This document shows positions 1-64,000 of a stretch of 64,000 bases of DNA, one piece after another. Location of the stretch: contig NZ_JARXRN010000016.1 in NCBI RefSeq assembly GCF_029888045.1, positions 1 through 64,000 of the forward strand, in the 5' to 3' direction. The position numbers and the translations under genes were made by a program. How positions within the stretch are numbered: the stretch's first letter is position 1; each line of letters starts with the position of its first letter. The notes beneath the pieces are model-generated. The model did no database searches and was not told where the DNA came from. It saw only the letters and a program-made list of their open reading frames with translations. Source of the stretch: Luteimonas rhizosphaericola (GTDB taxonomy: Bacteria; Pseudomonadota; Gammaproteobacteria; Xanthomonadales; Xanthomonadaceae).

Positions 1-2
1 CT

Positions 3-86
3 GGTCAGATCTACGGTGCGTTCAAGATGATCCGTCTGCGGCCTAACAATTCATTCAAGCCGACGCCGCTTCGCGGCGCGGCTTAA
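3..86 (+). CDS. 3' end of an upstream cassette gene (partial)
   Basis: The window opens inside the last codons of a cassette gene. Two frames are open into the first attC. One stops at the TAA of the R'' core (44-46). The other, chosen here, reads on through the attC and ends at TAA 84-86, giving a tail containing NNSFKPTPLRG. The second frame has the more protein-like residues before the attC (GQIYGAFKMIRL), and read-through into attC is common in cassette genes. The frame choice is uncertain and no function can be named. Confidence 0.4.
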   Translation, partial: GQIYGAFKMIRLRPNNSFKPTPLRGAA

Positions 87-100
87 TTCAGGCGTCAGGG
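41..100 (+). other. attC recombination site 1
   Basis: Imperfect palindrome typical of integron attC. R'' GCCTAAC is at 41-47, followed by ATTCATTCAAGCCGA, a CGCCGCTTCGCGGCG hairpin and CGGCTTAATTCAGGC. R' is GTCAGGG at 94-100, a departure from the consensus GTTRRRY in its second T and last base. It ends the upstream cassette and starts the first complete one. Confidence 0.85.
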
Positions 101-107
101 GGCAGGA

Positions 108-542
108 ATGAGTGAGTCGCGACTTAGACGACCAAAGCGACTTTGGGTCGCAGCGGTAATGAACATCACTATCGGCCTCTTAGGTGTGTTCTTTCTTGCT
201 TTCGTCTCGTTCTCATCGCGCGTTCCTAACGAGGCAAGGATGGCGGCAGCGCCGGTGCTTATGGCGCTTGTCACAACTTCGTTCCTAGTCGTTTCCTCAG
301 TTCTCGCGCTGCTCGGCAAGCGCGGATGGGATCGCCTTATGCTAGCCGCAGCCTTGGTCCACTACGGTGGCGTATTCGCACAGAACGCATATCTACTCGT
401 TCAAGCGCAAGAGTTGATCGTTCCTACTCAGAAAATTGTTGCAAACGTTGTTCGCAGTGGTATTGAGATTGCAATCAACATGTGGGCGGTACTCAGCGCA
501 AAGACACGTGTATTCTTTCGCGGTGCCACGGCTGCCCCCTAA
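108..542 (+). CDS. Cassette-encoded small membrane protein
   Basis: A 144-residue protein with about four hydrophobic helices: roughly 12-35, 45-68, 77-97, and a weaker one near 120-132. It has a basic N-terminus and a short tail. No known family is recognised. ATG 108 lies 8 bases after the attC core, as expected for a cassette with almost no leader, and the TAA stop (540-542) is inside the R'' core of the next attC. Base composition is clearly less GC-rich than the chromosome to the right, which fits acquisition as a cassette. Inner-membrane location is inferred from hydrophobicity only. Confidence 0.75.
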   Translation: MSESRLRRPKRLWVAAVMNITIGLLGVFFLAFVSFSSRVPNEARMAAAPVLMALVTTSFLVVSSVLALLGKRGWDRLMLAAALVHYGGVFAQNAYLLVQAQELIVPTQKIVANVVRSGIEIAINMWAVLSAKTRVFFRGATAAP

Positions 543-596
543 CAATTCATTCAAGCCGAACCCGCTTCGCGGGTCGGCTTAACTCAAGCGTTAGGC
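537..596 (+). other. attC recombination site 2
   Basis: R'' CCCTAAC 537-543 and a perfect consensus R' GTTAGGC 590-596. L-boxes and the CCCGCTTCGCGGG hairpin lie between. It belongs to the cassette at 108-542. Confidence 0.92.
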
Positions 597-614
597 CCAA
601 CTGAAGGCCCCGGT

Positions 615-911
615 ATGCGAGTACTACTTACGCTTCTACTGATCCTCGTCGCTCCTGCAGCGGCTCAGGCACCGAGTGTTTCGCTGCAGGAAGCAGCGCA
701 GCACGCCGAGAGATATCTAAGGGATTCTGGCGTTGAGAATGCACACCGCTACCTCCAAAGCGCCATATGGCACTTCAACCATGAGTCGCCCGCCAAGAGT
801 TGCTGGTCTGTGATCTGGGACGTAGCCGCTTCGCCTCCAATCACCGACGCCCATCTGCTTGTCTATGTTTGCGCGGACGGCACAATCAGGCATCACGACG
901 ATTGGGCCTAA
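615..911 (+). CDS. Cassette-encoded exported small protein
   Basis: A 98-residue protein with a clear signal peptide: hydrophobic MRVLLTLLLILVAP, then AAAQA with cleavage likely after residue 18. The mature part is about 80 residues with two cysteines (SCWSV and VYVCAD) that could form a disulfide. No family is recognised. The TAA stop (909-911) lies inside the R'' core of attC 3. Location is likely periplasmic or secreted; function unknown. Confidence 0.75.
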   Translation: MRVLLTLLLILVAPAAAQAPSVSLQEAAQHAERYLRDSGVENAHRYLQSAIWHFNHESPAKSCWSVIWDVAASPPITDAHLLVYVCADGTIRHHDDWA

Positions 912-965
912 CAATTCATTCAAGCCGAACCCGCTTCGCGGGTCGGCTTAATTCAGGCGTTAGGC
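906..965 (+). other. attC recombination site 3
   Basis: R'' GCCTAAC 906-912 and R' GTTAGGC 959-965 are exact complements of each other. The central hairpin is CCCGCTTCGCGGG. This is the most canonical site in the array together with site 2. Confidence 0.95.
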
Positions 966-985
966 CGCACAGGACACATTCACGC

Positions 986-1600
986 ATGCCCGACCAAGAG
1001 ACCACACTGCGGCAACGGGCCAAGGCGGTTAAGCCATATCGCTGCAAGAATCTCATTGCCGTTATCGAGAACCCGATGGATGCGAAGAACATTGGAACCA
1101 TTCTTCGCAACGTCAATGCGCTTGGCATCGACAAGACATACATCGTTGACGCTAAGAGATCTTTGCCCGATGACTGGCAGGAGCTCCGAGAGAGACGGTC
1201 AGTAGCCAAGAGCTCCGTTTCTGCCAGCAAGTGGAGCTTCGTCAAGCGTTTCGACAGCACTGAAGACTGCCTCAGCCACCTAGAGAAGAACCGCTACGTT
1301 TCCATCGTTACTTCCCCTCACATCAAAGGGAAGGACAACTACATTCTTCATGAGGCGGACTACACCCATCCTCGACTTGCCGTGTGGTTCGGCAATGAGT
1401 CGCGAGGTATCAGTAATCTGGCTGTCGAGCGTAGCGAGTTCTGTGTTTCAATCCCCATGTTCGGCATAGTCGAGAGCCTGAACCTCGGGACTACCACGGG
1501 CATTGTTCTGTACGAGATCACCAAGCAGCGCCGGGCCTACCAAGAGAAGTACAAGCGCGCCATTCGGAATCCAGGAACCGCAACGCAAGGTGCGGCCTAA
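986..1600 (+). CDS. Cassette-encoded TrmH/SpoU-type RNA methyltransferase
   Basis: A 204-residue SPOUT-class RNA 2'-O-methyltransferase, predicted to methylate a ribose in tRNA or rRNA using S-adenosylmethionine. The three family motifs are visible: motif 1 with NPMDAKNIGTILRN (29-42), motif 2 FGNESRG (135-141) and motif 3 IPMFGIVESLN (156-166), which together form the trefoil knot. Start ATG 986 was chosen because it lies 20 bases after the attC core. The longer open frame would run back through attC 3. The TAA stop lies in the next attC. The target RNA cannot be told from sequence; the N-terminal extension is short, so the substrate-recognition domain of classical TrmB/RlmB proteins is absent. 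Confidence 0.88.
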   Translation: MPDQETTLRQRAKAVKPYRCKNLIAVIENPMDAKNIGTILRNVNALGIDKTYIVDAKRSLPDDWQELRERRSVAKSSVSASKWSFVKRFDSTEDCLSHLEKNRYVSIVTSPHIKGKDNYILHEADYTHPRLAVWFGNESRGISNLAVERSEFCVSIPMFGIVESLNLGTTTGIVLYEITKQRRAYQEKYKRAIRNPGTATQGAA

Positions 1601-1706
1601 CAATGCGTTCAAGCCGAACCCGCTTCGTTACCCGGCCCAGGCGGCAGGTAAAGCCTGCCACCTGGTCCACTCCACTACGCGGGTCGGCTTAACTTAGGCG
1701 TTAAGC
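1595..1706 (+). other. attC recombination site 4, extended
   Basis: R'' GCCTAAC 1595-1601 and R' GTTAAGC 1700-1706. At 112 bases it is about twice the length of its neighbours. The extra bases form a strong internal hairpin: GGCAGG 1643-1648 pairs with CCTGCC 1654-1659, extended by CCAGG/CCTGG outside. This enlarges the variable terminal structure. Confidence 0.88.
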
Positions 1707-1710
1707 GCTC

Positions 1711-2238
1711 ATGAAGCATCGACTCGCGCTAATCACGATCCTGCTATGGCTTACCGCATCTGGGCCCGCTGATGCTTGCATGGAGCCTGAGGTACCAACC
1801 TTCAGACAGAGCCTCGACTCTGCGACAGTCGTCTTTGTGGCGCGGCTGAACTCTGTCGGCCTTGTCAATAAGTCTCAGGCATCAAGGGACATCGCCGGAC
1901 AGCTTGAGATCATTAGAACGCTCAAAGGTAACCCCAGCTTCCACTATCTACGCCACGAGGCTATATGGTGCGGCGGCCTACGCCTGCTGGTTGGACATTA
2001 CTACCTGTTCGCTACTGACCAGAGCGGTTCCGTCTTGCGTCTGGTGCGTGGCGATCGATCTATTGTGGACGTATCGGAAGACTACAGCATGCAGTACCCG
2101 CCTAAGAAACCTGAGCAACTTTGGCAAACGAAGATCAACGACTATCTCAACGGCAGGCCGCTTCCCAAGAACTTCCAGATTTGGAACATCTCGCATCCGG
2201 TTCAAGCGTTTCCACCTCAGCCCGGCGAGGAATGGTAG
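1711..2238 (+). CDS. Cassette-encoded exported protein
   Basis: A 175-residue protein with a signal peptide (KHRLALITILLWLTASGPADA, cleavage near residue 22) and a cysteine (C23) directly after it. It has a further cysteine around residue 91 (WCGG). A stretch reading SATVVFVARLNSV followed by an EIIRTLKG strand loosely resembles bacterial netrin/TIMP-like OB folds, but this is only a resemblance. It is probably periplasmic or secreted. ATG 1711 is four bases past the attC core, and the TAG stop precedes the next attC by 13 bases. No function is assigned. Confidence 0.7.
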   Translation: MKHRLALITILLWLTASGPADACMEPEVPTFRQSLDSATVVFVARLNSVGLVNKSQASRDIAGQLEIIRTLKGNPSFHYLRHEAIWCGGLRLLVGHYYLFATDQSGSVLRLVRGDRSIVDVSEDYSMQYPPKKPEQLWQTKINDYLNGRPLPKNFQIWNISHPVQAFPPQPGEEW

Positions 2239-2251
2239 TAATGGGTTACGC

Positions 2252-2311
2252 GCGTAACAGTTCATTCAAGCCGATGCTGCTCCGCGGCACGGCTTAACTC
2301 AGGCGTTGGGC
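2252..2311 (+). other. attC recombination site 5
   Basis: R'' GCGTAAC 2252-2258 and R' GTTGGGC 2305-2311. L-boxes CAAGCCGA/CGGCTTAA are intact and the central hairpin is GCTGCTCCGCGGC. Both cores are slightly off the commonest sequence, but the cleaved GTT is retained. Confidence 0.88.
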
Positions 2312-2317
2312 GTTACG

Positions 2318-2701
2318 ATGGAAGTATTGTTTCGATTACTTGGCGCATTACATCTGATCTACGGTTGGCTCCTCTTCGGCGCTGTAGCAAATGCGCTGAA
2401 GGAAGATTCTAGCATTGAGCTATCTCGGGCGCAGTGGGGAATCAAAACCCTACTGCTACTGGCAGAGATTGTGTTGTTGACCATTTGCGGCCTCGCAGCT
2501 CTACTGCTTGAGCCAAGTGCTTACATCTATGCATTTCTTTCCATTGTCATCCTCTTCTTGGTCGTGTTCTCTGACACGGTTGCGCTTCGCGGCCTATCTG
2601 CGCTTGCAGGCATTTCGACGCCGTTCTATCTTCATGCGCTTATCAGGGGCGTCGCTGCGGTTACTCTGCTTGCTACTGGACGCTACGTCAGTGGCGCCTG
2701 A
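2318..2701 (+). CDS. Cassette-encoded membrane protein
   Basis: A 127-residue, strongly hydrophobic protein with four predicted membrane helices (about 8-27, 44-66, 70-92 and 98-122) and short loops. ATG 2318 is preferred over the in-frame TTG at 2306, which lies inside the attC core. It has no recognised domain. It resembles the cassette protein at 108-542 only in general layout. The TGA stop (2699-2701) falls within the R'' core of the disrupted attC 6. Confidence 0.7.
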   Translation: MEVLFRLLGALHLIYGWLLFGAVANALKEDSSIELSRAQWGIKTLLLLAEIVLLTICGLAALLLEPSAYIYAFLSIVILFLVVFSDTVALRGLSALAGISTPFYLHALIRGVAAVTLLATGRYVSGA

Positions 2702-2738
2702 CAATTTTTTCAAGCGGATGCGGTAGTTCCTACGCTTC

Positions 2739-3037
2739 AGTGGACACCCTGACCTGATACTCAGGAGTGTCGCAATGCCCAAGCCTGGCCCCCGAACCAT
2801 CTCCCGCTACAGCGAGGTCAAGGCCGCCGCCGTACACCTGAGCCTACAGCTGGGCGTGCATGTCAACGACGTTGCCGAGTCGCTTTACATCCCGGGCGTG
2901 CCCCGGCGCGCCGTGACGGCGGCTCTGCGGACACGCGCGCCGACGTGCGATACGCTCTTCCACAGGCATCGGGGGTCGGGTTCCTGGCAGGCGGCTTCCG
3001 GCGCCGATGGACCGAAGCCGGGCAGCCGGTGTCCACT
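2739..3037 (+). mobile_element. IS3-family insertion sequence remnant
   Basis: Terminal inverted repeats AGTGGACACC (2739-2748) and GGTGTCCACT (3028-3037) are exact reverse complements. They bound a 299-base fragment that begins with the start of a transposase OrfA gene. An intact IS3-family element is about 1.2-1.5 kb with orfA and orfB, so most of the interior is deleted. No target duplication is evident. It sits inside an attC. Confidence 0.75.
2775..2960 (+). pseudogene. Truncated IS3-family transposase OrfA
   Basis: The first 39 codons (2775-2891) read like the helix-turn-helix start of IS3-family OrfA: KPGPRTISRYS, VKAAAVHLS, then GVHVNDVAESLYI. Homology stops abruptly at 2891. The expected HPFMLSRWRKE continuation is replaced by unrelated sequence. 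It cannot make a functional transposase. Confidence 0.7.
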
Positions 3038-3096
3038 TTTTCGCAGGAACCGCCTCCCGCTTCGCGGGTCCGATTAACTCAGGTGCTAGGCCGCTC

Positions 3097-3465
3097 GTGG
3101 CAAATCCATCGCAACTCAAAGAGATTGCCCAAGAGCTCCGGCGACTGCAGCAATCTTCTCCGGTTTCCCGCGGCGACGTAGATAGTTGGTCTGCGGCTGC
3201 CCGACGATTCACTGACTGGCAGCGCTCAACATTCCCGGATGTGCAGCTGCCTTCGCACGTCATGTTCTACCTGCACGACGCGGACATTCGGGTCAGAGAT
3301 CCCGAACATCGGACTGAGCAAGACAAGGTTCTGGGTGAGATTATTGTCAGCCTGGAGCGAGGGATCGTCCCCGACTCACCGATGAGGACAATTGCCTTTT
3401 ATCCACGATGGCTCGGTGCCATAGCTTTGGTGATACTTGTCGTAATCGGTTGGGTCGCGCGGTGA
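3097..3465 (+). CDS. Cassette-encoded protein with a C-terminal membrane anchor
   Basis: A 122-residue protein. GTG 3097 was chosen because it lies just after the R' core of attC 6 (3085-3091). The open frame extends upstream through the attC and into the IS remnant, which cannot be native. Residues 1-95 are soluble and rich in charged residues. Residues about 100-120 form a single hydrophobic helix (WLGAIALVILVVIGWVA), suggesting a tail-anchored topology with the bulk in the cytoplasm. No family is recognised. The stop at 3463-3465 lies 7 bases before the R'' core of attC 7. Confidence 0.65.
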   Translation: MANPSQLKEIAQELRRLQQSSPVSRGDVDSWSAAARRFTDWQRSTFPDVQLPSHVMFYLHDADIRVRDPEHRTEQDKVLGEIIVSLERGIVPDSPMRTIAFYPRWLGAIALVILVVIGWVAR

Positions 3466-3472
3466 CACGGCC

Positions 3473-3529
3473 TGCCAACTCATTCAAACAGAACCCGCTT
3501 CGCGGGTCGGTTTAACTCAGGCGTTAGGC
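3473..3529 (+). other. attC recombination site 7
   Basis: R'' TGCCAAC 3473-3479 and consensus R' GTTAGGC 3523-3529. The interior has AAACAGAA opposite TCGGTTTAA and the CCCGCTTCGCGGG hairpin. Confidence 0.88.
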
Positions 3530-3541
3530 CTCTCATAGCAC

Positions 3542-3901
3542 ATGGCTACGTACCATTTGGAATACGAGCTAGTCGCTGCCCTAGATCACCATGATGACTT
3601 GGTGGCGCAGTGCGCTGCCGGACGCCTGTCCTTCTGGGACTTCTGCGCGACCTACGACAACTTCTATTGGGCGTACGCCTTGGACGGCCATGAGTCTGAC
3701 CCGACTGGTCAAGCGGTTCTGCACAAGCTGGCAGCGCGCATCGCTCCACACAAGGAACTGGCCGAGTCCGTCTTGGCGCATGTCTGCTCAGATACCGACG
3801 CCGCAAAGGGTAGCTACGGGAAGGCCGGTCGTTTCGGCCCAGAGGACGCTATGGTTCGACTCAAGCTTGTCGCCGCTGGCCTTTCGCGTGGAGAGGTCTA
3901 A
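3542..3901 (+). CDS. Cassette-encoded hypothetical protein
   Basis: A 119-residue soluble, mainly helical protein with no signal peptide or membrane segment. Aromatic residues cluster at about 31-47 (FWDF, YDNFYWAYA). It is not recognised. ATG 3542 is 12 bases after the attC core, and the TAA stop (3899-3901) is part of the R'' core of attC 8. Length and layout fit the small cytoplasmic proteins common in integron cassettes. Confidence 0.7.
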   Translation: MATYHLEYELVAALDHHDDLVAQCAAGRLSFWDFCATYDNFYWAYALDGHESDPTGQAVLHKLAARIAPHKELAESVLAHVCSDTDAAKGSYGKAGRFGPEDAMVRLKLVAAGLSRGEV

Positions 3902-3954
3902 CAATTCATTCAAGACGACCCCGCTCGCGTGTCGGCTCAACTCTGGCCCTAGGC
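3896..3954 (+). other. attC recombination site 8, degenerate
   Basis: R'' GTCTAAC 3896-3902 is fair, but the R' position reads CCTAGGC (3948-3954), losing the cleaved GTT. The central hairpin is also eroded (CCCGCTCGCGTG). Recombination activity is probably lost. Confidence 0.7.
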
Positions 3955-3991
3955 CGCAGCACCATGCCCGTCGTCAACCGGGAGCCGACCT

Positions 3992-4336
3992 ATGCAGATC
4001 CAGTACCTCGAGATAGTGACCAATGACGTAGACGCAGTGTGTGCCGCGTACGCCGCCGCGAGCGGCGTGGAGTTTGGCGGTCCTGACGCCGGTCTCGGCA
4101 ACGCACGTACCGCCGCGTTGGCGGGCGGCGGGCGTGTGGGTGTACGCGCGCCATTGCGTGAGACAGAGGAGCCGGTAGTCCGGCCATATTGGCTAGTAGA
4201 AGACCTTGAAGCAGCCGTTGCCGCTGTAGTCGAGGCCGGTGGACAGATTGCCGTTCCGCCCACGGAGATCCCCGGCCACGGGAGCTTCGCCATCTACCTC
4301 AGAGGGGGCAATGATCATGGGCTATGGCAGCTGTAG
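3992..4336 (+). CDS. VOC (glyoxalase/bleomycin-resistance) family protein
   Basis: A 114-residue protein with one vicinal-oxygen-chelate module. The start MQIQYLEIVTNDVDAVCAAYAAASGVEF is the usual beta-alpha entry, VRPYWLVEDLEAAVAAVVEAGG the second repeat, and PGHGSFAIYLRGGNDHGLW the closing strand pair. VOC proteins are metal-dependent enzymes or binding proteins; the substrate cannot be told here. The closing Glu typical of glyoxalase I metal sites is not obvious, so a binding or resistance role is possible. It lies between attC 8 and attC 9, so it is a cassette gene. Confidence 0.82.
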   Translation: MQIQYLEIVTNDVDAVCAAYAAASGVEFGGPDAGLGNARTAALAGGGRVGVRAPLRETEEPVVRPYWLVEDLEAAVAAVVEAGGQIAVPPTEIPGHGSFAIYLRGGNDHGLWQL

Positions 4337-4361
4337 TCCCACATAGGTCAGGGCAGCGACG

Positions 4362-4422
4362 GTCCAACAGTTCCAATCAAGCGAAACCCGCTTCGCGGGT
4401 CGATTTGATCCAAGGGTTATGC
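4362..4422 (+). other. attC recombination site 9, last in the array
   Basis: R'' GTCCAAC 4362-4368 and R' GTTATGC 4416-4422, with the CCCGCTTCGCGGG hairpin retained. L-boxes are weaker (AAGCGAAA opposite TCGATTTGA). No further attC is seen to the right, so this marks the distal end of the array. Confidence 0.8.
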
Positions 4423-4435
4423 CACAGGTGACGCT

Positions 4436-4780
4436 TTGACCCACAACGTTCTCTTCGTCTGCGGCAAGAACCGCTTGCGCAGCCCGACCGCGGAGCAGGT
4501 GTTCGCGGACTGGCCGGGCATCGAGACGGCATCCGCCGGAACCGGCCACGACGCGGACTGTCCGGTGTCGGCCGAGCTCATCGCCTGGGCGGATACGATC
4601 CTGGTGATGGAGGCGTCGCACCGGTCCAGGATCGCGGCCAGGTTCCGGCCCCAGCTGCGCGACAAGCGCCTGGCCGTACTCGGCATCCCGGACGAGTTCG
4701 AGTACATGGCGCCGGAGCTCATCCGGCTCCTGCAGCAGAAGGTGCGGCCGTACTTGCCGTCCAGCTCGGGTGCGCCCTAG
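4436..4780 (+). CDS. Low-molecular-weight protein tyrosine phosphatase-like protein
   Basis: A 114-residue protein of the short LMW-PTP family. The phosphate-binding loop is visible near the N-terminus: Cys9, GKNRL, Arg15-Ser16, matching C-x5-R-S, followed by PTAEQVF. ILVMEASHRSRIAARF and the acidic GIPDEFEYM segment are also typical. It likely hydrolyses phosphotyrosine or small phosphoesters. The start is TTG 4436, just after attC 9; no better start exists. It lies beyond the last recognisable attC, so it is either the first resident gene or a cassette that lost its attC. Confidence 0.82.
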   Translation: MTHNVLFVCGKNRLRSPTAEQVFADWPGIETASAGTGHDADCPVSAELIAWADTILVMEASHRSRIAARFRPQLRDKRLAVLGIPDEFEYMAPELIRLLQQKVRPYLPSSSGAP

Positions 4781-4825
4781 CCTGCGACTCCAGAGTCCGT
4801 TTAGGCCGACACCTATAGCGCCAGG

Positions 4826-5173
4826 TTGCGATCAATGGGGCGGAGAGAATTCCACCTGGATGGTTCCCTCCGCTTCTCCCGCGTCTGGCGCTTGCCAGCG
4901 GGTCCCATCGCCGCTACAAGGCGGCTGGACCTGGAGACCGGGGCGCGCGACGGATACGCCACGGCCCTCATGGACGCCGTGTTCGCACACCCGAAGCTGC
5001 AGGGCCTGCGTCGCTTCACGTTGGCGACCGGAGACGCGCACGGCCTGTACGCCAGGTACGGGTTCACAACCCCGGAATTTCCGGCCACGTTGATGGAGCG
5101 GTACGTTCCGGACCTCTATTCGAAGGATCGCGTCGAGGTGGTACCGTCGAACGCGAAAGAGGAGAGACCATGA
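4826..5173 (+). pseudogene. 5'-truncated GNAT-family acetyltransferase
   Basis: Residues from about 35 on match the C-terminal half of GNAT N-acetyltransferases: a DGYATALMDAVF acetyl-CoA loop/helix, LRRFTLATGDAHGLYARYGF, then FPATLMERYVPDLY. The N-terminal half with the substrate-binding strands is missing; what precedes is short and unlike the family. It is therefore probably a remnant, although the remaining frame is intact. Its TGA overlaps the next gene's ATG (5170-5173). Confidence 0.6.
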
Positions 5174-5571
5174 CCAAGGACCTGCCATCGGCGGACGAGT
5201 ACGCAGCCGAAACCGCCCGCTTCTCCCCGCTGGCCGTCGTGGACCTGCAGGCGCTCCAGCGCGAGGTCGCCGGCGGCTACCGCAACCAGGTGGTGCTGGA
5301 CGTCAATGGCGAGTGCATGAGGCAGTCGGTGTTCGAGGGCGAGTACCGCTGGCACCGCCATCCCGGCACGGACGAGCTGTTCCTCGTGGTCTCGGGCGAA
5401 TTGCATATCGAATTCGAGTCGGCGCCCGAGGTGGTGCTGCGGGAATGGCAGTGCCTGGTGGTGCCGGCGGGCACGGTGCACCGCACGCGCGCCGTGGGCC
5501 GCACCGTCAACGTCACGTTCGAGCGGCAGGGCGCCGAGACGGAGTTCGTGGATCCCCCGCCCGGTCGGTGA
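5170..5571 (+). CDS. Cupin-domain protein
   Basis: A 133-residue single-domain cupin. The metal-binding motif 1 is visible as YRWHRHPGTDELFLVVSGEL (about 59-78: two His, a Glu), and motif 2 as CLVVPAGTVHRTRA (about 98-111), giving a typical His-His-Glu-His metal site. This family is often annotated as DUF-type cupins with dioxygenase or isomerase folds; the substrate is unknown. It is translationally coupled to the truncated GNAT gene by an ATGA overlap and preceded by GAGGAGAG. Confidence 0.85.
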   Translation: MTKDLPSADEYAAETARFSPLAVVDLQALQREVAGGYRNQVVLDVNGECMRQSVFEGEYRWHRHPGTDELFLVVSGELHIEFESAPEVVLREWQCLVVPAGTVHRTRAVGRTVNVTFERQGAETEFVDPPPGR

Positions 5572-5633
5572 TTCCGGAAAGCGGCTGCTGACCGACCACC
5601 GCAACTGGCGACCACCGATGAGGCCTACGACCA

Positions 5634-6017
5634 ATGCGTGATGAACAACCCGCGCCATCGCTCCACGGCTCCTGTCATTGCGGGGCCGTGCGTCTCACGC
5701 TCCCGTCTGCGCCTCCGGAGGCCACGAGCTGCAACTGCTCGCTCTGTCGCCGGTCGGGCATCATCTGTGCGTATTACCCGTTGGGCTCGGTGTCGATCGA
5801 AGGGCATCCGGAGCACACGGACAGCTATGTCTGGGGCGACCGGACGCTCAGAAACGTGCGCTGCAGGCACTGCGGCATCGTGACGCACTGGGAACCGCTG
5901 GATCCGGTGCCGGGCGCGCGACACGGGGTGAACCTGCGGAACTTCGATCCCGGGCTGCTGGCGTCCGTGTCCGTGAGGCGCTTCGACGGGGCGGACACCT
6001 GGACGTTCCTCGACTGA
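5634..6017 (+). CDS. GFA-family (CENP-V type) zinc protein
   Basis: A 127-residue protein. The zinc-binding cysteines of the GFA/Mss4-like fold are present: SCHCGAV (13-19), CNCSLCRRSG (33-42) and CRHCG (about 77-81). Family members were named after glutathione-dependent formaldehyde activation, but most have no proven activity. Start ATG 5634. The opposite strand has a long open frame over this gene that has no protein-like features and is treated as a shadow. Confidence 0.85.
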   Translation: MRDEQPAPSLHGSCHCGAVRLTLPSAPPEATSCNCSLCRRSGIICAYYPLGSVSIEGHPEHTDSYVWGDRTLRNVRCRHCGIVTHWEPLDPVPGARHGVNLRNFDPGLLASVSVRRFDGADTWTFLD

Positions 6018-6092
6018 GGCTGTTCGCGAGCGGTTCGTTCCGGATCGGTGCGACGGCCACATCTTCGTGCGGCTGACCGCCCTGCCCGGCCC

Positions 6093-6290
6093 GATGGCCG
6101 GCCAGGGCGCGCCTTCGTCCGCTCGATTCGCTCCGTCGGTCGACCAAATCGCGCCATCGCCCTCCCGATCCGGTCCGTCAGCCGGCCAGATCGTTCCGCA
6201 GCCCACCCGAATCCGGCCGCCGGCCGACCAATTTGCTCCGGGCTCCGCTTCCGGAGCCTGGCGCGTGGGCCAGATCGGGCGGAATGCGGG
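6093..6290. repeat. 42-bp imperfect tandem repeat, about 4.7 copies
   Basis: Units start at 6093, 6135, 6177, 6219 and 6261 (last partial). The shared core is CGGCCAGATCG or CGACCAATTTG about 5 bases into each unit, then a GCTCCG/GATCCGG segment. Copies differ at roughly a third of positions. Translated on the minus strand, each unit gives 14 residues with a conserved Trp (GANWSAGG, GTIWPADG, GAIWSTDG, GAPWPAIG), but no start signal supports expression. Confidence 0.75.
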
Positions 6291-6308
6291 CCTCTGAGGG
6301 CGGCGGCT

Positions 6309-6345
6309 GGACAAATCTTGTCCAACGCCCGGCCTTTTCGGCCGG
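6309..6345. other. Adjacent palindrome and hairpin
   Basis: GGACAAATCTTGTCC (6309-6323) is a perfect 6+6 inverted repeat with a 3-base centre, suitable for a dimeric regulator. CCGGCC-TTTTC-GGCCGG (6329-6345) follows 5 bases later and would form a stable stem. No T-run follows, so it is not a standard terminator. Role unknown. Confidence 0.4.
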
Positions 6346-6699
6346 CGGTCGGAGACAAAAGGCCCGCGTGTGGAGCTCGGAACCCGGCGGACGGCGCCAG
6401 GCGAGCCGCTTGCGGCGGCAGGACCTAAGCAGGCCATCGGCGACGTCCGACGGGTCGGCGTCGGCCCGGTGCAGCCGGGGCGGTCCCGCCCTCCGCCAAC
6501 CCCACGCCTGGGAGAGCACCGACCGTTCCTCGAACGGCCAGGCGTTCTAGCGACCACCCCTCGCCATGCCGGCAGTCGCGTCGCTCGATGTGACGACGAC
6601 GCCTACTTGGCGCCAACGCCTGGCGGACGCAGCATCGCGTCGATTCTCGGCGTACGCTTCCCCTCACCCCTGCCGGCAGGCGTCGTCTCCGGAGTCGAC

Positions 6700-7116
6700 A
6701 TGCGCGCGAACAAGACCCGGGAAACGGACGCGGATGTGTCCGGCTACCTGACGGCAATCGAACACCCGGACCGACGGGCCGACTGCCAGGCACTGGCTGA
6801 GCTGATGTCGCGCGTGACCGGACAGCCCGCCCGCATGTGGGGCCCGGGCATGGTCGGCTTCGGCGTGCATCGTTACCGCTACGAGAGCGGACGGGAAGGC
6901 GAGATCTGCGCGGTCGGCTTCGCCTCGCGCAAGAGCGAGCTCGTGCTCTACGGGCTCGACATCGCGAGCGACTCCGGTGCGCTGCCCGGCGAGCTGGGCA
7001 AGTTCAAGACCGGAAAGAGCTGCCTGTACATCAAGCGGCTCGCCGACGTGGACCTGGTGGTCCTGTCCGACATGATCGAGGCCGCTGCAACAAAACGCTT
7101 GTCGACGGATGCCTGA
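6700..7116 (+). CDS. DUF1801 domain protein
   Basis: A 138-residue protein with the DUF1801 (YdhG-like) layout: YLTAIEHPDRRADCQALAEL, then MWGPGMVGFGVHRYRYESGREGE, and C-terminal GKFKTGKSCLYIKRLADVDLVVLSDMI. Members are small alpha/beta proteins without a proven biochemical role. ATG 6700 is preceded by GGAG at 5 bases. The longer open frame upstream would read through the repeat region and is rejected. Confidence 0.85.
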   Translation: MRANKTRETDADVSGYLTAIEHPDRRADCQALAELMSRVTGQPARMWGPGMVGFGVHRYRYESGREGEICAVGFASRKSELVLYGLDIASDSGALPGELGKFKTGKSCLYIKRLADVDLVVLSDMIEAAATKRLSTDA

Positions 7117-7176
7117 CGGCGCCCTCCGCACGCGCCCAGCCAGACCCATCGTCAACCATCCCCACGAGGACACCCC

Positions 7177-7590
7177 GTGACTGCGAAGATCCTGATGCTT
7201 GTGAGTGCCGGGATCTCGCTGCTGCTGGGCATACTCCATCTCGTCTACACCTTTTCGTCCTCGCACCTGCTGCCGCGCGATCCGGCGCTGCGCGCGGCGA
7301 TGGAGGCCGCACCGCTCGCCATCACCCGGGAGACGTCCGTACTGCGCGCGTGGATCGGATTCAATGCCAGTCACGGCATCGCGCTGCTGCTGTTCGGGTT
7401 GGTGTTCGGTGTTCTGGCGGTGTCGCACAGCCGGGTGCTGTTCGGCTCGAACGGGCTGCTGGCGATCGGGTTCGCGACGCTGCTCGGCTTCGCCGTGTTG
7501 GCCAGACTCTACTGGTTCAGCGTGCCGCTGGCGGCGGTGACGGTCGCGCTGCTGGCGTACGTCGCCAGCGTGGTGGCCGCGCGGGTGTAG
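7177..7590 (+). CDS. Small four-helix membrane protein (LIC_13387-like)
   Basis: A 137-residue hydrophobic protein with four predicted helices: about 4-26, 58-81, 86-107 and 112-135. The first reads SAGISLLLGILHLVYTF and the second FNASHGIALLLFGLVFGVLA. It resembles small integral membrane proteins annotated as LIC_13387/DUF4345-like; function unknown. GTG 7177 has GAGGA six bases upstream. Confidence 0.75.
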   Translation: MTAKILMLVSAGISLLLGILHLVYTFSSSHLLPRDPALRAAMEAAPLAITRETSVLRAWIGFNASHGIALLLFGLVFGVLAVSHSRVLFGSNGLLAIGFATLLGFAVLARLYWFSVPLAAVTVALLAYVASVVAARV

Positions 7591-7669
7591 TGGTGCTGAG
7601 CTGGAACGCCGCGCGGACATCAGTGGTCGCCCACGGGCGCATCGCTGCTCGGCGGGCAGTGCGTACGCG

Positions 7670-8353
7670 TCAACGCCCCTGCACGCGCATCCGCCGCCGG
7701 ATGCGGCTCAGCGACACGGGCGTGACCCGGATGTAGCTCGCGATCTCGTGCTGCCTGAGCTGCGCGGCGATCCCGGGCATTTCCTGCAGGAACCGGGCAT
7801 AGCGGGCCTCGGGCGCGAGCATCAGCAATTCCATCTCGCGCTGCTCCTTGCGCTGGCCGTACACGCGGTAGGCATTGCGCAGGGCGCGCATCCACGGCAG
7901 GGAGTCTCCGGCGATGCGCTCGAGTTCATCTGCCGGCAGCGACGCGACGACGCAGTCCGTGCCCGCATGGGCGTCGAACGGCGCTGGCGCGCCATCGAGG
8001 CAGGCCAGGCAGGCGAACGGCACCTGCGCGGGTACGAATCCCTTCACCCACGAGGCGCCCTCCGGGGACTGGTACCGCAGGGTCAGGAAGCCGCTGGAGA
8101 CCACGTGCACGCGGCGGTCGATGGCGCCGGCCGCGAACAGCGGCGCGTCGCGGGCGAGCGTGCGCACGGCGATGCGCGCGGGCAGCGACGCATCGCGCGG
8201 CAAGGTGTCGCCCACCAGACGGTCGAAGGCGCTGAAGAAGGTCTCGCGGGCGGGTACCTCGCCGTTATCCGGGGATAATGACGCGCCCGGGTCGATCCGC
8301 GATGCTGGCGGCTCTGCCTGGAGCGAAGCCGATGCCGCGATTCCTGCTTCCAC
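7670..8353 (-). CDS. Crp/Fnr-type transcriptional regulator
   Basis: Up to 227 residues. A cyclic-nucleotide-binding-like beta domain (about 55-135) is followed by a C-terminal winged helix with LRQHEIASYIRVTPVSLSRI as the recognition helix-turn-helix (about 196-215). The start is uncertain: GTG 8353 overlaps the head of the divergent methyltransferase gene by 22 bases, whereas GTG 8215 gives 181 residues and leaves a normal divergent promoter region. Residues contacting cAMP are not evident, so the ligand is unknown. The palindrome at 8265-8278 lies between the shorter start and the divergent gene. Confidence 0.8.
   Translation of the reverse strand: MEAGIAASASLQAEPPASRIDPGASLSPDNGEVPARETFFSAFDRLVGDTLPRDASLPARIAVRTLARDAPLFAAGAIDRRVHVVSSGFLTLRYQSPEGASWVKGFVPAQVPFACLACLDGAPAPFDAHAGTDCVVASLPADELERIAGDSLPWMRALRNAYRVYGQRKEQREMELLMLAPEARYARFLQEMPGIAAQLRQHEIASYIRVTPVSLSRIRRRMRVQGR
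8265..8278. promoter_or_regulatory. Palindrome between divergent genes
   Basis: TTATCC-GG-GGATAA is a perfect 6+6 inverted repeat between the Crp-like regulator (shorter start) and the ICMT-like gene. Its AT-rich arms stand out in the GC-rich surroundings. It could be an operator, possibly autoregulatory; this is inference. Confidence 0.4.
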
Positions 8354-8793
8354 CGGTGCTGGTGCTCCTGCTGCTGGGCGTCATGTGGCTGCTCGACAGG
8401 ATGCTGCCGGCCCCTGCGCTGGTCAAACCGCTGTCCACCTGGGTGGGCGTCGCGGGCGTGCTGGCGGGGTACGCGATCGCGCAGTGGCACGTAGCGCTGT
8501 TCAAGCGCCGTGGCGCCAACGTTCCGACCTTCGGCGAGCCTTCCGAGCTGTGCGAGGCGGGCTGGTTCTCATGGACGCGCAATCCGATGTACCTCGGCCT
8601 GCTGGTGCTGCTGCTCGGCGCCGCCTGCTGGATGGGGTCGCTGGCGGCCTTCGCGGGTCCGGCGGTGTTCTTCGCCGCCGCGCACTGGGGCTACGTGCCG
8701 TTCGAGGAAGCGCGCCTGCAGGCCCGCCACGGCGCGCGCTACGCGGACTACTGCCGCCGCGTGCCGCGCTGGATCGGGCGGCGACGCGCCTGA
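8332..8793 (+). CDS. Isoprenylcysteine carboxylmethyltransferase-family membrane protein
   Basis: A 153-residue protein with hydrophobic segments at about 4-22, 28-48 and 82-115. The family signature is visible: SWTRNPMYLGLLVLLLGAA (RNPxY) and EEARLQARHGARYADYCRRVPRWI at the C-terminus (E-x5-G-x2-Y-x2-Y-x4-R-W). Relatives use SAM to methylate isoprenoid or lipid substrates; bacterial members are mostly uncharacterised. ATG 8332 with GGAG 11 bases upstream is preferred over the in-frame ATG 8278, which would overlap the palindrome. Confidence 0.82.
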   Translation: MPRFLLPPVLVLLLLGVMWLLDRMLPAPALVKPLSTWVGVAGVLAGYAIAQWHVALFKRRGANVPTFGEPSELCEAGWFSWTRNPMYLGLLVLLLGAACWMGSLAAFAGPAVFFAAAHWGYVPFEEARLQARHGARYADYCRRVPRWIGRRRA

Positions 8794-8966
8794 GGACTCC
8801 GGCTCCCGGGTGCATCCGGCATGGCGCGCCGCAGCCAAGCCGCACCCGCATCCTCAGGCCGCGCAACGCGCTGCACTCACCGCGCGATAACGTGACCGGC
8901 GCTACTGGAGTCGGGCGCCCGCGGGCGTATCGTGTGCCCTCCCCCGTCTTCCGCAGGATCGCCCGG

Positions 8967-10301
8967 ATGCGCCTGTCCCTGACCGCCCTCGCCTGCAGCG
9001 CCCTGCTGCTGACTGCATGCGACGACGTGATCGTCGAGAACCCCGCCGTCGAATACACCCCCGAGACCGCACCGGCCGCCGCCGCGACGCGGCTGGCGGT
9101 GTCGCCGCGCATCCGCGCGCAGCCCGCAGACGCGCCCGCCGCGCCCGCTGCGCCCGCTGCGCCCGCTGCGGCGCCCCGCACCCCCGCCCGCGCCCCGGCG
9201 CTCGCCGCCGAACCGCAGCGTGTCACCGGCGGCCCGGGCCCGCGGCGGCGGGTGGTCGAGCCCGATCCGCCCTTCGTCAGCACGCCGGTCGCCACGCTCA
9301 ACGAGCCATGGGCGATGGCGTTCCTGCCCGACGGCCGGCTGCTGGTCACCGAGAAGAACGGCACCCTGCGGCTGGTGAACGTGGCCACCGGCCAGGTCGG
9401 CACCATCACCGGGGTGCCGCGCGTGGCCTACGGCGGCCAGGGCGGGCTGGGCGACGTGATCCTGCATCCGCAGTTCGCTAGCAACCGCCGCATCTACCTG
9501 AGCTATGTCGAGCAGAGCGGCGCGATCTACGGCGCGGTGGTGGTCCGTGCGCAGCTGGACCTGGGCTCGGGCAACAACGGCAACCTGACCGGCATCACCC
9601 GCATCTGGGAGCAGGCGCCGAAGGTCAGCGGCCAAGGGCATTTCAGCCACCGGCTGGCGTTCGACGCCAACCGCAAGCTGTGGATCACCTCCGGCGACCG
9701 GCAGAAGTTCGACCCGGCGCAGGACATGGGCGGCAACCTCGGCAAGCTGATCCGCCTCAACGACGACGGCACCGCGCCCAGCGACAACCCGTTCTATGCC
9801 CAAGGCGGCAATGCCGCGCAGGTGTGGACGCTGGGCCACCGCAACCCGCTGGGCATCGCCTTCGACGCCGAGGGTCGACTGTGGTCGCACGAGATGGGCC
9901 CGGAGGGCGGCGACGAGCTCAACCTGATCCTGCGCGGGCGCAACTACGGCTGGCCGCTGGTATCGGAAGGCAACCACTACGGCGGCGGCCCGATCCCGCG
10001 CCACAGCACCCGTCCCGACTTCGAGGCACCCAAGGAATGGTGGACGCCGGTGATCGCGCCAGCCGGCATGATCATCTATTCGGGCAACCTGTTCCGCACC
10101 TTCAGGGGCGACGCCTTCATCGGCGGCCTGGCCTCGCAGGCGCTGGTGCGGGTGCGCTTCAACGGCACCAGCGCCTCCGAGTACCGCCGCTACGGCATGG
10201 GCCGCCGCATCCGCGACGTCGAGCAGGGCCCCGACGGCGCGATCTGGCTGCTGGAGGATGGCGGCAACGGCCGCCTGCTGAAGCTGACGCCGCCGGGCTG
10301 A
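8967..10301 (+). CDS. PQQ-type sugar dehydrogenase, lipoprotein
   Basis: A 444-residue relative of soluble aldose sugar dehydrogenase (YliI/Asd), a six-bladed beta-propeller that oxidises sugars with PQQ. It begins with a lipoprotein signal, ALLLTAC, with Cys18 followed by Asp-Asp; Asp at +2 would hold it in the inner membrane under the Lol rule. A low-complexity Ala/Pro linker spans about 55-75. The propeller then shows NEPWAMAFLPDGRLLVTEK, GLGDVILHP, GHRNPLGIAF, EMGPEGGDELNLI and YGWP motifs. The start is ATG 8967; the open frame upstream has no signal. A related enzyme with a cytochrome domain lies at 29781-31274. Confidence 0.9.
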   Translation: MRLSLTALACSALLLTACDDVIVENPAVEYTPETAPAAAATRLAVSPRIRAQPADAPAAPAAPAAPAAAPRTPARAPALAAEPQRVTGGPGPRRRVVEPDPPFVSTPVATLNEPWAMAFLPDGRLLVTEKNGTLRLVNVATGQVGTITGVPRVAYGGQGGLGDVILHPQFASNRRIYLSYVEQSGAIYGAVVVRAQLDLGSGNNGNLTGITRIWEQAPKVSGQGHFSHRLAFDANRKLWITSGDRQKFDPAQDMGGNLGKLIRLNDDGTAPSDNPFYAQGGNAAQVWTLGHRNPLGIAFDAEGRLWSHEMGPEGGDELNLILRGRNYGWPLVSEGNHYGGGPIPRHSTRPDFEAPKEWWTPVIAPAGMIIYSGNLFRTFRGDAFIGGLASQALVRVRFNGTSASEYRRYGMGRRIRDVEQGPDGAIWLLEDGGNGRLLKLTPPG

Positions 10302-10385
10302 GGGCCCGCGATCGACGGCGCGGCTGTCGAAACGGCGCCGCGTCGAACGTCGTGCTGCCGGACCTTCCCCATCCGGAGCCGATGC

Positions 10386-11039
10386 ATGACGCCGCTGCTG
10401 TACGCCCATCCGTTCTCGTCCTACTGCCAGAAGGTACTCGTCGCGCTGTACGAGGCCGGCACCCCGTTCGAACTGCGCCGCATCGACGACGAGGCGCACA
10501 TGGCCGAGCTCGCGGCGCGCTGGCCGCTCAGGCGTTTCCCGATCCTGGTCGACGGCGAGCGCACCGTGCTCGAGGCCAGCACGATCATCGAGCACCTGCA
10601 GCTGCATCACCCGTCGCCCGTGCGCCTCATTCCCGAGGATCCCGTGGCGGCGCTGGAGGTGCGGATGATGGACCGGGTGTTCGACAACTACGTCTCCACG
10701 CCGCAGCAGAAGTGCACGTTCGACGCCATCCGCCCGGCAGAGGCGCGCGACGCGCATGGCGTGGCCGAGGCGCGCGCCATGCTCGAGACCATCTATGCCT
10801 GGCTGGACGCGCGCCTGGCCGACCGCACCTGGGCAGCGGGCGAGACCTTCAGCCTGGCCGACTGCGGCGCGGCGCCGTTCCTGTTCTACGCGCAGTGGAC
10901 GCACGCGATTCCCGAGCGGCATGCGCACCTGCGTGCATACCGGCGGCGGCTGATGAACCGGCCGTCGTTTGCGCGGGTGCTGGAGGAGGCGCGGCCCTAC
11001 CGCAGCTTCTTCCCGCTGGGGAAGATCGAGGACGAGTAG
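10386..11039 (+). CDS. Glutathione S-transferase family protein
   Basis: A 217-residue two-domain GST. The thioredoxin-like N-domain has HPFSSYCQKVLVALYEAG (active Ser/Cys region about 8-25), RRFPILVDGERTVLEASTIIEHL with the cis-Pro and the glutathione gamma-Glu-binding Glu-Ala-Ser. The helical C-domain has FSLADCGAAPFLFYAQW, the conserved N-capping motif. It is likely cytoplasmic and conjugates or reduces electrophiles with glutathione. Start ATG 10386 with GGAG upstream. Confidence 0.9.
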   Translation: MTPLLYAHPFSSYCQKVLVALYEAGTPFELRRIDDEAHMAELAARWPLRRFPILVDGERTVLEASTIIEHLQLHHPSPVRLIPEDPVAALEVRMMDRVFDNYVSTPQQKCTFDAIRPAEARDAHGVAEARAMLETIYAWLDARLADRTWAAGETFSLADCGAAPFLFYAQWTHAIPERHAHLRAYRRRLMNRPSFARVLEEARPYRSFFPLGKIEDE

Positions 11040-11117
11040 CGGCATGGGCGCGTCCGCGGCTCCGGGAGCGCGTCGCTTGTCCCGCCTGCTCGAGTGCGTG
11101 CGGCAAGGATCGCGGCT

Positions 11118-11423
11118 CCCCGGGTGCGCTTTCGCTTACCCGGGCTACGGGTTGGCGCAGTGTCCCGTAGCCCGGATAAGGCCGAAGGCCGCATCCGGGA
11201 GATGCGTGACGGACATGGATGTTGCCGCTCCCCGGGTGCGCTTCGCTTACCCGGGCTACGGGTTGGCGCAGTGTCCCGTAGCCCGGATAAGGCCGGAGGC
11301 CGCATCCGGGGGATGCGTGACGGACAGGAATGTTGCCGCTCCCCGGGTGCGCTTCGCTTACCCGGGCTACGGGTTGGCGCAGTGTCCCGTAGCCCGGATA
11401 AGGCCGGAGGCCGCATCCGGGGG
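11118..11423. repeat. REP-type tandem array, 111/112-bp units
   Basis: Units start at 11118, 11230 and 11341 (2.7 copies, nearly identical). The first unit has one extra T. Each unit holds two REP-like palindromes facing each other: CCCGGGTGCGCTTCGCTTAC and its partner GTAGCCCGGATAAGGCC..GGCCGCATCCGGG, joined by GGGTTGGCGCAGTGTCC. It is located between the GST gene and the 3' end of the extensin-like gene. Confidence 0.88.
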
Positions 11424-11445
11424 CGCGCGCAGGTCGTGTGACGCG

Positions 11446-12294
11446 TCAGCGGCAAATGCGTCCGCCGCCGCGGTCGAAGTGGAAGTGGTCGGCGTGGGCG
11501 GCGTTGTAGTCCGGGCCGAGCACGGCGTCGAACCACTGGCAGGCGCCGTCGCGCACGGCGCGCAGGAAGGCGGCATCGTCGGTGAGGGGCTCCGGGGCTG
11601 CCGCGGGTTCTGGAATGGCGTTGGACGCGGGCGCGTCTGCGCCCGGGGCGGCGGCAGCCTCCGCCTCGCGTTCGCTGGAGGCTGTTGTGTCGGACGTGTC
11701 GCCTCCCGCTTGCGGCGGATCCGCCCCGCCCCAGTCCCCGAGCACGCGCACGCGGCGACCGTCTTCCAGCACGAAGCCGGCGATGTCGAGCGCGTCCGCG
11801 GTGGCGTGCCGGCTGCGACGCCCGGCTTCGCGTCCGTACAGGTTGCGGCAGGAGTACGAACCGAAGTGCTCGATCCGTGCCACCGGACTGCCCAGGTGCG
11901 TCCCGGCAGCCTGCTGCAAGGCATGGCGTTCCCACATCGCCAGCGACAGCGCGGCGCGGCAGCTGAGCGAGAACGCCTCGCCCACCGCCACGCTGGTGCG
12001 GCTGATGCGCACGGCGTTGTCGAAGCCGCAGCCCTCGCCGGTGACGCGATCCTCCATCGGCTGCAGGCGCATGTCGGCCTGGGCGAGCGCTTGCCGGCAC
12101 GCGGCGCGATCGGCGGAGGCGCGGTCGAGCTTGTAGCGCGTGAGCAGGTTCGGGGTGTCGTCGATGCGCAGGGGCGCGAACGGATTCCAGCGGTCCGGAA
12201 CCTGCAACGCACCGCTGAACAGCGCCCAGGCCAGCAGAACGAGCAGCAGCAGGAACAGCAGTCCGCCGTAGCGGCGGCGAGGCGTGGAGGACAT
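11446..12294 (-). CDS. Extensin-like family protein
   Basis: A 282-residue protein with an N-terminal membrane anchor (YGGLLFLLLLVLLAWALFSG, about 10-29) and a periplasmic Extensin-like C domain. Conserved features include EGCGFDNAVRI, LSCRAALSLAMW, GSYSCRNLYG, RRSRHATADALDIAGF and GPDYNAAHADHFHFD. The His/Asp pattern resembles zinc D,D-peptidase folds, so a role in peptidoglycan is plausible but unproven. An Ala/Pro-rich insert lies at about 195-230. Start at ATG 12294 places the anchor at the N-terminus; the longer frame lacks logic. Confidence 0.85.
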   Translation of the reverse strand: MSSTPRRRYGGLLFLLLLVLLAWALFSGALQVPDRWNPFAPLRIDDTPNLLTRYKLDRASADRAACRQALAQADMRLQPMEDRVTGEGCGFDNAVRISRTSVAVGEAFSLSCRAALSLAMWERHALQQAAGTHLGSPVARIEHFGSYSCRNLYGREAGRRSRHATADALDIAGFVLEDGRRVRVLGDWGGADPPQAGGDTSDTTASSEREAEAAAAPGADAPASNAIPEPAAAPEPLTDDAAFLRAVRDGACQWFDAVLGPDYNAAHADHFHFDRGGGRICR

Positions 12295-12497
12295 GCGCGC
12301 ATGGTCGTGCAAGCGCGGACACGTGTGCGTGACGATGCCCGCACACGCCGCGCATCCAGCCGCGCGGTCGCGCGATGTCAGCGTGGGGCATGTCCCAGAC
12401 TGAACCGTCGCACTTGGTATTGCGCTGATTTCACCCGGGATTCGCGCGCAGCCCGCGAGCATCGCCTCCACATTCACTGTGTCTGCGGAGGCTCGCC

Positions 12498-12866
12498 ATG
12501 AAACGTCCCGTCATCCATGCACTCGCGGTCGCGACGCTCGGCCTCGCCGCCGCCGGCACCCTGCACGCGCAGACCTACGGCCCGCAGGACGAAGGCCGCC
12601 GCTTCGACGACGGCAGCCGCGTGGTCTGCGAAGACGTCGAGGTGCAGCGTTCGGGCGGCGATCCGAACCGAATCGCCGGCACCGCCGCGGGCGCGGTGAT
12701 CGGCGGCGTGGTCGGCAGCCAGGTCGGCAGCGGCAGTGGCCGCGACCTCGCCACCATCGGCGGCGCGATCGCCGGCGGCGCCGTCGGCCGCAAGGTTCAG
12801 GGCGATCGCCAGGAGTCGCGCGGCGATCGCATCGTAGAACAGCGCTGCACCCGCGTCTGGCGCTGA
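12498..12866 (+). CDS. Glycine-zipper 2TM-domain exported protein
   Basis: A 122-residue protein with a signal peptide (cleavage after LHAQ, about residue 25). The glycine-zipper region at about 59-100 reads AGTAAGAVIGGVVGSQVG, then ATIGGAIAGGAVGRK, matching the Rickettsia 17-kDa antigen-like 2TM fold. Two cysteines (C44, C117) flank it. It is likely an envelope protein. GGAGG lies 8 bases before the ATG, and a strong terminator follows. Confidence 0.85.
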   Translation: MKRPVIHALAVATLGLAAAGTLHAQTYGPQDEGRRFDDGSRVVCEDVEVQRSGGDPNRIAGTAAGAVIGGVVGSQVGSGSGRDLATIGGAIAGGAVGRKVQGDRQESRGDRIVEQRCTRVWR

Positions 12867-12890
12867 CCGGTTCCGGCGCGTGATACCGCA

Positions 12891-12919
12891 CCCGCCCCCG
12901 TCATGGGGGCGGGTTTTTT
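12891..12919 (+). terminator. Rho-independent terminator
   Basis: CCCGCCCCC (12891-12899) pairs perfectly with GGGGGCGGG (12905-12913) around a GTCAT loop, followed by six T. It lies 25 bases after the glycine-zipper gene. Confidence 0.92.
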
Positions 12920-13088
12920 CGTGTCTGCGCCAGGCTTATCCCGTCTTCGCTGTTGGAAGACGGCTGCGTTGGCATCGCCCATCACGCAACGTGCGCCGTG
13001 GGGCTCGATCCGCCAGCGGTGCGAACGAAGCGTGCGTGCGCGGAGTCAGCCTCAACCGCAGCATCCCACGTAGCGCGGCACTGCGTGA

Positions 13089-14246
13089 TCAGGACGCGCC
13101 CTGTCCCTGCGCGAGCCACGCCTGCAGCAGCTCCGCCTCCTGTTCGCGGGTGATGCCGGCGTTGAGCTTGGCCTGGCGTTCGGCCGGCAGGCTGCGGAAC
13201 CAGGCCAGCAGGTCCGCCACCGTGGTCGCCAGCGGGCGGAACGTCAGGCCTGCGGCGATGGCGCGCGAATTGTCGACTGCGCCGTAGCCGCCGTAAGTGT
13301 CGTGCTCGCGCGAGACCCAGATCGGCAGGCCCACTTCGCGCTGTTCGAGGAACGCCGCCGGCACGTGGGTGAATCGCACCGGGCCGCCGGTGACCGCGTG
13401 GCAGCCGTGCACCATCGCGTCGGTGCTGAGCACGTAGTCGGGGCCGCAGGCGTTGAAGGTGCCGGTGGTGCCATTCTCGGCGAGGCGGATCATCCACTCG
13501 CCCAGGTCGCGACCGTCGATGATCTGCACCGGATCCTGCCCGTCGCCGGGCACCAGCACGTCGCCACCCTGCGCGATGCGGTGCGGCCAGTAGGTGAAGC
13601 GGTCGGTGTCGTCGCGTGGGCCGACGATGTAGCCCGGCCGCACGATGGTGGTGCGCGCGCCGAACTGGCGCTTCGCCTCGGCTTCGCTCAGGGCCTTGAG
13701 CGGCCCGTAGAGGTTGGCGACGTCGGCCATCAGCGTCTCGCGCGTCTCGGCCATCGCGTCGTCGCCGGTGTAGGCGGCCAGCGGCGCGTCCTCCGTGATG
13801 CCGGGCTTCGAGCCGTCGGCATAGACCGAGATGGTCGAGATGAACAGGTACTGGCCGACGTTGTCCTTCAGCACCTGGCCCGCGTCGCGCACCCAGAACG
13901 GCAGCGAGGTCGGGTTGTCGATGCACACGTCCCACTTGCGGCCGGCCAGCGCCGACAGGTCGCCGGTGTTGCGGTCGCCGTGCAGCTGCTCCACCTCGCC
14001 CGGCCATTCCGGCGAGGGCCGCTGGCCACGGTTGAACAGCGTGACCTGGTGGCCGCGGGCCAGTGCGTACTGCACCTGGAACGGGCCGGTGAAGCCGGTG
14101 CCGCCGAGGATCAGGATCTTCAGCGGACGCTTCGCGCGTTCGATGGCGGGCGCGTCGGCGGCCGGCGCGTTGGCGAGCGCGGGCAGCGCGGTGGAGGCGG
14201 CGGCGAGCGCGCCGAGCTTGAACAGGTCGCGGCGGGTGGTGGGCAT
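13089..14246 (-). CDS. Tat-exported NAD-dependent epimerase/dehydratase-like protein
   Basis: A 385-residue SDR-fold protein. The N-terminus TTRRDLFKLGALAAAS carries a twin-arginine motif and ends near PALANA. The Rossmann motif ILILGGTGFTGPF (about 43-55) binds NAD(P). FISTISVYAD and LYGPLKALSEAEA supply the Ser/Tyr/Lys region; the usual YxxxK appears as YGPLK. VRPGYIVGPRD is also typical. Export of a folded, cofactor-loaded dehydrogenase fits the Tat route. The substrate is unknown. Confidence 0.88.
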   Translation of the reverse strand: MPTTRRDLFKLGALAAASTALPALANAPAADAPAIERAKRPLKILILGGTGFTGPFQVQYALARGHQVTLFNRGQRPSPEWPGEVEQLHGDRNTGDLSALAGRKWDVCIDNPTSLPFWVRDAGQVLKDNVGQYLFISTISVYADGSKPGITEDAPLAAYTGDDAMAETRETLMADVANLYGPLKALSEAEAKRQFGARTTIVRPGYIVGPRDDTDRFTYWPHRIAQGGDVLVPGDGQDPVQIIDGRDLGEWMIRLAENGTTGTFNACGPDYVLSTDAMVHGCHAVTGGPVRFTHVPAAFLEQREVGLPIWVSREHDTYGGYGAVDNSRAIAAGLTFRPLATTVADLLAWFRSLPAERQAKLNAGITREQEAELLQAWLAQGQGAS

Positions 14247-14356
14247 GGATGGGGTCCCCGGTGGTGTGCCCGCGTTCTAGCACCCGCCAGCGTCGCCCGC
14301 CCCCTGCCGGAAGTCCGGGTGGCCGCGCTGCGGCCAGCACCGGCACACCGGCGGGG

Positions 14357-14701
14357 TCAGACCGCCGCGGTCACCACGATCTCGACCTTCCACTCCGGCC
14401 GCGCCAGCTTCGCCTCCACCGTGGCGCGGGAGGGTGCGTCGCCGCCGACCACCCACGCGTCCCACGCCCGGTTCATGCCGGCGAAGTCGGCGATGTCGGC
14501 CAGGTAGATCTGCGCGCGCAGGATGCGGCGCTTGTCGCTGCCGGCCTGGGCGAGCAGCGCGTCGATCGCCTCGAGCACTTCGCGGGTCTGGGTCTCGATG
14601 TCGGCGCCGTCGGTCTCGGGTACCTGCCCGGCGAGGTAGACCACGCCGTTGTGGATACTGGCTTCGGACATGCGCGGGCCGGCGTCGATGCGCTGGATCA
14701 T
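14357..14701 (-). CDS. RidA-family protein
   Basis: A 114-residue YjgF/YER057c/RidA-fold protein. NGVVYLAGQVPE, RRILRAQIYLADIADFAGMN and RATVEAKLARPEWKVEIVVTA match the family, and the Arg/Glu residues that bind imine substrates in RidA (here R63 and E105 region) are present. Canonical RidA deaminates reactive enamines/imines; many paralogues have other substrates. ATG 14701 with GGAG-like sequence upstream on the minus strand. Confidence 0.88.
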   Translation of the reverse strand: MIQRIDAGPRMSEASIHNGVVYLAGQVPETDGADIETQTREVLEAIDALLAQAGSDKRRILRAQIYLADIADFAGMNRAWDAWVVGGDAPSRATVEAKLARPEWKVEIVVTAAV

Positions 14702-14962
14702 GGAGGCGTTCCTGCGGAAAGGGAGCCGGCACGATAGGGGAATCGACGCGGCGCGTGAAGCGATGCGGGCGCGCTGACACGCGCAGGCGATGCCCATGGC
14801 CCGTGCGGACTGCAGCCCTGTTCCCGCATCCCGCCGCGGCATGCCGCCTTGGTTCGCGCGGCCGCCGACCACGCCCCCGGGGAGCGCACTCACGGGCTGA
14901 CAGTCGACCGATGCCGCGCCATCCTGTGCGACCCTGCGAATCGCGACCCTGCCGCCCCGCCG

Positions 14963-15283
14963 ATGTCCGAGCTCGAACCACGCGCCGTGATCCACCTGCT
15001 GCTGCACGTCGCGGTGCCGCTGGCGGTGGCGCGGCTGTGCTGGCCTGCGCAGTGGAAGCGCGCTGCCGTGTGGTTGCTCGCCGGTTGGCTGATCGACCTC
15101 GACCACCTGCTGGCCGATCCCGTCTACGCGCCCGGACGCTGCAGCATCGGCTTCCATCCGCTGCACACCTGGCCGGCGATCCTCGCCTACGGCGCGCTCA
15201 CCCTGCCCCGGCGCACGCGCTGGTTCGGCACCGGCCTGCTGATCCACATCGCGCTGGACTGGATCGATTGCCTGCTGATGTAG
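14963..15283 (+). CDS. DUF6122 family membrane protein
   Basis: A 106-residue membrane protein. It contains LAGWLIDLDHLLADPVYAPGRCSIGFHPLHT and LLIHIALDWIDCL; the Asp/His pairs (DLDH, HPLH) are the DUF6122 hallmark and resemble metal-dependent membrane hydrolases. About three hydrophobic helices. ATG 14963 was chosen because homology starts there; the upstream frame to 14849 is unlike a protein. Confidence 0.8.
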   Translation: MSELEPRAVIHLLLHVAVPLAVARLCWPAQWKRAAVWLLAGWLIDLDHLLADPVYAPGRCSIGFHPLHTWPAILAYGALTLPRRTRWFGTGLLIHIALDWIDCLLM

Positions 15284-15347
15284 GCATGCTCGCCGGGCCG
15301 GCCTTCACGACCGTGTCCGACGTGGCCAGGACCCCTGCCATCAGTCA

Positions 15348-15380
15348 TAGACAGAATGGTCTAGACAAACCGGTCTAGAC
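15348..15380. promoter_or_regulatory. BlaI/MecI-type operator dyads
   Basis: Two identical palindromes GTCTAGAC (15359-15366, 15373-15380) lie 14 bases apart. A further TAGAC-N6-GTCTA dyad is at 15348-15363. They sit 40-75 bases before the BlaI-like gene. AT-rich, closely phased dyads are the normal target of BlaI-family repressors, so autoregulation of the blaI-blaR1-like pair is likely. Confidence 0.65.
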
Positions 15381-15420
15381 GGCGCAGGATGCGGCATCCC
15401 CGCCCGCACGCCGCAACGCC

Positions 15421-15810
15421 ATGGCACGCACGCCCCGCACGCCGAAGCCCACGCCCGCCGAACTCGACCTGCTGCGCGTGCTTTGGTCGCTGGGGCCGGC
15501 GACGGTCAAGCAGGTGCACGAAGCGCTGCGGCGCGAGCGGCCCGAGGTCACCTACGCCACCGTGCTGCGCCTGCTGCAGGTGATGCACGGCAAGGGGCTG
15601 CTCACCCGCGACGAAAGCGAGCGATCGCACGTGTACGCCGCGGCGCAGCGCCAGGGCTCGCTGCAGGAACGGCTGCTGGGCGAGATGATCCAGAAGGTGT
15701 TCGCCGGATCGGGGCGCGACCTGGTGCTGGCGGCCCTGCGCAGCGACGCGGTCAGCGACGCCGAGCGCGAGGAGATCCAGCGCTTCCTCGAGGAGACGCG
15801 CCATGACTGA
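15421..15810 (+). CDS. BlaI/MecI/CopY-family repressor
   Basis: A 129-residue winged-helix repressor. PTPAELDLLRVLWSLGPATVKQVHEAL and VTYATVLRLLQVMHGKGLLTRDE form the DNA-binding domain (about 10-62); the C-terminal helices mediate dimerisation. In classic systems the partner BlaR1/MecR1 peptidase leads to cleavage of the repressor. It overlaps the downstream M56 peptidase gene by 8 bases and has operator dyads upstream. The inducing signal is unknown; no beta-lactamase gene lies nearby. Confidence 0.92.
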   Translation: MARTPRTPKPTPAELDLLRVLWSLGPATVKQVHEALRRERPEVTYATVLRLLQVMHGKGLLTRDESERSHVYAAAQRQGSLQERLLGEMIQKVFAGSGRDLVLAALRSDAVSDAEREEIQRFLEETRHD

Positions 15811-17755
15811 CCTCGCCGCACAGTGGCTGCCGGCGCTGTCCGCGGCACTGCTGCATTTCCTGTGGCAGGGCGCGCTGATCGGCCTGCTCGCCTGGCTGGC
15901 GCTGGCACTGCTGCGCAACGCGCGCCCGCAGGCGCGCTATCTGGTGGCCTGCCTGGCGCTCGCGCTGTGTGCGCTGCTGCCCGCCTGGAACTTCGTGCAC
16001 GCGTTCGGCACCGCCGGCGATGCCGTCGAAGCCGTGCCGCTGGTCGCGATCGGCGCCAGCGCGCTCGCCCCGCTGGCGGCGACCGCGCCGTCCGGCATCC
16101 GGTTCCCCGCCCTGCCCGCGTGGTCGCTCCCGCAGGACGCCACCACGGCGTGGATCGTGCTGCTGTGGTCGATCGGCGCATCCCTGCTGTCCCTGCGCCT
16201 GGCGTTGGGGGCCTGGTGGCTGCGCGACCTGCGCCGGCAGGCGGTGCCCGAGTCCGGCGCATGGCAGGCCTGCGTCGACAGGCTCGTGCCTGCGCTCGGG
16301 ATCCGGCGGCCGGTCGAGGTCCGGGTCGTCGCGAACGGCACCACGCCGATGGTCGCCGGGATCTGGCGGCCGATGGTGCTGCTGCCTGCCGCCGTGCTTG
16401 CGCGCATGCCCGCCGACCTGCTCGAAGCGCTGGTGGTGCATGAGCTGGCGCACGTCAGCCGCCACGACGGCCTGGTCAACCTGGCCCAGGGCGCGATCGA
16501 GGCCCTGCTGTTCTACCACCCCGTGGTGTGGTGGCTCTCGCACCGCATCCGCATCGAACGCGAACTCGTCGCCGACGATGTCGCCGCGCGCCTCACCGGC
16601 CAGCCGCGCCAGCTGGCGATCGCCCTGTCCGAACTCGACCGGCTTGCCGCACGGCGGCAGGCTTTCCCCCACGCCCGACACGCGCACGCCGCGCACGGAG
16701 GCCATCTCATGTCCCGCATCCGCCAGCTCGTCCGTCCCGAACGCCGCCCGCTGGGCGCCGCCACGCTGTTTCCCCTGCTCGGCCTCGCCGCTGCCGGCAT
16801 GGCCTTCTACGCGCAGGCGCAGCTGATCGACAGCGACAACACCGTCGTCCACGCAGCCGCGGGCGCGCCGATGCGCGCGTCTTCCGCGCTCGCCGCGCCG
16901 GGTGTCACGGCAGCGGCATTGCCGGCCGCGTCGACCACCGCCGATCCGCCGCCCGAGGCGAGGCCCGGTGACGCGAACGACACCGCCGTGCGCACGACCC
17001 TGCGCGAGCGCGGGACCGGATATGCCCTGATCCGCGCCGATCGCGAAGGCTTCCGGATGTCCGGCGACCTCGACGATGTCGACACCATCCGCGCCACCCG
17101 CCGCGCGATCGACGGGGACTTCGTCTGGTTCCGGCGCGATGGCCGCGCCTGGGTGGTGCGCGATGCCGACACCCTGGCGCGGGTAGACGCGGCCTCGCGC
17201 CGCACCGACGCGGCCACCGCTGAGATGGACGCGCTGGAGCGCCGGATGCGCCCGCACAGCGAGCGGATGGAGGCGCTGGGCGCGCGGATGGAGGCCCTGC
17301 AGCAGCGGACGGACGACGGCGAGACGTCGCGGATGGAGGCGGCGTCGACGCGCATGCAGGCGCTCGGGCGCGAGCTTGAGTCGCTGGTCGAGGAGGAAGT
17401 CGCGCTCTCGATGCAGGCCGCTGGCGGCCGCGACGATGCCGGTCCCCCGTCCGATCGCGAGGCGCGCCTGGCCTCGTTGCGCACGGAGCGGGAGCGGGTC
17501 GAGCGCGAGATGGAGCAGGAGAGCGACGCGATGGAGGCGTTGGGTCGGCGCCTGGAAGCGCGGGCCGCGCCGATGGAAACCCTCGGCCGAGAGATGGAGG
17601 CAGCCGGGCGGCCGATGGAGTCGATCGGCCGCGAGATGGAAGCGGTCGGCAAGCGCATCGAGCGCGAGGCGCTGGTGGCCGACGCGGAGATCCGCCGGAT
17701 CCTCGACGACGCCCACGCACGCGGACTCGCCACGCCGGCGCCGTCCGCGCAGTAG
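15803..17755 (+). CDS. M56 (BlaR1-type) membrane metallopeptidase with coiled-coil extension
   Basis: A 650-residue protein. Membrane helices occur near 14-38, 44-62, 115-138 and 318-340. The zinc motif HELAH is at 213-217, with the downstream Glu in IERELVADD (251-259). A canonical BlaR1 ends in a penicillin-binding domain, but that is absent. Instead residues about 455-640 are a highly charged Met/Glu/Arg-rich coiled coil with degenerate repeats (MEALGRRLEA, METLGREMEA, MESIGREMEA). It is likely co-transcribed with the BlaI-like repressor and probably senses an envelope signal other than beta-lactam. Confidence 0.9.
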   Translation: MTDLAAQWLPALSAALLHFLWQGALIGLLAWLALALLRNARPQARYLVACLALALCALLPAWNFVHAFGTAGDAVEAVPLVAIGASALAPLAATAPSGIRFPALPAWSLPQDATTAWIVLLWSIGASLLSLRLALGAWWLRDLRRQAVPESGAWQACVDRLVPALGIRRPVEVRVVANGTTPMVAGIWRPMVLLPAAVLARMPADLLEALVVHELAHVSRHDGLVNLAQGAIEALLFYHPVVWWLSHRIRIERELVADDVAARLTGQPRQLAIALSELDRLAARRQAFPHARHAHAAHGGHLMSRIRQLVRPERRPLGAATLFPLLGLAAAGMAFYAQAQLIDSDNTVVHAAAGAPMRASSALAAPGVTAAALPAASTTADPPPEARPGDANDTAVRTTLRERGTGYALIRADREGFRMSGDLDDVDTIRATRRAIDGDFVWFRRDGRAWVVRDADTLARVDAASRRTDAATAEMDALERRMRPHSERMEALGARMEALQQRTDDGETSRMEAASTRMQALGRELESLVEEEVALSMQAAGGRDDAGPPSDREARLASLRTERERVEREMEQESDAMEALGRRLEARAAPMETLGREMEAAGRPMESIGREMEAVGKRIEREALVADAEIRRILDDAHARGLATPAPSAQ

Positions 17756-17817
17756 GTCGTCGGCGGCAGCGCCGCGGGGCGGGTGCCCTGCGCGGCGCGG
17801 ATACGCAATTGCGGTGC

Positions 17818-17849
17818 GGGCACGGGGGCGATCGAACGCGCCCGTGCCC
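17818..17849. other. Hairpin between convergent genes
   Basis: GGGCACGGG (17818-17826) and CCCGTGCCC (17841-17849) are perfect complements with a 14-base loop. It lies between the stops of the M56 peptidase and the M13 peptidase. No T-run is seen, so it is only a possible bidirectional termination or RNA-end structure. Confidence 0.4.
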
Positions 17850-17861
17850 GACCCGTCAGGC

Positions 17862-19982
17862 TCACCAGATGCGGACGCGCTCCTCCGGCGCGATCCACAG
17901 CGGATCGCCTTCGGCCACGTCGAAGGCCTCGTACCAGGCGTCGATGTTGCGCAGCGGCGCGAAGGCGCGGATGTGGCCCGGCGAATGGGTGCCGTTGACC
18001 AGCTGCTGGCGCAGCGCATCGTCGCGCCACAGCGTGCGCCACACCTGCGCCCAGCCCAGGAACAGGCGCTGTTCGCCGCTGAAACCGTCGATCACCGGTG
18101 CCGGCTTGCCGTCGAGCGAGCGGCGGTAGGCTTCCAGCGCGATGGTCAGGCCGCCGAGGTCGCCGATGTTCTCGCCCATCGCTGTGCGGCCGTTGATGTG
18201 CATGCCCGGCAGCTGCTGGAACTCGTAGGCCTCGTACTGGGCGCCGAGCTTCGCCGCCTGGGCCTCGAACTTGGCCGCGTCCTCGGCCGTCCACCAGTCG
18301 CGCAGCACGCCTTCGCCGTCGGACTTGCGGCCCTGGTCGTCGAAGCCGTGGATGATCTCGTGGCCGATCACGCCGCCGATGGCGCCGTAGTTCACCGCCG
18401 GATCGGCATCGGGATCGAAGAACGGCGGCTGCAGGATGGCGGCCGGGAACACGATCTCGTTCTTGACCGAGTTGTAGTAGGCGTTGACGGTCTGCGGGGT
18501 CATGCCCCACTCGGCCTTGTCCACCTGCTTGCCCAGGCGCGAGCGGCGGTACTCCCACTCGAACTCGCGCGCGCGCATGGCGTTGCCGAACAGGTCGCCC
18601 GGCCGCACCTCCAGCCCGCTGTAGTCGCGCCACTCGTCCGGGTGGCCGATCTTGAGGCCGAAACCGGCCAGCTTGGCGCGGGCCTCGGCCTTGGTGGCGT
18701 CGCTCATCCAGTCCAGCGCGTCCAGGCGCGCGCCCATGGCCAGCTTCACGTTGGCCACCAGGTCGTCCATCTTGGCCTTCGCGTCAGGCGGGAAGTACAG
18801 CGCCACGTAGTCGCGGCCGATGGCCTCGCCCATCGCGTCCTCGACGAACGACACGCCGCGCTTCCAGCGCTCGCGCGGTTCGGGCTGGCCGGACAGGAAC
18901 TTCTCGCGGAACTCGTAGTGCGCGTTGGCGAACGCCTTCGAGAGCAGCGGCGCGGCTTCGTCGGTGGCGTGGAAGGCCTGCCAGGCCTTGAGCGTCGCCA
19001 GCTCGGTGTCGGCGAAGATCTCCGCCATCTTCGGCACCGCGCTGTCCTGGCGGACCACGGCGACCGGCGCCTGGTCCACGCCCGAGGCTTCGAAGAACGC
19101 CTGCCACGGGAAGCCCGGGGCGACGCGGTCGAACTCGGCCAGCGGCGTGGGGTTGTAGGTCTTGTCGCGGTCGCGGCTCTCGGCGCGGGTCCAGTGCGCC
19201 TCCGCGATCCGGGTCTCGAGCGCCATCACCGCAGCGGCATTGGCCTTCGGGTCTTCCCAGCCCGCCAGTTCAAGCAGTTGCGCGATGTAGCTCAGGTAAC
19301 GCTCGCGCTGCGGCGCGAAGTTCTCGCGCAGGTACATCTCGCGGTCGCCCAGTCCCAGTCCGGACTGGCTGAGGTAGAGCGTGTAGCGGTCGGGATCGCG
19401 CTGGTCGTCGGACACGAACAGGCCGAACATGCCGCCGCCGAAGCCGCCGCGGTCGGCGATCAGGCGCGCCAGCGCGGTCTTGTCCGGTGCCGCCTTCAGC
19501 TCGGCGATGAACGGCTGCAGCGGCGCGGCGCCCAGCGCCTCGACCGCCGCCTCGTCCAGGAAGTCCCCGTACAGCGTGGCGATCTTGGCCGCATCGCCGC
19601 CGGTGGCGGGATCGCCCTTCGGATAGCTCTCCACCAGCGCCCGCACGCGCGCCTCGGACAGGTCGCGCAGCACGCGGAAGTTGCCGTAGCTGGACTGGTC
19701 GGCGGGAATCTGGGTCGTGTTCGCCCACCGGCCGCTGGCGTAGGCGAAGAAGTCCTCGCCGGGGCGGACGGCGGTGTCCATGCCGGCGGTGTCGATGCCC
19801 CAGCTGCCGTAGCGCCGGGCTTCGATCGGGGTCGCCTGCCCACCGCCGGCGTGGTCGTCCGCGCCCACCAGGGACTGCAGGTGGCAGAGGTCGTCCAGGC
19901 AGCCTCCCGGCTCGTGTGCGGACACAGGCAGCGCCAGCGCGCTGGCCAGCGCGGTCATCGCGAAGATGTGACTCTTCTTCAA
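17862..19982 (-). CDS. M13-family metallopeptidase (neprilysin/PepO type), exported
   Basis: A 706-residue protein with a signal peptide (IFAMTALASALALPVSA). Zinc motif HEIIH is at 541-545, with the third ligand in ENIGDLGG about 60 residues later, plus the substrate-binding NAYYNS motif. The N-terminal M13 domain starts after a Gly/Asp-rich stretch. It is probably a periplasmic or surface oligopeptidase. The start is TTG 19982, supported by GGAGA 7 bases upstream; ATG (residue 9) is the alternative but would shorten the signal peptide. Confidence 0.9.
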   Translation of the reverse strand: MKKSHIFAMTALASALALPVSAHEPGGCLDDLCHLQSLVGADDHAGGGQATPIEARRYGSWGIDTAGMDTAVRPGEDFFAYASGRWANTTQIPADQSSYGNFRVLRDLSEARVRALVESYPKGDPATGGDAAKIATLYGDFLDEAAVEALGAAPLQPFIAELKAAPDKTALARLIADRGGFGGGMFGLFVSDDQRDPDRYTLYLSQSGLGLGDREMYLRENFAPQRERYLSYIAQLLELAGWEDPKANAAAVMALETRIAEAHWTRAESRDRDKTYNPTPLAEFDRVAPGFPWQAFFEASGVDQAPVAVVRQDSAVPKMAEIFADTELATLKAWQAFHATDEAAPLLSKAFANAHYEFREKFLSGQPEPRERWKRGVSFVEDAMGEAIGRDYVALYFPPDAKAKMDDLVANVKLAMGARLDALDWMSDATKAEARAKLAGFGLKIGHPDEWRDYSGLEVRPGDLFGNAMRAREFEWEYRRSRLGKQVDKAEWGMTPQTVNAYYNSVKNEIVFPAAILQPPFFDPDADPAVNYGAIGGVIGHEIIHGFDDQGRKSDGEGVLRDWWTAEDAAKFEAQAAKLGAQYEAYEFQQLPGMHINGRTAMGENIGDLGGLTIALEAYRRSLDGKPAPVIDGFSGEQRLFLGWAQVWRTLWRDDALRQQLVNGTHSPGHIRAFAPLRNIDAWYEAFDVAEGDPLWIAPEERVRIW

Positions 19983-20210
19983 GTGCGTTCTCCAACCGAT
20001 TGAATAAGATCGACTCCTGGGGAGCCGACGACTGGAATGATAGGCGCTCTCCGGCCCGCGCCGCGCGGGCCGGAAGGCATGACCGGCCCGTCGCGCGGCC
20101 GCTGCGCGAGCGCCTGGCCAGCGCGGAACCCGATGGCGGCCGCGTTGCGGACGCGCGTTTGACGACCGCCCACCCATACTCGACGGTCCTTCGCACGACA
20201 GGACACCGCC

Positions 20211-21170
20211 ATGGGCATGCTGGTCGACGGCCGCTGGACCAATGACGACAAGGCGCTCACCGACGACAAGGGCCGCCTGCAGCGCCCTGATTCGGCCTTC
20301 CGCCACTGGGTGACCGCCGACGGCAACCCGGGCCCGACGGGCGATGGCGGCTTCAAGGCCGAGCCCGGGCGTTACCACCTCTACATTGCCCGTGCCTGCC
20401 CGTGGGCGCACCGCGCGGCGATCTTCCGCGAACTCAAGGGGCTGCAGGAGATCATCGGCCTGTCGGTCACGCACTGGCTGATGGCCGACGACGGCTGGAC
20501 CTTCCAGCCCGGCCCGGGCGTGGTGCCCGACCCGCTGTTCGGCGTGGACACGCTGTGGCAGCTCTACGTCCGCTCCGACCCCACCTACACCGGCCGCGTC
20601 ACAGTGCCGGTGCTGTGGGACAAGGCCCAGGGGCGCATCGTCAGCAACGAGTCGGCCGACATCCTGCGGATGTTCAACAGCGCCTTCGACGGCGTCGGCG
20701 CGCGCGACGGCGACTATTCCCCGGACTGGCTGCGCGACGGGATCGACGTGGTCAACGCGCGCGTCTACGACGGGCTCAACAACGGCGTGTACAAGGCCGG
20801 GTTCGCGAGATCCCAGGACGCCTACGACGAGGCGGTGGCGAAGGTGTTCGAGACCCTCGACTGGCTCGAAGGGCGCCTCGCCCATGCACCGTGGCTGTGC
20901 GGCGACCGCCTGACCGAGGCCGACTGGCGGCTGTTCACCACCCTGCTGCGCTTCGACGCCGTCTACCACGGCCACTTCAAGTGCAACCTGCGCCGGCTGG
21001 TCGACTACCCGGCGCTGTGGGCATACACGCGCCGGCTGTACGCGCATCCGGCGGTGGCGCCGACGGTCGATTTCGACCACATCAAGCGCCACTACTACCA
21101 GAGCCATCGCCACATCAATCCGACCGGGATCGTGCCCCAGGGCCCGATCCTGTCGTTCGCGTCGGACTGA
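20211..21170 (+). CDS. yqjG: Glutathionyl-hydroquinone reductase (YqjG/Xi-class GST)
   Basis: A 319-residue GST-fold enzyme that reduces glutathionyl-hydroquinones using glutathione. The catalytic Cys lies in RACPWAHRAAIF (about 62-73), followed by VPVLWDKAQGRIVSNESADI with the glutathione-binding Glu-Ser. C-terminal residues YHGHFKCN and YPALWAYTRRLY match the xi class. Length agrees with E. coli YqjG (328). It starts at ATG 20211 after AGGA. Confidence 0.92.
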   Translation: MGMLVDGRWTNDDKALTDDKGRLQRPDSAFRHWVTADGNPGPTGDGGFKAEPGRYHLYIARACPWAHRAAIFRELKGLQEIIGLSVTHWLMADDGWTFQPGPGVVPDPLFGVDTLWQLYVRSDPTYTGRVTVPVLWDKAQGRIVSNESADILRMFNSAFDGVGARDGDYSPDWLRDGIDVVNARVYDGLNNGVYKAGFARSQDAYDEAVAKVFETLDWLEGRLAHAPWLCGDRLTEADWRLFTTLLRFDAVYHGHFKCNLRRLVDYPALWAYTRRLYAHPAVAPTVDFDHIKRHYYQSHRHINPTGIVPQGPILSFASD

Positions 21171-21184
21171 CCGGCGGCTCCGGA

Positions 21185-21652
21185 TCAGGCCTGTTCGGCG
21201 CGTCCGCTCTGCTTTTCGGCGTCGGTTGACTCGCGCACGTCGAGCACCTTCACGTCGAAGTGCAGGGTCTGGCCGGCGAGCGGATGGTTGCCGTCGATGC
21301 GCACCTGGTCGTCGGCGACGTTCACCACCGTGACCAGCAGCGGGCCGCGTTCGGTGCGGGCCTCGAACTGCATGCCGGGCTCAACCTTGTCCACGCCCTT
21401 GAACGCATCGCGGGGCAGGTCCTGCACCAGGCCTTCGTTGCGCACGCCGTAGCCTTCTTCCGGCTTGACGTCGACTTTGAGCGCGTCGCCGGCCTGGCGT
21501 CCGGCCAGCGCCTTCTCCAGGCCCGGGATGATGTTGCCGGCGCCGTGGAAATAGCGCAGCGGACGGTCTTCGCTCGACTGGTCGATGATGCGGCCGTCGT
21601 CGTCGGTGAGGGTGTACTGGATGCTGGCGATGCTGGCAGCCGTGATCTCCAT
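21185..21652 (-). CDS. slyD: FKBP-type peptidyl-prolyl isomerase, SlyD-like
   Basis: A 155-residue SlyD-type PPIase: IQYTLTDDDGRIIDQS, LRYFHGAGNIIPGLEKALAGRQAGD and VKPEEGYGVRNEGLVQDLPRDAF, with the insert-in-flap chaperone domain around VTVVNVADDQVRIDGNHPLAGQTLHFDV. The His-rich nickel-binding tail of E. coli SlyD is missing; the protein ends in a short charged tail. It is a cytoplasmic folding helper. ATG 21652 is preferred; upstream sequence is unlike the family. Confidence 0.9.
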   Translation of the reverse strand: MEITAASIASIQYTLTDDDGRIIDQSSEDRPLRYFHGAGNIIPGLEKALAGRQAGDALKVDVKPEEGYGVRNEGLVQDLPRDAFKGVDKVEPGMQFEARTERGPLLVTVVNVADDQVRIDGNHPLAGQTLHFDVKVLDVRESTDAEKQSGRAEQA

Positions 21653-21909
21653 GGAGATGCTCCTTGGGTCAGTGGGAGGAAGGGATCGGATCCGTAGGCC
21701 GATGGCACCGGTGAAGTCACGGTGCAGCGCGTGGATCAAGTCCCACCATAGCGGCCGCGCGGCATCCACGCAAATCGCCTGTTCATCATCAGGCGCACGA
21801 CGCGCGCTTCGCGCGGCATGTTTCCGGCTGCGCCGCAATGGCCTTCAGGACGCCACGACGCCTGCAGGCGTACGATGCCGGGCGACCCGGACGATGCCTG
21901 CCACGAGCG

Positions 21910-22962
21910 ATGCCGCACTACGCGACAGCCGATGAACTGCGCGCACGCGACCTTCAGTTCGTGCGGCGCATCCACCACATGCGCATGCTCGGCACCGCAC
22001 TGTGCGCGCTGCCGATCGCTTCGGTGCTGGCCGAACGCGGCGCCGGCTGGCCGGCGTACGCGCTGCTGGCCGCCAACGCGCTGCTGTGGCCGCAGTTCGC
22101 CAACGTTGCGAGCGTCCGCGCCCGCGATCCGGTGACCGCGCAGTTCCGCTGCCTGGCGCTGGATTCGGCCGCGGCCGGCGCGTGGATCGCGGCGATGGCG
22201 GTCAGCGCCGCGCCCACCGCGCTGTTCCTGACCATGGCCACGGCCGACAAGATCGCCGCCGGCGGATGGCTGCTGCTGCGGCGTTCGACCGTGGCGCTGC
22301 TGCTGGCGTTCGCGGCGGTGTGGAGCCTGCTCGGATTTCCATGGCAACCGGAAACCTCGCACCGCACCCTGCTGCTGTGCGTCCCGTTCCTGTTCCTGTA
22401 TACGGTCGCGCTGAGCCTGGTGACCAACCGGCTGGGCAACCGGATCCGGGTGCAGAACCGCGAGCTGGAGCGGCGCAGCCGCACCGATCCGACGATGCAG
22501 GTGCCCAACCGGCCGCATCTCGAGGCGGTCGCCACGCTGGAGCTGTCTCGCTTCCAGCGCTCCGGACGTCCCGCGTCGCTGATGCTGATCGACGTCGACA
22601 ACTTCAAGACCATCAACGACCGCTACGGGCACGGGATGGGCGACGTCGTGCTCAAGCGCATCGCCGCCCTGCTCTGCGCCTCGGTGCGCGACGTGGACCT
22701 GCCGGCGCGCTACGGCGGCGACGAGTTCGCGCTGCTGCTGGTCGATACCGACATCACCCGCGCGATGGTGGTGGCCGAGCGGATCCGGCGCGAGGCCGAG
22801 CGCGAGGTGTTCGAGGCCGAACCCGGGCTGACCTGCACGCTGAGCATCGGCGTGGCCGCCGCGACCCAGGCCGACGCAACGCTCGACGCCTGGGTGCATT
22901 CGGCTGACGCCGCGCTGTACCGCGCGAAGGCGGCTGGCCGCAACCGGGTGGTGGCGGCCTGA
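21910..22962 (+). CDS. MASE2-GGDEF diguanylate cyclase
   Basis: A 350-residue protein. About six hydrophobic helices (25-175) form a MASE2-like membrane sensor. A GGDEF domain follows with RTDPTMQVPNR, IDVDNFKTINDRYGHGMGD and the signature YGGDEFA. An inhibitory I-site RDVD lies exactly five residues before GGDEF, so product feedback by c-di-GMP is expected. It makes c-di-GMP from GTP. ATG 21910 starts the conserved region. Confidence 0.9.
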   Translation: MPHYATADELRARDLQFVRRIHHMRMLGTALCALPIASVLAERGAGWPAYALLAANALLWPQFANVASVRARDPVTAQFRCLALDSAAAGAWIAAMAVSAAPTALFLTMATADKIAAGGWLLLRRSTVALLLAFAAVWSLLGFPWQPETSHRTLLLCVPFLFLYTVALSLVTNRLGNRIRVQNRELERRSRTDPTMQVPNRPHLEAVATLELSRFQRSGRPASLMLIDVDNFKTINDRYGHGMGDVVLKRIAALLCASVRDVDLPARYGGDEFALLLVDTDITRAMVVAERIRREAEREVFEAEPGLTCTLSIGVAAATQADATLDAWVHSADAALYRAKAAGRNRVVAA

Positions 22963-23042
22963 GCAATCGCGGCGTGGCCGGCGCCTGCGTGTCGCCGCGC
23001 CATGGGCAAGCAGGGGTTGGGAAGCGCCCTGCCCTGTGCGCC

Positions 23043-23957
23043 CTACTCCGCGCCTGCCGCCGTCTTCGGCACGAACTCCACCAGCACCGGGAAGTGATCC
23101 GACGGCAGGCGTCCGTCCACGCGCGCGTCGATCGTGCGCACGTGGCGCGCCTGCAGCCCGCGCGAGAGCACCCAGTCGATGCGTTCCCCGGGCGCGTCGC
23201 CGAAGCCGGTGTAGGTGCCGGCCGGGCCGGAGCGTCGATCGGCGTGGTCCCAGGCGTCGTCCAGCGCGGCGGTCAGCGTGCGGTGCGCGGCGCTGCCCGG
23301 CGCCGAGTTGAAATCACCGAGCACGACGACGGGCACGTCGGGCGGCAGCGTCAGCAGACGCTTGACGATCAGTGCCGCGCCCTGTTCGCGCGCCGGATCG
23401 TCCTGATCGCGGAACGGCAAATGGGTGTTGAGCAGCGCCACGCGCTGGCCGTCGGCGCTCCGCTCGAACAGGCCCCAGGTGACCATGCGCGGAAACAGGT
23501 TGCCCCAGGTGATGCTGGCGGGAACCTCGGGTGTGTCGGACAGCCAGAAATGGCCGGAATCGAGCAGCCGCATGCGGTCGCGGCGGTAGAACACGCCCAT
23601 GTGCTCGTCGTCCGGATCGGCGCTGCGCGGCACACCGAACCAGGCCAGCTGCGGCAGTCGCGTGGTGATGAAGTCGGCCTGGTGCGGCACCAGTTCCTGG
23701 GTGCCGAACAGGTCCGGATCGGCGTCGGCAATGGTCTGCACCAGCGCATCGCGGCGCAGTTCCCAGCGGTTGTCGTCGGTGTCGATCGGCACCCGCACGT
23801 TGAAGGTCATCACCCGCAGCGGTGCCGGCTCCGGCGCGGGGACACTGCGACATGCAGCGAGCGCGAGCAGCGCGCACGCGAGCAGCAGGCGCGCGGCGCG
23901 CGCCAGGGAGCGATTGGCGGTGAACTGCGGCATTGGAGCGTCTCGACGGTCTGGCAT
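23043..23957 (-). CDS. Endonuclease/exonuclease/phosphatase-family lipoprotein
   Basis: A 304-residue protein. The lipobox LALAAC (Cys at about 36) is followed by an EEP fold: RVMTFNVRV, GTQELVPHQ, HMGVFYRRDR, LLNTHLPF, VVVLGDFNS and LPSDHFPVLVEF, giving the Asn/Glu/Asp/His metal and catalytic residues. It probably cleaves phosphodiester or phosphoester substrates in the periplasm. ATG 23957 has GGGAGA 10 bases upstream and starts 3 bases after the upstream acyltransferase stop, so the two are one transcript. Confidence 0.88.
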   Translation of the reverse strand: MPDRRDAPMPQFTANRSLARAARLLLACALLALAACRSVPAPEPAPLRVMTFNVRVPIDTDDNRWELRRDALVQTIADADPDLFGTQELVPHQADFITTRLPQLAWFGVPRSADPDDEHMGVFYRRDRMRLLDSGHFWLSDTPEVPASITWGNLFPRMVTWGLFERSADGQRVALLNTHLPFRDQDDPAREQGAALIVKRLLTLPPDVPVVVLGDFNSAPGSAAHRTLTAALDDAWDHADRRSGPAGTYTGFGDAPGERIDWVLSRGLQARHVRTIDARVDGRLPSDHFPVLVEFVPKTAAGAE

Positions 23958-23960
23958 GGC

Positions 23961-25316
23961 TCAATTCTCCCTCGCGCTTGCGATTTCCGCGACCGCCGTG
24001 CGCTGGCGCAATTGCCACGACGCCAGCAGCACAGCCGGCAGCGCGATCAGCGCGCCGGGCCACACGCCCCAGGCCAGCGCCGCGGCCAGGCCGACGTAGA
24101 GCGCCAGCCCGCCGAGCACGATCCGCCAGGTGTGCGCCACCGCCGGCACGTCGCGGTCGCGGCGCAGTTCGAAGCGCACCACCGCGGCGATCACCGGCGC
24201 CACCATCAGCAGGCACAGCCCGATCCAGCAGGCGCGGCCGAGCCAGAATCCGGCTTCCCCCGGCACCCCGGCGTCGATCGGCAGGCCGAGGCGTTCGCCC
24301 AGCCAGGCCGCGGGCAGTTCGGCCAGCTTGTGCCACAGGTACAGCGGCATGCCGAGCGCGCCGAGTACCGCGATGATCCGGCCCGGCCCGCGTCCTGCGC
24401 CTGCGCCCGCGCCGGACAGGATGCGACGCGCCAGCGGCTCGAACGCGAGCACCGCGCCGACCTGCAGCCACATCACGCCCACCAGCGCCAGCGTCGGCGG
24501 CAGCATGTTGTTGCCGGCCAGCGCGACACCGACCATCGCCACCGGATAGCCGCTGGCCATCGCCAGCACCAGCCAGGCGGCGCCCAGCGCGATCAGGCCC
24601 AGGCCCGCCCCCGCGCCGCGGAACCGCCCGCGCGTCCATGCGATGCCGAGTTGTTGCGGCAGCAGCCACACCACCAGCATGTTGAGCCAGGCGATGCCGG
24701 CCGGACGCTCCGACACCAGGCTGCCGAGGCGCATCAGTTCGCCGGGGGACCACGCGCCCGCGCGCGCGATGTCGAGCAGCGCCGCCAGCGCCACCAGTGC
24801 GGCGACGGCGCCCAGGCCGTAGCGCGCATCGAGGCGCAGGCACCAGGGCAGCAGCGCCTGCACCGTGAGCAACATCAGAAGGAACCACAGGTGCACGGTG
24901 AGCGACTGGTCGAACACGGCCAGCAGGCGTCCGCCGGAGGCGAGCCCCAGCAGCGCCAGGGCGACCAGCACGGCGACATAGGTCACGGTGGGCCGGGCCA
25001 GGGCGAGTGCGCGCGCGGCCCACCACGGGGCGGCGCCGCCCGCTTCGACCCGGCGCGCCACGCCGCCGGCGCTGACCGCCGCCGAGACGAACACGAACAG
25101 CGGCACCACCTGCACCAGCCAGGTGAGCATCGCGGCACCGTCCCATGCGGCGAGCAGGTGGTCGGTGTCGACCAGCCGACCGTCCTGCAGTCGCGGCAGG
25201 GTCGCGATCCAGTGGCCCAGCACGACCACCAGCAGCGCGCAGGCGCGCAGCGCATCGGCGTACAGGTCGCGTGGCGGGTTGGGCATCGGCGCGACCGCGG
25301 GCGGTGGGCCGGGCAT
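23961..25316 (-). CDS. Acyltransferase family 3 membrane protein
   Basis: A 451-residue polytopic protein with about 10 helices. RACALLVVVLGHWIATL carries the catalytic-type His near the first helix; LTVHLWFLLMLLTVQALLPW and GMPLYLWHKLAELPAAWLGE match the acyltransferase-3 (OatA/NolL-like) family. Such proteins O-acylate glycans or lipids at the inner membrane. The start is uncertain between ATG 25316 and ATG 25286. It is followed after 3 bases by the EEP lipoprotein gene. Confidence 0.82.
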   Translation of the reverse strand: MPGPPPAVAPMPNPPRDLYADALRACALLVVVLGHWIATLPRLQDGRLVDTDHLLAAWDGAAMLTWLVQVVPLFVFVSAAVSAGGVARRVEAGGAAPWWAARALALARPTVTYVAVLVALALLGLASGGRLLAVFDQSLTVHLWFLLMLLTVQALLPWCLRLDARYGLGAVAALVALAALLDIARAGAWSPGELMRLGSLVSERPAGIAWLNMLVVWLLPQQLGIAWTRGRFRGAGAGLGLIALGAAWLVLAMASGYPVAMVGVALAGNNMLPPTLALVGVMWLQVGAVLAFEPLARRILSGAGAGAGRGPGRIIAVLGALGMPLYLWHKLAELPAAWLGERLGLPIDAGVPGEAGFWLGRACWIGLCLLMVAPVIAAVVRFELRRDRDVPAVAHTWRIVLGGLALYVGLAAALAWGVWPGALIALPAVLLASWQLRQRTAVAEIASAREN

Positions 25317-25384
25317 GGTAGCCGCCCGCGTGATCGCCGGTGGCGCGCCTCCGTGCGCCGGTGCAGCGCTCTCGTCCGGCAAGT

Positions 25385-25915
25385 TCAAAGCGTGCGGGTC
25401 ACGTCGGCACCGCGCTGCGCGAGGTAGGCCGCGGAGCGCGCGCTCTGTTCCGCCGACAGCGCGTGCACGACCAGCGTGGTGCGGCCGTCGGAGATCGCGT
25501 CGCGCGTGGCCTCGATATAGCGGTCGTGGTCCGGCCGCAGCGATACCAGCCCGCCGAGCAGCAGGCCCGCGGTCGCGCCGAAGCCCGTCGCGGCCAGCCC
25601 GGCCGCCCACGGCGACTGCACGACGAACGGAACGCCCACCCAGAACAGCGCGCCGAAGGCCAGCAGGCCGGCCACGGCGCCGGCGATGCCGAGCCGCACG
25701 TGCGCGACCACGATCGTGCGCCAGATGCCGCCGCCCTCGGGCTCGAGCTGGATGTCGACGTCGGCGCTCTCGGGGCCGACGATCTTCACCTGCGCCGGCT
25801 GCAGGCCGAGTTCGGCGACGATCGCGCTTGCCGCGTCGCGCGCGGCGTCACGGCTGGCGAACACCGCCGCCAGCTTGCTGTTGGACACTTCGCCGGTCAC
25901 CGGAAGGTCGGACAT
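25385..25915 (-). CDS. Membrane protein resembling general-stress 17M-type proteins
   Basis: A 176-residue protein. The N-terminal ACT-like stretch (SKLAAVFASRDAARDAASAIVAELGLQPAQVKIVGPE) is followed by two hydrophobic Gly/Ala-rich segments (about 80-105 and 110-130) and a C-terminal RTTLVVHALSAEQSARSAAYL. The layout is like heat-induced GSP17M/YflT-fold membrane proteins; no activity is known. ATG 25915 was chosen because the preceding 11 residues are unlike the family. Confidence 0.65.
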   Translation of the reverse strand: MSDLPVTGEVSNSKLAAVFASRDAARDAASAIVAELGLQPAQVKIVGPESADVDIQLEPEGGGIWRTIVVAHVRLGIAGAVAGLLAFGALFWVGVPFVVQSPWAAGLAATGFGATAGLLLGGLVSLRPDHDRYIEATRDAISDGRTTLVVHALSAEQSARSAAYLAQRGADVTRTL

Positions 25916-26021
25916 GGCGGCGTCTCCGCATCGCGGGACGACGAGCATGGCAGCGGCGCCGTGGCGCCGGCGTCAATGCGCGGCAGGGCCGCCCCGCGGA
26001 GAGCGGCATTGCCAGCCTGGC

Positions 26022-27890
26022 TCAGCGCGTCGCGCCACCGTACGCGCCGGGCAGCGCGGTCCCCGCCTCCCAGCCGGCCGCGGCGCGCGCCTCCTCGGCC
26101 ACCTCACGCGGCGCCAGCGTCGCCGGCACGGCGGCGAGGTCGAAGCGGCGCAGTTCCGGGCTGCGGAACAGGCCCTGCCCGTCGATCGCGAGCGCGACGC
26201 CATCGGCCTCGAGCCCGGTCGCTCGCGCGAAGGCCTGCACGGAGTCGAATTCCGCCTTGCAGTCCTTGCCCCGCGCCGGGCTCCAGACGACCAGCGGGCC
26301 GGTGTCGCCGGAGGCACGCGCGTACACGTTGCCGTCGACCTGCGTGGTCATCGGGCGCTTGAGGGTGCCGCACGTCGCCGCGGGCTGCTCGAAGCGCAGC
26401 AGGGCACCGTCGAAGCCGGCGCGCGCGGCGAACAGGTTGCCCTGCACCACGTGCCCCTCGCGCTCGTCGACGTCCGGTCCGGTGCGCGGGTGCCAGCCGA
26501 AGTGGTCGCCCTGGGCGCTGCGCTCGTTGCGGTCGATCAGCACCGGCGAGTCGAGGAAGGTGTTGTGGTAGATGCGCGCACCGGAGCTGTTGAGGATGCG
26601 GATGCCCTGCTCGTTGTCGGCGAAGACGTTGCCGGCCACCACCACGCCCTTGGAGATCTCGAAGAAGAACCCGATCTGCGTGCCTTCGACGTGATTGTTG
26701 GCGAACACGCCCTCGACGTTCCCCACGTCGTACCAGACCCCGTTCGAGTGCGGGTGCTCGATCACCAGGTTGTCGCGCACGGTCACCCGGTAGGACTGGT
26801 TGAAGATCTTCACCGCCGCGGGGTAGTAGCCGGTGAGCTGCTCGATGTTGTTGCGGCGGACGATGTTGCGCTCCAGCAGCACGTCGGACGAGCCGATGAC
26901 GTAGATGCCCTCGGTGCCGGTGTCGCTGATCAGCGAGTTGCGGATCACCAGGCCGTCGCCGCGGAAATAGCCGGCCACGCGCGAGGTGTGGCTGATGGTC
27001 ACGTTCTCCAGCGTGGTGCCGACCACCTCCTTGCCGTGGTCGGCCGGGTCGGAGACGTCGACCGGATCGTCGGTGGGTTCCTCGTTCGGGCCGGTGGACG
27101 GCTTCTTGCCCTCGATGTCGATGGCGCGGAACGCGTACTGGGTGAAGGTCAGGCCGCGAATGGTCGGCCCCTTGCGGTCGGATGGCTTGCCGTGCACCTC
27201 GCGCGAGGGCCGGTGCAGCGCGATGTCGTGCGCGGTGATCTCGACCAGGCGCTCGGCCGGATCGGTGCCGATGTAGACGTAGCCCTGCTCGTAATCGATG
27301 TAGTACCCGTCCTCGCCGAGTTCTCCGGCCCAGCCCTGCGAGCGCAGCGGCTTGCCGTCGACGAACACCATGTCGTTGTTGAACCGGTGCATCGGCGTGC
27401 GCATGCCCTCGCGCTCGCGACGCCACCACGCCAGCGGCTGCGCCGGGAACAGCGTGGTCCACTTCGTGCGCCAGGTGCCGTCGCGCAGTTCCTCCCAGTC
27501 CCCTGCCACGCGGGTGCCCTTGAGCACCGGCTGCTCGTCGCGGTACGGCTGCAGGGTGATGCCCTGGTTGAGCTGCAGGCCGCCGGTGCGATAGGTGCCG
27601 CCGCGCAGCACGATGGCGTCGCCGGTGACCACGCGCGCGATCGCCGATTCGAGGGTCGTCGGCCGCGCGAGCTCGGTGCCGGTCGCGTCGGCGCTGCCAT
27701 CGGGCGCCACGAAGTACACGGTGCCCTGCTGCGGCACGTCGTAGGACTGCGGGACCGGCCCGTAGGGTCCGCCGGACGGCTGCGCGAGGACCGGGACGGG
27801 CCCCGCGGCAAAGGCTGCGAGCACGCAGGCGCTCAGCAGTCTGGACAGGCGGCGACGATGCGCGCGGAACGCGCAGTGGATGGACGGCAT
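26022..27890 (-). CDS. Secreted right-handed beta-helix protein
   Basis: A 622-residue protein with a signal peptide (LLSACVLAAFAAGPVPVLAQ). GTVYFVAPDGSADATGTELARPTTLESAI is the typical start of polysaccharide-lyase-like parallel beta-helices. Then come runs of short repeats rich in Asn and Gly (VIRNSLIS, LLERNIVRRNN, TVRDNLVIEHPHSNG, GVFANNHVEG, VVAGNVFADNEQGIRILNSSGARIYHNTF). It probably binds or cleaves a plant-type or uronate polysaccharide; no catalytic set can be assigned. ATG 27890 has GGGAGG 8 bases upstream. A LacI-type operator lies 50 bases upstream. Confidence 0.85.
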   Translation of the reverse strand: MPSIHCAFRAHRRRLSRLLSACVLAAFAAGPVPVLAQPSGGPYGPVPQSYDVPQQGTVYFVAPDGSADATGTELARPTTLESAIARVVTGDAIVLRGGTYRTGGLQLNQGITLQPYRDEQPVLKGTRVAGDWEELRDGTWRTKWTTLFPAQPLAWWRREREGMRTPMHRFNNDMVFVDGKPLRSQGWAGELGEDGYYIDYEQGYVYIGTDPAERLVEITAHDIALHRPSREVHGKPSDRKGPTIRGLTFTQYAFRAIDIEGKKPSTGPNEEPTDDPVDVSDPADHGKEVVGTTLENVTISHTSRVAGYFRGDGLVIRNSLISDTGTEGIYVIGSSDVLLERNIVRRNNIEQLTGYYPAAVKIFNQSYRVTVRDNLVIEHPHSNGVWYDVGNVEGVFANNHVEGTQIGFFFEISKGVVVAGNVFADNEQGIRILNSSGARIYHNTFLDSPVLIDRNERSAQGDHFGWHPRTGPDVDEREGHVVQGNLFAARAGFDGALLRFEQPAATCGTLKRPMTTQVDGNVYARASGDTGPLVVWSPARGKDCKAEFDSVQAFARATGLEADGVALAIDGQGLFRSPELRRFDLAAVPATLAPREVAEEARAAAGWEAGTALPGAYGGATR

Positions 27891-27941
27891 GTGGTTCCTC
27901 CCGGATGGCGATCGCGCGACGCGCTTGCTGCGTCGGCATGG

Positions 27942-27955
27942 TGTTAGCGCTATCA
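27942..27955. promoter_or_regulatory. LacI-family-type operator
   Basis: TGTTAGCGCTATCA contains the AGCGCT centre and near-palindromic arms typical of LacI/GalR-family operators (consensus-like TGTTAGCGCTAACA). It is 52-65 bases upstream of the beta-helix gene start on the minus strand. No LacI-family gene is in the window. It suggests sugar-responsive control. Confidence 0.55.
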
Positions 27956-28072
27956 GAAGGTAGCATCGCGCCGCGGTTCTGGCGACCCGACCAATGGCCA
28001 ATCACCACCCGGTATCGCGTGCTGCTTTGCAGCATACGATGTGGTCCACGCGCCTGCTTCACCCGTGGAGCG

Positions 28073-28180
28073 TCAGCGTCGCTCGCCGCCCGAGCGCGGG
28101 ATGTCGATGCCGGGTTCGGTGTCGCCACCGCCGCAGGCGGCGAGCAGCAGGGCCAGCGACGCCGTGGCCAGTGATCGCAT
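28073..28180 (-). CDS. 35-residue lipoprotein
   Basis: A short gene encoding a 35-residue peptide. The lipobox ALLLAAC (Cys16) is followed by GGGDTEPGIDIPRSGGERR. AAGGAGA lies 8 bases before the ATG, a very good ribosome site. After processing the mature lipopeptide would have about 20 residues, with Gly at +2 (outer membrane under the Lol rule). It sits alone between the beta-helix gene and the exonuclease III gene. Its size resembles very small envelope lipoproteins, but no family is recognised. Confidence 0.75.
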   Translation of the reverse strand: MRSLATASLALLLAACGGGDTEPGIDIPRSGGERR

Positions 28181-28292
28181 CGTGCTTCTCCTTTGGTCCG
28201 GATCCGACCCGGGATGCGCTGGAGCGCGCCGGGTGGAGCGTGCAGTGGGTCGCCGGGGCTAGCGACGCGCGCGTGGGCGAGCGCTTGAACGC

Positions 28293-29183
28293 TCAGGCGC
28301 TCGGGTTGCGCCGTGCTGTCCGCGCAGGCGCGCCCGGCTTGTCGGGCGTGGCCGCTGCCCTGGCCTGCTTGCGCGCGCGCTTCGCCGGCGTCGCGGCCGC
28401 GATGCGGATCCACGTCGGTGCGTGGTCGCTCGCCTTCTGCTGCAGGCGCACCCAGCGGTCGACGCCCGCCTCCACCAGCCGCGGCGCCAGGGCGCGGTTG
28501 AGCAGCAGGTGGTCGATGCGCAGGCCTCGGTCGCGCTCGGCGTGCTGGCGGAAATAGTCCCAGAACGTGTACGGAGCCGCATCACCGCAATGCGCGTGCA
28601 GCGCGTCGGTCCAGCCCTGCGCCAGCAGGTCCTCGTATGCCGCGCGCACCTCGGGCTGGATCAGCGCATCCTTGCGCCAGGCCTTCGCGTCGTAGACGTC
28701 GCCGTCGGTCGGGATCACGTTGAAGTCGCCCATCAGCACCACCGGATGCGGCAGGTCGACCAGGCCCGCGGCGTGGCGCGCCAGCCGTCGCATCCAGCGC
28801 AGCTTGTAGTCGAACTTCGGCCCGGGCTGCGGGTTGCCGTTGGGCAGGTACAGCGCACCGACAAGGATTCCGTGCACGGCGGCTTCGAGGTAGCGGCTCT
28901 GCCGGTCCGCCGGTTCGCCCGGCAGGCCGCGCCGGCTTTCCTGCGGCACCACGCCGCGGCCGAGCAGCGCCACTCCGTTCCAGCTGCGCTGGCCGTGCCA
29001 CAGCGCGCCGTAGCCGGCCGCCTCGAGCGCGTCGACCGGGAACGCTTCGTCCGTGGCCTTGAGTTCCTGCAGCGCGACCACGTCCGGCTGCTCGCGTTCC
29101 AGCCAGGCGAGCAGATGCCCCAGCCGCGTGCCGATGCCGTTGACGTTGAACGTCGCCAGCGTGAGCAGCTTCCTGCGTCCCAT
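28293..29183 (-). CDS. xthA: Exodeoxyribonuclease III
   Basis: A 296-residue EEP-fold AP endonuclease / 3'-5' exonuclease of DNA base-excision repair. Motifs: LATFNVNGIGTRL, VVALQELKATDE (catalytic Glu), YLEAAVHGILVGALYLPNG, VLMGDFNVIPTDGDVYD, YTFWDYFRQHAERDRGLRIDHLLLN and SDHAPTWI (catalytic His). The last 30 residues are a basic Ala/Arg/Lys tail that may help bind DNA and is longer than in E. coli (268 residues). Confidence 0.9.
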   Translation of the reverse strand: MGRRKLLTLATFNVNGIGTRLGHLLAWLEREQPDVVALQELKATDEAFPVDALEAAGYGALWHGQRSWNGVALLGRGVVPQESRRGLPGEPADRQSRYLEAAVHGILVGALYLPNGNPQPGPKFDYKLRWMRRLARHAAGLVDLPHPVVLMGDFNVIPTDGDVYDAKAWRKDALIQPEVRAAYEDLLAQGWTDALHAHCGDAAPYTFWDYFRQHAERDRGLRIDHLLLNRALAPRLVEAGVDRWVRLQQKASDHAPTWIRIAAATPAKRARKQARAAATPDKPGAPARTARRNPSA

Positions 29184-29234
29184 GCGCGTCCATCCCCGCC
29201 TGCGGATCCGGGCGACAGGATCGCGCGCGATGGT

Positions 29235-29717
29235 TCAGGGCGGCGTGACGCGCAGCCCCGCGGCCTCGGCCCCGGCGGCACCGCACGCGGCATCGAACTC
29301 CGGCGGCGCGCCGGACACGCCCACGCCGCCGATGCCGACGCCCTCGCGGGTGAACAGCGGCACGCCGCCTTCGACTGTCGCGACCAGCGGCGCGGTGGCC
29401 ATGTTCCAGGTCCCGGTCTCGCGGGTCGAGGCGAGGTAGATCGCTGCGGAGCGCCCCTTCCACAGCGCCATCTCGGCCGCGGCGGGCGTGGTGCGGTCGC
29501 GGGCGAAGCTCACCAGGTTGCCGCCCTGGTCGAACACCGCGACGGCGACGGTCACGCCCGCCCGTCCGGCATGCGCGAGGCAGCGGTCGCGGATGGTGTC
29601 TGCGGTGGCGAAATCGAGCGTGGCGGTCAGGGTCTGTGCTTCGGCCGCAGGCGTGGCGAGTCCGGCCAGAGCGGCGACGGTCAGGGCGAGAGCGAGGGTG
29701 GTGTCGATCGGATGCAT
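29235..29717 (-). CDS. Exported GlcG/HbpS-family protein
   Basis: A 160-residue protein with a signal peptide (cleavage after AAEAQ). The GlcG/HbpS (DUF336) fold is visible: CLAHAGRAGVTVAVAVFDQGGNLVSFARD, AAAEMALWKGRSAA and GGVPLFTREGVGIGGVGVSG. Relatives bind haem or corrinoids, or act as accessory proteins of redox enzymes. It lies directly downstream of the cytochrome-c/sugar dehydrogenase gene on the same strand, a meaningful pairing for a periplasmic redox unit. Confidence 0.85.
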   Translation of the reverse strand: MHPIDTTLALALTVAALAGLATPAAEAQTLTATLDFATADTIRDRCLAHAGRAGVTVAVAVFDQGGNLVSFARDRTTPAAAEMALWKGRSAAIYLASTRETGTWNMATAPLVATVEGGVPLFTREGVGIGGVGVSGAPPEFDAACGAAGAEAAGLRVTPP

Positions 29718-29780
29718 CGGGGGCTTCCTGGCGGGCGGGTCCGCGGATGGACGGTGGTGACGCGCGACGGGTCGCGCGGG

Positions 29781-31274
29781 CTACTGCGGACGTTCCTGCT
29801 CCGCGGTGAGTCGCAGGATCTGGCCCGGGTCGTCGGTGACGAGGTAGATCGCGCCGTCCGGCCCGACCATCGGCTCGTAGGGCCGGCCCCGCGTGGTCAG
29901 CAGGACCTCCTCGTGCTGCACGCGATCGCCGTCGAGCGTCAGCAGCCGCAGCTGGCGCGGCGCGAGCGCGGTCACCAGCGCCTTGCCCCGCCACAGCGGG
30001 AACCGGTCGCCGTCGTAGAACGCCAGGCCGGACACCCCGATCGACGGACGCCAGAACCAGGCCGGCTGCTCCACGCCATCCGCGCGCCGGTCCGGCGTGA
30101 GCACGGTGCCGTCGTAGTTGATGCCGTGCGAGACCACCGGCCAGCCGTAGTCGCCGCCGCGACGGACGAGGTTGAGCTCGTCGCCGCCGCGCGGACCGTG
30201 CTCGGTGGCCCACAGCCGGCCGGTGCCCGGTTCGAACGCCATGCCCTGCGGATTGCGGTGGCCGAGGCTGAAGACGGTCGCGAGCGCGTCGGCGCGCCCG
30301 TGGAAGGGATTGTCCACGGGCGGCGCGGCGCCGGGCTGCAGGCGGTGGATCTTGCCGCTGGGGCGCCCCGGTTCGCGCGAGAGTTCCTGCGCGCCGCGAT
30401 CGCCGACCGACAGGTACAGCCGGCCCTGCGGATCGAACGCCAGGCGCCCGCCGAAATGCCAGAACGGCTCGCCATAGTGCGCGTGGTCGGCCTCGTACAC
30501 CGTCTCCTGGTCGACCCAGGCGTTGCCGCTCAATCGCCCGCGCACCACGCGCGTCATCGCCAGACGCCCGCCTTCCGGGCCGGTGGCGTCGAGCGGGTGC
30601 GCGTAGCTGAGATAGATCCAGCCGTTGCGGCCGTAGTCGGGGTCGAGCGCGATGTCGAACAGCCCCGCCTGGTTCCAGCGGTGCTCGTGCACGTAGACCC
30701 CGGGCACCCCGGTCACCGGCTGCGGCTGCAGCACGCCGCGTCGCACCACCCGCAGCCGGCCGGGACGTTCGCTGACCAGCACCGTGTCGGCATCGAGGAA
30801 GGCCATCGACCACACCGTCTCCAGGCCGTCGGCGAACAGTTCCACGCGGACCGCGTAGTCGAGGGTGTCGTGCACGCCCGGCACGGCATCGAACTCGCGC
30901 GCGGGCGCCTCCTCCGCGGCCGGCGCCTCCTCGTCGTCGGGGGCGCGATCGGCGTCGCGCGCGGGCAGCAGTTCGGCGATCGCGCCGATCTCCGCCGCCG
31001 AGAGGGTCGGCGCGAATGACGGCATCCCCTGCGAGGCGATGCCGTTGGCGATGACCCGGGCGATGTCGGCGCGGGTGCCGCCATAGCGGTAGGTCGCCGG
31101 CGACAGTGGAGGCCCCAGCCCCGTGCCCTGGCGGCCTTCGCCATGGCAGGACGCGCAGTTGCGCTGGTAGAGCGTGGCGGCATCGGTCTGGGCCGCGGCC
31201 GGGGCGGCGACGGCGGCCAGGACGCCCAGCAGCAGCGTCGGGGCCACGGACGAGGAACGGCGGACATCGGGCAT
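29781..31274 (-). CDS. Cytochrome c domain fused to PQQ-type sugar dehydrogenase
   Basis: A 497-residue periplasmic protein. After a signal peptide (ending PAAAQ) comes a c-type cytochrome domain: CASCHG haem site (about 40-45) and a distal Met near GIASQGMPSF. An acidic Ala/Glu linker spans 115-135, then a six-bladed propeller with VWSMAFLDADTVLVSERPGRL, GHRNPQGMAFEPGTG, EHGPRGGDELNLV and YGWP. The fusion suits direct electron transfer from PQQ to the respiratory chain. ATG 31274 is chosen for the signal peptide. A winged-helix regulator is divergently encoded 165 bases away. Confidence 0.9.
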   Translation of the reverse strand: MPDVRRSSSVAPTLLLGVLAAVAAPAAAQTDAATLYQRNCASCHGEGRQGTGLGPPLSPATYRYGGTRADIARVIANGIASQGMPSFAPTLSAAEIGAIAELLPARDADRAPDDEEAPAAEEAPAREFDAVPGVHDTLDYAVRVELFADGLETVWSMAFLDADTVLVSERPGRLRVVRRGVLQPQPVTGVPGVYVHEHRWNQAGLFDIALDPDYGRNGWIYLSYAHPLDATGPEGGRLAMTRVVRGRLSGNAWVDQETVYEADHAHYGEPFWHFGGRLAFDPQGRLYLSVGDRGAQELSREPGRPSGKIHRLQPGAAPPVDNPFHGRADALATVFSLGHRNPQGMAFEPGTGRLWATEHGPRGGDELNLVRRGGDYGWPVVSHGINYDGTVLTPDRRADGVEQPAWFWRPSIGVSGLAFYDGDRFPLWRGKALVTALAPRQLRLLTLDGDRVQHEEVLLTTRGRPYEPMVGPDGAIYLVTDDPGQILRLTAEQERPQ

Positions 31275-31439
31275 GGGAAAGACTCCGGTGGTCGGGACGG
31301 CACGACCGCGATCGCGCCGTCGCAAGCAGACACCGGCTCGCCGCAGCCGCGGATGGAGGGCCGCTGGAGTTCTGCTATAGATTCGATGCAGGGCGCCGCT
31401 GTGCGCCGCGGACGAGTCCGGATCCGGGGACAGGGACGG

Positions 31440-33761
31440 GTGAGCGAGCACACCGCCATCGGCAAGATCGGGCTGGCCGGCGATCCGGCCCAATGCGGCG
31501 CGCCTGCGAACTTCAGCGCCGGCGAGGCGCTCGTGCAGCCGTCGCTGAACCGGATCACGATCCACGGCCGGGTGCACCAGGTCGAGCCGAAGGTGATGCA
31601 GGTGCTGCTGCTGATGGCCGCCCGGCCGGGCACCGTGATCGCGCGCGAGGCGTTCCTCGACACGGTCTGGGCCGGCACCGTGGGCGACGACTACCTGCTC
31701 AACCGCGCCGTGTCGGAACTGCGCAAGCTGTTCGGCGACGATCCCCAGGCGCCGCGCTACATCGAAACCATACGCAAGGGCGGCTACCGCCTGATCGCCC
31801 CGATCGCGCCGGCCCGGGTCGCGGCGGCGGTGGCCGTGCCCCCCGGAGGCAGCGAAACCGTGGCCGCGTCCTTCGGGGGTGAGGCGGCACCGGGCGACGT
31901 GCCGGGTCGGCACGAGCCGCGCCGACCGGCCGGCGAGATCGCGTCTTCGGCATGGCCGCCTGATTCCGCCGCCGCAGCGTCGCTTCCCCGACGTCGGGGC
32001 CGGATGCACCTGGCCATGACGCTCGGCACCGGTGCGCTGGCGCTGGTCGCGCTCGCCGCCTGGCAGCTGCGGTCACGCGCGCCCGGCGGCGCGGCACCGA
32101 CGGCCCTTCCCCCCGCAGCCGCGCTCGAGGTGCATCCGCTGACCAGCTTCGTCGGCCTCGAACTGGAGCCGGCGCTGTCGCCGGACGGCAGCCGGGTGGC
32201 CTTCGTCTGGGACGCGGGCGGCACCTTCGACGTCTACGTCAAGGCGATCGGCAGCGAGGAGGTGCTCAACCTCAGCGACAGCCCGGACGACGAACACCAT
32301 CCGGTGTGGACGCCGGACGGCCGCGCCCTGCTGTTCGCGCGCCGCGATGCCGACGGCGTGTCGATCCATCGCGTCTCCGCGCTCGGCGGCGGTGTCACGC
32401 TCGCCTTCCGCGATCCGGCCGTGCACGAACTGCGCGGCATGAGCCTGTCTCCGGACGGCAGCCGGCTGGCGTATGCGGCACGCAGCCGCGCCGGGGAGCC
32501 CTACCGCGCGCACCTGGCCGCGCTGGATGGCAGCGGGCGCCGGGTGCTGTCGGCGCCCGCACCGGGATCGCTAGGCGATGTCGATCCCCGTTTCGCACCC
32601 GACGGTCGTTCGATCGTGTTCGCCCGCGCAGTGAACGAAGTCACCAAGGATCTGTACCGGGTGCCGGCCGACGGCGGCGACGCGATGCGCCTGACCTTCG
32701 ACCACCGCAAGATCAACGGCGTGGCCTGGGCGGGCGCGGGCGACCGGATCCTGTTCACCTCGACCCGCTCGGGACTGTATGCGCTGTGGTCGGTACACGC
32801 CGACGGCGGCGAGCCGGTGCAGGTCGCGCTGGGCAACGAGGACGTGCACCAGCCCGCGACCGCGCCCGGCGTGGAAGCGATCGCGTTCGAGCAGTGGCGG
32901 CACCGCTCGCACCTGCGCCAGGTCGACGTGGCGAGCGGTCGCGACGTCGGTGCCGGTGGCCTGCTGCAGTCCACCCGCTGGGATTCGAACCCCGCCTGGT
33001 CGCCCGACGGCGCGCGCATCGCGTTCACCTCCAACCGGGGCGGACCGCACGGCATCTGGGTGAGCCGGCCCGATGGCAGCGGCGCGGTGGAGATCGCGGC
33101 CTTCGACGGCACCTACGTCGACAACCCCGCCTGGTCGCCGGACGGGCGCGTCATCGCCTTCGATGCGAGCCCGGAAGGACGCACCGCGATCTTCGTGGTC
33201 GATGCGCAGGGAGGCGCCGCGCGACCGCTGGTCGACGGTCCCGGGGACCACCGCAATCCGGCATGGTCGCGCGACGGCGCCTGGCTCTACTTCGAATCCA
33301 ACCGCGACGGCGCCTGGCGCGCGTATGCACAGCCGGTGGATGGCGGCGATGCAGTGGTCGTGTCGCCCGGGCCGGCGGCGCATCCACGCGAGTCGCGTGA
33401 CGGGCGCCGCCTGCTGTACGCCAAGCCGGACGCGCCCGGCCTGTGGCAGGTGCCACGCGTGGACTGGAACGCGGGTGCACCACCCGGGCGCGAAACCCTG
33501 CTGATCGCCGACCTTGCTGCGCAGGACACCGGCAACTGGACGTCCTCCGGTGCCGGCGTCTACCACGTCCACCGCCCGGCCGCCGGGCCGCCGACGCTCG
33601 CGGTATGGGACGAACGCACAGGCGCGCGCACCGCGATCGTGGCGCTGGCGCCGGACTTCGAAGGCTGGGGCCTGGACCTGTCGCCGGACCAGACGCGGCT
33701 GCTGTTCTCCGAGCTGACGCTGCGCGAGAGCGACCTGCGCCTGGCGCAGCCGCGGCCGTGA
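31440..33761 (+). CDS. CadC-like winged-helix / TolB propeller membrane protein
   Basis: A 773-residue protein. The N-terminal OmpR/PhoB-type winged helix (about 15-125) shows VEPKVMQVLLLMAARPGTVIAREAFLDTVW and LNRAVSELRKLFGD..YIETIRKGGYRLI. One membrane helix follows (MTLGTGALALVALAAW, about 198-215). A periplasmic TolB/PD40-like propeller then shows repeated LSPDGSRLAYAA, AWSPDGARIAF and AWSPDGRVIAFD blades. It is likely a membrane-bound transcription activator that senses through its propeller. GTG 31440 is chosen over ATG 31386 because of a purine-rich stretch upstream; the start is uncertain. Confidence 0.85.
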   Translation: MSEHTAIGKIGLAGDPAQCGAPANFSAGEALVQPSLNRITIHGRVHQVEPKVMQVLLLMAARPGTVIAREAFLDTVWAGTVGDDYLLNRAVSELRKLFGDDPQAPRYIETIRKGGYRLIAPIAPARVAAAVAVPPGGSETVAASFGGEAAPGDVPGRHEPRRPAGEIASSAWPPDSAAAASLPRRRGRMHLAMTLGTGALALVALAAWQLRSRAPGGAAPTALPPAAALEVHPLTSFVGLELEPALSPDGSRVAFVWDAGGTFDVYVKAIGSEEVLNLSDSPDDEHHPVWTPDGRALLFARRDADGVSIHRVSALGGGVTLAFRDPAVHELRGMSLSPDGSRLAYAARSRAGEPYRAHLAALDGSGRRVLSAPAPGSLGDVDPRFAPDGRSIVFARAVNEVTKDLYRVPADGGDAMRLTFDHRKINGVAWAGAGDRILFTSTRSGLYALWSVHADGGEPVQVALGNEDVHQPATAPGVEAIAFEQWRHRSHLRQVDVASGRDVGAGGLLQSTRWDSNPAWSPDGARIAFTSNRGGPHGIWVSRPDGSGAVEIAAFDGTYVDNPAWSPDGRVIAFDASPEGRTAIFVVDAQGGAARPLVDGPGDHRNPAWSRDGAWLYFESNRDGAWRAYAQPVDGGDAVVVSPGPAAHPRESRDGRRLLYAKPDAPGLWQVPRVDWNAGAPPGRETLLIADLAAQDTGNWTSSGAGVYHVHRPAAGPPTLAVWDERTGARTAIVALAPDFEGWGLDLSPDQTRLLFSELTLRESDLRLAQPRP

Positions 33762-33774
33762 GCGGGGCCGGCGC

Positions 33775-34137
33775 CTAGGGCGCCGGTGCCAGCCGGTGCG
33801 AGGACTGCTGGCAGACCACGATCGAGTCGCCCTCGCCCGCGTCGCCGGCGGCCACCACGCGCATGCCCACCGACAGCGCGTCCACGTTCACCGGCGCGGC
33901 CGCGCACAGGTTCCAGCGCGCCGGAAGTTCCACCGACACCTGCCGCTGCGCGCCGGTATCGACCACCACGATCGCGTTGCCGTCGTAGGTCCAGGGCTGG
34001 GTGTCGATCGAGACGATCGTGCCTTCGACCACGCGCTCGCCGGCGGACGTCACGGGCGCATCCTGCACCGAGGTGCAGGCGGCGAGCGCCAGCAGCAGGC
34101 TGGACGCGATCAGGGGGCGGCAGGCGGTCCGGGACAT
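33775..34137 (-). CDS. Small OB-like lipoprotein
   Basis: A 120-residue protein with lipobox LALAAC (Cys20). The mature part is rich in beta-strand (VVEGTIVSIDTQPWTYDGNAIVVVDTG, VSVELPARWNLC, LSVGMRVVAAGDA), suggesting a small OB-type domain; two further cysteines may bridge. ATG 34137 has GAGGAG 5 bases upstream. Its stop is 14 bases from the convergent end of the TolB-type gene. Function unknown. Confidence 0.75.
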   Translation of the reverse strand: MSRTACRPLIASSLLLALAACTSVQDAPVTSAGERVVEGTIVSIDTQPWTYDGNAIVVVDTGAQRQVSVELPARWNLCAAAPVNVDALSVGMRVVAAGDAGEGDSIVVCQQSSHRLAPAP

Positions 34138-34263
34138 GGCACTCCTCATGGGTCGGAAACGGGGACGGGCGCGCCACTCTGGCACAGGCGCGTGGGGTCG
34201 CGGTGAGGACGCTTCGTCCGGCGCGTCGGGACCCGCGCAGGCGAGTCCCCGGGCCTCATGCGA

Positions 34264-36792
34264 TCAGTCCGCGGGCGCCGCGCCCCGATCGGGCGCGTCG
34301 ACAGGCCCTGCGCCCGCAGCGCTGCGCAACTCGCCCAGCGGCGGGATCACCAGCGTGGTGTATTCCTCGTACCGCGCGCCCGGCAGGTCGCGCAGGGGCA
34401 TCCGGTCGGCGCGCGGGCTTTCGATCGGCAGCCGCGCCGCCTCGTACAGGATCACCTCGTGCTCCGGCGGATACCAGAGGAGCAGCCGCTCCACGAGCGC
34501 CTGCAAGCCCTCGGGTTCGGCATGGAACCGGGTACAGGTCAGGTCGCCCGACAGCGCCACCTGCCACAGCAGGACCAGGCCGGCGGTGTCGGGTACGCGC
34601 TCGTAGTGCAGGAAGTGGGTGGCCTCCATCGACTGCACGCCGCGCTGGCCCGGGTCGATGCCGAGATCGGCGTAGAGGCAGGCTTCGGCGGAAACGCCCG
34701 GCTCCATGCGCGCCGGAATGCCCGCTTCGCGCGCCTTGCGCACCACCGCGTGCGGCACGTCGGCGAACACGCCGGGATGGCCGTAGAACACCGCGCACAC
34801 GCGCTTGCCCGCAATCACTTCGGCCATGATCGCGGCGTCGATCTCGCGGTAGGTCTGGCGCCGGTCCTTGCCGTCGGCGTAATACGCGCCGAGGTTGATC
34901 GCGTCGGGGCGGAAGCTCTGGATCATCGCCAGCGCGAACGGATCGGTCAGGCAGAACACCACCTGCGCCTCGCGGATCTCCGACAGGCAGCGCTCGCTGA
35001 CGTGGCGGCCGAACTCGATGCCGCTGCCCACCACCACCAGGCCACCGCCTTCGCGCGCGCCGGATGGCGCATCGCTGGTGCAAACGGTGCGGTCGCGGCC
35101 GTCGTACTTGGCGCGGTAGAGCGCCTGGTCGGCATCGTGCACCAGTTGCTCGAGCGTGGTCGCGTGGTCGTTGGCCTGGCAGATGCCGGCGCTGATGCTG
35201 AAATGCACGGTGTGGCCGAATACGGTCACCGGCGCGATGCGCCCGCGCAGGCGGCGCAGCAGGTCCTGGGCCTGGTCGCGGCCGCCATCGAGCAGGATCG
35301 TGAACTCGTCGCCGCCGCTGCGGCCGGCGATCCCCTGCTCACCCACCTCCTCGGCGATCCAGGTGCCGAGCCAGCGCAGGGCTTCGTCGCCCGCGGCATG
35401 GCCGTGGCGATCGTTGACCTCCTTGAAGCGGTCGATGTCGGCCACGATCGCGGTGAACGCCCGGCCTTCGCGCCGCGCGCGCTCGAACGCGGCCTCGCCT
35501 TCCCTGCGCACCTGCTGGTAGTTGAGCAGCCGGGTCAGACTGTCGTGCTCGGATTGCCAGCGGTAGCGCCGCCGCTCGCGGAACGAGCGCCGCAGCAGCA
35601 CTGTCAGCAGCAGCGCCGTGGCGAGCAGCGCCACCAGGCCGGCGGCCAGCAGCCATTGCCAGCGCCGGGTGGCGGTGACCTGCAGTGCGGCCAGTTCCTT
35701 CTCCGCCTCGAGCAGCGCGATCTGCTGCTCCTTCATCCGGGTGTCGAATTCGACCTGGAGGTAGGTGAGGCGTCGCGCGCGGGCATCGGCCTCGGCGGCT
35801 TCGGAAGCGGAAATGGCCTGCTTGAGATGCGCGAGGGCCGACGTGAGATCGCCGCGACGTTCGGCCAGCCTCGCCAGCAGGTGTTCGGTTTCGGCGATGG
35901 CGAGGCTGGATTCCTGCTCGCGGTAGTAGCGCAGGGTATCGGCCAGCAATTGCTGGGCGTGGTCCAGATCCCGGTTCGAGACGATCAGGCTTTCCGCGAT
36001 GACCAGGCGCGTGCTCCAGGCGCCCGCCGCGTAGCCCGCGGCCTCGAACTCGGACAGCGCTTCGCGGCCCCAGGTCCAGGCCTCGTCATGGCGGTCCTGC
36101 CGCGCCGCCATCTTGGCCACGCCGTACTTGCCCAGCGCGACGAACACGGGATCGCCGGCACGCCTGCAAGCGTCGATCTGGCGATGTCGCCACTCCTCCG
36201 CGACGCTGTAATTCCGGGCGTGGTCCTCGGCCAAGGCCATTTCCGACAGCGCCACGCACTGGCCCCTCACGTCGTCCGTCGCCTCGATGGCGTCGACCGC
36301 GCGGCGCGCCAGGTTCCGCGCCTTATCGGTTTCCCCCACCAGCGTATGCAGGTAGCTGGCGGTCCCGAGCAGGTTGGGGGCGTGTTCCGGGGCCTCGGGC
36401 AGGTACGACAGGCCCTCGTTGAGCCAGGTGAACGCCCGCGACCAGTCCTCGATGTTGGCCGCCACGCTGATGGCGGTCCCGTAGATCCTGATCCGCAGCG
36501 CCGCGGGCATCTCCTCCGACAGCAGGTCGGCAAGCCCTTCAAGCGCCTCCTTCGACCCGCCGGCAAGCGCCATGTTGCGCAGCCGGACGTACTCGATCCG
36601 CTGACGCTGCCCGGTCGACAGCTGCCCGGCCTGCGAGGCCAGGGCGGCGATCCTCTCGTTCGATTCCCGCCAGTGCGCGGTGAAGGCGAGCGTCTCGATC
36701 TCGCTGACGCGCGACTCGAGGTTGTCCTGCGCGAACGCCGGCAGCAAGACCAGCGCGAGAAGCAGGAATGAAAGCTTGCTCAGCCGATCCAT
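34264..36792 (-). CDS. TPR sensor / GGDEF / borosin-type N-methyltransferase fusion
   Basis: An 842-residue protein. Residues 1-22 are a signal peptide, 30-370 a helical TPR-like periplasmic sensor, and 379-400 one membrane helix. GGDEF domain spans 412-572: HDSLTRLLN, ADIDRFKEVNDRHGHAAGD and signature SGGDEF at 492-497. The inhibitory RxxD is absent at the expected place (484-487). From 582 to about 818 lies a tetrapyrrole-methylase-fold domain like bacterial split-borosin methyltransferases (SonM): VVVGSGIEF, DRRQTYREI (Arg/Tyr at 644-648), FYGHPGVFADVP (669-680), MEPGVSAEACLYADLGIDPG (696-715) and QSMEATHFL. It should methylate peptide-backbone amides with SAM. It is encoded 28 bases after its putative substrate peptide. 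The GGDEF part may make c-di-GMP. Confidence 0.88.
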   Translation of the reverse strand: MDRLSKLSFLLLALVLLPAFAQDNLESRVSEIETLAFTAHWRESNERIAALASQAGQLSTGQRQRIEYVRLRNMALAGGSKEALEGLADLLSEEMPAALRIRIYGTAISVAANIEDWSRAFTWLNEGLSYLPEAPEHAPNLLGTASYLHTLVGETDKARNLARRAVDAIEATDDVRGQCVALSEMALAEDHARNYSVAEEWRHRQIDACRRAGDPVFVALGKYGVAKMAARQDRHDEAWTWGREALSEFEAAGYAAGAWSTRLVIAESLIVSNRDLDHAQQLLADTLRYYREQESSLAIAETEHLLARLAERRGDLTSALAHLKQAISASEAAEADARARRLTYLQVEFDTRMKEQQIALLEAEKELAALQVTATRRWQWLLAAGLVALLATALLLTVLLRRSFRERRRYRWQSEHDSLTRLLNYQQVRREGEAAFERARREGRAFTAIVADIDRFKEVNDRHGHAAGDEALRWLGTWIAEEVGEQGIAGRSGGDEFTILLDGGRDQAQDLLRRLRGRIAPVTVFGHTVHFSISAGICQANDHATTLEQLVHDADQALYRAKYDGRDRTVCTSDAPSGAREGGGLVVVGSGIEFGRHVSERCLSEIREAQVVFCLTDPFALAMIQSFRPDAINLGAYYADGKDRRQTYREIDAAIMAEVIAGKRVCAVFYGHPGVFADVPHAVVRKAREAGIPARMEPGVSAEACLYADLGIDPGQRGVQSMEATHFLHYERVPDTAGLVLLWQVALSGDLTCTRFHAEPEGLQALVERLLLWYPPEHEVILYEAARLPIESPRADRMPLRDLPGARYEEYTTLVIPPLGELRSAAGAGPVDAPDRGAAPAD

Positions 36793-36820
36793 GGGCCTGC
36801 AACGGTTCAGTGCACGAGGG

Positions 36821-37039
36821 CTATTTCTCGTAGCACTTGATGCTGTGGTTGGTCGCGAACTGCCCGTCCTTCAGGCCCGTGAGGGCCTTGATCGCGGTGT
36901 AATCCTTGTCCAGCATCGCCTGGCGCTCGTCGTCGGCCAGCCCGGCGCGCTGCATCACTCCGTCCGGATCCTTGTCGTACTCCGCGGCAAAGGCCGCATC
37001 GCTGCCAAGCTTGCGCATCAGTTCGAGCAGTTTCGACAT
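36821..37039 (-). CDS. Putative split-borosin precursor peptide
   Basis: A 72-residue peptide. Residues 1-55 form a helical borosin-binding-type domain: LLELMRKLGSDAAFAAEY, DPDGVMQRAGL, DDERQAMLDKDYTAIKALTG. The order and spacing match SonA of Shewanella (LGQDA, Y-x3-P-x2-VM-x2-HGL, then the helix with KTLSG). The remaining C-terminal segment, KDGQFATNHSIKCYEK, would be the core that is N-methylated. ATG 37039 is chosen because AGGGGG lies 7 bases upstream; ATG 37045 is too close to it. It is directly upstream of the methyltransferase fusion gene on the same strand. Confidence 0.82.
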   Translation of the reverse strand: MSKLLELMRKLGSDAAFAAEYDKDPDGVMQRAGLADDERQAMLDKDYTAIKALTGLKDGQFATNHSIKCYEK

Positions 37040-37653
37040 GGACATCCCCCTGAATCGACCAGGCATCGTGACCGCGCGGGCATCCGCTGACGCCTCGCCG
37101 GAACCCCACCACACAGGCCCCGCGCACGCGTTGTCCCCGGGGCGCCGAGCAGCGCGACATTAGCATAGGTTCCCGGCCGCGGTGGCGACATCCGGCCCTC
37201 GCGCGCGCAGCCGGTGCCGCCTAGCTGCACGTGTCCGGTCGCGCGCGATTTTGACGTTGCGCGGGGTCGTCGGGACGCGGGGCCACCTCGTCCAATCGAC
37301 CTTGATCCGCTGGAGCGTCCTGTGTCGCCGCCGGCCCCGTCGCTCTGGTGCAGTGCACCCGGATGCCGCTGCCGCCATTCCAATCCCGCCGTCCGTGATT
37401 CGAAATGCAGACGCGGGTCGCTGCCCGGTCGGCGTGCTACGAGTGCGTGGCGGGAGCCGGTTTCCCCTGCGGTCCGGGGGTCTCCCCGTCCCGGCGGCAG
37501 GACGGATACGCGCGTCGCGCGGCTTCGCCCAGTCCATTGGCCCGCTCCGGCACGTCGACGCGACCGCGGCTTTTGGACAGACTTCGCCCGACCCGATGCC
37601 AGCCGCGCGCCGCCGCGTTCGCGCGGCACGCCCCGAACGAGGACCGACCCCGC
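37040..37653. other. 614-base intergenic region, divergent promoters
   Basis: No supported gene; the open frames seen on both strands lack protein-like sequence. It separates the minus-strand borosin operon from the plus-strand GH51 gene, so both promoters should lie here. An AT-rich patch near 37159-37167 stands out. No clear operator for the GH51 gene is seen. Confidence 0.6.
37162..37190 (-). promoter_or_regulatory. Candidate promoter of the borosin operon
   Basis: On the minus strand, TGTCGC (37190-37185) and TATGCT (37167-37162) are separated by 17 bases, a sigma70-like arrangement with a weak -35. It lies about 120 bases before the precursor gene and is one of the few AT-rich spots in the region. 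It is tentative. Confidence 0.35.
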
Positions 37654-39192
37654 ATGACCGCCCTGACCGCTCTGCGCACCACCGCCTGCACCCTGCTGCT
37701 GTCCGCCGCCGCACCGCTCGCCTTCGCCGGCAGCGTGACCGGACGGGTCGATGCCGGGCAGCCCGGGCCGGTGATTGCGCCCGAACTCTACGGCCAGTTC
37801 ATGGAGCAGCTGGGCACCGGCATCGACGGCGGCATCTGGGTGGGCCCCGACTCGGACATCCCCAACACCCGCGGCTACCGCAACGACGTGCTCGCCGCGC
37901 TGAAGGAGCTCAAGGTGCCGGTGCTGCGCTGGCCCGGCGGCTGCTACGCCGACATCTACGACTGGCGCACCGGCATCGGCCCGCGCGCGAAGCGGCCGGT
38001 CACGCTCAACCGCTGGTGGGGCAACAAGGAGGAGCACAACGCCTTCGGTACCCACGAGTTCTTCGAGTTCGCCGAACTGGTGGGCGCCAAGACCTTCCTC
38101 AACGTCAACGTGGGCACCGGCACCCCGCGCGAGGCCGCGCAGTGGGTCGAGTACATCACTTCGCCCACCAACTCGACGCTGGCGCAGGAGCGGCGGCGCA
38201 ACGGTCGCGAGCAGCCGTGGAAGATCGACTTCCTCGGCATCGGCAACGAACCCAACGGCTGCGGCGGGCGCATGCGCGCGGAGACCTTCGCCGACCTGTT
38301 CCGGCAGTACTCCGGTTTCATCGCGCCGCACGGCGGCACCACGATGATCGCATCGGGCCCCGACGCGACCGATCCGGCCTGGACCCGCACCACGATGGAG
38401 ATCGCCGGCGAGCACCTCGACGCGTTCTCGATGCACTACTACACCCTGCCCACCGGCGACTGGACCACCAAGGGCCCGGCGACCGGGTTCGGCGAACCGG
38501 AATGGCGCGCGACGTTCGAGCGCACCTACATGATCGAGCCGATGATCCAGGAACAGACCGCGATCATGGACGAGTTCGACCCCGAGGCCGAGAAGGCGCT
38601 GGTGATCGGCGAATGGGGCACCTGGTACGACCCCACCCCCGGCTCGCCCGGCGGCTGGCTGCAGCAGCAGAACAGCATCCGCGACGGCCTCGTGGCGGCG
38701 GTCAACCTCAACATCTTCCACCGCAACGCGAAGCGGCTGCGTGCGGCGGGCATCGCGCAGATGGTCAACGTGCTGCAGGCGATGCTGCTCACCGACGGCG
38801 CGAAGATGGTGCGCACGCCCACCTACCATGCCTTCCGCATGTACCGGCCCTTCCAGGGTGCGACCTCGCTGCCGCTGGCGCTGCGCTCGCCGGACTACGG
38901 CAGCCTGAAGGCGGTGGATGGCACGGCCGCGCGCGGCAGTGACGGCAAGCTCTACGTGGCACTGGTCAACCTCGATCCGGGCGAGGCGATGGACGTGTCG
39001 CTGGCGCTCGAAGGCGCCCAGGCCACGCGGGTATCCGGCGAACTGCTGACCGCCGACGGACTCGACGCGCACAACACCTTCGATGCCCCCGAGACCGTGC
39101 GACCGGTCGCCTTCGACGGCGCACGCCTGGCGGACGGCACCCTGTCGGCCCGCCTTCCTGCCAAATCGCTGGTCGTGCTGACGCTCGAATAA
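37654..39192 (+). CDS. GH51 alpha-L-arabinofuranosidase, exported
   Basis: A 512-residue glycoside hydrolase with a signal peptide (CTLLLSAAAPLAFAG). YGQFMEQLGTGIDGGIWVG and LRWPGGCYADIYDW are GH51 signatures. The acid/base Glu is E199 in GIGNEPNG and the nucleophile E320 in VIGEWGTWYD. A C-terminal beta-sandwich follows. It removes terminal arabinofuranose from arabinoxylan or arabinan, probably in the periplasm. It fits with the beta-helix protein and sugar dehydrogenases nearby as plant-polysaccharide functions. ATG 37654. Confidence 0.92.
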   Translation: MTALTALRTTACTLLLSAAAPLAFAGSVTGRVDAGQPGPVIAPELYGQFMEQLGTGIDGGIWVGPDSDIPNTRGYRNDVLAALKELKVPVLRWPGGCYADIYDWRTGIGPRAKRPVTLNRWWGNKEEHNAFGTHEFFEFAELVGAKTFLNVNVGTGTPREAAQWVEYITSPTNSTLAQERRRNGREQPWKIDFLGIGNEPNGCGGRMRAETFADLFRQYSGFIAPHGGTTMIASGPDATDPAWTRTTMEIAGEHLDAFSMHYYTLPTGDWTTKGPATGFGEPEWRATFERTYMIEPMIQEQTAIMDEFDPEAEKALVIGEWGTWYDPTPGSPGGWLQQQNSIRDGLVAAVNLNIFHRNAKRLRAAGIAQMVNVLQAMLLTDGAKMVRTPTYHAFRMYRPFQGATSLPLALRSPDYGSLKAVDGTAARGSDGKLYVALVNLDPGEAMDVSLALEGAQATRVSGELLTADGLDAHNTFDAPETVRPVAFDGARLADGTLSARLPAKSLVVLTLE

Positions 39193-39250
39193 GCACCCTC
39201 GCTCGCCCGACACGCGCGCGGGTGACGCGTCCCGGCCGCAACACCACCCC

Positions 39251-39422
39251 GTAGCCCGGATAAGGCCAACGGCCGCATCCGGGACTACACGACGCGTCCC
39301 GAAGCCGACGCTGGCACGCGTAGCCCACACAAGGCCGAAAGCCGCGTCCAGGACCCGCGACGGCGTCGCGCACCCGGCGGCACCGCGTGTAGCCCGGACA
39401 AGGCCGCAGGCAGCATCCGGGG
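39251..39422. repeat. Three diverged REP elements at 69-base spacing
   Basis: Copies begin at 39251, 39320 and 39389 with GTAGCCCGGATAAGGCC, GTAGCCCACACAAGGCC and GTAGCCCGGACAAGGCC. Each ends in a GGCCGCATCCGGG-like arm. These are the same family as the 11118-11423 array but more diverged. They sit between the 3' ends of the GH51 and LD-carboxypeptidase genes. Confidence 0.8.
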
Positions 39423-39439
39423 ATCGCCGATCCGTTGCT

Positions 39440-40489
39440 TCAGCCGCCCGCGAACACCGGCGCAAGCAGGCGCAGCGTCCCCGCATCGGCGTCGAGTTCC
39501 ACCTCGCCGCCGACCGGCAGGATGAACTGTTCGCGGATGTGGCCGATCATCGCCCCGGTGTAGGCGGGAATGCCGAGCGGCACGATGAAATCGTCGAGGA
39601 TCTGCGCCAGCGTCAGCGAGCCGTAGCCATCGCCCGGGTCGCAATCGGTGCATTCGCCGAACACGAAGCCCGCGATGCGGTCGAGCACGCCCATCAGCTT
39701 GAGCGTGGTCAGCATGCGGTCGACCCGGTACGGCGCCTCGGACACGTCTTCCAGGAACAGGATCGCGCCATCGAAATCCGGCAGGTAAGGTGAGCCCGCC
39801 AGCGCGGTGAGCACGGTGAGGTTGCCGCCCAGCAGCCGTCCGCGCGCCTGGCCGGGCACCAGCGTGCGGGTGCGGTTGCGGCGCGGCACCAGCTCGTCGC
39901 CGGCCTCGATCCGGTTCTCGTAGTGCATCAGCTCGCGCTCGAAGAACACGCGCCGGAACTGGTCGGCGTTGAAGCGGTTCCAGCTGCCGGTACCGATGGG
40001 CCCATGGAAGGTCACCAGCCCGGTGCGCGCCTGGATCGCGCAGTGCAGCGCGGTCACGTCCGAATAGCCGAGCAGCGCCTTCGGGTTGCCGCGGATGGCC
40101 TCGTAGTCCAGCAACGGCAGCAGGCGCGCCGCGCCGGAGCCGCCCCGGGTGCAGACGATCGCGGCCACGTCCGGGTCGGCGAACGCCGCATTGAGGTCAC
40201 CCGCGCGCTCGGCATCGCTGCCCGCGAGGTGGCCGCGGCGCTCCGCGTAATGCGCGCCCGTGACCACGCGCAGCCCCAGCGCTTCCATCACTTCGCGCGC
40301 GAGCTGCAGGTCGAGCGGATCGGATACGGCCGAGGACGGGCTGACCAGCGCCACGGTGTCGCCGGGCGCCAGCGGCCGCGGCAGCAGGCGCTGCGAAATC
40401 GCGTCCGCACGCGCGGCCAAGCCGATGCCTGGCAGCAGCGCACTCGCCGCCGCCACCGTAGCCGAACCGAGGAAGTGTCGCCTGCGCAT
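39440..40489 (-). CDS. LD-carboxypeptidase (S66 family), exported
   Basis: A 349-residue serine peptidase that trims muropeptide tetrapeptides. The N-terminus RRRHFLGSATVAAASALLPGIGLAA carries a twin-arginine-like signal. The nucleophile Ser lies in LLGYSDVTALH, with Glu in LFLEDVSEAPYRVDRML and His in AMIGHIREQF, completing the S66 triad. The export signal is unusual because E. coli LdcA is cytoplasmic. Confidence 0.9.
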   Translation of the reverse strand: MRRRHFLGSATVAAASALLPGIGLAARADAISQRLLPRPLAPGDTVALVSPSSAVSDPLDLQLAREVMEALGLRVVTGAHYAERRGHLAGSDAERAGDLNAAFADPDVAAIVCTRGGSGAARLLPLLDYEAIRGNPKALLGYSDVTALHCAIQARTGLVTFHGPIGTGSWNRFNADQFRRVFFERELMHYENRIEAGDELVPRRNRTRTLVPGQARGRLLGGNLTVLTALAGSPYLPDFDGAILFLEDVSEAPYRVDRMLTTLKLMGVLDRIAGFVFGECTDCDPGDGYGSLTLAQILDDFIVPLGIPAYTGAMIGHIREQFILPVGGEVELDADAGTLRLLAPVFAGG

Positions 40490-40800
40490 GCCCTGCCCTC
40501 ATCGAGTGGAGGCGCGAGGGTAGCAACCGGAGGGCGCCGGCGACAGCGCGACCGACGGCTGCGCAGCGCTTCCGCGTCGACGCAACGCACCGGGGAGACG
40601 GAACAATTCGAGACGATGCCGCACGGCAACCGTGGCCGCCCGGGCCTGCGATGCCGGATGACATTCCCAAGCAGCAGACCGACGCCAGGGAAAAATCGCG
40701 ACCGGCTGCGTCGCACCGGCCTCCAGGCCCTGCGACGGGCTGGGCGGCGACCGGTGTCACGGCCCGGTGCCGCGCCCCGTCCCACGCGCCGGCCGCGGTC
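40490..40800. other. 311-base intergenic region
   Basis: It lies between the LD-carboxypeptidase start and the stop of the GGDEF gene, both on the minus strand. No gene, repeat or clear operator is seen. It should contain the LD-carboxypeptidase promoter. Confidence 0.5.
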
Positions 40801-41796
40801 TCAGGCCGGCACCCCATCGGCGTCAGCCGTGGTGGTGCGGTTGCGCCCTGCCCGCTTGGCGCGGTACATCGCCGCGTCCGCGCGCGCCAGCCACTCCGCG
40901 GCCGCTTCGCCGCCGCGGTGCGTGGCGGCGCCGAGCGAGATGGTGACCGTGCGGCCGCGGCACTGGACCCCCGTTTCCACCGCCGTGCGCAGCTTTTCGG
41001 CGATCGCCCACAGCGCGTCGCCACTCGCCCCGGGCAGCAGCAGGGTGAACTCCTCGCCGCCCAGGCGGAAGAAGCGGTCGTTGGCACGCGTGTTGCCGCG
41101 CACCACCGTGGCCAGCTGCACCAGCACGTCGTCGCCGGCCTCGTGGCCGAACGCGTCGTTGATGGCCTTGAAGTGATCGATATCGAAGATCAGCAGGCCG
41201 AGCGGCGTGGCCTGGCGCTCGCTGGTGTTGATGGCGGCCTGCAGTTCGAGTTCGAGCCCGCGCCGGTTGCCGGCACCGGTCAGCGGATCGTGCAGCGCGA
41301 TCGCCTCCAGTTGCGAGCGCTGCAGCTCCGCGCGCGAGGCGAACACGAACGAGAACAGGCTGACGACGATCGCGGTCACGAGGAACAGGACCTTCTCCAG
41401 CGGCGTGGCCAGCGCGGCATCGCTCGCGGCCACGGCTGCCATGGCGCCGCCGGAGATCAGCAGCGCAGGCCAGCGCCGGATCAACAGGAAATTCGCGACC
41501 AGCACCGGGTACACCCACAGCAGGCCCGGCAGGCCGCCCAGATGCGCCACCGCGACGCACCCCAGCGAGTAGGTCGCCGCGAGGAACGACGCCGCGCCCG
41601 CGGTGCGGCCGGTGCGCCAGGCGTACAGCGCGGCGCCGACGATGCTGGCCACGATCACCAGGTCGATGAGCGCGATCAGGTATTCGCCACGCAGGTACCG
41701 GTAGACACCGAACGGGCTGATGCCGAGCACGGTGATCGTGCCGAACATCACCACGATGCCCAGGTGGAAGTCCACCCTCAGCCGGTTGCTCCACAT
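40801..41796 (-). CDS. Membrane GGDEF diguanylate cyclase
   Basis: A 331-residue protein with about six hydrophobic helices (10-160) and a C-terminal GGDEF domain: HDPLTGAGNRRG, FDIDHFKAINDAFGHEAGDD and signature LGGEEF. RAND, a perfect I-site (RxxD), precedes it by five residues, so feedback inhibition is expected. Start MWSNRLRVDFH at 41796; the frame upstream is unlike the family. Confidence 0.9.
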   Translation of the reverse strand: MWSNRLRVDFHLGIVVMFGTITVLGISPFGVYRYLRGEYLIALIDLVIVASIVGAALYAWRTGRTAGAASFLAATYSLGCVAVAHLGGLPGLLWVYPVLVANFLLIRRWPALLISGGAMAAVAASDAALATPLEKVLFLVTAIVVSLFSFVFASRAELQRSQLEAIALHDPLTGAGNRRGLELELQAAINTSERQATPLGLLIFDIDHFKAINDAFGHEAGDDVLVQLATVVRGNTRANDRFFRLGGEEFTLLLPGASGDALWAIAEKLRTAVETGVQCRGRTVTISLGAATHRGGEAAAEWLARADAAMYRAKRAGRNRTTTADADGVPA

Positions 41797-42026
41797 CACG
41801 CCTCCCTTCGCCGCGCCCGTCGCGCCGGACAGGCCAAGGGCCGGTCCATCCACGGGCGCGACCTGGCCGGCACTCCGGACAGATCAGCCGGGCCAGCCTA
41901 CCGGTGGAGGCGCAGCGCGGCGTGAACAGGGAGTGCATGCGATGGGGCGTGCGGCCTCGTGGACGAGGCCGCGAGTCGGCCCGACGCGGGGTGTCGGATC
42001 CGCCCTTGACGCGAGAGACGGCCTGG

Positions 42027-42581
42027 CTAGGCGCCGCGCGTGGCCGCCCGCCGTACCTGCGGGGTCATCGCCACGTTGAGGTGCTCACTCATCAGCTGCA
42101 GTTCGCCGTCCTGGATCATCGCCGTCAGGCGCATGCCGCGTTCGAGCAGCGCGGTCGCGGCCTCGACGCGGTCGGGCGCCAGGTCGATCACCGTGAGATT
42201 GTCCAGGCGCGACAGCGACGAGGCGATCCTGCTCCACCAGATCTCCGACGCATTCCCGCCATAGTTCACCACCACGACGTGCCTGGCGCGCGCGCACGCC
42301 TTGCGGATGCGGGTCTCGTCGGGTTGGCCCAGGTCGATCCAGCGCTCGATCTCGCCGCCGTAGTCGCGCTGCCACAGGTCGGCGTCCTCGACGGTGCTCA
42401 GGCCGCGGCCGAACTCGAGCCGCTCATCGGCGTACAGCGCGAACGTTATCAGCCGCACCATCAGCCGTTCCGGCGTCTCGGACGGATGCTGCGCCAGCGT
42501 GAGGTTGTGGCTGGCGTAGTAGTGCCGGTCCATGTCGCTGACCTGCAGTTCGAGCCGGTAGATCGTCGCGTTGGGCGCCAT
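42027..42581 (-). CDS. yaeQ: YaeQ family protein
   Basis: A 184-residue protein with all YaeQ landmarks: MAPNATIYRLELQVSDMDRHYYASHNLTLAQHPSE at the N-terminus, ADLWQRDYGGEIERWIDLGQPDE, and VVVVNYGGNASEIWW. The fold is related to PD-(D/E)XK nucleases, and E. coli YaeQ was linked to haemolysin expression suppression. Exact role unknown. ATG 42581. Confidence 0.92.
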   Translation of the reverse strand: MAPNATIYRLELQVSDMDRHYYASHNLTLAQHPSETPERLMVRLITFALYADERLEFGRGLSTVEDADLWQRDYGGEIERWIDLGQPDETRIRKACARARHVVVVNYGGNASEIWWSRIASSLSRLDNLTVIDLAPDRVEAATALLERGMRLTAMIQDGELQLMSEHLNVAMTPQVRRAATRGA

Positions 42582-42695
42582 GCGGGTGCCGGGAAAAGGG
42601 GTGTGCCATTGTAGTCGGTGTCCCCGCGCGTGCCGGTGGTTGCGCAATGGCGTGCGTCGGTGGGGCGCAGCGCAGCGTCCACCGCGCCGCAGTCG

Positions 42696-42956
42696 ATGAC
42701 CGAAGTCGTGCTTGATGCCGGACGCACGCCGGAACTGCACATGTTCCGGCTCGCCGAGGATCCGAGCCTGCCCGTCATCGACGCGCACCTGCGGGCGGCG
42801 CTGCGTGCGCATGCGCCGGAAGGTGGCTGGGGCATCATGCTCGAGGCCCTGGACGAGAGCTGGGCGCATCAGGACGCGCGCAGCCGCGCGCCGGAACCAG
42901 GCGCGCGGCCCATCACGGCGCGATCATTGCGCGCCTGCCAGCATTCGCGGCCATGA
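42696..42956 (+). CDS. Small hypothetical protein upstream of the amidohydrolase cluster
   Basis: An 86-residue possible protein. The first 60 residues (TEVVLDAGRTPELHMFRLAEDP, LPVIDAHLRAALRAHAPEGGWGIMLEAL) look protein-like with normal codon use. The rest is less convincing. Its stop overlaps the start of the next gene by 4 bases (42953-42956), suggesting coupling. A frame with an earlier start (42618) is less likely. No family recognised. Confidence 0.45.
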   Translation: MTEVVLDAGRTPELHMFRLAEDPSLPVIDAHLRAALRAHAPEGGWGIMLEALDESWAHQDARSRAPEPGARPITARSLRACQHSRP

Positions 42957-43810
42957 TGGCACCCGAAGGCAACGCCCCGGCGCGGGGCTGGTTCGAGACG
43001 CGCCCGAGACTGACGCCGACCGCACGCGAGGACGACTGGGACATTCTCCTGGGCGACGGGCCGGTGGTGGCGACCGCGATCCACGATGGCCACGCGATCC
43101 GGCCCTCCCTGCGTCCCCTGCTCGCACTGGGCCCCGACGAGCGCCTGCGCGAGGAAGATCCGCTGACCGGCCTGTTAACCGAGGTGGGCGATGTGCGCAT
43201 CCGCGTGCCGATCTCGCGCTTCGAAGTCGATCTCAACCGTCCGCGCGACGGTGCCGTGTATGCGCGGCCGGAAGACTGCTGGGGGCTGCAGCTGTGGTCC
43301 TCGCCCCTGCCCGAGCGCGAGATCGAGCGCTCGCTGCAGCGCTGGGACCGCTTCTACGGGATGGTCGCGGACCTTCTGGACCGCTTGCTCGAACGCTGGG
43401 ACGCGGTGCTGCTGATCGACCTGCACAGCTACAACCACCGCCGCGACGGCGCGGATGGTGAACCGGCGCCGCAGGCAGGCAATCCCGACATCGAACTGGG
43501 GCTGACCACCGCCGATCCGGCGCGCTGGCGGGCGGTGACCGAACGCTTTTCCGAAGCCCTGCGCGCGACACCGGTGCAGGGCCGCCACCCCGATGTACGC
43601 GCCAACGTCCGCTTCCCCACCGGCGGACACTTCCCGGAGTGGGTGTATGCCCGCTGGGGATCGCGGGTGTGCACCATCTCGCCGGAATACAAGAAGATCT
43701 TCATGGACGAGTGGACCGGCACCGCCGAAATCGCCGCCCTGCGCGACCTGCAGCGCGGGCTGCGTTCGGCGGTGGATGCCGTGCGCCCCGAGTTCCGGAG
43801 ACGCGCATGA
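42953..43810 (+). CDS. N-formylglutamate amidohydrolase family protein
   Basis: A 285-residue zinc-dependent hydrolase-fold protein. GPVVATAIHDGHAIRP (about 38-53) supplies the first His, EEDPLTG follows, VPISRFEVDLNRPRD is the family core, and LLIDLHSYNHRR carries a further His motif. Characterised HutG enzymes release formate from N-formylglutamate, but here the setting (coupled to QEGLA and ATP-grasp genes) suggests another amide or peptide substrate. Its TGA overlaps the next ATG by 4 bases. Confidence 0.88.
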   Translation: MMAPEGNAPARGWFETRPRLTPTAREDDWDILLGDGPVVATAIHDGHAIRPSLRPLLALGPDERLREEDPLTGLLTEVGDVRIRVPISRFEVDLNRPRDGAVYARPEDCWGLQLWSSPLPEREIERSLQRWDRFYGMVADLLDRLLERWDAVLLIDLHSYNHRRDGADGEPAPQAGNPDIELGLTTADPARWRAVTERFSEALRATPVQGRHPDVRANVRFPTGGHFPEWVYARWGSRVCTISPEYKKIFMDEWTGTAEIAALRDLQRGLRSAVDAVRPEFRRRA

Positions 43811-45054
43811 ACGCGCAGGTGAAGCACGCACGGGGCGAGCCCGCCGGCGCAACGCGGTCCGTGCGCGAACTGCCGCCCGTGGCCGCGGAGGTCGATGCGG
43901 CGCTGCTCGCGATCGATGCCGAACTGGACTGGCTGATCGCGCTCAATCCGCTGGGCACCGACGCGTTGTGGAACGAATTCGAGGCCAGTGGACGGCAACG
44001 CGTGTCGGCCCTGCGCTACGCCGATCCGGTGCTCGACCTCGACGCGATGCGCGAGCGGCTGCTGGCCCTGCCGGTCGAGCGCATCGAATCGCCGTTGCTG
44101 GCGGGCCTGCTGGGGGAAAAGCAGGCCGACCTCGACCGCACCATCGAACTGGTGCGCCTGCGCGGCACCGGCGGCTTCGTCGATGCCAGCATCGAGCTGT
44201 TCGGCGGCGTGGAGCCCGAGCTCCTCGTCCTCGCCCGCCGCCTGCTCCACGAGGTGCAGCCCGGCGAACCGCTCGAGGCCGATACCGGCGTCGACGCAGT
44301 GGTCTCGGCGGTCGAGGAGGAGGTGGCATGGTACCAGGAGCGCGCGCCTGACTTCGCGCTGGATGTCGTCGTCAATGCGGACATCGGCTCGCTGATGATG
44401 GTCTCCCACGGGCGCCTCTACCTGGATGCCGAGCTGCGCCTGCCCCACGCGCGCCTGCAGCCGCTGGTGCAGCACGAAGTCGGCACCCACGTGGTCACCC
44501 ATTACAACGGCGCGCGGCAGCCGCTGCGACAGCTGTCGGTGGGCCTGGCGCAGTACGATCCGCTGCAGGAAGGCCTTGGCGTGCTGGCCGAATTCCTGTC
44601 CGGCTACCTGCCCGGCGAACGGCTGCGCATCCTCGCTGCGCGGGTGGTCGCCGCGCAGATGGCGATCGATCGCCAGGGCATTCCCGAGATCTTCGCCCGC
44701 CTGCACGACGAGCACGGCTTCGCCACTGACGAGGCCTTCGATGTCGCGGTGCGTGCGCTGCGCGGGGGCGGCCTCACCAAGGACGCGGTGTACCTGCGCG
44801 GACTGTGCGACCTGCTCGCCGACCTGCGGGACGGCAACGCGTTCGAGCCGCTGTTCGCCGGCAAGTTCGCGCTGCGCCATCGCGCCGCCATCGCGCAGCT
44901 CATCGACGAGGGCTGGGCGACGCCGCCGCGCCTGTTGCCGCGCTATACCGCCGCCGACGGGTTCGCCGACACCCTGGCGCGTTGCCGCACGCTCGACGTG
45001 GCGCACCTGCACCACGCCCACCCCACTCCCCTCCCGCTGGAACTCTCCGAATGA
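43807..45054 (+). CDS. QEGLA-motif (DUF1704) putative zinc carboxypeptidase
   Basis: A 415-residue protein of the family annotated flavohaemoglobin expression-modulating QEGLA. HEVGTH (223-228) gives two His and the catalytic Glu, and DPLQEGLGVLAEFLSGY (251-267) carries the QEGL Glu ligand. The eukaryotic homologue MATCAP is a tyrosine carboxypeptidase with the same HExxxH...QEG site, so C-terminal residue removal from a peptide is a reasonable guess. It is coupled by ATGA overlaps to both neighbours. Confidence 0.88.
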   Translation: MNAQVKHARGEPAGATRSVRELPPVAAEVDAALLAIDAELDWLIALNPLGTDALWNEFEASGRQRVSALRYADPVLDLDAMRERLLALPVERIESPLLAGLLGEKQADLDRTIELVRLRGTGGFVDASIELFGGVEPELLVLARRLLHEVQPGEPLEADTGVDAVVSAVEEEVAWYQERAPDFALDVVVNADIGSLMMVSHGRLYLDAELRLPHARLQPLVQHEVGTHVVTHYNGARQPLRQLSVGLAQYDPLQEGLGVLAEFLSGYLPGERLRILAARVVAAQMAIDRQGIPEIFARLHDEHGFATDEAFDVAVRALRGGGLTKDAVYLRGLCDLLADLRDGNAFEPLFAGKFALRHRAAIAQLIDEGWATPPRLLPRYTAADGFADTLARCRTLDVAHLHHAHPTPLPLELSE

Positions 45055-46112
45055 CCGATCGCCCCCTGCGCCTCGGCTTCGTCGTCAACGACGTCGCCAC
45101 CGAACAGGACAACTACACCACCATCCGACTGGCGCGCACCGCCGTCCGCATGGGCCACTCGGTCGCGCTGATCGGGCTGGAGGACTTCATCTACGACCCG
45201 TCCGGCTGCGTGTACGCCAAGGCGCACGTGCCGGCGGGCGAGTCCTACGCCGACGATGCCGCGCTGCTGGCCGAGCTGCATGGCGAGGACGCGAAGGTCG
45301 AGCGGATCAACGTCGAGGAGCTTGACGTGCTGATGCTGCGCAGCGACCCGGCCGAGGAAGTGGTCGACCGGCCCTGGGCGCCCAACAGCGCGCTGCTGTT
45401 CGCGCAGCTGGTGGTCAAGCGCGGCGTGATCGTGCTCAACGATCCCACCCACCTCACCGACGCCTCGAACAAGACCTACTTCCAGCATTTCCCGGAGGAC
45501 GTGCGTCCGGTCACCTGCATCAGCCGCGACGCGGAGGAGATCAAGGCCTTCATCTCGGCCCAGGGCGGGCGTGGAGTGATCAAGCCGCTGCAGGGCTCCG
45601 GCGGCCAGGGCGTGTTCGTGGTCAACGGCGACGGCGGGGCCAACGTCAACCAGATGATCGACGCGGTGATCCGCGACGGCTACGCGATCGCGCAGGAGTA
45701 CCTGCCCAAGGCGGCCGACGGCGACCTGCGCCTGCTCACGCTCAATGGTCGCCCGCTGAAGGTCGACGGCCGCTATGCCTGCTTCCGGCGCTACAACGAC
45801 AGCGGCGACGCGCGCAGCAACATCAGCGCCGGCGGCAAGATCGAGCTGGCCGAGCCGGACGAGGACGCGCTGCGGCTGGCCGAGCTGGTGGCGCCCAAGC
45901 TCATCCACGACGGCATGTACCTGGCCGGCCTGGACATCGTCGGCGACAAGCTGATGGAGGTGAACGTCGACACCCCCGGGGGCATCAACATGGCCGAGGA
46001 ACTGACCGGGGTGGACTTCAGCGGCCACATCATCGAGGACCTCGCGCGCAAGGTGCGGCTGCGCAACCAGTACCGCGGCAACCTGAGCAACGTCGAACTC
46101 TCGATGCTGTGA
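45051..46112 (+). CDS. Glutathione-synthetase-like ATP-grasp ligase
   Basis: A 353-residue ATP-grasp protein. The N-terminal RLGFVVNDVATEQDNYTTIRLARTA is GshB-like. RGVIKPLQGSGGQGVFVV (about 174-191) is the ATP-binding loop, AIAQEYLPKAADGDLRLLTLNG the second ATP lobe, and LDIVGDKLMEVNVDTPGGINMAE the metal-binding Asn/Glu region. It should join a carboxylate to an amine. It is coupled by a 4-base overlap to the QEGLA gene. The partner substrate is unknown; standard glutathione synthesis is not implied because no gshA is adjacent. Confidence 0.9.
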   Translation: MTDRPLRLGFVVNDVATEQDNYTTIRLARTAVRMGHSVALIGLEDFIYDPSGCVYAKAHVPAGESYADDAALLAELHGEDAKVERINVEELDVLMLRSDPAEEVVDRPWAPNSALLFAQLVVKRGVIVLNDPTHLTDASNKTYFQHFPEDVRPVTCISRDAEEIKAFISAQGGRGVIKPLQGSGGQGVFVVNGDGGANVNQMIDAVIRDGYAIAQEYLPKAADGDLRLLTLNGRPLKVDGRYACFRRYNDSGDARSNISAGGKIELAEPDEDALRLAELVAPKLIHDGMYLAGLDIVGDKLMEVNVDTPGGINMAEELTGVDFSGHIIEDLARKVRLRNQYRGNLSNVELSML

Positions 46113-46191
46113 CACCGGCCGCCGGGGGCGTGCACTCGCCCCTCACCGGGCCCCGGGTAGCGTCCGCCGACCGCTTCCCGGACATCCCGCC

Positions 46192-47256
46192 ATGGCCCGC
46201 GCCGACGATTCCCCTGACTCTTCCCGAGACGATCGCGGGCGCCACAGCGCGGCGCGGTTGCCCGGCCTGCGTGTGGACCACTACAACCTTCGCCTGCGCG
46301 ACCCCGACGACGAGAACGGCTTTCTCGGCGACCGCGCCAGCCATACCGCGTTCCGGTCGCTGCTCGACACCGCGCGCCGCGACCACCTGAGCGGCGAGGA
46401 TCCGTTCGGCGACGTGCCCTCGGCCGAACTCGGCAAGCAGAAGGTCGACCTGGTGCTGGTGGGCGGGGACCCGGACGCCGCGCACGCCGTGCACCTGGCG
46501 GTCGAGGAGTACGCACGCCGGCTGTGCTACGTGGTGCAGGTGTTCCTGGCGCAGCCGCAATGGGCGGGCGTGGAGAAGATCGTGCTGGGCGGCGGCTTCC
46601 CGGAGCACGAGACCGGCAGCCTGGCGCTGCGTCGCGCGATGCGGCTGCTGGAACTGTCCGACACCGGCGCCACCCTGCACCCGTTGCGCCACGACCCCGA
46701 CGAGGCCGGCCTGCTGGGCTGGGCGCTGCTGCTCCCCGACGAGGCGCGCCGGCACCAGGCGTTCCTGGCGGTCGACGTCGGCGGCACCAACCTGCGCTGC
46801 GGGATCGTCGAGCACCGCCTGCACAAGGACGACACCGGCGCCAAGGCGCGGGTAGTGGAGAGCCTGAAGTGGCGCCACGCCGACGACGACCCCAGCCGCG
46901 AGGATGCGATCGCGCGCATGGCCGCGATGCTCAACGGCCTGGCCGCGTACGCCGCGACGCTGGGCCTGCAGATGGCCCCGTTCGTGGGGATCGCCTGCCC
47001 GGGCGAAGTCGAGCCCGACGGTTCGCTGTCCGCCGGCGCCCAGAACCTGCCCGGCGACTGGGAGCGGCCGTTCCACCTCCCCGATGCCCTGTCCGCCCTG
47101 CTGCACCCGATCGAGGGCCGCAATCCGCAGGTGGTGATGCATAACGACGCGGTCGTCCAGGGCTTGAGCGAACTGCGCCGCATGCGCAAGGCCCGGCGCT
47201 GGGCGGTGCTGACCATCGGCACCGGACTGGGCAATGCCAGCTACACCATGCGCTGA
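46192..47256 (+). CDS. ROK-family kinase with permuted motif order
   Basis: A 354-residue protein. In ordinary ROK sugar kinases the ATP-phosphate motif DVGGTN is near residue 10 and the C-terminus carries VLGGG and a final AGLIGAALLA-like helix. Here the order is reversed: EYARRLCYVVQVFLAQP..KIVLGGGFPE at 107-137 and DEAGLLGWALLL at 170-181 come first. Then follow DVGGTNLRCGIV (195-206), GIACPGEV (266-273), MHNDAVVQGLSELR (316-329, catalytic-type Asp) and TIGTGLGNAS (341-350) at the very end. This looks like a circular permutation. It lies 79 bases after the ATP-grasp gene, probably in the same operon. Confidence 0.8.
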   Translation: MARADDSPDSSRDDRGRHSAARLPGLRVDHYNLRLRDPDDENGFLGDRASHTAFRSLLDTARRDHLSGEDPFGDVPSAELGKQKVDLVLVGGDPDAAHAVHLAVEEYARRLCYVVQVFLAQPQWAGVEKIVLGGGFPEHETGSLALRRAMRLLELSDTGATLHPLRHDPDEAGLLGWALLLPDEARRHQAFLAVDVGGTNLRCGIVEHRLHKDDTGAKARVVESLKWRHADDDPSREDAIARMAAMLNGLAAYAATLGLQMAPFVGIACPGEVEPDGSLSAGAQNLPGDWERPFHLPDALSALLHPIEGRNPQVVMHNDAVVQGLSELRRMRKARRWAVLTIGTGLGNASYTMR

Positions 47257-47359
47257 GCATTGCAGGCACGTCGCCCCGGGGCGCGCTTCGACTCACGGCC
47301 CAGGCCTGTGCCTGCGGGTATCCACACCGTCGTCAGCACGCGGGTGCTAGAACCCATCC

Positions 47360-48049
47360 ATGACCGCCTCCCGATCCGACACGACCGCCCCACATGCCGG
47401 CGCGGCGAAGAGCCGCCGGCGCTTCCTGCGCCAGTTTCCGGGCGGCTTCAGTGACCCCGTCTACCTGGACTGGGAGCGCGACTACAAGTGGCAGACCCAC
47501 GAACGCTGGGAGGAGGCGCTGCCGCGCGCGACGTTCCGCCGACTGCTGCGCGATGGCGAACACGCCGAGGCGGCCGCGCGCGCGGTACGCGTCGAACAGC
47601 GCGCCCGCCACAGCATGCTGTTCTCGTTCGAGAAGATGGCGCTGCGCGATGCGCTGCGCACCGAGGCCGGCGTTCGCGAGTTCGCGCAGGGACTCTACGA
47701 CTTCCTGCACGGCCGCGGCGGACCGCAGCTGCGCTTCGAGCGCTGGGTGGCCGCCATCGAGCGACTGCCGCGCAGGCAGACGCGCGTGCTGACCTGGCCA
47801 CTGGCGACCGTGTTCGGCTTCATCGCCCAGCCGGACCGGCACATGTTCATGAAGCCCAACACGATCCGTGCCGCGGCGCGCGCCTACGGCTACCCCCTGC
47901 CCTACCGCTCGCGCCCGGACTGGGAGGCCTACGAGCGGCTGCTCGACTTCTCCGACACGGTGCGCGAGGACCTGCGCGACCTGCGTCCGCGCGACATGAT
48001 CGACGTGCAGTCGTTCCTCTGGGTGCAGGGCTCGGACGAGTACCGATAG
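47360..48049 (+). CDS. Conserved hypothetical protein
   Basis: A 229-residue soluble protein with many Arg and aromatic residues and no signal or membrane segment. Segments such as [35 protein letters not shown] and [22 protein letters not shown] look like a conserved, helix-rich domain. A charged tail ends in [18 protein letters not shown] do not recognise a named family with function. It follows the ROK gene by about 100 bases. Confidence 0.75.
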
Positions 48050-48343
48050 CAGGCGAGGTGCGACGGGCGGCACGGCGGCTGCGCGGTTCCAGCCCGGGCG
48101 CCATGCGTCGGTGTAGGGCTGCGATCGCTGCCGCGGGCCAGCCGGGTGCCTGCCTGCCCGATGGACGCAATCCCGCGACCGCACGGGGACGGGTGTCGAT
48201 CGGCGCGCTGCCCGTCCGTCGTGGAGGCAGGTGGACCGCTTCCGCACTGTGGCCGATGCGGCGCCCGCGACGGCCTCGGCCATGCGGACCGCCCGCCCCA
48301 GACCAGACAGTTTTCCATTCCATACACCCCGAGGACACGACCG

Positions 48344-48823
48344 ATGACCCCGAAGAACACCATCTGCCTCTGGTTCGACGGCACCGCGCTCGACGCCGCC
48401 GAATTCTATGCCCGCACCTTTCCCGACAGCCGCGTCGACGCGGTGCACCATGCGCCCGGCGACTATCCCTCCGGCAAGGCCGGCGACGTGCTGACCGTGG
48501 ATTTCACGGTGATGGGCATCCCCTGCCTCGGCCTCAACGGCGGGCCCACGTTCCGCCACAGCGAGGCGTTCTCGTTCCAGGTCGCGACCGACGACCAGGC
48601 CGAGACCGACCGGCTGTGGGACGCGATCGTCGGCAACGGCGGCGAGGAAAGCGCCTGCGGCTGGTGCAAGGACCGCTGGGGCCTGTCGTGGCAGATCACC
48701 CCGCGCGTGCTCACCGCGGCCATGACCGGGAGCGACCACGCCGCGGCCGCGCGCGTGTTCGCGGCGATGATGCAGATGCGCAAGATCGACGTCGCCGCGA
48801 TCGAGGCCGCGCGCCGCGGATGA
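48344..48823 (+). CDS. VOC (PhnB/3-demethylubiquinone methyltransferase-like) protein
   Basis: A 159-residue protein. [51 protein letters not shown] and [19 protein letters not shown] are hallmarks of the PhnB-like VOC group. Despite the family name, these lack methyltransferase activity and are probably metal-binding. ATG 48344 is the first start in the conserved region. Confidence 0.88.
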
Positions 48824-48972
48824 CCGTCGCCGGGGCCACGGACCCGGCCGAATCCGGGCGCGCCTCGCGGCTACGCCGAGGCGCACGCGGCCCCCGCCCC
48901 AGGAACCCGCGCGTGCCGGTAACGCTTCGGCAGCGAGCGCGGTTCGTCCCGGCGCGCGCAGGCGGCCTTGGC

Positions 48973-49730
48973 TCAGGCGCGCAGCTTCCAGCCGGTGCGG
49001 AAGATCCACCACACCGCCGCCATGCAGGCCAGCAGGAAGCCGACGATCGCGGCCAGGCTGATGCCCACGTTCACGTCCGAGGTGCCGTAGAAGCTCCAGC
49101 GGAAGCCGCTGACCAGGTAGACCACCGGGTTGAACAGCGCGATCTTCTGCCACACCGGCGGCAGCATGTTGATCGAGTAGAACGCGCCTCCGAGGAAGGT
49201 CAGCGGCGTGACGATCATCAGCGGGATCACCTGCAGCTTCTGGAAATCGTCCGCCCACAGCCCGATGATGAAGCCGAACAGGCTGAAGGTGACCGCCGTC
49301 AGCACGAGGAAGACGACCATCAGCAGTGGATGGGCGATCTCGTAGGGCACGAAGATGCGCGCGGTGACCAGGATCAGCACGCCGAGCATCATCGACTTGG
49401 TGGCCGCCGCGCCCACGTAGCCCAGCACCACCTCCACGTAGGACACCGGCGCCGAGAGCAGCTCGTAGATCGTGCCGGCCCACTTGGGCATGTAGATGCC
49501 GAACGAGGCGTTGGAGATGCTCTCGTTGAGCAGCGAGAGCATGATCAGGCCCGGGATGATGAAGGCGCCGTAGGACACGCCGTCGATCTCGCCCATGCGC
49601 GACCCGATCGCCGCGCCGAAGACGACGAAGTACAGCGACGTCGACAGCACCGGCGAGGCGATGGACTGGGTGATGGTGCGGAAGGTGCGCGCCATCTCGA
49701 AGCGGTAGATGGCGCGGATCGCGTGCCAGT

Positions 49731-49734
<4 letters not shown>
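48973..49734 (-). CDS. yadH: ABC-2 type transporter permease (YadH-like)
   Basis: A 253-residue protein with six predicted helices and the ABC-2 signature [17 protein letters not shown] near the C-terminus. TLYxVVFG and MPPVWQKI regions match YadH/NodJ-type exporters. It pairs with the ATPase gene immediately upstream; their ATG and TGA overlap by 4 bases (49731-49734). The substrate is not known; drug, polysaccharide or lipid export are all seen in relatives. Confidence 0.9.
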
Positions 49735-50672
<938 letters not shown>

Positions 50673-50810
50673 GCGGGACGACCCCAGGCTTGCGAAACCA
50701 GCGCGGATCGTACCGGAGCGCCGGCGGCGGGGTTGTCCCGCCAGCGGGAATGTCCGTCCCTGCGCGCCGCGCGCGGCGTCGCGGTGCGCTTTGCCGTTGC
50801 CCGATGACCG

Positions 50811-51188
50811 CTACGCCCCGGTGCCGGACGTCACCCACGCCAGTGCCTCGGCCTGGCGCTCGGGCGTGAACACGCGATAGCGCACGAATGGCAGCATCGC
50901 GCTTTCCGCACGCGACCCCGCGCGCATCCACGCCTGGTCGGCCACCACGGCCACGCGGCCGAACCTGCGCAGCTGCCCCATCAGCGGCATCGCGCGCGCC
51001 AGGTGCGCGCCGAAGCCCGCCAGTTCCAGGCTGCCGATGGATCGGGTCTCGACGTACATGTGGACCGGGTCGTGCCGCGCGAGGCAGGCCTCCAGCCGGT
51101 CCATCAGCGCGTCGAGGTCCGCGGCGGTGATCCGGTCCTCGATCGCCACCGCGATCACGTCGTCCGGCGCGTGCAGGAAGTGGTGCAT
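50811..51188 (-). CDS. STAS/SpoIIAA-like protein
   Basis: A 125-residue protein with the SpoIIAA-like (DUF3478) STAS fold: [40 protein letters not shown] and [34 protein letters not shown] closes the domain. It is soluble. Members bind lipids or act as small regulatory proteins; the role is unknown. ATG 51188. Confidence 0.85.
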
Positions 51189-51373
51189 GGGGGTCTCCGG
51201 TCGCAGCGTCCGTGGCGAAGGCTAGCGCCGGTTGCGTTGCGGCGGCGTCGATGACGTCGGCGGGCCGCCCGCGGATGCCGCGCAGCCCGCGTGCCTGGCC
51301 CTCGCCATGGCGCGATTGGCGCCTTCGCCCGCTTGCGGCGAAGATGCCGCTTTCCACGACCGGAGCACGGTCC

Positions 51374-52630
51374 ATGGCCGAGCAAGGGGACCGACGCAGG
51401 GTCGCAGTCGGCAGGACGTGGCTGGCGGTCGCCGCCGCGCTGCTGCTCCTGCTGGCCGTCTGGGGCGCGTTGCGCCTGCGCGGCCCGTTGCTGCCCGGCT
51501 ACACGGTGGCCAGCGGCCCGCTGGTGCAGAACGTGGTGGCCACCGGGCGCGTGGCGGCACCGTCGCGGATCCAGGTCGGGGCCGAGATCGCGGGCCTGGT
51601 GCTCGAGCGGCGGGTGATGGACGGCGACCGGGTCGCCCCGGGCGACGTGCTGGTGGTGCTGCGCGCGCGCGACCTGGAGGCACGCCGCGACGAAGCGCGC
51701 GCGGCCCTCGCGGCACTGCGCGAGGCCGAGCGCCCCGACGCGGAGGCGCGCGAGCGCCAGGCGCGCGCCGACCTCGCCCAGGCCGAGCGCGAACTGGTGC
51801 GGCGCCGCGAACTGGGCGAGCGCCAGCTGGTCTCGCGCGAGAGCGTCGAGCTCGCGGCACAGGCCGTCGTGGCCGCGCGCGCCGCAGCCGAGCAGGCGCG
51901 GCTGGCCGTCGCGGCGCTGGCGGGGGGCGCGCGCGAAGCGCAGGCGCGCGAGCGCCTTGCCGCCGCCGAGGCGGACCTGGCGCGCGCGGTCGTGCGCGCC
52001 ACCGTCCCCGGCACGGTGCTGGTGCGCAGCGTCGAACCCGGCGACACCGTGACGCCCGGCGAGGTGCTGCTGGAGATCGCGCGCGATGCCCCCGGCGAAG
52101 TGCTGCTGGCGCTGGACGAGAAGAACCTCGACCGGATCGCGCCCGGGCAGTCCGCCACCTGCATCGCCGACGCGTTCCCGGATCGTCCCTTCCCCGCGAC
52201 GGTGCACCACGTGGCGCCGGCGGTCGATCCGGCGCGCGGCACGGTCGACGTCCGCCTGCGCATCGATCCCGCGCCCGGTTTCGTGCGCCAGGACATGACC
52301 GTGACCGCGACCCTGGTCACCGGGCGACGCGACAGCACGCTCGCCGTGCCCAACGACGCGCTGGTCGATGCCGATGCCGGTTCGGATCGCGCCCGCGTGC
52401 TGCGCGTGCGCGACGGGCGCGTGCAGCGCGTGCCGGTGCGCCTGGGCTTGCGCGGGCTGGCGATGAGCGAGGTGGTCGAGGGGCTGGCCGCGGGCGACCG
52501 GGTGGTGGCGGCGGGCGCGCTCGATGCCGCCACCCTGCCCGCGGACGGCGACCGCGTGCGCATCGAGGGCCAGCCCGCACCCGTGGCCGGCGACGCGCGC
52601 CGCGGCGAAGTGCCGGTCCAGTTCGACTGA
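51374..52630 (+). CDS. Periplasmic adaptor (HlyD/MacA type)
   Basis: A 418-residue membrane-fusion protein. An N-terminal membrane anchor ([21 protein letters not shown]) is followed by a barrel-sandwich domain ([40 protein letters not shown]), a long Ala/Arg/Glu-rich coiled-coil hairpin (about 95-195) and beta-barrel regions. It should link the ABC permease below to an outer-membrane channel. The gene is 3 bases from the permease, so co-translated. Confidence 0.9.
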
Positions 52631-52633
52631 GCG

Positions 52634-54581
<1,948 letters not shown>

Positions 54582-54591
54582 GGGAAACAGT

Positions 54592-54628
54592 TGCGGTCGG
54601 ACGGCGACCACGTTCGCGTCCGACCGCA
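54592..54628. terminator. Hairpin between convergent genes, terminator-like
   Basis: TGCGGTCGGACG (54592-54603) and CGTCCGACCGCA (54617-54628) are perfect 12-base complements with a 13-base loop. It lies between the stops of the ABC ATPase (54581) and the lipoprotein gene (54664), so it could serve both strands. A T-run is missing, so Rho-independent action is uncertain. Confidence 0.5.
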
Positions 54629-54663
54629 TCCGCAACGCTATCGAACCAAAGCCGGCATGGACT

Positions 54664-54996
54664 TCAGCATTTTCCTGCTGCCTTGAGCAGCGCGTTGCAC
54701 TGGGTTACGGTGCCGCTGCCCTGCTCGCTGCAGATGGCATCGGACGTGACCACACCGGCATACATCATGCCGCCGCCGGTCACGTAGCAGTTGAAGCGGC
54801 GCCCGTCGTCGGCCACCACCTTGTAGTCGATGCGTCCGGCATCGCCGGTCCGGTCGGTGATCGTGAACTGGTCGGACTCGAGTCCGATCGCGAACGCGGT
54901 GCGTGACACGATGGTGTCGTCTTCGACGCGTGTAGCGCAGCCAGCGAGGGTGATGGTCGTCAGGGCGATCAGGACCAGGTGTGCGCGGTTTTTCAT
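54664..54996 (-). CDS. Small lipoprotein
   Basis: A 110-residue protein. Lipobox ITLAGC (Cys20) follows the signal MKNRAHLVLIALTT. The mature part has KVVADDGRRFNCYVTGGGMMYAG and two further Cys near the C-terminus (DAICSEQ, QCNALLKAAGKC) that may form a disulfide. GGAGG lies 9 bases before the ATG. No family with function recognised. Confidence 0.8.
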   Translation of the reverse strand: MKNRAHLVLIALTTITLAGCATRVEDDTIVSRTAFAIGLESDQFTITDRTGDAGRIDYKVVADDGRRFNCYVTGGGMMYAGVVTSDAICSEQGSGTVTQCNALLKAAGKC

Positions 54997-55403
54997 CCGG
55001 TGTACCTCCATGTCATCCGCCCGAAGACGACGCATCGCGGTGAGACGGGCGGCGAGGCCTGGTCGGATGCGCGCACCGATCCTGGTGCGGGGCCAGTGTC
55101 GCAGCGTGCGGCATCCGTGTCCGTCGGAGAACTCCGACCGACCCGTCCGGAAATACCGCGGCCGACCCGGCCGGCGCCGCGCAGCGGGGAAAATGTTGGA
55201 CACCATCGCGATCACCCACGCGCGCATGCGGTCGCCGCCACCCCGATGGCTGCCTGCCACACGAAGCAGCATGTCCGCCTCCGTCCACGACACGGCGCGC
55301 ATCGTGCCCCGACCATGCGCGCGCGTATGCGGAGCGAGCGGCAACGGCGTCGGGACGCATGGCACACTAGCCCGGCCTCTTCACCAAGTGACCCGGGCCG
55401 ACC

Positions 55404-56207
55404 ATGAGAGTGTCCTTGCTGCGCGTCGTCATCCTGTCCCTGAGCGTCCTGCTGCTGGCATCTGCATCGCTGGCAGCCTTCGCCGCGGATAAACAGACCT
55501 TCGTCCTCGTCCACGGCGCCACCGCCGGGGGCTGGGAGTGGAAGCGGACCGGCGAGTTCCTCACTGCGCAAGGGCATACCGTCTACCGCCCCACCCTGAC
55601 CGGCCTGGGCGAACGTGAGCATCTCGGCAGCACCGAGATCGACCTGGAGACCCACATCCAGGACGTGGTGAATTTGATCCTGTTCGAGGACCTGCACGAC
55701 GTGGTGATCACCGGGCACAGCTACGGCGGCATGGTGGTCACCGGGGTGATGGACCGCATCCCCGAGCGCCTGCGCCACGTGGTGTTCCTGGACGCCGCCG
55801 TGCCGAACGACGGCCAGTCGCTGTGGGACATCTTCGGCAACGATGCGCCGCCCGATCCGGAGCGCTTCAAGGACGGCTACATGCAGGTGCCGTGGGTGAA
55901 GCCGGACGCCACGCCGCCGTACAACGTCAAGCATCCGGTCAAGTGCTTCAGCCAGCCCGTGTCCTACCGCAACCCCGCCGCGCTGGCGCTGCCGGTCACC
56001 TATGTCGCGTTCGTGCCGAAGGACCAGTCCGCCGAGGAGCGGGCGAAGACCGACCGCAGCTGGCGCAACGCGGTCGCGCGTGGTTGGACCATCCGCACCT
56101 TCCCCGGCGGCCACGTCGCCCAGCAGGAAGATCCACGCGGCGTGGCCGGACTGATCGAACGGTCGGTCGACGACCGCAACGGCGCGGCGGCGACCCGCCA
56201 GCCGTAA
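55404..56207 (+). CDS. Exported alpha/beta hydrolase
   Basis: A 267-residue protein with a signal peptide (LLLASASLAAFAA). TFVLVHGATAGGWEWKRTGEFL gives the oxyanion region, VVITGHSYGGMVVTGV carries the nucleophile Ser (about 107), Asp probably lies in LPVTYVAFVPKD, and His is in FPGGHVAQQE. This matches the EstA/methylesterase-like alpha/beta-hydrolase group. It is a periplasmic esterase or lactonase; substrate unknown. Confidence 0.9.
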   Translation: MRVSLLRVVILSLSVLLLASASLAAFAADKQTFVLVHGATAGGWEWKRTGEFLTAQGHTVYRPTLTGLGEREHLGSTEIDLETHIQDVVNLILFEDLHDVVITGHSYGGMVVTGVMDRIPERLRHVVFLDAAVPNDGQSLWDIFGNDAPPDPERFKDGYMQVPWVKPDATPPYNVKHPVKCFSQPVSYRNPAALALPVTYVAFVPKDQSAEERAKTDRSWRNAVARGWTIRTFPGGHVAQQEDPRGVAGLIERSVDDRNGAAATRQP

Positions 56208-56274
56208 CACCGGGGCGGCCGGGCAGCCGGGCGCTCCACTACCGACACCGACCGCCTGTTCGAAGGGAGTCGCC

Positions 56275-57606
56275 ATGCCCGCAGTCGTCGCCCGAACCTT
56301 CGCTGCCCTGCTCGCCTGCCTCGCCGCGCTCGCGGCTGCGCCCGCCCACGCCGCACCCGACCACGCGAGCGCCATGTTCGTGTTCGACGAGGCCCGCACG
56401 CTGTGCGAACGCGACGGCGGCGCGTTGTGGGGCGAATCGCTGTGCGGGCCGATCATGATCGTGGACCCGGCCGACCGCACCGTGGTCGCGAACCAGGCCG
56501 ATCCCGGCGGCGTGCTGGTGGAGCGCGATGGCGCCTTCGTCGGCACCCTGCCGCCCGAGGCCATGCTCGCGAACACGCGCGTGGAATGGTCCGGCACCGC
56601 CTGGACCCAGCTCCTGTGGCCGGTCCCGTTCGAGCCGGCGCTGCTGCGCGTGTTCCTGCTGCACGAGATGTTCCACCGCGTTCAGCCGGCGCTCGGGCTG
56701 GCGCGCGGCGAGGCGGGCAACCGTCATCTCGACACGCTCGACGGCCGCTACCTGCTGCAGCTGGAATGGCGGGCGCTGGCCCGCGCGCTGATGGTGGACG
56801 AGCCCGGCGCGCGCCTCGGCCACGTCACCGATGCGCTTGCGTTCCGCCACGCCCGTCGCGACCTGTTCGAGGGCGCCGGCGACGACGAGACGGCGCTCGA
56901 GATCAACGAGGGGCTCGCCGAATACACCGGCGTGCGGCTGGGGCTGGCGCGGGACGAGCAGCGCCGCGCCTTCGCCGTCTACGACCTGGCGCGCTTCCTC
57001 GACGCGCCCAGTTTCGTGCGCTCGTTCGCCTACGCCAGCGGTCCCGCCTACGGCCTGCTGCTCGACGCCGTCGATCCGGACTGGCGCGGCCGGCTCGGCA
57101 CCGACGCGGACCTGGGCGCCCTGCTGGCGGCAGCGCACCGGATCGATCCCGCGCACCTGGGCGACATCGCGCCACGCACGCGGCACTACGACGCCGACGG
57201 GGCGCTGCGCACCGCGGAGGAGACCCGCGAGCGCGCGCGCCGGGAGCGTCTGTCGGCATGGCGCGCCACGCTGGTGGAAGGCCCGGTGCTGGTGTTGCCG
57301 CTGGCGAAGCCCGGCTTCCAGTTCAATCCGCAGACGCTCGCCGCGCTGGACGGCGTCGGCACCGTCTACCCCACCCTGCGCCTGACCGACGCCTGGGGCG
57401 AACTGGTCGTGACAGACGGCGGCGCGGCCCTGGTGCACGCGGACCGCACGCAGGCGACGGTGGCCCTGCGGCCGGGCGGCGACGGGCGCAGCGGCGAGGG
57501 CTGGACGCTCACGCTGGCGCCGGGCTGGGCGCTGGTACCGGGCGAGCGCGCGGGCGACTCGACCGTCGCGCGGGATCCTGCCCCCGCCTCCCCGCGCAAT
57601 CGCTGA
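56275..57606 (+). CDS. Exported putative zinc metallopeptidase
   Basis: A 443-residue protein with a signal peptide (cleavage near AHAAP). RVFLLHEMFHRVQPAL carries an HExxH motif at 130-134, and EINEGLAEYTG (209-219) supplies a Glu about 80 residues later as the probable third ligand, a gluzincin-like pattern. The C-terminal 130 residues are beta-rich. I do not recognise a named peptidase family. It follows the alpha/beta-hydrolase gene on the same strand. Confidence 0.75.
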   Translation: MPAVVARTFAALLACLAALAAAPAHAAPDHASAMFVFDEARTLCERDGGALWGESLCGPIMIVDPADRTVVANQADPGGVLVERDGAFVGTLPPEAMLANTRVEWSGTAWTQLLWPVPFEPALLRVFLLHEMFHRVQPALGLARGEAGNRHLDTLDGRYLLQLEWRALARALMVDEPGARLGHVTDALAFRHARRDLFEGAGDDETALEINEGLAEYTGVRLGLARDEQRRAFAVYDLARFLDAPSFVRSFAYASGPAYGLLLDAVDPDWRGRLGTDADLGALLAAAHRIDPAHLGDIAPRTRHYDADGALRTAEETRERARRERLSAWRATLVEGPVLVLPLAKPGFQFNPQTLAALDGVGTVYPTLRLTDAWGELVVTDGGAALVHADRTQATVALRPGGDGRSGEGWTLTLAPGWALVPGERAGDSTVARDPAPASPRNR

Positions 57607-57648
57607 GCCCGCCATGCACGCAGACTCGCCGGAAGCCCCGGCCTGCGG

Positions 57649-58257
57649 TCATCCAGCCGCGGCGCGTTCGATCCGGAAGTCGATCGGCTTGTAGCTGAAG
57701 TTGTTCGACTGGCCTGCCGAGCAGGCCGTCATCGCCACCACCAGCGGCATTTCCGCACGCAGGCGGATGTGGTCGCCCGCCTTGCTCAGTGGCGGCAGCA
57801 CCGCCACGGCGCCCGACTGCGGGTCGAAAGTGACGTTCATGAAGATGTTGAAGGCGACCGGGATCCGGTCGCGGCCGATCCCGTAGGGCGCCAGCGCCGA
57901 CGCCAGGTTGCCTTCGCAGCCCGGCCGGCCCTCCGCCTCGCCGTACAGCTTCTCGAACATTTCCTTCGAGCACGGTGTCAGGGTGAAATCGTGCCGGCCG
58001 CAGGTATCGTCGACGATGGTGAACATCGGGCGGCTGCGATTGGAGTACAGCGTGTCGCCGCTCGTCAGCCACAGCTTCGCGGCGTAGTCGATCGAGCGGC
58101 CCGAGGAGAGGTATTCGGCCAGGTCCTCGCGCGCGAATGCGGTGAGGTCGCTCACCTGCTGACCCATGGGGTCCATGACCACGAGTTCGTCGCCTGCCTC
58201 GAGTTCGATCGCGCAGCCCGAACACGGCGCGATGCGGTGCACCTGCGACGCCGTCAT
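57649..58257 (-). CDS. DUF1989 (urea carboxylase-associated) protein
   Basis: A 202-residue protein: DELVVMDPMGQQVSDLTAFAR, TSGDTLYSNRSRPMFTIVDDTCGRHDFTLTPCS and PVAFNIFMNVTFDPQSG match DUF1989, found next to urea carboxylase or in nitrogen metabolism clusters. Conserved Cys/His/Asp residues suggest metal binding. It overlaps the GntA-like gene by 4 bases (58254-58257), so the pair is made together. Confidence 0.88.
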   Translation of the reverse strand: MTASQVHRIAPCSGCAIELEAGDELVVMDPMGQQVSDLTAFAREDLAEYLSSGRSIDYAAKLWLTSGDTLYSNRSRPMFTIVDDTCGRHDFTLTPCSKEMFEKLYGEAEGRPGCEGNLASALAPYGIGRDRIPVAFNIFMNVTFDPQSGAVAVLPPLSKAGDHIRLRAEMPLVVAMTACSAGQSNNFSYKPIDFRIERAAAG

Positions 58258-58958
58258 CGCGGTTTCCTGACGTGGAAGGGACACGACCAGTCGGCCTCGA
58301 CATGGCGCCCGCTGTACTGGCGGGTTTCCGGCGCGGTGCCGAAGTCGGCCAGGTTCGGATTGATGGATCCCTGCAGGGCGACGTCTCGCTGGCGCGTGGC
58401 GGCCTGCATCTTGGCGTAGCGTCCATCGGCGCGCAGGCGGTCGAACTGCCGGTGCGAGTTGAACACCATCACCGGCGCCTCGAACCGGCGCGCCAGGCGC
58501 GAGGCGCCCGGATGCAGGCCGATCACGAAGAACGGGTGGCCCGCCAGGCTCAGGCTGAAACGCGGATCGTCCGGGTCGCGGCTGACGTCTGCAGCCCACG
58601 CCGTGCCGCGGCGCGCGTCGAGGTCGTGCAGCCGCTGCAGCTGCGACCACAGCATCGCCTCGAACCGCCGCTCATCGGCATCGAACGGTCCGTCGAACAG
58701 CGCGACGAAGGAATGCACGGTGGTGTCGGTGTCCGGCATCGCTTCGATGCGACTGGCGAAGGCGGCAAGCGCATCGAGCAGCGGGCCATCGTTGGCGCGG
58801 CTGCCGAGACGCTGCAGTTCGAACGTCTCGATCGCGTCGCGCGCGAGTGCCGCCTTCGAACCGACGCAGGGGAAGTCCTGGTCGGCGATCTTGCCAAGGA
58901 AACGTTGCGAAAGAACATCGCCGGGACCGGCGGGGGACTGCAGGGAGGAGGTCTTCAT
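58254..58958 (-). CDS. YqcI/YcgG (GntA-like) N-hydroxylase family protein
   Basis: A 234-residue protein of the YqcI/YcgG family: FPCVGSKAALARDAIETFELQRL, DDPRFSLSLAGHPFFVIGLHPGASRLARRF, PVMVFNSHRQFDRLR and C-terminal WSCPFHVRKPR (the CPF motif) are typical. GntA of this family N-hydroxylates an arginine derivative in guanitoxin biosynthesis and is described as haem-dependent. The full guanitoxin cluster is absent, so the substrate here is unknown. ATG 58958 is chosen; earlier in-frame codons are unlike the family. Confidence 0.85.
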   Translation of the reverse strand: MKTSSLQSPAGPGDVLSQRFLGKIADQDFPCVGSKAALARDAIETFELQRLGSRANDGPLLDALAAFASRIEAMPDTDTTVHSFVALFDGPFDADERRFEAMLWSQLQRLHDLDARRGTAWAADVSRDPDDPRFSLSLAGHPFFVIGLHPGASRLARRFEAPVMVFNSHRQFDRLRADGRYAKMQAATRQRDVALQGSINPNLADFGTAPETRQYSGRHVEADWSCPFHVRKPR

Positions 58959-59310
58959 GCGGGTCACCCTATCGGGCACGCGGACACGAACGCGTGAGCC
59001 TCCGCACCCCTGCACGAAGCGCGCGCAGTCCAGGTCAGGCGTCATTCACCGGGGTGACGCTCGCGTGCATCCTTGTTACGCGTGCACCCGCACAACACAT
59101 CAAGAACGCTACGCGCCGGTACTGGATCGGCAGACGAGTCGATCGTTCCCTATACCAGGTCAATCGCGCACCAGGCCAGTCGCGCGCGGCCGCATCGCGC
59201 GGCGGACCGGTCATCCTGATGGCCTGGATGCTGTCGCCCGGCGTCGGCGCACACCGGATCCGTGCGCGACGGCGCTGGAGGGCCGGACGTCATCTGGTGG
59301 ACCGACGCGC
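58959..59310. other. 352-base intergenic region
   Basis: It lies between the GntA-like start and the glutaminase stop, both on the minus strand. It has no supported gene or repeat. It contains a stretch of lower GC near 59085-59165 that may hold the promoter of the GntA/DUF1989 pair. Confidence 0.5.
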
Positions 59311-60264
59311 CTAGAACACCGAGAGCCCGGTCATGCGCGTGAACCGGTGCAGGGCGTACCGACCCAGCAATGAATTGCCCTTGTCGTCCAGCCCCGGCGA
59401 CCAGACGCATATGCCCATCACGTGCGGCACCACCGCGACGATGCCGCCGCCGACGCCGCTCTTCGCCGGCAGTCCCACGTAGTAGGCGAAATCCCCCGCG
59501 GCGTCGTAGGTGCCGGCGGTCATCATCACCGAGTTGATGCGGGTGGCGCCTTCGGCGCTGGTGACCTGCACCCCGGACGTGGCGCAGTGGCCCGCGTCGG
59601 CGAGGTACTGCACGCTGCGCGCCAGGTCCACGCAGTCCATGCGCAGCGAGCACTGCAGGTAGTAGAAGGCGAGCACGTCGTCGACGGAGTTCTCGAGGTT
59701 GCCGTAGCTGCGGATGAAGTTCGCCATGGCGACGTTGCGGTGGCCGCTTTCGCGCTCGGACTTCGCCACCACCTCGTCGGAACCGATCTCCGGGTTGCCG
59801 GAACGCGTGCGCATGAATCCGATGAGCGTCGCTTCCGCGTCGTCGTAGCTCGAGAGCACGACGTCGGCCGTGACCAGCGCGCCGGCATTCATGAACGGGT
59901 TGCGGGGGATGCCCTTCTCGTACTCCAGCTGCACCAGCGAGTTGAACGGATCGCCCGAGGGTTCGCGATCGACCCGTTTCCACAGCTCGTCCCCCACCGC
60001 CGACAGCGCCAGCGTGAGCGTGTACACCTTGGACACGCTCTGGATCGAGAACCGCTCCCGTGCATTGCCCACCGCATGGATCTTGCCGTCGGGCAGCGCG
60101 AGCGCCATGCCGAAGCGGTCCTTCGGCACCTCCGCCAGCGAGGGAATGTAGTCGGGGAGCTTGCCCTCGCCGAAGCGCTGCCGCACGTCCTCGTTGATGG
60201 TGCCCAGAATGTCGTCGAGGTCGTGACGGCTGAGATCGTGCGGGTTCTGCGGCGGCTTGCGCAT
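59311..60264 (-). CDS. glsA: Glutaminase
   Basis: A 317-residue serine-dependent beta-lactamase-fold glutaminase that hydrolyses glutamine to glutamate and ammonia. FSIQSVSKVYTLTLAL contains the Ser-x-x-Lys catalytic pair. NPFMNAGALVTADVV, SYGNLENSVDDVLAFYYLQCS and GLPAKSGVGGGIVAVVP are invariant family segments. Length matches the 308-residue bacterial enzymes. It may supply acid resistance or glutamate. Confidence 0.94.
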   Translation of the reverse strand: MRKPPQNPHDLSRHDLDDILGTINEDVRQRFGEGKLPDYIPSLAEVPKDRFGMALALPDGKIHAVGNARERFSIQSVSKVYTLTLALSAVGDELWKRVDREPSGDPFNSLVQLEYEKGIPRNPFMNAGALVTADVVLSSYDDAEATLIGFMRTRSGNPEIGSDEVVAKSERESGHRNVAMANFIRSYGNLENSVDDVLAFYYLQCSLRMDCVDLARSVQYLADAGHCATSGVQVTSAEGATRINSVMMTAGTYDAAGDFAYYVGLPAKSGVGGGIVAVVPHVMGICVWSPGLDDKGNSLLGRYALHRFTRMTGLSVF

Positions 60265-60345
60265 GCGGCTCCGGTCGGGCGGGCGGTGGGCGGCCCAGCC
60301 TAGGCCCCGCGCCCGTAAGACCGCGTCAGGCCCGCTGGCGCGCCG

Positions 60346-61107
60346 CTAGCCGTAGCGCTGGCGATGGCGTTCCAGCGTGCGCGACACCTTCCCCAGGGCC
60401 GACTCCACCTCGGCCGCGAAGCCGCCTTCGGGGAGTTCGCGCACCGCCGAATGGGCGGCGCAGACCACGCGGGTATCGGCCCAGCGCGTCGCCAACGTCC
60501 GCGCCCACTCCGCGTAGGCCGCGGCGGCGCCGGCCTGCGGCCGGAGCGCCTTCGCCAGCATGGGGTGCATGCGCAGGCGCGACACCGGCAGCAGGCGGCG
60601 CAGCACGCCCGGCGCCGCCAGCACGTTGAACGTGTCGTCCACGTGGACGACCCGGCTGCGGCGTTCGCGGACCAGCACGGAAGCTACGTGCACGCGCGGA
60701 TCGGGGCAGACGAAGTCCACGCCGTCGGGCACCGAGAGATCGAACAGGTCGGCCAGCGGATGTTCCTCGCCCCAGGTCTCCACGGGCGGCCCGGTCCACG
60801 GCAGCGCGGGCGCCCGCTCGCGGTGGCGGGCCGTTCCGTACAGCGTCGCCTTCGGGAACAACCGTCGGGTGGGTTCGACGTGCAGGGTATGGAACGGGTG
60901 CACGTGCACCACGGCCGCGACCTGTTCGCCGTTCTCTGTCAGCGCCATCAGCTCGGCCTGCTGCGCCCCGTCGAGCGGACAGCCGTCGACCACGACGAAA
61001 CGACCGTCGCCTCGCCGTACCAGCGACATCTGCGTACCCACGTCGAGGATCCCGGCGATGCGATGCGAGCCGCGGAAGTTCCAGAACGTCTCGGAGAGCC
61101 TGGCCAT
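60346..61107 (-). CDS. Metallo-beta-lactamase-fold-like protein
   Basis: A 253-residue protein. FVVVDGCPLDGAQQAELMALTENGEQVAAVVHVHPFHTLHVEPTRRLFP looks like the start of a metallo-beta-lactamase fold, with the HxHxxH replaced by HVHPFHTLH. SRVVHVDDTFNVLA and VVCAAHSAVREL resemble later metal motifs. It is close to DUF4336-type proteins. It may be an esterase-like hydrolase or a non-catalytic relative. Start at 61107 or 61113. Confidence 0.7.
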   Translation of the reverse strand: MARLSETFWNFRGSHRIAGILDVGTQMSLVRRGDGRFVVVDGCPLDGAQQAELMALTENGEQVAAVVHVHPFHTLHVEPTRRLFPKATLYGTARHRERAPALPWTGPPVETWGEEHPLADLFDLSVPDGVDFVCPDPRVHVASVLVRERRSRVVHVDDTFNVLAAPGVLRRLLPVSRLRMHPMLAKALRPQAGAAAAYAEWARTLATRWADTRVVCAAHSAVRELPEGGFAAEVESALGKVSRTLERHRQRYG

Positions 61108-61401
61108 CGGCACAGCTTAGGCACGCCGCGTGAAGGGGCGGCGAGGCCGGAAGGCGCCGCCCGGCAGCGGCCCACCCCCTAGCCAGTCCCGCCCTGCCGC
61201 GATGGCACGACCGATGCGTTGCGCCGGCGTGGCCCATCCGCCGCGACGTGACGGTCCGCCGTCGTGTCCACGCATCGCCACGCCCGCACCGGCATTCACG
61301 GGAACTTGCCGCGGCGGCGCCCACAGTCGCTGCCGTGGGCGTCGCGACGCACCGCCTGCCCCCTCCCCGTCCGACCACCGCCGCCCGACCCGAGCCACGC
61401 C

Positions 61402-61677
61402 ATGCACGACAAGGACTACTGCGAGACCGCCCTGTTCGAACTCGCCGAAGAGCTCGAGCGCATGTCGGGGAAAGCCGACGCGAAAGTCGATATGGCGGCG
61501 ACCCTGAGCCACGCCGAAGCGACGCTCATGCGCCTGACCGAACCGGACCTCCACGAATGGCTGTGCGCGCGGTTCGAAGCCCTGGCCGAACGGCACGACA
61601 TCGTCGCCCACTGCGCGCATGCGCGTGCCAGTCGACGCGCTGGCGAAGATGCGCAGGCGCCTGCGTCCGCCCCCTGA
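61402..61677 (+). CDS. Small hypothetical protein
   Basis: A 91-residue soluble, helical, acidic protein (CETALFELAEELERMSG, LSHAEATLMRLTEPDLHEWLCARFEALAERHD). No signal or domain recognised. ATG 61402 begins the protein-like part; the open frame upstream is low complexity. Coding is supported by amino-acid composition only. Confidence 0.55.
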   Translation: MHDKDYCETALFELAEELERMSGKADAKVDMAATLSHAEATLMRLTEPDLHEWLCARFEALAERHDIVAHCAHARASRRAGEDAQAPASAP

Positions 61678-61787
61678 GCCGGCGCCCCGTGGTTCAGCGC
61701 GCCGACGTTGGACGCGTCCCGCGCTGACGCGGACTGCGCCGACGCGCGAGGCGGCCGCGCCCCTGCGCGCGACGCGGATACGGGCGC

Positions 61788-62579
61788 TCAGGCCGCCAGC
61801 GATGCCCAGGTCGCGTCCGGCACGACGTCCAGCCGCTCCAGCGCCGGACGCCCGAACAGATATCCCTGGAACAGGTCGATCCCGAGTCCGCGCAACGTGC
61901 GGTACTCGTCCGCCGTCTCGACCCCTTCGGCCAGCAGCGTCGACCCCACCCGGTTGCCGATACCCGTCACGCCCGCGACGATGGCCTGCCGCACCGGGTC
62001 CGCGTCGATCCCGCGCACCAGGCCCATGTCGAGTTTGATCAGGTCCGGCTGGAAGGCGACCAGGGACGACAGGCCCGCGTAGCCGGCGCCGAAATCGTCG
62101 ATCGCGGTCTGGAAGCCGCGGTTGCGGTAGTCGCGGAAGATGCGCGAGACATGCGCCTGGTCGGTCACCTGTTCCGACTCGGCCGCCTCGAACACCAGCT
62201 TGTCGGTCGGAAAGCCCGACATCTGGGCCGCCTGCAGCGTGAGGCGAATGCAGGTTTCCGGCTGGTACACCGCGTTCGGGAAGAAGTTGATGAACAGGCG
62301 CTCGCGCAGCCCGAGTCCGGCCGCGGTGACGATCGCCTTGACCCGGCAGGTCTGGTCGAACCGGTACAGCTGCTCTGGCTGCACGCGCGCCAGCACTTCG
62401 CCCGCACCCCCGCCGTCGACCGTGCGCACCAGCGCCTCGTAGCCGTAGATCGTGCGGTCGCGCGCATCCACGATCGGCTGGAACGCCATCCGCACTTCGA
62501 AGTCGAGGCGCTGGTCGCCCTCGCACGACGCGCAGGCGCGCGGCGTCGGGGTCTGTCCGAAGAACTGGTGCAGGTACAT
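61788..62579 (-). CDS. EAL-domain c-di-GMP phosphodiesterase
   Basis: A 263-residue single EAL domain preceded by about 25 residues with a CxxC (ACASCEG). IYGYEALVR holds the EAL Glu. FINFFPN supplies the Asn, VFEAAES the next Glu, TAIDDFGAGYAGL the Asp pair, DLIKLDMGL the Lys and LLAEGVET the last Glu, so the catalytic set appears complete and hydrolysis of c-di-GMP is plausible. No sensor or membrane part. Start ATG 62579. Confidence 0.9.
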   Translation of the reverse strand: MYLHQFFGQTPTPRACASCEGDQRLDFEVRMAFQPIVDARDRTIYGYEALVRTVDGGGAGEVLARVQPEQLYRFDQTCRVKAIVTAAGLGLRERLFINFFPNAVYQPETCIRLTLQAAQMSGFPTDKLVFEAAESEQVTDQAHVSRIFRDYRNRGFQTAIDDFGAGYAGLSSLVAFQPDLIKLDMGLVRGIDADPVRQAIVAGVTGIGNRVGSTLLAEGVETADEYRTLRGLGIDLFQGYLFGRPALERLDVVPDATWASLAA

Positions 62580-62754
62580 GGAACTCCTCGAGGCGCGCCG
62601 CCCGGCCATGGTAGCGCTGCGGGCTTTCGATCGATAACGGCGCCCGCTCAGGTCCCTGAAGCGCTGGCGTGGGCGGCGTACCCCGGCCTGTCGCGCGGCT
62701 GGCGGATGGAGGGTTGCGCGTGCGCGAGCGCCCTGTCCCCGCCGCCGGGATGGT

Positions 62755-63207
62755 TCAACCGGTGCCGGGCGGAGCCGTCATCGCCGAATAGCGACGCTGC
62801 ATGTCCTCGGGCGAGACGTCCTCGATGCTGTGGCCGATGTTCCAGCGGTGCCCGAACGGGTCGACGATCACGCCGGAGCGTTCGCCGTAGAACGCGTCGG
62901 CCGGCGCCATGAGCAGGGTGGAGCCGGCATCGACGGCCCGCGCGATCACGGCGTCGGCATTGTCCACGTGCAGGTGCATCGTGGTGCTGTAGCCGTGGCC
63001 GGCCGCGGGCCGGCGGATGTCCAGTTCGGGAAATTCGTCGCACAGCATCAGCGTGGTGCCGTCGATGTCCACTTCCGCGTGGCCGATGCGGCCGCCGGGT
63101 TCGACCAGGCGGAACCGCTCCGTCCCGCCGAACACGCCGCAATAGAACTCGATGGCGCGCGCCGTGTCGGCCACGCACAGGTAGGGGTACAGCGCCTGTC
63201 CGGTCAT
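62755..63207 (-). CDS. VOC (PhnB-like) protein
   Basis: A 150-residue protein with YPYLCVADTARAIEFYCGVFGGTERFRL, IGHAEVDIDGTTLMLCDEFPE and GERSGVIVDPFGHRWNIGHSIEDVSPEDMQRR, the standard YP-type PhnB/glyoxalase layout. Function unknown, probably small-molecule binding. It lies downstream of the AraC-type regulator on the same strand, with 35 bases between. Confidence 0.9.
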   Translation of the reverse strand: MTGQALYPYLCVADTARAIEFYCGVFGGTERFRLVEPGGRIGHAEVDIDGTTLMLCDEFPELDIRRPAAGHGYSTTMHLHVDNADAVIARAVDAGSTLLMAPADAFYGERSGVIVDPFGHRWNIGHSIEDVSPEDMQRRYSAMTAPPGTG

Positions 63208-63242
63208 GGGAGTCTCCCTGGAATGCGTGGGCGCACTGTGTT

Positions 63243-64000
63243 TCAGCGGCCGGCCGAGGGTCTTGTACGGAACTGACCTGCGCCGGAGCCCGATCCCGGC
63301 CGGTGATCGCCGGCATGTTCGCGCCGCCAGGCCTGCGGGGTGGTCGCCGCGAATTCCCGGAACTCGCGACTGCAGTGCGCCTGGTCGCTGTAGCCGGCGG
63401 CCAGCGCCAGGTCCGCCAGCGGCTGGTCGCCGCCCTCCTGCAGCGACTGCACCAGCGAGCGGAAGCGGTGCAGGCGCGCGTAGCGCTTGGGCGACAGGCC
63501 CGTCGCTTCGCGGAAGCGCGCGATGAAGTGGCGCTGGCTGACGCCCGACAGCGCCGGCAGGCGCCCCGCCGCAGGGCTGGCGTGGATCAGCGCCAGCGTC
63601 GCGGCGACCGCGGGATGCATGCCACGGGGGCGAAGCCGCGACAGCAGGGCCGCTTCCAGCACGGCAAGACGCGCGTACGGTGCGGTCGCGTCGTGCAGCG
63701 CGTCCCGCAACCGGTCGGCATCGCCGCTCCAGATCGCACCCAGCCCGGCGTGACGCCCGGCGAGGTCATGCGCGGACACGCCGAACAGGGCCAGGGCGGC
63801 ACCAGGCCGCAGCTGCGCACCGACGGTGAGCGTCGCGACGTCCGCGTCCTTCCAGTACGGCGACACCTGCAGCCCCGCGACCAGCGCATCGCCCGTGCCG
63901 AGGGCGGCGGGCGCGGCCACGCCGTCGTAGATCCGCACCGGTCCGCCCACAAGCCGCACCGCGAGATGCATCTGGCCGGACGGGAGCACGCACTCGCGGT
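63243..64000 (-). CDS. AraC-family regulator (partial, runs off the window)
   Basis: At least 252 residues; the frame remains open to the window end (RECVLPSGQMHLAVRL), so the true start lies beyond 64000. The C-terminal AraC domain is complete: LSGVSQRHFIARFREATGLSPKRYARLHRFRSLV (first helix-turn-helix) and LADLALAAGYSDQAHCSREFREFAATTPQAWRRE (second). It probably controls the VOC gene that follows it. Confidence 0.9.
   Translation of the reverse strand, partial: RECVLPSGQMHLAVRLVGGPVRIYDGVAAPAALGTGDALVAGLQVSPYWKDADVATLTVGAQLRPGAALALFGVSAHDLAGRHAGLGAIWSGDADRLRDALHDATAPYARLAVLEAALLSRLRPRGMHPAVAATLALIHASPAAGRLPALSGVSQRHFIARFREATGLSPKRYARLHRFRSLVQSLQEGGDQPLADLALAAGYSDQAHCSREFREFAATTPQAWRREHAGDHRPGSGSGAGQFRTRPSAGR

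Follow-up and report, generated by a model that had tools for sequence, protein, structure and literature searches.

The closest described counterpart of the locus analyzed here is the type IV split borosin system SonM/SonA of Shewanella oneidensis (PMC8429565), with which it shares the key active-site residues named in an excerpt of that paper and a separate precursor peptide of roughly 70 aa whose leader has five helices; in the genus nearest to SonM, the loci also contain a downstream GGDEF gene. Unlike SonM, the Luteimonas methyltransferase is fused to a TPR-GGDEF sensor and has a predicted membrane anchor, the precursor has a core sequence other than that of SonA, and the gene order is precursor followed by enzyme. 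The fused borosins of fungi, typified by OphMA, contain a homologous methyltransferase, but there enzyme and core peptide form a single polypeptide, whereas the peptide is separately encoded here. Membrane sensors of the TPR-GGDEF type have the repeat domain, the membrane helix and the GGDEF domain in common with the Luteimonas protein, which adds a C-terminal methyltransferase and a partner peptide. Peptide-pheromone receptors of the Rap/RRNPP group reside in the cytoplasm and have no membrane helix, in contrast to the TPR protein of Luteimonas, and the resemblance of the latter to Rap receptors is unspecific, other TPR proteins scoring as high or higher in structural similarity.

The window, that is, the whole analyzed stretch of 64,000 nucleotides from a Luteimonas rhizosphaericola contig, encodes the precursor and the fusion protein as neighboring genes on the minus strand, the precursor first, with a spacing of 28 bp. 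The features of the locus and its surroundings are as follows (window coordinates; basis of the assignment in parentheses):

29781-32009, minus strand: glucose/sorbosone dehydrogenase with cytochrome c (Pfam)
31143-33761, plus strand: winged-helix regulator with PD40 propeller (Pfam)
34264-36792, minus strand: predicted TPR-TM-GGDEF-borosin methyltransferase fusion, 842 aa (ORF, Pfam, SonM match, model)
34324-35046, minus strand: predicted SonM-type alpha-N-methyltransferase domain, residues 583-823 (SonM match, active-site residues)
35047-35082, minus strand: variable linker, residues 571-582 (alignment of fusions)
35083-35550, minus strand: GGDEF domain, residues 415-570, with SGGDEF intact and RxxD absent (Pfam, motif check)
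35587-35661, minus strand: membrane helix, residues 378-402, followed by RRSFRERRR on the predicted cytoplasmic side (sequence, model)
35857-36726, minus strand: predicted periplasmic TPR solenoid, residues 23-312 (Pfam, model)
36727-36792, minus strand: hydrophobic segment of the export type at the N-terminus, residues 1-22 (hydropathy 1.84 at residue 4)
36821-37039, minus strand: SonA-like borosin precursor, 72 aa (ORF, SonA match, fold model)
36824-36871, minus strand: predicted core tail of the precursor, residues 57-72, KDGQFATNHSIKCYEK, the candidate methylation region
36881-37039, minus strand: leader or borosin-binding domain of the precursor, residues 1-53, a predicted five-helix bundle (model and Foldseek)
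37046-37051, minus strand: AGGGGG, presumably a ribosome-binding-like motif, ending 6 nt before the annotated precursor ATG
37405-39192, plus strand: alpha-L-arabinofuranosidase (Pfam)
39440-40489, minus strand: LD-carboxypeptidase (Pfam)

Pfam searches with the 842-aa protein detected the GGDEF domain (residues 415-568, 6.3e-34) and TP_methylase (residues 585-786, 6.4e-18), and the TPR_12 match was sub-threshold (21.3 bits, with a cut-off of 30.1). The model of the full protein (mean pLDDT 82.4) contains TPR-like helices at residues 41-312 and an unbroken predicted helix at residues 316-415 that includes the membrane segment; given the pTM of 0.47, the arrangement of the domains in this model is not reliable. 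The export-type N-terminus was judged by hydropathy. A simple rule based on hydropathy placed a membrane segment ahead of the GGDEF domain in 43 of the 44 fusions collected in the survey described below, but an N-terminal hydrophobic segment in only 30. The motifs GG[DE]EF and DxDxFKxxND, which we take to be those of a diguanylate cyclase, the latter binding metal, are both present in all 44 fusions, and the GGDEF domain is predicted to make c-di-GMP. The RxxD inhibitory site, which is optional in the GGDEF family, is absent from every fusion (the quartet in the window is GEQG). Among the partner cyclases of unfused loci, this site is present in 48 of the 63 located downstream of the methyltransferase and in 4 of the 17 located upstream; its absence from the fused cyclases, as opposed to its frequent presence in the downstream ones, suggests different feedback. 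The linker between the cyclase and the methyltransferase ranges from 9 to 20 residues among 43 aligned fusions. Apart from the fusion, the window has two GGDEF matches, at 22393-22962 (plus strand) and 40750-41382 (minus strand), with one TGA inside each matched stretch.

The best solved relative of residues 583-823 is SonM (7ltc, 2e-68), to which the domain is 47% identical; the match to OphMA is at 4e-37. The Pfam TP_methylase model is a general one that covers tetrapyrrole/cobalamin methylases and borosin enzymes alike, and thus fits equally a methylase of the former kind, unrelated to peptides. Against this assignment, the curated NCBIfam models for precorrin-3B methyltransferase (19.1 of 391 bits) and YabN (24.6 of 525) scored far under their cut-offs, every one of the 25 solved sequences with a match of 1e-20 or better is a borosin enzyme, and a precursor gene adjoins the methyltransferase. 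The tetrapyrrole/cobalamin identity is refuted at the sequence level, the curated family models not being passed, and we consider it exceedingly improbable. The equivalents of SonM residues Y58, R67, Y71, Y93, F99, E146, W166 and Q167 are identical in all 44 fusions, and the equivalent of E173 is D in all of them. As described in an excerpt of PMC8429565, Y58, R67, Y71 and Y93 of SonM matter by mutation, and the first three of these stabilize the core amide. Homology to OphM/SonM and conservation of the residues stabilizing the core amide, which are expected of a split borosin enzyme, indicate that the C-terminal domain is almost certainly a SonM-type borosin methyltransferase; its likely substrate is the adjacent SonA-like peptide, which it would methylate on backbone nitrogens.

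Residues 1-57 of the 72-aa peptide align to SonA (7ltc_B, E 1.2e-5), and the structure model of the peptide is a five-helix bundle (residues 3-53) followed by a disordered tail. In a Foldseek search with this model, the top 29 rows were all SonA chains, 21 of them at an rmsd of 1.3 Å or less, with E-values of 0.019 at best. The locus thus has the separately encoded precursor with a borosin-binding domain that typifies split borosins. An alternative start of the precursor gene lies two codons further upstream (ATG TCC ATG), and the region 33700-37400 yielded neither a sigma-70-like promoter nor a terminator. Among 43 precursors from 42 fused loci, the tail residues in common are F/Y61 (43), T63 (37), N64 (37), H65 (30), I/V67 (43), A69 (37) and Y70 (42). 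A precursor search of the window's own genome produced one strong match, that of the window itself, besides two weak hits with E-values of 0.06 and 0.40. At one other fused locus (L073, 2688-3212), a second precursor-like gene lies 3 kb upstream of the fused gene. The preliminary description of the window had reported these two ORFs and had read the larger one as a chain of export signal, periplasmic TPR-like sensor, membrane helix, GGDEF domain and borosin-type alpha-N-methyltransferase, and the smaller one as a SonA-like precursor; these readings held, with the N-terminus assigned by hydropathy and the TPR_12 match under the threshold.

The domain combination goes beyond a chance occurrence: with a threshold of 1e-10, the methyltransferase region has at least 318 protein matches, and among the matches listed, 120 of 120 homologues combine TPR, GGDEF and methyltransferase. 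In the family to which the window belongs, the methyltransferase was detected in 90 of 247 genomes, with 18 matches at least 68% identical to the query. Of these, 17 lie in open frames of at least 842 residues and the other at a contig end; identity then drops to 54% for the next match. We assembled 144 loci: the window and the best 80 of 171 confirmed relatives from one scan of named genomes; 40 of the 76 lower-identity places (54% or less) in the family search; 20 places from phylum and class searches; and three from the Natronospira order. As these loci were picked by similarity and by choice, the fractions below are not population frequencies. The methyltransferase is fused to GGDEF in 44 loci, accompanied by a GGDEF gene upstream in 17 and downstream in 63, and without one, by our rule, in 20; an adjacent GGDEF was defined as the nearest one on the same strand within 2.6 kb (80 of the 144 loci). 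The TPR part is in the same frame in 43 of the 44 fused loci, and a precursor was found in 42, the remaining two starting at contig ends. Among the bacteria carrying the fusion are Luteimonas, Pseudoxanthomonas, Thermomonas, Dokdonella and the betaproteobacterium Rubrivivax. Thus, the genome survey for this architecture called for in the preliminary description showed that it recurs and is not unique to the window.

The 20 loci without an adjacent GGDEF consist of three kinase operons, three contig ends, three cases with GGDEF nearby but outside the rule, nine distant methyltransferases and two plain exceptions (L125 and L198). The rule missed a GGDEF at 3.06 kb in L150 and one on the other strand in L167; L158 was scored as lacking one despite a GGDEF 1594 bp downstream because an overlapping opposite-strand ORF was nearer. 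L125 contains three precursor genes around one methyltransferase (7606-9372), and no GGDEF was found in this 16.7 kb locus.

In Wenzhouxiangella, Thiolapillus, Chromatiaceae, Sedimenticola and others, precursor, TPR-GGDEF protein and methyltransferase are encoded, in this order, by three neighboring genes, and the existence of such operons among the unfused relatives explains the fusion. In the phylogenetic tree, the 44 fusions fall within one group of 62 rows (SH-aLRT 100, quick method) together with the precursor-sensor-methyltransferase operons and the kinase operons; L074 and L093, the two unfused rows that the tree places among the fusions, are fragments at contig ends. Two duplicates, L181 (of L118) and L202 (of L174), were left out of the tree and are included in the count of 144. 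Lysobacteraceae and Rhodanobacteraceae mostly show the order methyltransferase, precursor, GGDEF gene. Across the 100 unfused loci, the strand of the methyltransferase carries 0.176 GGDEF per kb up to a distance of 2.6 kb, versus 0.017 per kb farther away (both strands), so the association between GGDEF and the methyltransferase is local. A Pfam TPR was absent from five of ten sampled partner cyclases, all five from loci of the methyltransferase-first order.

The association extends to the closest relatives of SonM. In the genus that harbors them, presumably Shewanella, judging from identity to SonM and from the peptides, the gene was detected in 34 of 40 genomes. We examined 20 of these 34, and the order methyltransferase, precursor, GGDEF was found in all 20 further loci; L163, L168 and L169, counted separately, each have an adjacent GGDEF as well. 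The enzyme of 7 of the 20 loci is 263 aa long, the length of SonM, and several have SonA-like tails; in three loci of this genus, identity to SonM is 78, 69 and 68%.

In the Natronospira order, the methyltransferase is present in 4 of 19 genomes, and in all four a TPR-HisKA-HATPase-REC protein replaces GGDEF beside it; in L202, a TPR-GGDEF gene also adjoins, besides the hybrid kinase. With the TPR region of the L201 kinase as the query, the best match was a methyltransferase-linked TPR in five of five genomes searched, and six of seven matches were of that kind, although the genome of the window by itself has 29 other regions matching the fusion protein, almost all of them in the GGDEF part; judged by these matches, the TPR hybrid histidine kinase belongs to the same sensor lineage. 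A protein search with this region yielded only the self-match among the candidates scored. While the output varies, the sensor, the precursor and the methyltransferase stay, and these three make up the constant unit.

Two further arrangements were seen among kinase-associated loci. In L203 (2926-10520), a precursor, a TPR hybrid kinase, a methyltransferase, a second precursor and a second TPR hybrid kinase are arranged in tandem. In Natronospira (L106, 1928-2470, plus strand), a SonA-like leader is encoded in frame with a response-regulator receiver domain, upstream of the precursor, TPR hybrid kinase and methyltransferase genes; the leader-like domain was recognized at 5e-13 by a model from which this protein had been excluded. 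An internal methionine precedes the receiver domain, so that leader and receiver might at times be produced separately. Among 11 candidates, a protein search with the leader part retrieved no protein other than this one.

Co-variation of core and TPR was considered as support for a ligand-receptor relationship, and it was not singled out, the core tracking GGDEF better. Over 41 loci, the partial correlation of core and TPR given GGDEF was -0.12 (p 0.90), and that of core and GGDEF given TPR was 0.34 (p 0.0015); core and TPR given the methyltransferase gave 0.18 (p 0.03), and core and methyltransferase given TPR gave 0.09 (p 0.18).

On balance, we favor an account in which a split-borosin system is built into a predicted membrane signaling protein, the precursor being methylated and its state read through the sensor. 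The five-helix leader of the precursor would dock on the methyltransferase domain, by analogy with SonA on SonM, and the C-terminal tail would be methylated in the cytoplasm, at the membrane. The state of the peptide, whether docked, methylated or released as a ligand, would then be read via the sensor and the long helix, and reported by the output domain, usually through c-di-GMP synthesis. Because the sensor, GGDEF and the methyltransferase recur together in many bacteria, including the relatives of SonM, the peptide likely works in cell signaling, and a dedicated signaling role for the sensor-peptide-methyltransferase module is probable. The direction from peptide to output is put forward more tentatively, and is favored because the exchange of the cyclase for a histidine kinase leaves the association of sensor, peptide and methyltransferase intact. 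It is unlikely, in our estimate, that bacterial split borosins are autocrine signals, with the N-methylated peptide as the ligand of the neighboring membrane TPR receptor, c-di-GMP or a phosphorelay as the output, and the maturation enzyme fused to its own receptor in Luteimonas and its kin. No export signal is apparent from the sequence of the precursor and the TPR part is predicted to be periplasmic, so a role as ligand would need release and passage across the membrane.

A constant unit with a varying output is expected of a peptide-responsive sensor family, but also of a sensor that gates the modification of the peptide. In the latter case, a periplasmic signal or c-di-GMP would switch the dimeric methyltransferase, and the methylated peptide would be a downstream product with a target of its own. 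The unbroken predicted helix joining the sensor and the cyclase and the short linker to the methyltransferase would fit such control, and diguanylate cyclases work as dimers. SonM, too, acts as a dimer, according to an excerpt of PMC8429565. However, the methyltransferase is a separate protein in the unfused operons, and where a kinase replaces the cyclase, c-di-GMP would drop out as the common controller; we consider sensor-gated modification somewhat unlikely and prefer the peptide-responsive reading. The fusion could also reflect nothing more than co-expression, with two neighboring operon genes joined and the cyclase and methyltransferase working independently at one address, as its confinement to one branch of the tree and the variable linker (mean identity of 18%) would allow. 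The association nevertheless outlasts two gene orders, the fusion and the output swap, and spans Lysobacteraceae, Rhodanobacteraceae, Wenzhouxiangellaceae, the SonM-like genus and Rubrivivax, which makes this explanation quite improbable. Finally, the locus might be a borosin natural-product pathway making an antibiotic or toxin-like peptide, with production merely regulated by the cyclase; fungal borosins include the nematicidal omphalotins and the antineoplastic gymnopeptides, as mentioned in an excerpt of PMC8429565. In the fused clade, however, the variability of the core exceeds that of the leader only slightly (1.20 vs 1.03 bits). Around the 44 fused loci, 31 of which had 3 kb of sequence on either side, no other gene family was shared by more than 8, so that a conserved gene for export, proteolysis or immunity did not emerge. 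We regard such a pathway as very improbable.

In the literature searched, no work joining an alpha-N-methyltransferase and a diguanylate cyclase was found, nor any account of a kinase in place of the cyclase, of the common sensor lineage or of the association in the SonM relatives, the type-defining papers lying outside that literature. The link to membrane signaling suggested in the preliminary description is supported by comparative genomics, namely the adjacent GGDEF genes, the tree group, the lineage of the kinase TPR and the SonM-like genus. Its statement that no system with a methyltransferase-diguanylate cyclase fusion had been described is weakened by the Figure 1 legend of a 2024 paper, PMC11395268, which names GGDEF among the domains of borosin architectures and takes the borosin types from Imani 2022 and Cho 2022; the bare fusion is thus probably already in print.

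An excerpt of PMC8429565 states that no split-borosin pathway has yet been tied to a final natural product. With a recurrent membrane sensor whose output can be swapped, found also with the closest relatives of SonM/SonA, the purpose of bacterial borosins becomes testable.
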